Below are positions 1 to 64,000 of a DNA stretch of 64,000 bases, one piece after another. The position numbers and the translations under genes were made by a program. The notes under the pieces are model-generated. The model had not been told where the DNA came from and searched no databases. It worked only from the letters and a program-made list of their open reading frames with translations. Positions within the stretch are counted from its first letter, which is position 1, and every line of letters begins with the position of its first letter. Source of the DNA: Gymnorhina tibicen (lineage: Eukaryota > Chordata > Aves > Passeriformes > Artamidae); NCBI GenBank assembly GCA_013399875.1, contig VXAZ01004027.1:905849-969848 (forward strand), written 5' to 3'.

Positions 1-3000
1 AGGTTGTCAATGAGTCAAACAAATCAGGCCATGCCTTTAATTACACCCACTGCTGTTGGACCAAAAGAGGAGTAAACCACTCTGCTCTCCCCACTGGGAG
101 GAAAGACATGATTTCTTTGAAGCTCTCTTGATGTCAGAGGTCATCTGTTTTACTATTTTTTTCAACATTGGCTCTACTTGTTGTTCACCTCCCTGTGTTG
201 TTGGAGGAAAGGGACTCACTGTGTCTTGCAGAGGAGCACGTGTTACAGCAGACTATTTTCTGTGACAGCTTCTGCTGACTGGAAGGTGCCCTCATGCTGA
301 GCTGTGCACACAGTTAACATGGCAAAAGTCCTTTTGAGTGGGGTAGATCTGCTCTCTTGCAGATGTGCTGGTATAAATACATCTGCATTGGGATAGCTAC
401 TCATGTAGATAAAAGACTCTTCTTGTCTAAAATACACATACTTGTTATACCAGAACAATTTATGCACTAAGGGAATTAGTCATATAACTATATACAGTAG
501 TTGAAACGGGATTTACCAGCTAGTGGGATGAATATTTATTCTTATCCATACAGAAGTAAGTACGGGTTTATTATTAATCTGTCCTATGTAGCAGACACAG
601 TATGGACCCATATGGCTAGCAGCATGAATCCTGTAACAGTGAACATCCTATATAGTTTGTTTCCAGGATACATCAATTTAAAAAAAAACCCACCTTGCAA
701 AAATAATTATGGCAGGACAAAGAGTGCCCATGCCCTGTCTGAAGAGCCGTGTTGACATAATTATGGCCAGAGGTGGGTTACAATACTTCCTTCTGTCCAA
801 ACCCCTTCTGGCTTTGAGATTTCAGTCATACCAGTATGATAAAGGAAAAACCTTTCTCTTCTTTGGTGACATTTCAATAAGCTCCTCAGCTCATTTGAAG
901 TCCGCCTACACCAGCTAACAGAGTGGCTTCTTAGTGGGAAACCCTATTTAAGCTTGAGAGAGATCATCACGGCACTGTGAGGAGAAGACCCATACTGGGT
1001 CTCCCAGTCCATCTTCCTGATGCACTGGGCACAGTTCCTTGCCCCTGGTCCTTTGCAAGGGGTTGGCACAAGGGAGACACCCTGGATTGCCCTCAGCATC
1101 GATGGGTGCCAGTCCCAGGGCTATGGCAAACTGGTTTCTTTTCTCTTGGGTGTGCCGAGGAGCAGAGACCAGTGAGACATGAGTATTAATACTGAGTTGG
1201 AGCATTCACATTCCACCCACTCCTACCACCTTTATCTTACACTGATATACCCCAGCCTTGAGGCTTACAGGATTTGGCCTTTGCTAGCATTTTGCTAGAG
1301 CCCAGCAACAAGACTTCTATTTTGTCTGGCAGGGCTCATTTCAAAGAGGCCTGGTCCCCGGAGAGGCAGCTGACATTCTCTTTCTTCATTTCATCCTGCC
1401 AGCTGTCTTCTCAGTTCTGTCTTTTAGACCTGTTTTTGTTCCTGGGCAGAAATACTTGTGCAGGTCAGCACTGAGCATTCAGTAGCAAGCTAAGGAATTT
1501 TTCAATGGCATGTTAGCCTATTTTAATCCCTGAATAAATTCACTCTCCTATAACCTGAGTATATTTAATTTATTGACAACATTGAGCCACATCAAGAAAA
1601 CAAATGGAAGTGGAAGAGGTAAAAAAAAAGTCCCAAACCTTTTCCTTCGGCTGTCTCAGACAGCCTGCAAAGTGGATGAAGAATGCAGAAATACACCTTA
1701 CACTGCACTACCTTGGTGACTTTTCCAGGCCAGCAGAGCAGTTACTCAGTATCTGCTATTTCAGTTCCTAGCTCAGCCACAGATGTCACTACAAAGATAA
1801 ATTTTCTACCTTTTGCTGGGAGTTGCTGACGTAAGGAGTAAGAAGCCAGGCTGCAGAATCAAACCTTGTGTCTCCCAAACCAACAAGGAATGATGCAATG
1901 GTTCTCAGTGTTTGGCAGTTCACCAACACCAACAGGTTTTCCAAGTATGAATGTCAACCAAAAAAGCCTTCTTCCTGGCTAAAAAAAATCTCTCTCAGAG
2001 CCATCTCCATCTCTGCTTCCCCAAGGTCCCAATTACAGCCATGTAAGAAACTCTCCTCTCCCTTTCCTTTGCTTGCAGCCATGTCTTTGTGGTGTGGGTG
2101 GAATTGCTCTTTGTAGGTAGCAGTGCCCGGGGCTTCGTTCTGTGAATCTCACTACGGCAGCCACCTCTTCTTATCTGCCAATCAAGGTATTCTCCCACTA
2201 GTCATTTTATAATCTACCATGTAATACTTTACAATCTACTGTAGGGTAGACTTTTGACAAGATATTTCATGGTTTATTCTGAGTAAATGCACACTAAGCT
2301 CATTTAATCTAAAATCCATGTGGTTTCCAAAATTTCCTGTGCTCTCTGTGTCCTCTTTATAGAAATACCAGCTTTTCCTCCTGCAGCTTGGATTCTAACA
2401 GGACTTTATTTCATTCCTCTACCTTTTCTCTTCCTTCTTTAACTGAAAGTTGCTAGCAGCTTCTCCTGAAGACAAGGGCAAAGCTGTGATGGACTTCAGC
2501 AGGTGAAAGGCTGAGTCTTCAGCTATCACACTCATCTACCAGAAATGAGAAGACCAGCATCACCTCCATGGGACATGAGGGCACCTTTGAAACACATTAT
2601 CCACCATAAAAAGGAGGCCGTCCAGCAGCACAGCTGCAGGCAGACCACTCACTCAGCAGCAGATCGAGTTACCAGAAATCAGACTTTTGAGTTACCACAC
2701 TTACCCTGAGCTTTACACATTAGTCCTGGCAAATGCTGAGAACAGAATCAGTGTGAAAATCACATTGTTGTTCCAAATGGATGTGCTCCACGCCAGCGAG
2801 AGGTTTGGTGGCTGCAAATATAATATCATTGGGGGTATTCTTATGTCCTGACTGGTTGGGAGAGTTTTGGTGATGGCAGGATTTTGTTGGACACAGCTCC
2901 TGCAGAGTGGCTCCCTGTGAGCAGCCTGAACGTTCCCAGGCCACTGCTGTGCAGGGCTTTAACTCCCCAAGCACAGTAGCTGAGGGTTCAACTTGGTGCC

Positions 3001-3324
3001 AGCACCTCGCTGCCACCAGGGCGAGTGATGCTTTAGAGGTGTGTATTTTCTCCATCCCTGCTGAGCAGTAAAATCAAGCCCTTCACACACGTGTGGGCTT
3101 GCCCCAGGGTTTCTGCAACTGGGCTCAACTGGTCCCATCTGTCGCCACCGGCTGTGTTAGACACGCAGTGTGCCTCGCTGCAGGGTAAGTCCTGGTGTCA
3201 AGGGCCTGGGCTGCAGCTGCTGCACACCCAGATGCCCCCAGATCTCAGGTATCAGTTGGGGATTTTGCGGAGGTAAAGGGTTACATTGACCGAATTCCTT
3301 GCCCCTCATTCCTCCTGTTGTTTT
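1..3324. other. Intergenic DNA, nothing recognised
   Basis: I see no coding exon, RNA gene or transposon here. In the human order the next gene beyond TRMT61A is BAG5, whose 3' end would face TRMT61A. No BAG5 coding sequence is visible, so BAG5, if it is next here too, lies before position 1. Confidence 0.5.
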
Positions 3325-4280
3325 CACAGAATATGCTGAGTTGAAAGGGACCCTTCAGGATCATCGAGTCCAGCTCCTGCCCCTGAGCAGGACACCCCAA
3401 GAATCTCACTATGTGCCTGACAGCTTTGTCCAAATGCTTCTTGAACGCTGACAGGGTTGGTGCTGTGACCACTTCCCTGGGGGTTTATTCCAGTGCCCAA
3501 TCACCCTTCGCATGAACAGCCTTTTCCTGATACCAAACAGAAACCCACCCGCCTCAGCTTCATGCTGTTTCCTCGGGTCCTGTCACTGAAGAGATCGATA
3601 CCTCCTCTGCCCCTCGTGAGGATGCTGAAGGCCACAATGAGCTCTCTCCTCTTCTCCAGGCTGAACAGACCAAGTGACCTCAGCTCGACCTCAGCTACTC
3701 TTCATACAGATTCCCCTCCAGACCCTTCACCATCCTCATGGCCTCCTTTGGAAGCTCTGTGACAGCTTTATGTCTTAAAGCATAAAGATTTGTTATACTG
3801 TGGCACCCAAAGCTGCCCCCAGCCCTCGAGGTGAGGCCGCCCCAGTGCAGAGCAGAGCAGGACAATCCCCTCCCTTGCCCGGCTGGCGATGCTGTGCCTG
3901 ATGCCCCCCAGGACACCACTGGCCCTCCTGGCTGCCAGGGCACTGCTGGCTCACATTCAACTTGCCATGGACCAGGAACCCCAGGTCCCTTTCCCTTTTT
4001 CTCCAGCCTCTCATGCCCCAGTCTATACACACAGCTAGGGTTGCCCTGTCTCAGGTGCAGAATCCAGCACTTGCCCTTGTTAAACTTCATGCAGTTGGTG
4101 ATTGCCCATCTCTAACTTGCTGAGGTCTCTCTGCAGGGCCTCTCTCCCCTCGAGGGAGTCGATGGCTCCTCCCAGTTTAGTGTTGGCAAACTTACTTAAC
4201 ATTCCTTCCAGTCCTGCATCCAAGTTGTTAATGAACACTTTGAGTAGTTCTGTTGGAATTACTTCTTCCTCACATTTTGA
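3325..4280 (-). mobile_element. CR1 LINE fragment, 5'-truncated
   Basis: The plus strand starts with the CR1 tail in reverse (CACAGAATATGCTGAGTTGA, then AAAGGGACCCTTCAGGATCA). On the minus strand, broken frames read reverse-transcriptase C-terminal sequence: VFINNLDAGLEGMLSKFA, LGGAIDSLEGREALQRDLSK, MKFNKGKCWILHLRQGN and later LNVSQQCPGS. Several frames are needed, so it is a dead copy. It is bounded by unrelated DNA, and the 5' limit is approximate. Confidence 0.9.
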
Positions 4281-6544
4281 GGAAGCCTCTGGTTGTGGTA
4301 GACCCTCAGGACATCGAGCAGACACATAGGCAGTGAATGGCCCAGAATTTTGTGAGGCCACCATGATTTTGCAGGTTTTTTCTACAAGAAGGTTTTGAGA
4401 GGAGTGAAACATGTGGGAATGGTGAGACCACAGCAGGGGGCAGTGCTCTATGGAAAATCCATCCACCGTCCTTCAGCCATTTTGAGCATGGAAACTGTGA
4501 CATTACAGGGCCTGACGTAGCAGCCTGGAGCTTCTTTAACATCCCTTTTACTCCCTGTCCAGGAAGAATGACGGCAATGGAGAGAGGATTGCGCACAACT
4601 CTCTCTGCACATCGAAGGCTTTGTTTCTGTCTCAGACACACATTTGGTTTTGAGGTTGAAGAAAATTACCTGATGTTTCAGTGTTCAAACCCATGCGTGT
4701 ATTTTACCTGATATATCTGGTGTCTCCTTGGGCCATTCCTAGAAAGAATACTCAAAAGGTCAAGGCACCTCCAGAGCACCCTGAGAAGGGAGCCCCCGGC
4801 AGCTGGCCTGCCTTTATCAGCCATCATTCAGGAATCACATGCTACCCCAAGAGGGGCCGTTTTAATTAAACTTGAGACTATTGCCAGCCTTTCCACTTGA
4901 CTCCAGCGTCAGCCCTTTTCCTGTGTTTACTGCAGACACATCCTGCCTGGAACTCTATCCAAACACAACAGCATCTTGCAAATAAACACTCAGCAGGGAA
5001 GTCAAAGCCTTTTCTCCTCCCTGTTTGCAGACTGTCACCCTACCACCCCATGCTCATCCCGGGAGGCAGTGGCTGTGCTGTGTGATGACAGACCACTGTT
5101 CGGGAGGGAGCAGGGACAGGTGGCCCTGTCAGAGCTGCAGATCACTCCTGCAATTTAAACCAACTCAAAGCTTTGCTGAAGGTCTGCTGCTGCAGTTTAG
5201 GGTAGAAAGTGGTTGTTTTCTCATTGTTTTGGACCATGTTGCCACTGGGGAGCTCAGCTGGAGGTAGTAAGGAGCTCTCCATTCCCCTCTCCATCTCCTC
5301 TTGCTATTTTCTGGCATGCACAGGTCTCAAGGGGATACCATGTGTGAACCTCCACCGTGCTTCCTGCAAGTGTCAGGGCAGTGAGAAGATTTTCCCATCT
5401 AATCTGTATCTATGTACTTGTTTATACTTGTAATAGGTGCGAGAGAGTGAGACTGCTCTTGCTGGTCCTGCCCTTCCCACCCAGGACACGGGGACCTCTG
5501 CTCGCTCTCCCGCTGATGACATTTCCATGGAAACCACGGAAGTGGCATTCAGGGTACAAGGGGTTTGGAAAGGATTGCAGGTCCCTGAAGAATCCTTTCA
5601 CACCATAGGCTTTGTCTCCAACATCCCCGGAGCCCCCACAGGTCCCTGAAGCCACCAGAAGAGGCACGGTGGAGCTGCCCAAGCCTTCAAGGGCCTCACA
5701 ATGTTGGCCCTGTGCTTTGCTTCTTGTTTTTGTGATCTCTGCTCCCTGGCTTATCCCCTGATCCTTTTCTCCTCCCCCCTCTGACGTGCTGCTCTGGCTT
5801 TCCCAAGCACTATGCCAAGACACTAATTACATTCCTCATGCTCCTGTGTTTCCATTAATGGCTGAGGACTTGGACCCATTCCTCTTTCCTTCTCTCCTCC
5901 TAGCATACCTGTCCCTGGCCCAGAGATGGTCCTGTCCCAGGCAGAGCCGGTGCTGAGGGTGCCACATGGGATGGGGCAGGACTCTGAAATCCAAGACAAC
6001 AGAGAGGAGACAGCCTGCACATTGCCCAAACACAAATGAGAAGGGTGGGACATGTCACCCCAAGGTTACACAGGCTCAAGAAGCAATTAGACAAACTCAC
6101 TGAAAGCAAATATGCCCAGGGCTACTAAACACACAGACATGACCCCTAAATGAGAACGTCCCTGAGCTGTGGGTTGCAGGGAGCCAGGTGAGTGTTCTGG
6201 GGAAGGAGCACATATTTTTGCTCTGTTTGTAGCTCTTCTCAGTGTTGCTGAGCAAGTGCTCTGCAAAGTCAGAAAAATCATATGAGACCATAAATTCTCT
6301 TCCACAGGAATCTCTCTCAAAATATCCCTTGCCATATTCCCACTTTCTTGCTTCCAGGTTTTCAACATATGGGAGCTAATTGTCCACCACAGGGAGCAGG
6401 GAACTGGCTTCACCTTGTGAACGGTGTACCAAGGTGGCAGTGGTTTATCTGCTCATGCAGACGGCTGCCTCTCAGTCCCTCTGTCCAGAGGTGCAGAGTG
6501 CATCATCTTAGCACCAGCAATCCTCCTGGTTCACTGGTTGTATG

Positions 6545-6582
6545 CAAAAAGAAGTTTTTGATATCCAAAAAGAAGTTTTTGA
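6545..6582 (+). repeat. Tandem 17-bp duplication
   Basis: CAAAAAGAAGTTTTTGA occurs at 6545-6561 and again at 6566-6582, a 21-bp period. Each copy is itself a weak inverted repeat (AAAAA...TTTTT). Confidence 0.85.
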
Positions 6583-9341
6583 GCCTTTTTAACAACGTGC
6601 TGGAAACCACACAGGACTTGATGGGGAGCTCCCCCAGTCAATCTCAGAGCTCAGCGCTGCTGCTCAGCCTGTTGCTGTTCATCCAGGAGCTGCTGCTGCC
6701 CATCTTGCCTGCACACAGCCTGTCCCCTCTGCGGGCTGGGACCCTGCCCCCTATTCGTGATCACTATCAGGTCCCAGCCTTGGGGTGCTATGGGGTTCCT
6801 GTGCCTCCCCTTAACTGTGCACCCTCATAGGAGCAGATCTGGGTCCCAGATTGTGTCTATATAGAGGAGGGGGCAGCCCTGGGAGAGCTGTCACTGCATC
6901 ACACCAGTCCCCCAAGACAAGCTGCACCAGATCTGCTTAAAGCGATAGTCACCTGAAGGCTGTGCAGCGTCGCTCCCAGAAAAGGCTCGGGAAGCTGTTG
7001 TGCAAAGCTGACCTAATTTACAGCTTTCGGTGCTATTCTAGTAGTTTGGGATGTAGTGAAAAGGAACCTGGCATCTATCCTCATTTAATACCCATCTCAG
7101 CCTGACTTTGAAATGTCCTACTGAAAGTGCAGCCAAGGGAAACTTTTTTTTTTAACAGACCAACAGCCAAGGGGGGAGTAAAAAACAGGGAAGAGGGAGT
7201 GAGAAAGAAAGAAACAAACAGCAACCGAGGATTTGGGGACTGCAAATAGCTTCATGAATAATATTATCCCCTGGAAATCAAGTGGCTAGAAACACTTGCC
7301 TGACCCAATATGCAAATCTGTCCTGGGAAGGGACGGGGCAGATGGGATTTCTCATACCCAGCACTGGGCTGTTGCAGGGGAGAGGCAATCCATGAGGGAT
7401 GGGCACAGCCAGAGGTCTCCACCATGCATGCCACCTTTGGGGATGCTACTGGGAATGAGGTCAGGTCATTTTGGTGAGAACTGGGGGGATACTTTGAGGA
7501 GGAAGGGGATGCATCTGGTGGGTGGGGGCCAGCACTTGTCCAGGGGAGCTCAGAGCACCTTGTGGTGGGAGCCCCTCTGCACCCACAGATAAACGTGGAT
7601 GTGCATGGGGGCTTCAGGGACAGACAGAGATCCCTTGCAACCCCCCTGGGGAATGTGGACCTTTTCTGAGAACAGCAAAGAGCCTCCAACCCCGTGGCAT
7701 GGCTGTCACTGGCGCTGTGCCACCAGCACCTGTCTTGCAGCACATGAAGGGTGGATGCTCCACTCTCTGCCCCGCCAAGGCAGCTCCAACCGGCCCAGTC
7801 AGGAATTCGTTGCAATAAACACACCTCTGTTTACAAAGTATTCATGGATAATGGCCCTGAGATCGAACCAAGGGAGGCAACAGATCCTGAGGAAGGCAAA
7901 GGGCGTTTGCTCGCCCTTGCCCTTGTCAGCCCATGGCGTGGAGGGGCCTTTGCTGCTGTGTCCCTGTTGCAGAGGAAGGGCCATCCCTCCTGCTCGCCTG
8001 CATGGTGCTTACTGAGGGATGTGGCTGCTGGATCCAGGCCCCTCTGTTCCCAGGAGACCAACACAAGACTGAGACAAGGACTGTGGTTTTTACCTGGCAG
8101 TTTCTCCAGACATTTTCGTGTGTGCTAGACTTGGCTCTCCAAGGCAGAGAGCTCCAAAATCAGAGTGACTTTTGTGAGCAGAGGTTATTAGCTTCCAATG
8201 ACACATAATGTATCACTAGACAATTCCTCATCCCCAGTGCACACATGTACAGCATTCCCAGGACACAGTGTTTCACAGTGGCTGTCTGCTCTCAGTGACA
8301 CACAGGGACTGGCATGCTGGCCTGGCACAGTAGGTAGAAACCACAATAAATGTGTCCTGGCAGAGGTGTTTGCACAAAACCGGCCTTTTTGCCTTCAGAG
8401 CCCGGACACATTTGGTCATACTGTAGAGTAGCAACGCTCTCGCCGTGCTGTTTCAGATCCCTTCCAGGGGTTGGTCTGCTCCCAATGGCTCGTCTCACTC
8501 TGAAGACTTTTTCTTCATTTCTAACAGGAACATTCTTCTCTTTTTCTCATGACTCTGTTTTGACTCCCTACCCTTTCCCCTCTCTGGATAACCTTGTAAC
8601 TGTTTTAATATGGAGTTACTGCCTCTCTTTATGCCATGGAGCTCGGGGATCACAGCAGTGCCTGCTTTTTGTTTTTATGTGACACATCATTCCAAGTTTT
8701 GCACTTTTTATGTTTATTTGGGGAGTTGTCTCCATGGATGTGGCTCAATCCAGCTGCTTCTGGTGCAAATAACTCAGAGCATCCTTTTACCAGCAACACC
8801 CCTTTAAAGTATTTGGCATTGGAGAGTTAAGAGAGCTCCCAGAACCGCAATACATCTTGTCAGTCTCACATGAGAGGCCAGGACATTGAACTTGAGCACA
8901 AGGTGCTGGGACTTGAATTAGAATTAATTTGTGTAGCACACTGGTGCCTGCAGTGCACCTGATAAAGCTGGAGCCAGCAGAGACCATCAGCAATTTGCTG
9001 GGGTGCAGCTTGCTGACCTCTCTCTGAACAGACCCACAGTGGGCTCATTCCTCCTTTGGTACAAGGAGCAATTGCAAAACTTTTAAAGGCTGAAGTCTGA
9101 TCGCTGCAGTTTGGTTCACCCTTTCATATGCCCGGGCAATTTGCATAGATTTTGAAGGATGAATCCTGCAATAGCTCCCTTGGATATCAAGGTACCGATG
9201 GGACTAAGCCCGTATCAGTTGTGCTGCACGGCACACAGCTGCAGTGGGTGGGTTCCATGCAGAGACCAGAGTCTCTGTGCTTTGGTCTGCAAATTCACAT
9301 GTGGCAGAAACCAGCCCTTAAGCTACAAAGTGCTGTACTTG

Positions 9342-9416
9342 GGCTCCTTTCTCAGCCAGTTCTGTAGCATTGTTCTTCATTTGTCTAGGATGGACTTTTT
9401 AATTTGAATCACTGGT
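9342..9416 (+). repeat. Direct repeat copy 1 (about 75 bp)
   Basis: GGCTCCTTTCTCAGCCAGTT then CTGTAGCATTGTTCTTCATT, TGTCTAGGATGGACTTTT and ATTTGAATCACTGGT is repeated at 9856 with about a dozen differences. Flanks are less alike. Confidence 0.8.
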
Positions 9417-9765
9417 CATGCAGCAGAGCCTGAAGGCACTGTTGCGTAGGGTTAAATGGAAAAGGCTCTCCATAATTACAGTGAAATTGCTAATATGAGG
9501 GTCAGTTTTGACACAAGCTTCAATTTTAACCACAATTGCTTTGAAGACTGACAGACACAAAAGGGATCTAAGCCTGTTTGAGTTCAGATGTGAATTCCGC
9601 TCTGTGGTAGGACAAAAAATTGGCAGAGCTCAACATCTCCAGGTGTAATGAAATTTGATTTTCTTGATACCACAGCTGAAAATCTGACCCTGGGCTTTGC
9701 AGCGCAGGTGTTGCTGACCCTGGGAATGTTAGCCTGGGCGTAGCTGTGTGGAATAGGTCTGGGTG

Positions 9766-9832
9766 AGGCTTGCAGCACAGTCTGAGTGTGGTTTGCAGCA
9801 TTGCATAAGGTTTGCAGCACAGGCTACAAGGC
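9766..9832 (+). repeat. Short imperfect tandem array (about 21-22 bp units)
   Basis: The core TTTGCAGCA or CTTGCAGCACAG recurs three times at about 21-22 bp spacing immediately before the second direct repeat. Confidence 0.55.
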
Positions 9833-9855
9833 CAGGAGCAGCTGACCTCATGTAT

Positions 9856-9927
9856 GGCTCCCTTCTCAGCCAGTTCTATAGTGTTGTTCTCCATTTGTCT
9901 AGGTTGGACTTTAATTTAATCACTGGT
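9856..9927 (+). repeat. Direct repeat copy 2 (about 72 bp)
   Basis: This is the second copy of the sequence at 9342, in the same orientation and about 514 bp away. It may be part of a duplicated block or an unrecognised dispersed repeat family. Confidence 0.8.
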
Positions 9928-12900
9928 GTATGGTTCACATGTCTCCTCTAAGTTTGGGGCAGATTTATTACTCAAAAGAAATACCCCAGGATAAAGATCT
10001 CCAAACCCAAGCATACTTCTAGGGATGTATGGGATAGCTGTTTTCTTCCACCATCTTCTCCCCTTGCTGCTTCCACTTTTCCTCTTGTGCCAGTAGAGTG
10101 AGGAGGTTTAAGGAGATGGACAATCTGAAAAACTAATCCCACAAGGAAAAGGAGGATATCTTTTTGGGTCCTCCACATACTTGGAGACACTCCAGTGCTT
10201 CATTGTAGGTTAGGGGAGGTGGAACCACCATTTTCAGCTCTGCAATCAGCTTAGCTGTATTGTCCTGGTGCTTTCCTTTAATTTTCATTGCTTTTCCCTC
10301 CTCCCAGGGACATTCTTGTCATTTTGTATGTGCCACCAAAATACAGAGAGGCAGTTTCCAGAAGGCAAAAGACAGGTAGCATCAAATTACTTCAGAAAAC
10401 AGATTAGGATTTTTAGAGCATGTGCTGTGATAGGAATCTTCTTCACCTGCTATTGGGAAGAAGATACTTCAGCAGCTGTGGATATAAATAGCACTTATCA
10501 GGCAGTGAAAGGGAAACAAAGGTTTGGGTAATTACAAGAAGAAATTTCTAGGGGAAGATGATTTTTTTTTTTAAAGAACAATTAAATCAGCTCCCATGCA
10601 GCTGGTGAAGGAAGGAGATGTTTGGCAACGTGGTACAGAACAGCCAGGTCTATGAAAGGTCATTCAGTAAAGGTCAGATAAGAGCAGGGGCTGGGAGCTT
10701 GTGCATATATTGGACAAAAAAATCAGAAGTAAAGAAAGATGACTGTGTCTTTAGTAACTAAGCTGGGATTTCTCTGACTGAGGAACAAGAGCCTGAACCT
10801 CTTTCAGCTAAGGGCTATTTTTTTCACAAACAGCTTTTTTCTGGTACCTTCACCTTCCAAAGATGGGCAGAGGATAATATAAAAACATAATTTCTCTGAT
10901 GATTGTACTTCCTTTTGATTTCTTAATTAAAAAAAAAACCAACAGTTTTGGGAGTGACTTGAATGCCAGCAGGCCTCTGCAGTGTGCAAAGATCCTTGGC
11001 ATCAGTGGGCTTGTGGTCAGGATGAGGTTGGGAATAAGGCAGGGGGCAGGTGCAGTGGTGTTGGAGAAGTGTGGTGCTGCATCCTTTCAACAAAGTGGTC
11101 TTGAGTGGACCAAAAAGAAAGTTCACATGAACAGGCAGAGGGCAGTGAAACCAGTGGAGCTACAACCATGAGATCAGTAGAGGCCCAGGTTATTAATTCA
11201 GCATAAACCACATGACCAGTGATTTGTTTGACTGTGTTCAGATTGACTGCACTTACCTCGGTTCTACCCAACCTACCGGTTTTGCCCCTATTGAAAAAGG
11301 GGACAGGAAATATTTTACTAGAAAAAGGAAAACCTGGAAACACACAACTCTCACTCAAGCAGCTGAGGCTCAGCTTATCATATGTGGGATTACATTTGAC
11401 TCACACGGTGCTCAGATAAATGGTGTGTGTTGGTTGAAATGTCAGCAAGGTCACCCAAGGTGCTGGATGTGACAGGAAGGAGAGCTGACACTGCACAGCC
11501 AGGCTGTTACCTCTGCTGTTCCTGCTGCCTGGAGCGACGGATTTCTGTATTTTGGCCGTGCCAGTGATTTGTTGCAGTGCAAATGCTGCTCTTCAGAGAA
11601 CAAAATGGTAATGTGGCTGCATAGATTACTTATCTGCTAATGAACCTCTCTCGATGAAAACTGGGGGAGTGGAACACTGCTGATCATGTGAGACTGAGCG
11701 AGCAAATGCAAATACCTCAGCCTGTATCAATCTCTGGAAAAAAAAATACATTCAGGGCCAACATAGTAGCAGGATTGTTAGTCACTTAGCTCTGCCCTGG
11801 AACAGTTTACTCCCAGCTTTATTTGGTTTTAGTGACAATGAAGGACAAATTGCAGCTGCATCACGTGAGAAAGAATTACTTAAGTGTGCTACAGTGTGTT
11901 TTGCATTAACTGTTGGGAGGCTGGTGCTTAGTGGCCAAGACTGGTGCATTTTGAAGTCCCACAGTATGAGCAACATCAGGGAAATAAAGCTTCCCTAAGA
12001 TCCAGTGTGAAGGCTTAAGTCCTTAACAAGCTTTGCTCGTCCTCTGGCCCTGCCACACTTATACATAACAGGGTCAAGACAAAACCAGCAAATAACAATG
12101 AAACTTTTCTCAATTCTTAAAAAGTGGATTTTTCAGAAGTGATGCTGGTATTTGGCTCTGTCCATTTGCTCCTTGCTTGCCCATTTGGAAAGCCAACCCA
12201 AATAATCCTGCTCTCCCTAGACAAAGGGCCCTGCCTGGGTTTTTTTGCCCATAGAGATGGACTTTTCTTGAGCTGCGGATGCTTCCATCTGCAATGCCAA
12301 GCCCTCAGCCTCAGCTCCCTGCCACTGGTCTGATGTGCACTGTGGAAAATGATGGGGATCTCAGGGTTAAAACAAGTTAGGATCACTCGTTTTAGTAAGG
12401 TAAACAATCCCAGGGCCTAGGAGAAGCTCTGCCTCTTTCCATTCTGTGTGCTCAGGCAGCACGCAGGCGTGCCAGGCATTTTTTCCCTTTCTAAACTAGA
12501 CACTACTCTGTGGAAGAAAACTTAAAGAGCAGAAGGAAACTGCGTTTCTTGGTATAAAATGCCATGGTAAAAGTTCTTACTGGTCTAAATGCATCTTGGG
12601 GTCTGCTATGAACTGGGCTTTCAAAGCCTCAATTCTCCTTGCAGGAGGTTGGACCCTCAGTGGTGTAAAGGCTTCAAGCCAGAGAGCTGGGTCACTCACT
12701 CCAGCCCTCTGCTAACAGCCAGAGGCAGCTGATGCTAGAAACATCATGGTTTCCTTCTTTGGTTCCTGACCCCCAGGCCTGTGGGGAGGGGTCAAATGTT
12801 GCTATGTTTAGTGACATTTTTATGTGTGTTTGATTTTTATCAGTATTGGTCCTTTTGGAGTACCTAACAGCTTTCACAAGCCCAGTCTGCAGCCATGGTG

Positions 12901-13017
12901 CTTGTTGGTACCAGGCTGGTCCCAACAAATCAGCTGCCAAAGTTCACAGTCCACCTCCATCCCAGCTAATTTTTTCTGCAGACTAGCTGTGAGATACAAA
13001 CCTTTCTGCAGAGAGGC

Positions 13018-13129
13018 TCCTCTCCTCTCCTCTCCTCTCCTCTCCTCTCCTCTNNNNNNNNNNNNNNNNNNNNNNNNNNNTCCCCTCCTCTCCTCTCCTC
13101 CCCTCTCCTCTCCTCTCCTCTCCTCTCCT
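13018..13129. repeat. (TCTCC)n microsatellite interrupted by a 27-N assembly gap
   Basis: Pure TCTCC pentamers run to 13053, Ns fill 13054-13080, and slightly imperfect pentamers (with TCCCC variants) continue to 13129. The gap sits inside the repeat, so the true length is unknown. Open frames across it consist of Glu-Arg-Gly repeats and are artefacts. Confidence 0.95.
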
Positions 13130-16100
13130 TTTTTTCCTTTTTCTTTCTTTCCTCTTGTTTGTGAGTGGTTTGCACATCTAAGATACCAAAGGAAGTCTGG
13201 TCCAGCCCCATCAAAGCACACAGCAATGGGCAATGTATCTCTGTTCCTGGAGAGAGAATTGGGATGCAATGGGATGCGTTGATGTCTTGAGGCCCCTGAA
13301 AGCAGACCTGTTCAGGCCTCATGCAAGGAGGGTGCCTACCAAGAGCACCAGTAGAAATCTCCTGCTCACAAGACAACATTATGGATTGTGCCCTGGATTC
13401 CTTAAAGCCTTTGGCTTCTCACTGCTCATCAATGATGCCAGTGAAGATTTTCTAAAACTTCCAGCCTCCCTCATGTACACATACCTACATACCTGCCCTG
13501 AGGATGTGGGGCCAGTCAACACCCACCACTACTGAGACCACATCAGCACTTTGCATCCTGTGGCCCATCCTAACCCCTGTTCTGAACACAAGTGGAAATA
13601 TGGAAGGCAAAAAAGGAAAGTACATCAAGGGAAATCAGAAATACCAGGAAAGCCTCAGGGGCTTTACCAAGGAGTTCAGTTCCAATTTAGCTTAAAATTC
13701 ACAGGGCTGGATTGCAGTAACACCACAGGGACGGACTGTGATTTTCCTGGGTCTGTGCGTCTGCCACCTCCTCTGGGCACAACTGAGTGAGAAGAGCTAA
13801 TGAGGTCCAGGCTGATCCAAGTTGGAAGGAACACATAGTCTGCTTCTCAGAAGGATTAAGAATTAAAGAGCCACTGTCAGGTCCCATAAGTGTAAGCACG
13901 AGGTACAAAACCCAGCAGCCCTGAGCTGCTGAAGCTGAAAAAGCTCATTGAATTCTTCACGGCAGGATGCAAGGGGCATCAGTCCAACAGCGTCTGCAGA
14001 ACAAGACTGTGTCAGGAGGAGGGGCTCTGCCAGGCAGGTTCTTGCAACAGGTTGAAAATGCAGCAATTGACAGAGGTGGATTAGCACCTATTTACCCAGG
14101 GGACAACTTCAGCCTGAATGTCCTGGTGCCATACTCTTCTCTGAACATACAGCTTTGTTGTGTTGACCTGGTCCAAAGTGCATCTTGGAACAGCTCATCC
14201 CAAGTGCCCAGGCAGTAGCATGTCCCCCAGTAGGTAGCAGAGGAGCAGAGGTGATTTTGGAGAAGTTGTCCCAGCTGTGGTCCATGTGTGTCCTGAGTCA
14301 CCCTGCTCTGAACCTGGAAATCTGAGTCTTAGTCCCACTTCCCTGCTGGGCCAGGAGGGTTTGAATCAGATCACAACAGCGTGAATCAGGACTGGAATGA
14401 GCCCTTCTCCTGAGTGTCAGGAGGCTCTGAATCAGGTTGTGAGTGAGTCCTTTCCTTCCACACATGGAGAACCTGAGTCAGGGTCTAGGCTGGTGCTCCT
14501 GCTCAAGAGCAGAGGGTGTTTACAGAGCATGATGGCAAGAATCCCTGGCTGGCAGAACAAGAAGGGAAACCATTGCATGGTTTGATTAAAAACTGCCTGA
14601 ATGCTCTCATTCTCTGCCAATTTGCTGTAATATCACAGGACCTCTGAAGTGGAGACAAGACAAAGGAATACTAAGAGGAGTATTCTGGACCAGTAATGTG
14701 TTGGAGAAAGGGCACTAAATAGGACACTTGCAATCTCCTTACAGGGCTGTCCTGATTCCAGAGAGGACATCTAGTAGTCTTCAGCCCACTACAGAGCCTC
14801 TTGCCTCACTGCCTCTGCATGTAATGCAGCCAAGCGCAGCTTGTGCAGACTGTTACTTAGGTTTTGAGGAATCCCGCCTAAATGTGGGAGTTCCTGTGTG
14901 CTGGGCAGAGGATGGTCACCTACCAGGGAAACTTGGAAAAACACCAAATCCAGATGATTAACAGTGCAGGAAAGGAGGCACCACCCATATTTTGTAGAAT
15001 GAACATTGACATTATCCAAAGTCACCCAAGGGCACAGTGTTGCCAGCACAGCTTCAGACTCAACTTTTCATACTTCTTTTGAAGCTTTGTTTTGCTGACA
15101 CAGGCGTTCTCCCTCTCCGTCAGGGACTTAGGGATGCTTTCTTCAGCTTTACACATTTTTGCACGCATTCACTTTCATGCTTTGATTCACTAACTTGTTA
15201 GTTATGGGAGTAATTAGAGTGGGCTGCACGTGCTCTTCTGCACTCCTTACCTTCTTTATTATTGCCCTTGACACTAACAGTGCTCTTGGGCTGGGATGGG
15301 GATGATTCATGTGACACATTTTATCATCTGAGAATGGAGTTTACAAGGCATTTTTTCTTCTAAGCAGCACCATGGTAGCATCTTTCAAGCCTTGGTGGTA
15401 CCTAAGAGCTGCTGCAGCGGAGTACGGCTGTTGTGTGACCCATCCAGGGAGATGGTTTGTTACAAGAGAAGATGGAGGCAGAAGGAAAAATTTATTAAAG
15501 ATGTGGGCCAGGTCCATTTGTGCATGCAGCTCTCTGGTTTCAGAGAATGTATGGGACAGGACAACATAGACAGCCAGTCACTGCTGACAGCTGATCACTG
15601 GCAGACATGAGTGGATCAGGCAGAACTGCCTGAGTATTTTCTCTCCATCTTAGCAGCTGCAAATGTGACAGCTGGGTGCCTTCTCCCTGCTTCCAGTGTC
15701 AAGGCAGAAGATGTTGGATCACATTTGGAGAAGGAGGATAGAGAATCGTGCTTCTTTAATAGAAGACATGTTATGGTTAGAGACAAGACTGACTAATATC
15801 TGGCAGGAATGAAAGGATATTTTGAGCAATCAGTGTAACCTTCTGTTTCCTTTACTTTTTTCCTACAATATTCTCTCCTTCTATTACTTGCAGCTGCTGC
15901 ATGTTGTATCTACTTCTGACCTGCTTTGGCACCCCTGGGAATCCCTCTGCTGAACTGGAAGGGACTTCTCACCTGTCTCTGTGGTTTGTAGGAGAATTGT
16001 CATGCTACGTTTGGGTCAACAGTGATGATCAGACCATAAGTATTGAATTAAAAATAAAATAATACCTAAGTGGCATCTGCCCCTAGAGGGGTTTCCCAGC

Positions 16101-19100
16101 TCCCGTCACTGAGCACAGAAACAAGTTTGGTCTTGCAGTTAAGTCTGTACACCCAGGGACAAAGTGGCTGTGCCACTGCTTTTTTATGCCATGTTTGGCA
16201 TGTCCCAGAGCACGCAGCTCCTCCAGCCCCAAGGAATCAGTCTGGCACTTCAGAAGCCCCAGAAGGGGTAGCTCATGTCCCTGTTGCTCACCTAATGCCA
16301 GGTTTATGCCTTATGATGTACACCACAGTGGCATTAAATGGCATGGAAACATCTGCTCAGGAGCTGAGGCCAGACCGGAGCGTGGTGACCCAGACACTGA
16401 CTGGTGAGAGCTTCAGCAGTGAGTGAGAGCACCCAGGGACTGAGCCATCTACAAGGGTTCCATCATGGCAGAATAAAATAAAACTGATTTCTACCATTTT
16501 TTTCACCCACCAACCAGTTTTCCAAGCAGTTCCTGGTTGTGCCAGCAGTTAATAATATTAATAAATTAATAGCTCTTATTTAGGTTGCCCTTTAAAGACT
16601 CACTTGGTACCTCTACTTAATTGCCAAGTTACAATAGGAGGCAACTTCACAGTCTGGACCATGACTTTGAATTTAACTGCAGTAGGCAACACTCAGGACA
16701 GATTTTTGCTTTTGTTTTGTTGTAGTCTTATGGTATTGTCCAAGTGCAAAATGCTGGTAAGAAGAAGAATAATCCCTCTAGTCTCCAAAGGGATGGCTGG
16801 CAGGAGTGTAACAACATTAGTTTGCTTCCAAAGGATCCTGACACAGGAGTCTGGGAGGGCAGGAGAAAAGGGATATTGCTTGCATCTGAGCGGTGTTTGC
16901 AGCTCTGACAATAGCTATGGGTCTGGAGGCTTTGGGGTGCTGCTCAAGGCCAGAAAGAAATCCATGGCTCCTGCTGATGAGCTGCACAGCAGGCAACAGG
17001 TGGGAAGGATGGAACAATTTAGCACAAGCTGTCATGATGGAGAGGAGACCAGCTCCTCCCTGTTTCTGAACGGGCAGCAGCCCCAGCCTACAGGTCCACG
17101 GGTAACCAGCTGTGGCTGTGGTCATCTTGGATTTGGTTCACTTTGATGTCTTGGCTTGCAGAGCAACAAAGACAGTTCGTGTTTTGTCCTTTAAAGAGTC
17201 TCTTTGTCCCTGCTTACACCTGTGCCTCTTGCCTGCTGCCTCACCAAAGGAAGTTCCCTGCCTGGTTCCTCCGTCCGCCAGACCTGCTTTGGCTGGGAAG
17301 ACCCTGCTTCCCTGTGCCACAGCTTCTGGGAGTCTGGTGAAGAGATGCACCAGCAACTCTGGGGTCAGCTCAGCGCTGGGCAGTCACAAAGCCCAGCCTT
17401 TGGCAAGGGACACTGACGTGCTGCTGCCGTGCCATGGGCCTTCCCTGGAGTGTGGCCTGCCTGCGGGATGCTGTGGGGCTGTGACATGCCAGCCAGTGCC
17501 AGACCCTCCCAGGTGCTGGGAATGGGGACAGGCTGCAGGCACCGAACCCTCCCCACAGAGAGGTGTCCTGGAGGTGTGAGTCCAGCCGGGAGAGGAGACA
17601 GCTCAGCCACGGGAGCAGTGGCTGTTCCTGTGTGTGGTTTGCTCTCTCTACTCTCACAACCCCTTTGCTTTGGGAGGCAGAGCGTGTCTGCTAATGGCAA
17701 GCTGACAAGTGAATCAGTGCATATGTGCAATCAGCAGTGCCGGGGGAAGGAAACAGGGATTTATCCTCCCCCCATCGCTTTAGACAATGCTTCCGCTTGC
17801 AGCCTGAGCTCCGGTTAAGGACATTTATTGATTGCTTCTCTGGTTTACTACTGGCTGCCCAGGGAGCAAATAACAACATTTTAAATGAACAGGCTGAAAT
17901 ATGGCAAGGCGGGAGCTGACAGGCAGTGATTAAGCAGCTCTCTGATCTGGAGGAGGGTGAGAAACAAATGACAGTATATATAGATGTATGACGGCTAATA
18001 TAGCAGGGGAGAGAATTAACTCATTGTAGGAAGGTGGAAGATCTTTCAGCTACCCTTATTCCTGATGATTAAGCTGCTAAACTAGAGGTTGCCAGAGGGA
18101 GAAATTATCCCAAATACATTTTTAAAAGGCTGCAGAGCACTGTGTATCCCTGTTCCCGCAGCACCCACAGAAATGAGGGGCTGATTCAAAGGCTGCTGAA
18201 GTCAATGGGAGGGTTTCCAGTGACGTCTATGGGGGTAGGTCTAACCCCCAAGTTCTGAGAATGGTTTTACTGAGAAAAACAGTTAATACACGGCAGCCTT
18301 GAAAACTGGTCCCCAAATTACCGTCATGAGAAGAAAAGAAGCATTGCTGGTGACCTTCTGGGTGCCACAGTAGCAAGCACCCTGGATCACAGACATGCAA
18401 TTTGTATTACACACATTTGTATTATTTTGCTAATCTCAAGAGTTTAAGGGATGAAAGCCACATTTTCCCCTCACCCCAGTTCTGAACTGGCACATATAGG
18501 CTATGTTGGAGGGTCCACTGAGTGGTGGTCTGTAAAGCATTTTGCTCAATGGGTCATTTGTGCTTAATGGTTCATTCCTTACAGTTAGAAAAAATAACTT
18601 TTTAGGTGGAAGGAGTCCAGCTGCTGTTCTGCACGGTACCATGTGCTACCACTGTGTCACCTTGAGCCCAGGTTCCCTAATCACATATGTCTGGTGCTGC
18701 AAGTGCATTATCTGCTGATAAGAAATATTTGCGTAAGGTAGATCAATTCTTTAAAAATATATCTATATGCTTATATAAGAGGAAGTAAGTTCCTGGAAAA
18801 TATTGGGAGCGAACTGGAGAGATACCACAGTTCCTCTGACATCCGCCATCAGCCTTTAATCTCCCTCTATCACCGGTATTGCCATTTGCAATGGGGTTGA
18901 AAGGCGTTTCAAAGGGCTCAGGTGGTAAAAGAGCTGACTACGAGCTCCAGATCCATGGCTGAAGGTTACAGGCTAAGGTGGGGCCAGCAGTGGCAGGTCA
19001 GACAAATGGGTTGAAAGTCAGGTGCTCACTGTGCCATTGCTCTGCTAGAACTCAAAAGCCCTTGAAGGTCACTGAGTGAATTTTATAGTAGGCTGATGGG

Positions 19101-22100
19101 AAAGGACTGTCTGCAAATCAGGTTTTCACCAAATGCAATGTTACTGTAGAATCAAAGTCTTCTTTGTTTAACTAGGACAACAGGTTTATTAAGATCTTAT
19201 CATTGTGAGATATTACTGTTGCTCTGCAAAAGCACACAGCAGGGTGCCTGAGAACACAGGAGAGACATTATATCATCTTAAAGCCTGTAATTAAAAAACA
19301 GTTCTTGTTTGGAAAAGAATTACTAGAGAATGCCAATTCTTCAATTTTTTGCAGGCAGGCAGAATTAAGAGAGACATCATGCAAGATGTCCATGTTATGT
19401 TGTGTCAGGCTGGACTTTAAGAGAAGAAGTTTGAGAGAAAGCTCAAGAAAGGTGTATGTATGACTTGACTCCTCTTGAGTGTGCTTTCTGGGGGTCCCAC
19501 AGAACCAAGTGGTTTCCACTGACAACACAGGCTGGCTTTGACTTTCGTCTCTGGGCATTTCTTTTCTTGTCATTAAAATTAACTTTCCCCGCTGACACTT
19601 TTTCCTGGTTGCCATTTCGTGAGTTGTTGGACTTTCCTCGGGGAGAAGCAGCTGCAAGACCATATCACGTATACTCCATAACATGGACTTTGGAAGAAAG
19701 TGGGAGGAAAAAGAGTTGCAGATTTGGAGAGATGCAAAAGACACATTTAAAGCTGTTAAGGAAATGGCAAGCTTTTAAAAACAAGGCATTTTTATGAATA
19801 AGGAAAGCTCATTAAGACTTTTTAAACATTGCCAGCTCTAAGGAAGGGGCATTTTCATTTACCTTTGTGTGCGAGGGAGAACTTTTTGAGATTCTTGATA
19901 TTTGCATTGAGAACAGGCTATATCTTGTGAAGATCTGGAGAAAAATGACAGGACACTTTCTTTCCTAAAGGGAAACATTGCCCCTGTGTAACCCAAGCCT
20001 GTGGGGTGCAGGTGAGAGGAGATGCCCCAGGGCTCCATCACATTAATCCCTTCATGATATGTGCTACCACAGGCTCATCTGGCTCTCTGATAGTGTGTGT
20101 TAAAGCTGAACTTGGCTACTGCAACTCTACTCCAGAGACCTCCAAACACTTTGCTTTCTTATTAGATGAAGAGTAGAGTCCTTATTTTGTGCAGAGATGG
20201 GGCTGAATCATACTGGAACTTTCCCTGGCTTTCAGAAATATAAACTGTAGACCTGAATGATGTAATTGTGAGAGATCTTTGCTTCTGTGTCCATAAGCAT
20301 TCTAAAAGACATTAATTTACTGAATAAACCCCTGATAAGCTGACTTTATAAAGCACCCTTCACTTTGCTTTTAGCATATAATCGATCATCATGTCCATAC
20401 GGCTTTTGTAGAGTCAAAAGTAATATTATAAACAAGCATGTTAGAAGGCTTTATATGAATAATAAAAGAAACAGGAGAACACTAAGGGCAGAGCCAGAAG
20501 CAGTGCCTGGCCCTGTGCTGGCTGACTGCAGAGTCCTTGCCTGTGATAGTGCTGTGCTGGACCCAAGTGACCCATCCAAGGTCGGACACAGAGACCGGTC
20601 TGGCAGCACTGGCCCTACTCCATCAGCTGAAGCTTTCCTGTAGGTAATCACATTTTCCTTGATTTCTTTGTTTTGAATTTGCAAGAAATTTCTCTGCCAA
20701 TGGAGGGATTTAATCCCCAGAGAATGGGGCAGTCTTCTTGCCTGTGCCCAACCCAAACCCGCACTGGTGTTCCTGGAGTTTAGCATTTCCTCAGTGACAG
20801 GCCTGACTGGGAGGAGGAGGACTGGCAGAGAAGTGGAAAGACTAATTTCAGCAAGGAACATGGAAAAAGCCTTCCCAGTTCTGGGGTGTGAGTTTCTGAA
20901 ATTGCCTCCTCCCTCCTCGTGAGCTCCTGGTGAGAGATGTGGAGGCAGCATGTTATCCAGAGGGATAACATCCATTCCCTGCAGTGTCCCACGAAGTGAC
21001 AGGGACATACGGGCACAGTGCACATGTGATCCTCCTGCTCTTGCAGCTCACAGCAGCATTGCCCCTGGGGAACATCCACCTCAGGGGGGAGCTTTCTGTT
21101 GCTTTGCAAGTGCAGACTGATGGCTGAGTGGGATTGTTTGTGCTGGAAGTATAACTGATTCGTTTTCCCCAAATAAAACCTTTAATGCAAGAAAGCCTCA
21201 TTCGTAACTAACGTCTGAATTTGCAGCACATGGCGCAGGCAGGTGAAGCTATACAGGTGATTCTGGAGATAAAACAAAGGCTGCTGACTGCATGGCCTAT
21301 GCACATGCTGAAGTGCCAACGTGCCTTTTGGGGCATAAACCAGCCTTTCCTGTGCCTACCAAGATGTGCAATGACATGAAATGAGAAAGTGCTGCTGCTG
21401 TGAGAGCACTGTGCACTGTTCCTGCTCTCAGGCATCAGCCCCAACGCCACCGCACAGCCCGAGAGCTGCCTGAGGAAGGGGAAGAGATTTAAACTGACAC
21501 ATGAAAGAGACCAAAATGAAAAGTTGTGGGTGCAATTGGGAATAAATGCTTCAGAGCTGCTAGAGCTTGTGCTTGAAAATAGCGCAGAGGAGGGGAGTTT
21601 AAGCCCTGCACAGTATTTCCAAGTAGCCCTGTGGATAAATTGACACAAATTCCAGAGGGATTTTAACTACTAGGACAAGGATCCAGAGCCTCTGCTCTGC
21701 CTGTGCACAGGATTTAACCATGTAATGGAAAAGGCCTGATTTCAGTTCCACGGGGCAAGGACAGGAATTTGGGAAGGGAGCATGCTTATAATGTGCATGC
21801 TTGCACATGCTTCATTAGGATTATTTTTAGGAATATTTATTGTACCTGGCCAAAAGAGTATGAGCAACACAAGCTCCCTTCAACTACAAGACTATATAGT
21901 TTTGTGAGAAATGACAAAATAAACATGTACCTAATGAAAGGCTCAGGAATAGGGTTAATTTTTATTTTGTCTTCGGCTTGATTTTGCTGTTAAATAAATA
22001 ATACTGCTGTTGAAGCTTCATTTGCAGAGAAGTGTGGTCTTCTTTTGAAACCAACTTCAAGCTGCATCGTGGGGAAAGCATCTCTTGAAATTCCCAAATG

Positions 22101-25100
22101 CTTCTCTTTTCGTGAGGTGGTGGTGGGGGAAAAGCTAGGAAAGCAAAGCAGCTGTTATTAGGATTCAGTTTATTCCTGCTGACTTTCCCCAGATCCTGCA
22201 GCGCAAAGCTGCTCTGCTCGGAACTGTGGGAAGGCACAAAGTTTCACTGAGCAGGTTTACTCCAAGGTCCTCAAGAGGAGAAAGAGGAATTTGTCCTTTT
22301 ACTGGCAAAACCCACTGCTTACTCTGTTGCCCCTACAGTTCCTTATCTGTAGTCAAACCACAGCAAAATTCCTTACAAGGCTGTTCCATCACCCACAGCC
22401 TGTGCCCCTCAGCCCAGCGCTCCCCAGGTGCTGGTGCAGTGCTGGAATTCAGACTGCAGCACTGGCACATTTGTCATATGGTTTTGAGGCTGTCTTGCCT
22501 CTTTTATCTGTATTTCAAAGATAATGAGCCAAACGCATTTCTGATGTCATTGGTTTAAATGTCCTCATTAATTCTAATTGCACTGAGTATGGCAACAGGC
22601 TCTAATTGCACTGGGTATGGGAATGGGGGCTCTGGGCAGAGACATGGCAGTTTCCTGCTCTTGGAAGCCAAGGAAGGAAGGCTTTAGATGGTGATGACAA
22701 GGGGAAATCATTAGAGCCACCTTATGTACAGGTATCCCCCAAGTAAGCATAGAAGGTGACACGGTTTGGGGTGTTTATCAGACCAGAGCAAAGAGCAGAG
22801 CCTGCCCAGCCCATTCAGCCCCCATGGGCAGCTTGATAAGCTCAGTGCCAGCAAATGCAGCTGAGAGACCTTCCATAAAACTGGTACCAGTGAGATCACG
22901 AGGACATCCTGATTGCATGTGACTAACCAAGCAGGAAGGTAAAAACACCTCCTTAAGGCATGTAGGAATTAATGATGTCAACTTATGCACGATAGGTTTA
23001 ATCCCAGACAGACCTTTCCGAGTTTGTCCGTGTTATCCCATCAAGCCTGGGAAGGGAGCATCCTTCCTCCAGACCAGCACTGAACCCACTTTTCCAGTGC
23101 CTGTTTTTAGGCTCTTGCCTGTCAGTGGCAGTTTTTGGATGGGGCTTGAATTATGGGGCCATTCCCGTCCCCTTGTTGCATGAATGCTGCTGTCGCAGGC
23201 AGACAGCTGGTTTTACCTCTTCTGCGAAATTCTGTGAATTTTGGACCCTGTTCAGGACTGAACAAATCAGCTGGGACTTTCCATTGTTTGCCGTGAGCTT
23301 TGGAGCAGCTGTTATTGTTCTTCATCATCTGGCGAAACATTTCTAGTCGAGTTATTGTCGTCTCCTGAGGAAACTTTTAGAAGACTTTCAGAAACCTTCA
23401 CATATTGGCAAAGCAAGTTTTTGGTTTCATTCCCAGGGCGATAGTCAGGCTTTTTCCTTTTTACTGACGTCATGGCTTTTGGATGTGCTCAGACTAACTC
23501 GTGGGTGAATTCAATATTCATCTTTGCAGCTTCTGCTACTTTTTCCTTTTTATCCCACGGTGGTTTATGGCCTCTAGTTCTTACAGAACCATGTTTAATT
23601 TCCACAAAAGAGTGAACTACAGACAGAAAAAGCCTTTATTCTTGAAATATTTGGGAAAAAAACCCAAATGCTGTTGCTTATTATGCCAATGTCTTTTTGT
23701 TGTTGTTGGTTTGGTTTTTTTTTTTTTAATCCTTTTCCTTTGCAAAGATTTTTCACACATATGTCCATCTGTAGACATTTTTCTTGTATGTCTGGGTTTT
23801 GTCTCTCTCTTGTTGTGTGAAGACTGATGGGCATTGTCAGCTTTTTCCAAAGCTGTGGGTTTAGAGATCCAGAAATCCACTAATTAGTTCATGTTTAATC
23901 TGCATGATCTGCAAGAGCAGTTCTGGAGTCTTGTAGATTTGTTCCAGTACAGCCAAATTATGCTGATTAGATTGGTAAAAAGCCAAAAAAAAAAGCATAA
24001 ATAGCAATTATTTTAAATAAATTCCAAGCACATAAAGACTGATTTTAGCCTGGGCTGTTGAAAAATCTTGTGCAAATTGTAGTGTGTGTTTATTGCCTTT
24101 TTTTTTTTCCAAAAGAAGTGGAAGAGTTGGACCTATAGTTGTCATAAATAAGATGAAATATGATGGGCAGCTGTGATCAGGAGCAGTGAAACAGATAAAC
24201 CCCACAGCTGTGTGATGCCTTGCAGGGGAGAGCACCGTCACCAGTGTTTGCTGCATTGCCTGTTCCCAAGGCAGAGCTGCCTCTTAAAAATCCTTGTAAA
24301 ATCCCACTGCCTGAAAACAAGCTGCTGCTGTTGAACTGTGCTACCTCCCAAGGACACTGGAGGTGCCAGGCGGGGGAACAGGGCTGCTTCCTGCTGCAGC
24401 CACGGAGCCCAGCCCCTGGAGCAGGCAATGGGCTGGGAGGGGCAGTCGCAGGGCAGGGAGGGCTGCCCAGCTCTCCACCAGCCACTGCAACCAAAGGTGC
24501 TACCTTGCAGTGCCCTTCCTGGCGCTCCAGTGGCTGCTGCCCTCGCTTTTGGGGTGTAATGGTGTCTAAATAAGTAATTTAAAAGTCTTACTCTCTGGTC
24601 CATCACAAATTCAAGCATGGGAGCCAGGAGGTTTAGCTCCCCAGGCTGCACTGCAGGTAGGAGGCTTCTTCATTCATTGGTCTCTGAGGACCGCTGCACT
24701 TGCTAAACAACAACACACACACACAGAGGATAAATACAGGGTAGAAAACAAGTCAAGTATAATTTGAATGTTTATGGACACAGCTGAGCAAGCCCTCTGC
24801 TTTTCAAAGCTTTCAAATGTTTAGGAAACAAAGTCATAACGAAAACCTCCCATCTTACAAGGGGGCAAATGTACTGTTAAGAACCACTAAAGTTTTGCAA
24901 GATAAATCTTATTATGCGGTTGAAAACACAACTGGAACTTGACTCTGACTTGCAGCAAGCAGCCATTACATGTTTGGGAAGTGTCACGGAGCCTTAAACC
25001 ATCACTGGCAGGAAAGTACGGAGGGCCATTGGAGTAAATGGAAATGATCTCCTAGATTAGCTCCACTTAGTCACACTCTGCAAAGAGGTTTAAAACAGCT

Positions 25101-25289
25101 CCTGTGAAAAGGAACAAGCTTATACTTCCCTCAGAGCATGACAGTGCCTCTCTCATGGTGTTTCTCAGCCTGGAGCAGCCAGCTGAGCACTGAGCTTCTC
25201 TGTCCTGGTGCTGCAGCCCCAGCAACCATCAACTCACAATTCCCAACAGGGTTGTCCCCTGGCAACCCTTTGCAGTTATCTGCATGAGT
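13130..25289. other. Intergenic DNA, possible conserved non-coding blocks
   Basis: No gene or transposon was recognised. The stretch near 17.65-18.05 kb is repeat-free and rich in TAAT, ATTGATTG and ATATAGATGTATGACGG-type words, in the style of conserved non-coding DNA. That is an impression only, not a measured property. Confidence 0.4.
22573..22620 (+). repeat. Tandem duplication, 28-bp period
   Basis: TCTAATTGCACTGAGTATGG at 22573-22592 is repeated with one change at 22601-22620. Confidence 0.85.
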
Positions 25290-25575
25290 TTCCCCTGCAT
25301 TTGATTGCCCAGTCGGTCATTAGGCAGGACTCACCTGTAAAGTCTTTCCATAGTTCCTTACAACCTGTCCCCATCCTAGTGCCATAAATAACTGTGCACC
25401 ATCAGCAGACTCCCCCAGTGAAGTGCTCAGCCCTTTTTCCAGGTCATTTATAACAACGCTGAGCTGCACAAGTACCAGCACAGACGCCAGGATGCCACTC
25501 ATGACCTCCAGACTCCTGTGAGACCCAGCTGGGACTTCAACCCTCTGTCCCTTATCCCTGAACTCATTACTCAGC
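25290..25575 (-). mobile_element. Old CR1-like LINE fragment (reverse-transcriptase remnant)
   Basis: The minus-strand frame at 25502-25320 reads SGILASVLVLVQLSVVINDL, then EKGLSTSLGE and ADGAQLF. This lines up with the CR1-family pattern SG.xxGSVLGPxLFxxxINDL...FADDTxL, with substitutions in the catalytic FADD motif. The plus strand also has the GCCACTCATGACCTCCAGAC type of sequence usual in reversed CR1 copies. Divergence is high, so it is an old insertion. Confidence 0.7.
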
Positions 25576-28500
25576 CTTATTTATCCTTCAACTAATGGCT
25601 TCAGAAAGCGCCTTAATTCTATTAGATTCCCTAGCTTTTTGCATGGGTGGCTCTGCAGCCTTACTCATGATCTTTTAATATTATTTGTGTATAACTGAAT
25701 TCAACCACTCTTAGGTATTCTACTACAAAGTGCGGCAGACATGGAGGAAAACACTGACTGTGTTTTGAGCAATTAGCAGCCTTTGTGGTGTTGCTGCTTT
25801 GTTGATTTTTACTTGAGAAAGTATTCTGTAAAAGTGCAACAAAATGTGACTTGTTTTCTGCTAGTGTGACTGCTTTGGATCCAGACTATCCAAAACCAGT
25901 GCCATGTTTCAGCTGGTGGGGGAAGAGCACAAGATCTATCTATAGTCACTGATCCTTCTAATTCACAGGGAATTTGGGAGGTTTTTTTCAGCTCTGATAA
26001 AACTAATGCAGCACATAAGCCTCTTTGAGTCACCCTCTCTGCTATAAGAACTACCACAAACAGCTGATTTCTATGAGGCAGATGTATTTATAGGCTTGGG
26101 ATAGAATGTAGATAGATTTTTAAATGCCACTTTTCTACTTCAAAGAGATTGGCTTACATTTTTAATCTGTATAAAATTAATGTGGCTAATTAATGAAAAT
26201 GGCTACAGAGTAAAATGAATTAAAGTTTCAGAAGATCATTAAGCATTGATATGGCTGCATGCTCTGACTTGGTAATGAATTGTGACACAAGTCAAGACAT
26301 CTGACTTGGGGGCACTGAGGTACCTATGTGAGAGCTTTGCTCTGGAGGAGATTCTTGCTGAGCATTAGGAGAGCACTGTTATTTAGAAAGGAGCTGTGAG
26401 AAGATCTGGGATGTCAGGTCCTGTTTTACATTCTGCTACAGCCTTGCACAATCTCCTCACACATCAGCCTTTGAAAGGAGCATGGTGCTGTGCGATTTCC
26501 AAAGAAGCCTACACAACCAGGGCCCAGGTGATCAAGGGAGTTGTGCCGAAATCCTACTGAAATAAATAAGTAAGAGAAGTCATTAGGAGCTGGGGCATGA
26601 AAACCCTTTACCTTCTTTGAGAAACCTGCTCTTTCTTCAGGCAGCCAGCAGCTCCCTAACGTGGACGTACCACCATGCTCTAACAACAGCTGCAGGTATT
26701 TCCATCTCCTGCCACAGCCATTTTGCAAATCCCTTCCCCTCTCTGAGTAAATATTTGCAGGATCAAAGTCAAACTGCATGAGAAATGAGGAACTGTTTCC
26801 TTACAAAGCAGAAATCCTGTCTCACACAGAGAGTTACCATGCAGAAGAACTGCATTTTCTTTTCCTAGGGAAGCACACTGCGCCTTGACTCTTAGACTAC
26901 AGCTCCGTCAGAAGTGGCACAGAAGGAGCTGGCAGGTGCAAAGGCACTTAGTCTGAGGGGAACATTAAGCTCTCATATTCCCTTGGAGGGAGAAGATGCT
27001 CCAAGGGATAATGCTCGAGACTCAGCGCTGTCCCCGAGGCGGGAGGAAGCGCTGGGCTTGCTGCAGTGCCAGGCGGTCGTGCACAGGTCACATTTTGCCG
27101 GTGGGTTTCTCAGTTGTGACAGGCCCCAGGTTCGTGTGTTCAGCCCACCTGGGCCTCTTGGTGCTGCTCTAATGCCAGCAGTGCACAGGGCTGGGTGTGA
27201 TGCCTTCAGAGGGAATAGAGTCCCATTTATAGTCCATGTAAAAACCTAAAGGAGTCCAGTGCTGCCATCCTTGCTCTGATGTGTGTTTGCAGGCTGGTAA
27301 TCAGCTGTAACCATGAGAGTATCTGCACACCCTGCTGAAAAAGGGCACCTTCCTCTCTCTTTAAAGGGCTGTTAAGATCAGTGAGGAAATGCTGACAGTG
27401 AAGGATCCTCCTGGGAGCACTGGGTGGTAAAATCTGGAAGTCAATCTCCTGTCTGGGAAGATTGATGTGCTTCTGGGTTCTGTATTCCACTCACGTATTA
27501 TCCATTTTCTTACATGTTTCCACCTTATCTGACAGAGGACACAAAAACTCATCAAGAGAACATGCAGAAACTGCAGCTAGTTTCTTAGTTAAACCTGTTT
27601 TTTCAACACAGGCAATCAAATCTCTCTTATTCAATGCTCTTGCCCAGTAATGTCTTGAAATGGGTGATTCTTTATTGTATAATATATAACTACAACTGTG
27701 TATTTTGCTAACATAATTTAGACCATACTGAACTCCTCTAACAGTGTGACACGGTGCACCTGTAATCCAACAGGCTGAGCTGACTGCAGACTTCTTTTCC
27801 TCTCCCTCCCTCCTTTCCACTCATCAGCTGTAGATCCCACCCTACATCCTTTGTTAAAACAGCCAGATTGAACTGATATCCTCGTTAATGAGCATTTCTG
27901 ATCCACAGCTTTCAAGAGGAGAATCTGGAATTTCCTGAAAACTGCCTCTTTACTGCAAAAGGCCAGGAAAGGAAGAGCTTTGTCCTAGAAATCATTCTCT
28001 ACCTTGCTACTGCTCCTTCCCCTTCTTCCTCCAAGAAGATTTGGTTCTCAAATCCAGCTGATTCCTACAAATAGGTGGCTCCTGATTATTTTAATTATTC
28101 TGAAATGGTACTTTATGGACAATTTCTAAGGGGATGGGGGACCAGCGTAAAAAGTATCAGAGCCTACAACTTCATCATCTTCCTCACCCCTCAAGTGGAA
28201 TAAACTTCTGGGTCAGAATATTTTGACATCACAAACTTTAATTCCACATGCCCAGGGACCAGCCACGCTGAATTGCAGACACGTGGTAGGCGAAACTACT
28301 GCAAATATATTTTTGACTCAGGTTAGGAGGGGGGACTACAGCTCTCCCAAAGCAACGTGAGGGAGAGGAAAATCCCACTGCAGACTTCCCCTTCCTGCAC
28401 AGTGCCTAATACAAAGGGAGGTTGCTAAAGCAACAGTTTCTCTGAGCTGACTAGACCTAGTCAGGCACATGGGCTTCATGCTGAATCAGGATCAGCTTTC

Positions 28501-31300
28501 AGAAAGAGATGGAAAAGGCTCCTTCTTTTCCTTACGTAGCTTTGACTACTCAGCTTGCACCTCTGGGAGCAGCAGCTCTCAATTCACTTGGTCCTGGTCT
28601 CTGACATATCCTGCAGCTATCTGGACCCCTGGGGAGAGCTCCACAGCTCCACTGGAACCACTCATGCAAATTGCCCTCTTAACAACTATAAAGGAATACG
28701 ATATTTAGCATCAACCCACTCAGCTCCCACCGAAATAACTTCAGGCTGAGGTCTTCAGCAGCTCAAATGCTGCCATGCTGCTCTGCTCTCTGCAGGGTGC
28801 CTGGTCTGGAGTACTCAGCAGTACCTGCAGGGCCTGATGGGGTGGCAAAACACAGCCCTTGTCCTGCACTCCAGTAAAGAGGAGAGGAAAATGCTCTGCC
28901 CAAAGCCTGGCTGTGCAATCTCAGCAGGCTTGGAGTGGTAGGAAGAGCTGGTGCATGCTGTTGGTATGGCTGTCGGCTTTGGGTCTGAGGGCAGGAGCAC
29001 GGAGATGACAGGATGGGACCACTCATAGCAAGGGAAGCCCAGTTGTGGGCAATCGACCTTAGCAGCCAGGGGGAAACACCAGGTACAGCGAGATGCCCAC
29101 AGGACAGTATTCCCAGCTGGCCTTTGGGGTTATTCCTATCAGCATATCAGCCAGTTTACCTCAGAGTTCAAAGCTGCTGCCCTGCAGCAGAGGAGAACAG
29201 CCTGCAAAAGGACACTGGTCTCCTGGGTGAGATATGCAGGTAAAGGGCTGGATACCAGTGAGGAGAATTATTTTTATTTCACTATTTCATTCAAGGTTTC
29301 TCTCTTCCCTATGTTGATGCTGATGCAGATTAATTCCAGTTCAGAAGCTGTCACGTAGGGAAAAAGGAAATAACACAGTCTGGCTCCCCTCTTTTGGCAT
29401 CTAAACAACATTGTTCCTCAGGAGCACTCGAGAGGCCAAGCAGCATGTAAATGCTTTCCCTCATGGTGACACAGACAGAACTTTCTGGTACTACAGCAAC
29501 CCCCTTCCTCCCTTTGACTGGTCACAGCTGCACGTACCTTTGGTGTAACATCATGGTTATGCAATGCTGACTCTCCCACTTTGCTCTTATCGTGCCTCTC
29601 TCCTATTCGTGCAAGCAGAAGCCAAGACGGAGCCCAGCAATGGCCTCAAAGAGCTCAGCCATTTCTCAACCTTCCCCTTCCGAGCCTGCACTGCTCCCAC
29701 TGGCACAGAGGTGATCTGGGAGCACCAAATACCCTTGAACTGCAGACCAGGAGGGCACAGTTCTCCAGTCTCTGACCAGAAGGAACCTGGGAAGGCATGA
29801 ACACACAGGCTGCCCAGCACAGTGCTGCACCCAAGTGATGCAGACCCTGCTGGGATGAGCACTCGTGTTCCCAAATACATCACTGCATCCCTGGGCCCCC
29901 CTCCTTTCTAGGTCACCATGATTTCCGCAATCATCCCGTTCACCAGGACTAATGGAGCACAGATGTACTCTCAGGGGAGTGAGTGTGAACCAGAACCCTC
30001 ATCTCCGGAATGCTTCCCAGGAAGAACCATCTCCTCACCATCACGTATCCCAAAGTACCTAAGGAGAAGGCAGAGCAGGAAATTGAGCAGAAAAGTGAGT
30101 TCCTAGAATTTTTGCCACTTTATCCTTTTAAGGTTCTCAAGCAGGATTTATGATCATCTCTTCTTCAGAGAAGAGTGTTGTGCTAACAGGTAGGCAGGAA
30201 ACAACCACAGTGAGATGCAGATCTGTGATGCTTTAGTTAAAAGCACAGGTAAACTGTGAACAGCAGCAGAGCTCAGAGTGTTTCTTAGTCACTCATCTTA
30301 GTCACTGCTGTTTGCCTTGTGGGCTGCCAGGTGTCACAGCCTGCTCTCCATGCCAGCCTGCAGGGCTCGGGGCACAACAGGACCTGGCTGTGGTGCAGAG
30401 CTCTGTCCTAGTGCTCATGCATGACTGAAGGATCCCAGTGCATGGCAGCAGTGAAAAGCTGCAGCCTGAACAAGCGACTGAACTGCACCAGGGCAGGAAG
30501 AAGTGTTTTATTCCATACCGGAAACTAAAATGTATTCAGAAGAGAAATGAGTCTCTGAAAGTATGGCCCAGGCAGATTCCCCCAGTGGGGAGGGAAAGAC
30601 CCATCTTTCTGATTACCACTTTTGGCAGGGAGTGCAGCCAGAATGTAGAACACAGGTGACCACAAGCAGCATTAAACAGTGGGGGGTCTGGCAGCACAGT
30701 ACTGTCCACACTGGACAGTGCGGGATCCTCCCTGTGACCCTGACAACAAAGCAACAGCAGGAAGTGGTGCAGTGCTGCTGGCCATGGGTGCCATCAACAA
30801 CAAAAACACAGAAGCCTTTTTAATATTGCAAAGACAGAAATGAAATCCTTCTTATGCAATGCTTGCCCTTCCTCAGCAGAGATCAAATCAATGTGGGACC
30901 AAGCAAAGTCAATGGTTTATTTCAAGGGGTTTTGAATTGGACTTTGTAGGTAAAAAGGCATCAGCCTTGTTTCAAACTCCAGGAAAACATTGGTATTTCC
31001 ATTGCATGTCTATTTGTAGCTCAGAAATGTGACTTTGTTCCTTTTTAGTCCTGTTCAAATGTTACATTAGTTTAAAATAAGTTCTGTCGGGAAAAAAACA
31101 ATCAAGTTTAGGGCTGGAATTATCCCTGGAGAAGCTTGGGGATCCCCCTTGTCAGTGAATGAGGATCACCTTGAAGGAAGTTAAGAAGAACCTTGTGGTT
31201 GAAATTCCCCATCCTTTCTTCTGGGGTCTCTCAGCAGCTGAGCCGTGCTGCTTGGTGGTGATCCCAGCACACACAAATGTGCACACACAAACACATGCAC
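25576..31300. other. Intergenic DNA, nothing certain
   Basis: No coding exon or transposon was recognised. An AT-rich stretch at about 26.13-26.29 kb contains several homeodomain-like cores (CTAATTAATGAAAATGG, GAATTAAAG, GGTAATGAATTG). Its function is unknown. Confidence 0.4.
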
Positions 31301-31368
31301 ACATGTTCTAATACAGCCTAATTAGAACGTGTAACACGTGTTCTAATACACGTTCTGACACAGTGTCA
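31301..31368. repeat. Cluster of nested inverted repeats
   Basis: GTTCTAAT (31305-31312) pairs with ATTAGAAC (31321-31328). GAACGTGT (31325-31332) pairs with ACACGTTC (31348-31355), enclosing the palindrome AACACGTGTT (31333-31342), which holds an E-box CACGTG. TGACAC-A-GTGTCA follows at 31356-31368. A CA-rich stretch precedes the cluster. Confidence 0.85.
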
Positions 31369-31602
31369 GCAGTTTACTGCATGGCCTGGAGAACATGAGC
31401 AGCAGCAGAAAGGGAACTTTCCCATAATTTCTGGGGAAATGCTGCAGTTGTAGGCCAACTTACATAACTGATTTAGCTGAACAGAATTGCTTTCTGCCTT
31501 TAATCTGCTCAACAGTTTATCTTCGCTGTCGTGATCGGTTGAGCTCTCTTTAAACCGTTATGGATTAGCGTTCTGCTATAACATGTTAAAAGCTTAGCTT
31601 TG

Positions 31603-32888
31603 TTTATTTTTGTCAAGACTGGGGGAGGGATATCAGGTTAAATGTTCAGGCAGCAGTTTATGAATGGCTGTTTTTCTTGCACAGCAATCGATATGCTCAG
31701 GTACCAAATGCAAGGCACAGCTAAATGCTTTGAGTGGCAGCACTGGTGGCTGGAAGAGAAATACTTGTGAACTTACTATTAAAAAGAAAAAAAGAAGGAA
31801 CTTAATAAATTTGCATAATTATTTTAATCTATAAATACAAAATGTAATCCAGCATTCAAATAGTTCATCACACCCACCACCTCTGTATGGAAGACCAAAG
31901 AGTAAATGATCTGAAAACTTAATTAATAAGGCTGATTGAGGACTTTACTAAGTTTGCATTATTGATGTAATTTGGAGACAGAAATCCTGCCAAAAGCAAT
32001 CTTTCTGGCAGTCAGCTGCAGGAAAACAATACACCATAATGGAAATAAACCACCAAACAACTGGAACCTCATCCACACCACTTACAAAGAGGTGCTCAGA
32101 TAATATTAGCCAGCTGTTCAGTTAATTTTCACAGTGGATTCATCAACTGTGCAAGTGGTTGTTCCATTAGAACATGACTGTATGGATCCAGGTTCAAATT
32201 TCTACTACAAACTGATGAGCACAATATACCAATTTAAATTAAATCCAACAATTACCACACTTCTTTGACCTCTGTGTAGTCAAAATGATTTGCAGATGCC
32301 AGCCTGGAATGGAGTAAGAGGTTGTGTTCCTGAGCGCTGCCAGTAATCCTCTGGAATACTATTCCAAGGAAACACTGATTCTGTGAACAGTTGTGCTGGC
32401 AACGCTATAATCTTGGAACTTTCTTATCTAAAATGGAGGAAGTAGGCACTTTCACATTCTTAAGAGCAACACAGACACTAGAGAAGTTGAAAAAATAGTG
32501 TCGAGTGGTGCTAGGAAAAAATAAAAACATAAACCTGGGAAAGTAATTCAGAAAAAAAGGAGGGAAAAATCCAGCTTCTTTGTAATTTGTCTGTTGTTTG
32601 TTTTGCTTTCTTATGAGAGATCTTAATTCTGCACATTCCAATGAATGGCCATTTGCTATTAATTTATCTTCTTTCTGGCAGCAAGTGGAGCACCATTCCA
32701 GAGTTTCAACATTCCCTTGATGCTGCTCTGCTTAATGCTTGCATGCTATTTAAACAAAGCATATTCCAACCAAATCTGACTATATATGGAATTCCCTGAC
32801 AAGTAAAACTTTGGATGCCATACAAAAAAGAGCCACAAAAACAGAATGCACACAAACCCCACTCCAGACTGCACAAACTGGGCATGTA
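31603..32888 (-). other. TRMT61A: Probable TRMT61A 3' untranslated region with candidate poly(A) signals
   Basis: No AATAAA (TTTATT on the plus strand) was seen on the minus strand close to the stop codon. A variant ATTAAA lies at 31828-31823 and the first canonical AATAAA at 31608-31603, roughly 1.1-1.3 kb past the stop. The 3' end is inferred from these hexamers only. Confidence 0.3.
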
Positions 32889-52621
<19,733 letters not shown>

Positions 52622-55261
52622 CTAGAGAAGAATAAGTATGTCAGGATAGTTTCACAGGACCACAATGGAGCTGAACCTACAGACATAAAACCAAGTAATT
52701 CTATTTTCTCCAATACAGAACAAAACCACCCTGTGCAAATAAGACGTTAGCAAGAGAGCTCCAGGAAGTTCAGGGACCTGCCCTCCGCTGTACTCTTGAT
52801 CCAATTACAATCAATGGAAAGATCCCACAGATTTGAATATAACAAGTATTTTTCCTGGTTTATGGTACGTTTTAAAGAAAAATCGGGAAATACATCATCA
52901 TTTACTCAGCCTGCTCCACAATGCTACTGCAAGTTAGTACCAATTTCAGCACCCTGTTCAATTACAGTTCATGAGCACTCAGAGCATGTTATTAAGTAGT
53001 AGCTTCTATTCCCAATTTCTTGCTTATTTCTTGGTGAGTTACAACACACAGACATTCTGCTACTTGCCTGGACCTCAATCACCAGCTATTAGGACCACTA
53101 ACAAAAGTATACTTGAAAGTTTTCCAAATGAACGCTTAGAGATAGGCTAAAGGCATTAATTTATGCATAAATTTGACTAACTAAGTGGGAAAAAAAGAAC
53201 ATTGTGGCCTTTAATTTGCCATTGGGGGTGCCAAGTAATTGTCTGGGAAGTGATCTCTGCTACAGCTAAATGTAAACAACCATTTGCAAGCTAATGCCAA
53301 CAGCTGAATCACTTCAGCCCCATGGTCTCAGGGCTGTTTTAGAGAATTACAATTAAATTTTGATGGCTTTGAGAAGACAATCTAAAAATCAGAAGGTGGC
53401 TTACAATGAAACCTGACATTGCCTTTCAGATTAAGTAGCTAACTATCTAAGCTGCAGGTTCATCAGTTCATGCAAGAATTGTTTAATGAAGTAATAGGGA
53501 TCCCAAAGTTAGAAACTAAAGCCTATGACAGAAGGCTTTGAAAGTCAGATTTCTCATACGTTATCCCTGGCAGAATCAAAAGCAGCATTACTTTTAGTTT
53601 CAGAAAAATTCTTGAATTCCGGCACTTTTGTATTGAATGTTTAACAATCTGGTCCTGCTTCACTATTTTAATTAAAAACCTTCAGTTCTCAAATTGTAGT
53701 CTGGTTTTGCTGACCAGAACTCCATGTAGCTCAATCTGCTGGTAAGCAGTTAGATTTATAACTTTTCCACTGCACTCACTGAGGTTGATAAACAGATGTG
53801 CTTGTGGTCGAAACTTCCAAAGCTTATGACATTCTTATTGTGTAAAGTGTTCAGATGCCAAGGCAGAAGAGGCTTGTCTGGACATATGGTGAAATAGTAA
53901 GAAGGGCATCCCATGAATTCAGAAATGTATACATAAAGGACTTTGTGAGATAGAACAAATGCTGTGTTTTATAGCTTACACCTTATGATTATGTTCATGT
54001 CTTAATCTTTCATAAATGACACAGTTCTCATTACAGATACTATTAATGTAGTGCAGTTTTCAGTTCTCACAAGTGTCATTTGAAAGGACCTCGAATGGAA
54101 TCCATTTCTTTCACAGTATTTACTGCAGTTACACCCATGTGCAAAAGAACATTCCTGCAGCAGGCTTGCAGGAGCACTGAGTGAGCTCCTCTCCCTTTGA
54201 TTACACCAACTGGCTCCCAGCTTCCTTGCCTTCCTTTGAGCCACTACACTTACCACAGCTAATTGTCACAGCAGTGAATCACAAAATCATCAAGGTTGGA
54301 AGGGACCTTCAAGATCATCAAGTCCATCCATCTCAGTGCACGCTGACATCCCAAGTGACACATCTCTCAGGCTCAGACCTCACCTGGCACATTATATTCA
54401 CACACTTGGGGTAAAACTGGCATCTGTGAGGAATTTTGCAAGCTTCTTTGCCTCGCCCCCTTGTCAAGGAGCAGAATGAGCTACAACCACTTGAAATATT
54501 TTCCATTCCCTGGCAGTGCAAAGGCTCCCGCACTGTTACATTTCTCCCCCGAGCAGCACGCAGAGGATTGGTGCAGCACCGCTGTTGCCACACGGTGTGA
54601 GGGGAATGGCGGCGGGGGGGATGGCAGTGGCGGGAAACGGAGGCGGTGCCCCCTGCCACGGGATCAGGACTTTTCTGTGGGACTGCCAGGGCTGCAGCGA
54701 AGTAAACCCAACGCCCCAGGCGATCCCTCGCAGCCTCACAAACTAAACCACTAACGTGATTCTGTGTTCCCTTCAATCACAATCCAGGCACACACCTCTC
54801 TCCCCAGACCAGATCCCACAGGGAGTTCCCGCAGGCTGCCCCTTTCCCCTCCTGAAGCCTGGCTGCTTGGCACGGGGGTAGGGGAACCTCCCGCAGCCGA
54901 GGCAGGCAGAGCCCCTTCACCGCCCAGGCACGCGCAGACTGGGGAGACGCTCCCTGCCCCCGCTCAGAGGTGACCCCAGGGCCAGGCCCCCCCTCAGCCC
55001 GCTTCCGTAGCCCGAGGGCGGTAACGCGGCTACTGCACTCCAGCAGCGCATCAGTCCGTCCCAGCGGACCCCGGAACCTCAGCTGCGGGCGAGTGAGAAG
55101 CACGGACTGCCAGGGAAGGGGTGAGAGGCGAGATTCGCTTGCGGGAGAGCAGCGTTAACCCGTGACGGCCCCGGGCGGCGGCTCCGGGGAGGAACGCCCT
55201 TGCCCCAGCGCCCCACGTCCCCCCAGCTGCCACCGGCTCTCCCCGTGCCCCGAGCCGTTAC
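52622..55261 (-). other. TRMT61A: Probable TRMT61A intron 1
   Basis: The 3' end of this intron is certain from the acceptor at 52623-52622. The 5' end is inferred: the best donor I see in the CpG island is GGGGAG|GTAACG, with its GT at 55261-55260. The intron contains a short CR1 tail near 54277-54365 and otherwise single-copy-looking sequence. Confidence 0.4.
54277..54365 (-). mobile_element. Short CR1 3' tail in TRMT61A intron 1
   Basis: AATCACAAAATCATCAAGGT then TGGAAGGGACCTTCAAGATC and ATCAAGTCCATCC is the reversed terminal part of a CR1 element. Only about 60-90 bp is recognisable. Confidence 0.8.
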
Positions 55262-55430
55262 CTCCCCAGGCCCGGCCCGGTCCGGCTCTCCTCACACGCG
55301 GAGCCCGCCCAGCGCCTCCTTCCGCCCCGGTCGCAGGCTGCTGACGCTCCCGCCGCCTCCGCCCCCACCAGCCCTTGCCTGGAGCCGGGGAGTCGCCGCC
55401 GCCTGTACCCGGCCTGGTCAGACCTAGTTC
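54600..55430 (-). promoter_or_regulatory. TRMT61A: CpG-island promoter and probable non-coding exon 1 of TRMT61A
   Basis: From about 54.6 to 55.4 kb the sequence becomes GC-rich with many CpGs, unlike the AT-rich flanks. No TATA box is evident on the minus strand. A plausible first exon ends at 55262 with the donor GAG|GTAACG and starts somewhere near 55.3-55.4 kb. This is where the upstream non-coding exon implied by the acceptor at 52622 should lie. The transcription start cannot be fixed from sequence alone. Confidence 0.6.
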
Positions 55431-55605
55431 CTACAGCCCCATCGAGGCGCCCGTTTCCCTCAGCCCGTCATGCCCACAGTCCCATCGAAGCACCCGTCCC
55501 CCCCAGGCTGTCATGCCCACAGTCCCATCGAAGCATCCATCCCCTCAGCACACCCGTCCCCTCAGCCCCATCGAGGCGCCTGTCTCCCACAGCCCTATGG
55601 TGATC
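55430..55605. repeat. 43-bp minisatellite, about four copies
   Basis: The core CCATCGARGC starts at 55439, 55482, 55525 and 55568, an exact 43-bp spacing. The units have the form CCCATCGAAGCACCCGTCC followed by a CCCTCAG or CCCACAG spacer. A weaker fifth unit may follow. The array sits at the upstream edge of the TRMT61A CpG island. Confidence 0.8.
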
Positions 55606-55739
55606 GCCCCCGCCCCGTCCTCTCAGCACTCCTTGCTGGGTCCTGACGAGTGGGGACGGTCACTGACCACCCTCAGCAGCACCCCCCTTCCCCCCCGGCA
55701 CGCCAGCAGGGTGCTCCGAGGCAGTGAAAATTAAGGGGT

Positions 55740-58700
55740 CCCAGTGGATCACTGTGAAAAGCCACAATGGGGACTGATAGCCCCAGTGGGAACTTGGCGT
55801 TCATCACCCATTGAACGTGTGGGGTGTTTCTAGGGCCACCGGCAGCAGGGCTGAAGCCCCTGTCCCTGGGGATGACTCTGCCTTTGCAATTGGCAGACCT
55901 GGGCCTTGCCTCCAGGGCCCAGGTAGGCAGCTTCCAGAAAGTTCCACATGCCCTTCCCCCAAGGCAGCCTCAGGGAAAGGCAGCTCGAGGCCAACCAAGC
56001 TCTTCACAGGGGTTTCATAAGGCTGCAGGAGAAACCACACTGTGGGCTCAGAAGCAGCAGAATTGTTATCTAACCCCCTAACAGCATGGTACTAACTCCT
56101 ACTTCTGTCTCGTGTTTAGGATTGATGTGGAGAGCCCTGCCTGCCCTGGTGGTACGGGGGCTGTAGTCAGGAGACAAGGAGGAGCAAAGGAGGAGAATAT
56201 TGCCTCATCTTCTGCTCACAACAAGCCCAGGCCACCTGGCATGGGAGCGGTATGGGCATAGCGGGGAGCTTGTGAATCACCCTGGACGTGCAGGTAGTGT
56301 TCCTGGCTAAATCAGATAACGCTCTGTACTGTACTGCATTCACCAGTAACCTGTAATACACAGTAATGGAGAAAAAGTCATCCTTTCACAATCACAAACA
56401 GTAACGGAGAGCTGTTTAGATGATGATCTCTGATTTTTTAAATTAAGGTGGTTCCAACAAGTATAAGGGATTTTTTTTCCCATTACCTTCAGCGAGAACA
56501 TATTTTTTGTTATGGTGTTGACCTGCCCATAGCATAATTGCAGGAGTCTTTGTTAGTTATGAAACTCTCCTCCATCTAATCTAAACATAATGTATGCAGT
56601 TTCAGAGGTTTCTTAAACGGCAAACTCCTACTCAGCTGTTTTTCTGACTGGCAATCGTGGCTCTACTTTGCCTTTATATTTGCACCCACTTCATTTAATT
56701 TTCTGTCATTTTTAGTGTCATTGGTTATATTTGTCATTGTTTATGTTCTCATGTCCTTTCTTTCCCGTGATGGGCTGCTGCTCAGATCACTGTGGGCCTG
56801 ACGGTATGCAAGATTGAGACACTCAGCAACTCCTCATTTCCACAGGCACTCAGCTCACTGGAAACAATCAGTAATTTTCAACAGACTGCCTAAGCAGTGA
56901 GAAAAAATACACCAAGGATATTAACTAAGCAAATATATTTTAAGTGATAAATGGGAAGAGAAGCTTCATTTGACAAGTTAAGCAGATGCAGCTATGGCCA
57001 ATTTCTTTAATCTACCGGTACATGACTGTTATGTTTAATTTTCAAGTGGTGTTTAGTTATAGATTTGGAATTGGAAACAATTCAGTTGTTCACAGTTTCT
57101 CTTGCTGTTTCCTAATTTGGAATATTCTTCTGTGTTTCCAAGATGATGTTTATTCCCTAATTCTTCAGGTTCATATTACGTTCACGCAAGTAATTTCAGA
57201 AGACACATTCACTGGCTAACACCCATCTCCTCTTGCACTTGTACACCACACAACATTCATAATTAAGCCTCTTAGGAAGTTAGCTGCATGGCCCATGATT
57301 AACTTCCCTTAATTCTTCATTGTTAAAGCTCAGTGCAAAGATCTCTGGAGTAATCAGCCCACCTTTCCATCCGGAAATGTAGCATATAAATCAGTATTCA
57401 CTAAGGTACCATCCCAGCACAGAAAGTAAGTATTGGTGCCTTTATCACAGTCTAACAGGCCATACAGGCTTATCCAAAGTGAGTGTTTCCCAGCAGATGA
57501 GGCAGATAAAGCGGGTGATCAGAAGCTGTTGACACACGGCACAGCATCTGTAATTAAGTCACTAGGGAAGCTGGCACGGAATGCTGTGACCAAGATAGGA
57601 TCCAATTTACACACAGCTTTCAGCAAATCTTAAAATGCTGTCTGAGTAAAACCCAGCCACTTCTGACTTACTGCATGCTAGAAATTTGTCAAATAGTGGT
57701 GAGAAAAGGGGGGTAGAGGGTGCATTGTTTATCAAACATGTAAATTGGATATATTTTAGTGGTTTTACGTTCGTGACTCTCTTTCCATGTCACCCAAGTT
57801 CTGTGAAGAAGAGGTGTGTGTTTGTGTTGGAAGTGCTTAATATATGGCACACGGAGACTACTTACTACCTGCTTACCATGACTGGTATTCCCTGTTCTGC
57901 AAGACTGGGAGAGAAAGAGCATATCCAATGAATAGAAATGGATCCTTGCGTTTTGGATCTTGAGGTGACCTTGACTCCACAAATCTCCTGAACAATTAAA
58001 TTACAGAACAGTTGACTGTTTCTTTGTTTGTGTGGCAATAGATTATGGAATAAGATAAAAGGAGTCTTCAGAACCTACCCTGATAGGCTATTTTTTTCTT
58101 TTTGTGGAGAACACCACCACAAAAAAATGGTGTAAGAACATGGTTTTAGTATATTTCTGTTTCAAATTAAAAATTAAAAAATCATGTTTTACATTAAAAA
58201 AAATCCACAATGAGAATTGTGTTTGGAACTGAGGTAATCCAGTAATATTACATTTATATTGTATTTTGTTGAGGACTCTTAAGTACAATTTTACACTTAT
58301 AATCATTTAATACTTATTTAGCCATGCAATTATTTGCAAAAGCATGAGCATTGTGTGAAACTAGTAGTGTATAGGGGAAGATTTTGTGAGGTTAAAAGTG
58401 CAGAGGAGACCTAGAGAGAGGATTTGTTCTTTGATCCGGAAGCTAAGAGACCGGACTTGAACAGATGCCGAGCCCTTGGCTTCTCCTGGAGATCTGTATA
58501 CTCAGCATCTCAGTCTACCAGACCTGGAATAACTCGGAAATTTGGATGGCAGCCAAACACAGCACATTTTTATTTGAAGCAGTCTAGGCTTTTTATTTTG
58601 CAATGACTTCCTCTATACATACATTATTATTTTTAAGTCCTAAGCAGTTCTGTAAAGTGCACATGCTTCTTGTTATTAGGGTGAGGGTACTGGTCATGGT

Positions 58701-59200
58701 GCTGAAAGGATTGTAGTGGGGAAAGAGTTTCAGGTGATGTTGCCTGACATTCACAGCTCATGTCAAGGAAAGCAACTCTGGGACTCAGATCCACATTCTC
58801 ATGGATAAGTACACTCTGTTTGGACAGGAGGATAAACATGGGTTCTGCTGTGAGAAACACGTCAGAGAAAGATAAAGATACTATTATGTGAAGGTGAAAG
58901 TCAAATCAAGATACTCATACATATTGTTAACATATTATTTCTGCAAACAGCAGGATTCTCAGCTGCATCTTAGCTTTGGGACAAACCTGCTCATTTCTAC
59001 AAAAAGACCAGTGGAAGTCACTATTTTCGTGAATTTCAGGTGAGCTTTAGATGGGTCAGATCCCAGAGTTCCTGTGCCTGTCTTTAGCAGGAAATCACCC
59101 ACTCTCCAATAAAAGCTGAAGACTTTTTTTTTTTTTGGCACATGACAAGAGCAGAGGATTCACTGTGATTTACACAACCACCCTACTTCCTTTCAAATTA
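55740..59200. other. Intergenic DNA between the TRMT61A and CKB promoters
   Basis: GC content falls back to background after the CpG island. I see no coding exon, no recognisable transposon and no RNA gene in this stretch. Open frames are short (under 100 codons) and unremarkable. Confidence 0.6.
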
Positions 59201-59204
59201 AACT

Positions 59205-59420
59205 GTAAAACGAGCCCACGGCTTCGCAGGTGTTGGAGGCGAGGTGCGGGTCCTCCCTCCGCAGAACCAGGCTGCCGGGGGCTGGGCACCACATCCGCAG
59301 CCGCCTCAGGGGCTTCTGCCAGCTCGGGGGCAGTTGCCACTCGCAAGGCTCGCGGCACGGCCAGTCCGCACACTATATAACCCTTATTTTGGGATGGTGC
59401 ATTATCACACCCGTGTTTGA
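59205..59420 (+). promoter_or_regulatory. Upstream GC-rich patch with TATATAA and a CArG-like motif
   Basis: A CpG-rich patch at about 59.21-59.37 kb is followed by TATATAA (59374-59380) and CCTTATTTTGG (59382-59392). The latter resembles an SRF CArG box but has seven A/T bases instead of six. It lies about 370 bp upstream of the CKB core promoter and could be a distal control element or an alternative start. The assignment is inference from motifs only. Confidence 0.35.
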
Positions 59421-59499
59421 ACCCTCGACCAAGGCGTTGACAAAGGTGTGAAGCCTGCAACCGGCTATGATGGTGTGCGATCGATGGGACCCGTTGGCC

Positions 59500-59772
59500 G
59501 ATGGCACACGAGATGGATTCCTGCCCTCACGCTCGTAGTAACGGATGGTGCCCGGGCCGCCTCAGCGCCGCGAGAGCGCCCCGGGAGGTCCCTCCACCCC
59601 CACCCGACCTCCCCGACGCCGAGCAAAATGGCGGTAAGCGCGGGCCCGGCCGGCGGCACAACGCCCGCCCCACCCGCCGACGCGCGGCCCAATGGAATGA
59701 ATGGGCTATAAATAGCAGCCAATGGGGCGCCGGCTTGCGCTCTATATAAAAGAGGCGCGGCGGTAGTGCCGG
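59500..59772 (+). promoter_or_regulatory. CKB: CKB core promoter
   Basis: In order the sequence shows CCAAT (59689-59693), TATAAATA (59707-59714), CCAAT (59719-59723) and TATATAAAA (59743-59751), embedded in CpG-rich DNA. Transcription is expected about 30 bp after the proximal TATA, near 59773. The upstream TATAAATA would then lie at about -66, which agrees with the mammalian CKB promoter, where a TATAAATA at about -60 sits beside CCAAT boxes and a separate weaker element near -30 directs initiation. Here the proximal element is a good TATA box. Confidence 0.85.
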
Positions 59773-59845
59773 AGCTTCACTCGGACTGGGGCTGTACGGT
59801 GCGCAGAGCTGCGCGGAGATTCTTGGTGTAGCTACGAAGCCCGCG
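59773..59845 (+). other. CKB: CKB non-coding exon 1
   Basis: The exon ends at a consensus donor, GCG|GTAAGT (GT at 59846-59847). It contains no ATG, as expected for a leader exon. The 5' end is estimated from the TATATAAAA box at 59743. Since both downstream coding exons have acceptor sites, this leader can be joined to either. Confidence 0.75.
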
Positions 59846-60596
59846 GTAAGTCCCGGGGCAGCCGAGCCATTCACAGCCTTAAAACAAAGGATTTTAATTT
59901 TTTTCCTTCCCTCGGCCCCTTTTTTTTTTTTTTTTTTTCTCCCCCTGCTGTGTGGGGTGGAGCCGGTCCAGCTGAGGAGGGGCGCGAGGGGCGGCGCGAG
60001 GCAGGGGCGCAGCCGGGGTGGGGGTCGCGGGGAGGGGCGCAGGTGCTCGCCGGGCTGGTTCGGCTCTAAAACCAGATTAACCCGGTATTTAGCAGGGTAG
60101 TTACATACGCTTGCCCCGTCCAGGTCCCCTGAGGGAGCCGTCTGTTGTGTAAGGGCTTGTTGGATGCTGCCTTCTCCTCCCCTCCCCGGTCGGGGAGCAG
60201 CCGGGGTTCCGCGGACGCGGAGGGTGCTAGGCGCTGTGGCTCCTCGGGATCCCCTCGCCCGGCANGCCCCGGAGCCGCGCGCGGGGTCTGCCCGGTGCTG
60301 CAACGGTCGCTCCGCGCGACCTTGGGCGCGTCCCCTCACTCGGGCGGTGCCCCGGGAGGCGGGAGAACCTTTGCCCCTGCGGCCGGGGATGGTGGGGACG
60401 GGGCAAGGCTGGTGGAGGTGAAGAACTTTATTTCTTTCCTCCTCTTTGGCGATTGTGGAAGGTGGTGTAGCAGCAGAGGTGTTAAAGGCGCGGGTGGAAC
60501 GTGAGCCAAGGTGACCTTCTGGGTGCCTGGCGTTCCCCCGGGCGGTCCGGAGGCTGCCAAGCCCCCAGTGATAGGCTTCCCATCTTTCTCCCCTAG
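59846..60596 (+). other. CKB: CKB intron 1 (to exon 2a), GC-rich with G-runs
   Basis: The first intron continues the CpG island. It contains a run of 19 Ts (59920-59938) and then many GGGG runs on the plus strand between about 59953 and 60037. A single undetermined base (N) is at 60265. A 370-codon open frame on the opposite strand is a by-product of the GC content. Confidence 0.75.
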
Positions 60597-60809
60597 TGAC
60601 TGCGGTAGGGTCAGCCATGCCCTTCTCAAACAGCCACAACCTCCTGAAGATGAAGCACAGTCCTGAGGAGGAGTACCCTGACCTGAAAGCTCACAACAAT
60701 CACATGGCTAAAGTGCTGACCCTGGACCTGTACAAGAAATTGAGGGATAAACAGACTCCCAGTGGATTTACCCTGGATGATTGCATCCAGACTGGGGTTG
60801 ACAACCCAG
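60597..60809 (+). CDS. CKB: CKB alternative first coding exon 2a (MPFSNSHN form)
   Basis: The acceptor is TTTCTCCCCTAG (AG at 60595-60596). After 20 untranslated bases the ATG is at 60617 in a fair context (GCCATGC). It codes for 64 residues plus the first base of G65 and ends at the donor CCAG|GTAATG (GT at 60810-60811). The start MPFSNSHN is the N-terminus of vertebrate brain creatine kinase in general. A second in-frame ATG at 60650 (Met12) has A at -3. Residue 56 is Cys in DDCIQTG, where creatine kinases usually have Val. Confidence 0.94.
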
Positions 60810-63800
60810 GTAATGGGATCGTTAGGTCTGCATAATGATCTGTTCTCCCTCCTGACTGGAAGTGCTTCTTGACAATGGTACCCAAAGTTCTCAAGCTACT
60901 GGGGGACAAATCTTCTAAAACATTGAGAGACTGCTCTAAAAGCATGGCTCTGTTAGGAAGCCATGTTTCTATCAAGCTATGTTCCATGCTGTGATCTGAC
61001 ATATCAATTCCCAGAAACTTCAATTATGTAACTGCTCTGCTAAATACTTTCAATCTGAAGAGGAAAAAAAAAGTCAAACCAAATGCATTCTAATTATAAC
61101 TCAGCCAGGGAGGGGGGGGGAAAAAGTCAGTTTACCTGGTTGTCCTGGTCTATTCCTATTCCAGACTGGTTATGTGATGATCTCTAGCACTTCTATGAAA
61201 AAGGGGGAGCAGATGTGTTTACATGTTAACATTACAGTATTTATTTTTGCTCTAGCAATATCAAAATGGCCCAACTAAATAATCAGAGACTGCCTCCTGA
61301 TGAGGAGTACCCGGACCTGAGCACCCACAACAACCACATGGCCAAAGTTCTAACCCTGGATTTATACAAGAAACTGAGAGACAGAGTCACGCCCAGTGGC
61401 TTCACCCTGGATGATGTCATTCAGACTGGGGTTGATAATCCTGGTAAAATGCATTGAGAATATTCCGTGTGAACCAGCTGAAGTAACTGGTGCTTTTGAA
61501 TATGGTGACTTAAAACTAATCTTGTGGAGGTGGTATTTATAAGCAGAATACAGAAATGTAGCTCTGTAGCAGAAGGAGCAAAAAGCAAAGCATGCTTGCT
61601 TGCAGCAAAGCATGATTGTTTAGACATGAAGTTCTATGCAGTGATCTAAATTAGCTAGTGAAATTAGATGTGCTGTGCAAATTTGTCCTAAACCAAGCTT
61701 GGCGAATGAGCATGGTTTAATGACAACAGCTATGGGTTTCCATAGCACTGCATTTGACTAACTGGATGAAATGTAAAATGTAGGGTCTCTCCAAAAGTTT
61801 AAGTGACTAGTCTTGCCACTAAAGAACTTGCCTGGGTAGTGCTGCACTGGAGTACAGCCAAACGTCACACAAACTTAGCTCTTCTGACTTTATTACCACT
61901 CCAGGCCATCCCTTCATAATGACAGTAGGATGCGTGGCTGGTGATGAAGAATCCTATGAAGTGTTCAAGGAGCTCTTTGATCCAGTTATTGAAGACAGGC
62001 ATGGTGGCTACAAACCAAGTGATCAGCACAAGACCGACCTGAATGCTGATAACCTGCAGGTATAAACTTTTGATCAATTACAGATTATCGGTCTGAGGAC
62101 TGTGAAGTTGTTGGCAACTGCCTAAACTGGTTGCTCAGGCTCTATCCCCTTGCTTCCACTGAGCATGGACACTTGGGCTGTGAGTCTGGTGCAATCAGCC
62201 TGAAGAGCTTGCTGCTGTGGGATGTCAGTGGCTGGGTACGGCCAGGCAGCTGGCATGCAGCAGGAGCTTTTTTCAGGTGATGCTGCAGTGTGGGTTGTGC
62301 CAAACACCTTCAGTGTGTATTTCCATGAGCTGTGGGGTGTAATAGTCAAGCTAAACAATACTGTCCTGGGAGTCAAGGACTACCGTAAAATTGAAACACT
62401 TTTTGGATCCTAATTACTAGCTGATGTTGTCATACTATTAAGTATTTTTACAGCCAGGAGTAAGGATTCCTAATCATTTTATGGATTTTAAATGTTAGTG
62501 TAAATGTACTCCAGTGTAAACTCTTGGAGTTCCTAACTCCATGTTGATTTGCTATCCATAGATCATATTGAAAGTATGAGACTTGGGAGAACAGTAATTA
62601 ATAATTCTCATTTGCCAGAGTAAACACTTACCTAAAGAAGGTTTTGCCTCATGTTGATATCTCTAGATTGCAAGTCTGAAGGGGTAACAGAAGCCCAGAC
62701 CGCAGTCTGAAATGGACATAAAACTGATGTTCTGGTGATATCCATGTCTTACAGGACTACTTAGTAGCTGTAGCCTTGGCCTCAAAGCAAGAGTTGTGTT
62801 ACACAGATACTTGAAGTAATGCTGAAAAAAACAGTCCTGCAGTGAGGCACTAGCTTATGGGCCAAGTAGTCAACGTCTCAGGTGGAAAGTGCATTCTTAA
62901 ATGCATGGGGGCTACATGTGTTTAGGGAAGATATCTTGGTAATAGGGTGGTACTCACTGGTTTCCTAATCCTGTAGGGAGGTGATGACCTGGATCCCAAT
63001 TACGTGCTAAGTTCCCGTGTCAGAACTGGCAGAAGCATCCGTGGATTCTGTCTTCCCCCGCACTGCAGTCGAGGAGAGAGGCGGGCTATCGAGAAGCTCT
63101 CTGTTGAAGGTAAAGTGAGAACTGGGTGCATCAGGGAGACACTTCTGTCCTTTGTGCAAGAGGTGTCCTTTGCAGTTTGAAAATGGAGGCACTTGGCAAA
63201 AGCCACATCCCTGGGGACTTAGTCTGAATGTGGAGCTTTCCCTGGAAAAGGCTCATTACATTAGAGCTGCTTCAGCATTGCAGCTTGTAGCTGAGAGCAA
63301 GAGCACATGGCAGAGGGAAGCTGGACTGCATTAAGTTGACCTCTGCTGATCTCAAAAGCTTCTGTCTGTGTATGTGGGGAAAGAGGTTGGTTCATCACGG
63401 CTCAAACCTGAAATGTAACAGGTATGTAGCAACTGCAGGGCTTGAGTCATGGGGTGCAGTATTTTGTGGCTGCTTTTAATTGACTTGCATTAATGCTCAG
63501 CTTATTTAGAGATGTAGTCTTGCTCCGAATCTGCAGCTGACTAGAATAAGCCCTGGTTTGCAGTGAAACTCCTCAGCTGTTTTTTTTTTTTTCCCTTCTA
63601 TTGCTTCCCAGTGCTTAAGGTACAGTTCTGGAGACTGTAGTTGTTTCAAAACCTCTCAAGGGCAGGGTAACAGTCCTTGACTAGAATAATACTGCTTGTT
63701 ACATTCATAACCTTGGTTCTCCTTGGAAGAAAAGCAGTCTCCATTTGTACAGTTCAGCAGCAGTAATGATTCTATACTGCATGTGAGGGAACAAAGGCTA

Positions 63801-64000
63801 CTTGTATAAGCCTGGAAGGTGCAGACAAATCATCTGATACTGCCTCAAGTTCTGTAATGCTACAAGGGCATTGCCATTGCAGACGAAAGCAAGGGAGGAA
63901 TCAGACCCAGCAGATCTGACATTGCCGTGTGTGGTCTCCAAAGTGCTGGGAAAGTGTAGCACCCTTAGTCCCATTCTAAAAGAGCCTCTCTCTTTCAGCT
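60617..64000 (+). CDS. CKB: Creatine kinase, brain type (5' part; continues past the window)
   Basis: CKB reversibly transfers phosphate from ATP to creatine in the cytosol and works as a homodimer or with the muscle subunit. Visible coding segments are exon 2a (60617-60809) or exon 2b (61266-61443), exon 3 (61905-62059), exon 4 (62977-63109) and two bases of exon 5 (63999-64000). The exon 2a form codes for about 160 of the usual 381 residues. It includes the whole N-terminal domain entry, the flexible loop around GVDNPGHPFIM (60-70) and the nucleotide-binding arginines R130 and R132 in [12 protein letters not shown]. Exon 3 and 4 lengths (155 and 133 bp) equal those I know for human CKB. The MPFSNSHN start and the SCYLLA-free, CKB-typical neighbourhood beside TRMT61A favour the brain form over the muscle form. 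The active-site cysteine and C-terminus lie beyond the window. Confidence 0.96.
60810..61255 (+). other. CKB: CKB intron between alternative exons 2a and 2b
   Basis: This 446-bp segment separates the two alternative exons. It contains a 9-base G run near 61112-61120 and a final pyrimidine-rich tract (TTTATTTTTGCTCTAG). Exons 2a and 2b both end one base into a codon and both carry a start codon, so joining them in series is not expected to be the main product. Confidence 0.8.
61256..61443 (+). CDS. CKB: CKB alternative first coding exon 2b (MAQLNN form)
   Basis: The acceptor TTTTTGCTCTAG (AG at 61254-61255) is followed by ten leader bases and an ATG at 61266 (CAAAATGG, with A at -3 and G at +4, a strong context). 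It codes for 59 residues and one base of the next glycine. The donor is CCTG|GTAAAA (GT at 61444-61445). From EEYPDL onward it is a paralogue of exon 2a. The N-terminus ([12 protein letters not shown]) is different and five residues shorter. It matches the second, alternatively spliced brain creatine kinase N-terminus reported for chicken. Confidence 0.92.
61444..61904 (+). other. CKB: CKB intron 2
   Basis: The intron is bounded by GTAAAA and TTATTACCACTCCAG. I see no other feature in it. Confidence 0.85.
61905..62059 (+). CDS. CKB: CKB exon 3
   Basis: This 155-bp exon codes for the rest of G65 to Q116 (exon 2a numbering), beginning [20 protein letters not shown]. It carries H66 and the rest of the flexible loop that closes over substrate. 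The donor is CTGCAG|GTATAA. The sequence is unbroken and nearly identical to known brain creatine kinases. Confidence 0.96.
62060..62976 (+). other. CKB: CKB intron 3
   Basis: This 917-bp intron ends at TTTCCTAATCCTGTAG. No repeat or RNA gene was recognised in it. Confidence 0.85.
62977..63109 (+). CDS. CKB: CKB exon 4
   Basis: This 133-bp exon codes for residues 117-160 and the first base of the next codon. It reads [20 protein letters not shown], then [20 protein letters not shown] and LSVE. It contains R130, R132 and R135 around the nucleotide phosphate site. The donor is GAAG|GTAAAG (GT at 63110-63111). Confidence 0.96.
63110..63998 (+). other. CKB: CKB intron 4
   Basis: This 889-bp intron ends with the strong acceptor CCTCTCTCTTTCAG (AG at 63997-63998). 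It includes a T run near 63580-63592. Nothing else was recognised. Confidence 0.85.
63999..64000 (+). CDS. CKB: CKB exon 5, first two bases (cut by window end)
   Basis: CT follows the acceptor AG at 63997-63998. With the final G of exon 4 it completes GCT (Ala), the residue expected after SVE in brain creatine kinase. Confidence 0.8.

Follow-up and report, generated by a model that had tools for sequence, protein, structure and literature searches.

The window, the whole stretch of 64,000 nucleotides that was analysed, very probably contains the 5' part of a bird gene for brain creatine kinase (creatine kinase B, CKB), and the bird is probably a passerine. The gene would offer a choice of two first coding exons, its leader, exon 1, being joined either to exon 2a or to exon 2b, and then to exon 3. 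To judge from their codons, 2a and 2b are the two copies of a real and old exon duplication, with selection on the amino acids of both.

Gene identity and exon map

The domain PF02807 was identified in both predicted proteins, the one starting in 2a and the one starting in 2b. The best PDB match was 1QH4, a creatine kinase of chicken origin, with the human B-type enzyme close behind for the 2a form. The N-terminus of 1QH4 is of the 2a type and, with the 2b form as query, none of the matches to the listed chains of creatine kinase starts before residue 7. Two open reading frames of the minus strand (52225-52587 and 41887-42453) contain GCD14 (tRNA methyltransferase) domains; lying within 41887-52587, they are probably TRMT61A, placed head to head with CKB. 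TRMT61A is also the neighbour of CKB in mammals, in the same head-to-head order. The gene thus presents the N-terminal ATP:guanido phosphotransferase domain, a best match of B type and a TRMT61A-like neighbour, as a cytosolic creatine kinase B does. Upstream of CKB, at 55433-55544, there is also a C-rich 43-bp tandem repeat in 2.6 copies. The elements of the 5' part are the following:

59742..59754, plus strand: TATA-like box of the CKB promoter (CTATATAAAAGAG), 103 bases 5' of the exon 1 donor
59775..59845, plus strand: leader exon 1, non-coding, with approximate 5' end; donor GCG/GTAAGT after 59845
60597-60809, plus strand: exon 2a, MPFSNSHN type; ATG 60617, donor CAG/GTAATG
61256-61443, plus strand: exon 2b, MAQLNNQR type; ATG 61266, donor CTG/GTAAAA
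61905-62059, plus strand: exon 3, common to both forms, finishing the glycine codon begun by 2a or 2b
62977-63109, plus strand: exon 4, common to both forms

The first ATG after the leader is that of 2a or that of 2b, depending on the exon joined. The MPFSNSHN start of 2a is a type also present in CKM and in mammalian CKB, and the MAQLNNQR start of 2b is 5 residues shorter. The sequence-only reading had assigned to each of the two exons an acceptor, a start codon and a donor that splits a glycine codon after its first base, and its coordinates and phases proved right to the base. Two observations bear on the kind of bird. As far as DNP, the 2a protein has exactly the sequence of its counterpart in a passerine, Picathartes gymnocephalus (P0080), and the LDDC residue of the 2a of the window is common to 38 of the 118 bird rows described below, all of them with passerine names as judged by eye.

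Divergence of exons 2a and 2b

Over the 47 codons from EEY onwards, a recount gave the same 17 synonymous and 5 replacement differences as the earlier reading, the other 25 codons being identical. Three estimators gave a dN of 0.08-0.09 and a dS of 0.77-1.39 for these codons, and the differences fall 5/4/19 on the first, second and third codon positions. The 141-nt stretches of the two exons are identical at 113 positions, whereas the next best place in the whole window, on either strand, reaches 60. Outside the shared part the likeness is near chance, with 29/100 bases matching upstream (14/30 in the nearest 30) and 34/100 downstream. The earlier proposal of an old duplication with both copies held by selection is borne out by this codon pattern together with the conservation in birds.

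The exon pair in other birds

A protein search was carried out with 2b and the best 120 of 566 matches were taken, of which 118 bear bird names. Both exon cores were identified in 118/118 of these bird gene models. The ranking was by 2b, so that a bird lacking 2b would be missing from it, as would one represented by a lone 2b isoform, since a model with both exons scores twice and displaces such isoforms from the best 120. After the last bird row the bit scores fall from 191 to 159, which indicates that the two-exon bird group is complete among the best 120 of 566 matches. No palaeognath name was found among these 120.

The first 55 residues of the 2b of the window are unchanged in 82 of the 118 bird models listed, and the ATG start of 2b is present in all 118. 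The mean number of differences per 43-residue core among the birds listed is 0.57 for 2b and 4.46 for 2a, so that on these models 2b is the better conserved copy in birds. That 2b is a leftover exon, out of use, is hardly credible in view of this stronger conservation, of the start codon kept in every bird row listed and of the excess of synonymous over replacement codons. Most bird models listed are predictions running 2a into 2b, mostly skipping exon 3, whose start is present in only three of the 118 (P0016, P0033 and P0037). As the other 115 are without it, the models attest the DNA and not the messages, and many deposited bird CKB proteins need correction.

Predicted use of one exon at a time

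The two exons form a homologous tandem pair with equal phases, and keeping both breaks the reading frame: when 2a is joined to 2b, seven codons are read from the joint before a stop. A coding message can therefore keep only one of the two, and their mutually exclusive use is predicted from the frame. The gap between the exons is 446 nt and the AG-free zone 5' of 2b is only 18 nt, which leaves room to splice both, so that exclusion rests on the frame or on regulation. If based on the frame, the exclusion of messages with both exons would presumably act together with nonsense-mediated decay. Steric exclusion or a distant branch point was also considered for the pair and is unlikely on this spacing. 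A mechanism of the latter type is described for the mutually exclusive exons 4a and 4b of OGDH, held apart by distant branch points (PMC7969005). OGDH resembles CKB in having two alternative exons in a gene of energy metabolism; the 446 nt and the 18 nt without AG seen here make an OGDH-type mechanism unlikely for CKB.

The splice signals of the two exons are unequal. The tract before 2a has 16/17 pyrimidines vs 12/17 before 2b, and 2a has the better donor as well (CAG/GTAATG vs CTG/GTAAAA). For the start codons, ranked by the usual start-context rule, the order is reversed, the context of the 2b ATG (AAAATGG) being stronger than that of 2a. In the 2a message codon 12 is a further in-frame ATG, which 116 of the 118 bird models listed retain. 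This fits the title of a 1990 paper by Soldati et al., cited in PMC10123092, which speaks of heterogeneous amino termini in chicken.

It is quite unlikely that 2b is instead transcribed as a first exon from a promoter of its own, so that transcription, rather than splicing from exon 1, would make the choice. Several teleost proteins of 2b type start 7 to 11 residues further upstream, where the 5' end may differ, and an ATG at position 60963 of the window could run into 2b in frame, were 61027 a donor. Nevertheless, the 2b acceptor has a pyrimidine tract, needless for a first exon, and the chicken B-CK messages studied by Wirz et al. and Soldati et al. in 1990 reportedly share their leader.

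The intron between the two exons

Part of the intron between 2a and 2b is mistranslated in bird gene models:

60987..61027, plus strand: intron stretch adjoining the right arm of the candidate hairpin described below, mistranslated as CCDLTYQFPDTSII

The frame opened by the ATG at 60963 continues to 61027 and reads into 2b if 61027 is taken as a donor, the joint used by the bird gene models; the corresponding GT in the window (61028) falls inside the right arm. A real extra exon ending at 61027 was considered and set aside, as by eye many other birds carry other residues at the place of the 60963 ATG. The CCDLTYQFPDTSII read into 2b is therefore taken as a probable artefact of prediction on a conserved intron. 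Residues like it (at least 8/14) were found in 103 of the 118 bird models listed, or 99 by a stricter pattern, with 1.66 mean differences per 14 residues vs 4.60 per 9 just upstream, a figure that leans towards conservation because the rows were picked by likeness to the stretch.

A candidate hairpin around exon 2a

Exon 2a is enclosed by a 23-nt inverted repeat with the following arms:

60085..60107, plus strand: left arm of the candidate hairpin, in intron 1
61025..61047, plus strand: right arm of the candidate hairpin, in the intron between 2a and 2b

As RNA the arms would pair without a break, with 2 G-U pairs and -33.1 kcal/mol. A helix of this kind may loop out 2a and bring exon 1 to 2b, reducing the effective distance between them from 1410 to 447 nt; without the helix, 2a would be used by virtue of its better pyrimidine tract and donor. 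This explanation of the choice is tentative and, on the present sequence evidence, rather doubtful. It is fairly probable that the inverted repeat plays no role in splicing and is due to chance, to an old mobile piece or to an element acting otherwise.

The complementarity flanking the exon is beyond chance, as 300 dinucleotide shuffles of the two introns gave no helix above 15 bp vs the 23 bp found here. The arms have no other copy in the 64-kb window at up to 3 mismatches, and the intron beside the right arm is similar in the 103 bird models mentioned, more so nearer the arm; all three points speak against a repeat without a splicing role. On the side of a repeat without a splicing role, the helix is part of the minimum-energy fold in only 3 of 9 contexts, including 59775-61060, a transcript that ends shortly after the right arm. 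In the remaining six, folds with the helix are worse by 0.8-1.9 kcal/mol as far as 61255 and by 6.4-8.3 past it, and a fold over all three introns gives the helix a probability of 0. No known RNA family (Rfam) was found at gathering score in 59700-62100, and the comparison across birds covers the side of the right arm only. As for competing partners, intron 1 and the intron after 2b give 12 bp (shuffle mean 11.2) and the two later introns 10 bp. Outside the arms, the T-run at 59924-59939 and the A-rich 61057-61072 (16 nt, 81% complementary) could lengthen the stem.

The looping out of an exon by long-range pairing of introns is a described class (PMC8052449). The cases described there share with the window intron sequences that flank an exon and are complementary to each other; they differ in having a bound protein, a response and pairing across species, whereas the hairpin of the window is known from its sequence alone. 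With the candidate hairpin, the way in which the start exon is chosen becomes open to direct test.

The exon pair beyond birds

Three protein searches were considered in all, with the best 120 of 566, 171 and 424 matches, in protein clusters at 90% identity, which hide isoforms. A search for 2b in lizard CKB, proposed by the sequence-only reading, was answered by a Phrynosoma model (P0119) with 2a followed by 2b and cut at the joint. The same order was found in a carp model (P0120). The turtle rows P0172 and P0349 are of 2a type only among the matches listed.

A search with the 2b exon of carp gave, among the best 120 of 171 matches, several teleost proteins whose start is of 2b type and which bear the names 'testis isozyme' or 'brain a'. 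Such a start was identified in brain a isoform X1 of Gadus (P0148) and brain a isoform X3 of Centropristis (P0138), and a start of 2a type in brain a isoform X1 of Pseudoliparis (P0207). These teleost isoforms resemble bird 2b in their start, in their spacing to YPDL and in being, by name, isoforms of one gene, and they differ in being only about 65-75% identical. In the 16 fish rows used the YPDL spacing equals that of birds by construction of the cut; Met stands at the place of the bird 2b start in 11 of the 16, and Leu is present there in P0342 and in the 2b row of carp. A protein of 387 residues (P0136), whose contig has no more than 1377 bases, fits a spliced fish message or a retrocopy. 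P0253 and P0285, two fragments of creatine kinase under the names Klebsiella pneumoniae and Escherichia coli, appear to be animal contamination; their contigs measure 531 and 277 bases.

Age of the duplication

A single exon duplication before the split of ray-finned and lobe-finned vertebrates is likely on these proteins, and the exon pair is probably much older than birds. Two trees bear on this, built on 62 columns from hand-picked rows, with the window and 8 of the 118 bird models. The first contains 8 invertebrate rows, with P0290 dropped and P0117 trimmed, and the second is the same without these 8. In the vertebrate-only tree all 26 rows of 2b type form one clade (98/93.9), and at one site Arg is present in 26/26 of them vs Lys in 35/38 others. 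In the tree with invertebrates, bird and lizard 2b join (96/92), as do all MPF-type rows including CKM (91/91, not starred); the rest of this tree, the grouping of all 2b rows included, is not resolved. The best tree keeping all 2b together was here 0.54 log units better than the one found first.

Independent duplication of the exon in birds and lizards and in teleosts is unlikely. Two forms of it were compared on both trees: a duplication in sauropsids only costs 14.4 log units (p-AU 0.16) with invertebrates and 10.2 (p-AU 0.08) without, and one in teleosts only 15.6 (p-AU 0.15) and 12.6 (p-AU 0.10), so that neither is rejected. In addition, the columns are few and the choice of fish rows went by similarity to the 2b exon of carp. 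A counter-case to one old exon pair is Albula, whose two start types are divided between two gene bodies in tandem, with 89% identity; the 2b type, in the second body, there belongs to a separate gene. Against independent origins, however, are the single 2b clade of the vertebrate-only tree, the Arg shared by all its members, and the order of the exons in the gene and the shorter start, the same in both groups.

If the MPF clade with CKM inside holds, the single duplication would predate the split of CKM and CKB, a point that 62 columns cannot carry. Invertebrate kinases also have short starts, so that shortness may be ancestral. In a wider and improbable scenario, the pair would predate the split of muscle and brain creatine kinases, 2b would keep the older, invertebrate-like short start, and the MPF start of 2a would be the vertebrate form shared with CKM; mammals would have lost 2b, and the choice in birds would be set by the intron hairpin looping out 2a.

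Relation to known systems and significance

The chicken B-CK gene, with its Ba and Bb subunits, is reported (Wirz et al. and Soldati et al., both 1990) to have two first coding exons and distinct N-termini from one gene, like the CKB of the window. The likeness to chicken pointed out by the earlier reading finds support in the PIR record P0012, where MPFSNSHN and MAQLNNQR exons like those of the window are present. This chicken record differs in joining both exons in one chain without exon 3, and its label leaves the assignment to Ba or Bb undecided. The arrangement with two start exons is thus itself already known from chicken. In the creatine kinase literature searched, with most subscription papers outside it, no report on exon 2b of bird or fish CKB was found. 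New here are the presence of the pair in the 118 bird models listed, a constraint that in birds is stronger on 2b than on 2a, a candidate hairpin open to testing, and the probable link of bird 2b to the fish isoforms.

If the age of the duplication holds, alternative N-termini of brain creatine kinase would be an old feature of bony vertebrates. The 2b-type subunit of birds and the 'testis' start of fish would then be one isoform, which work based on mammals could miss.
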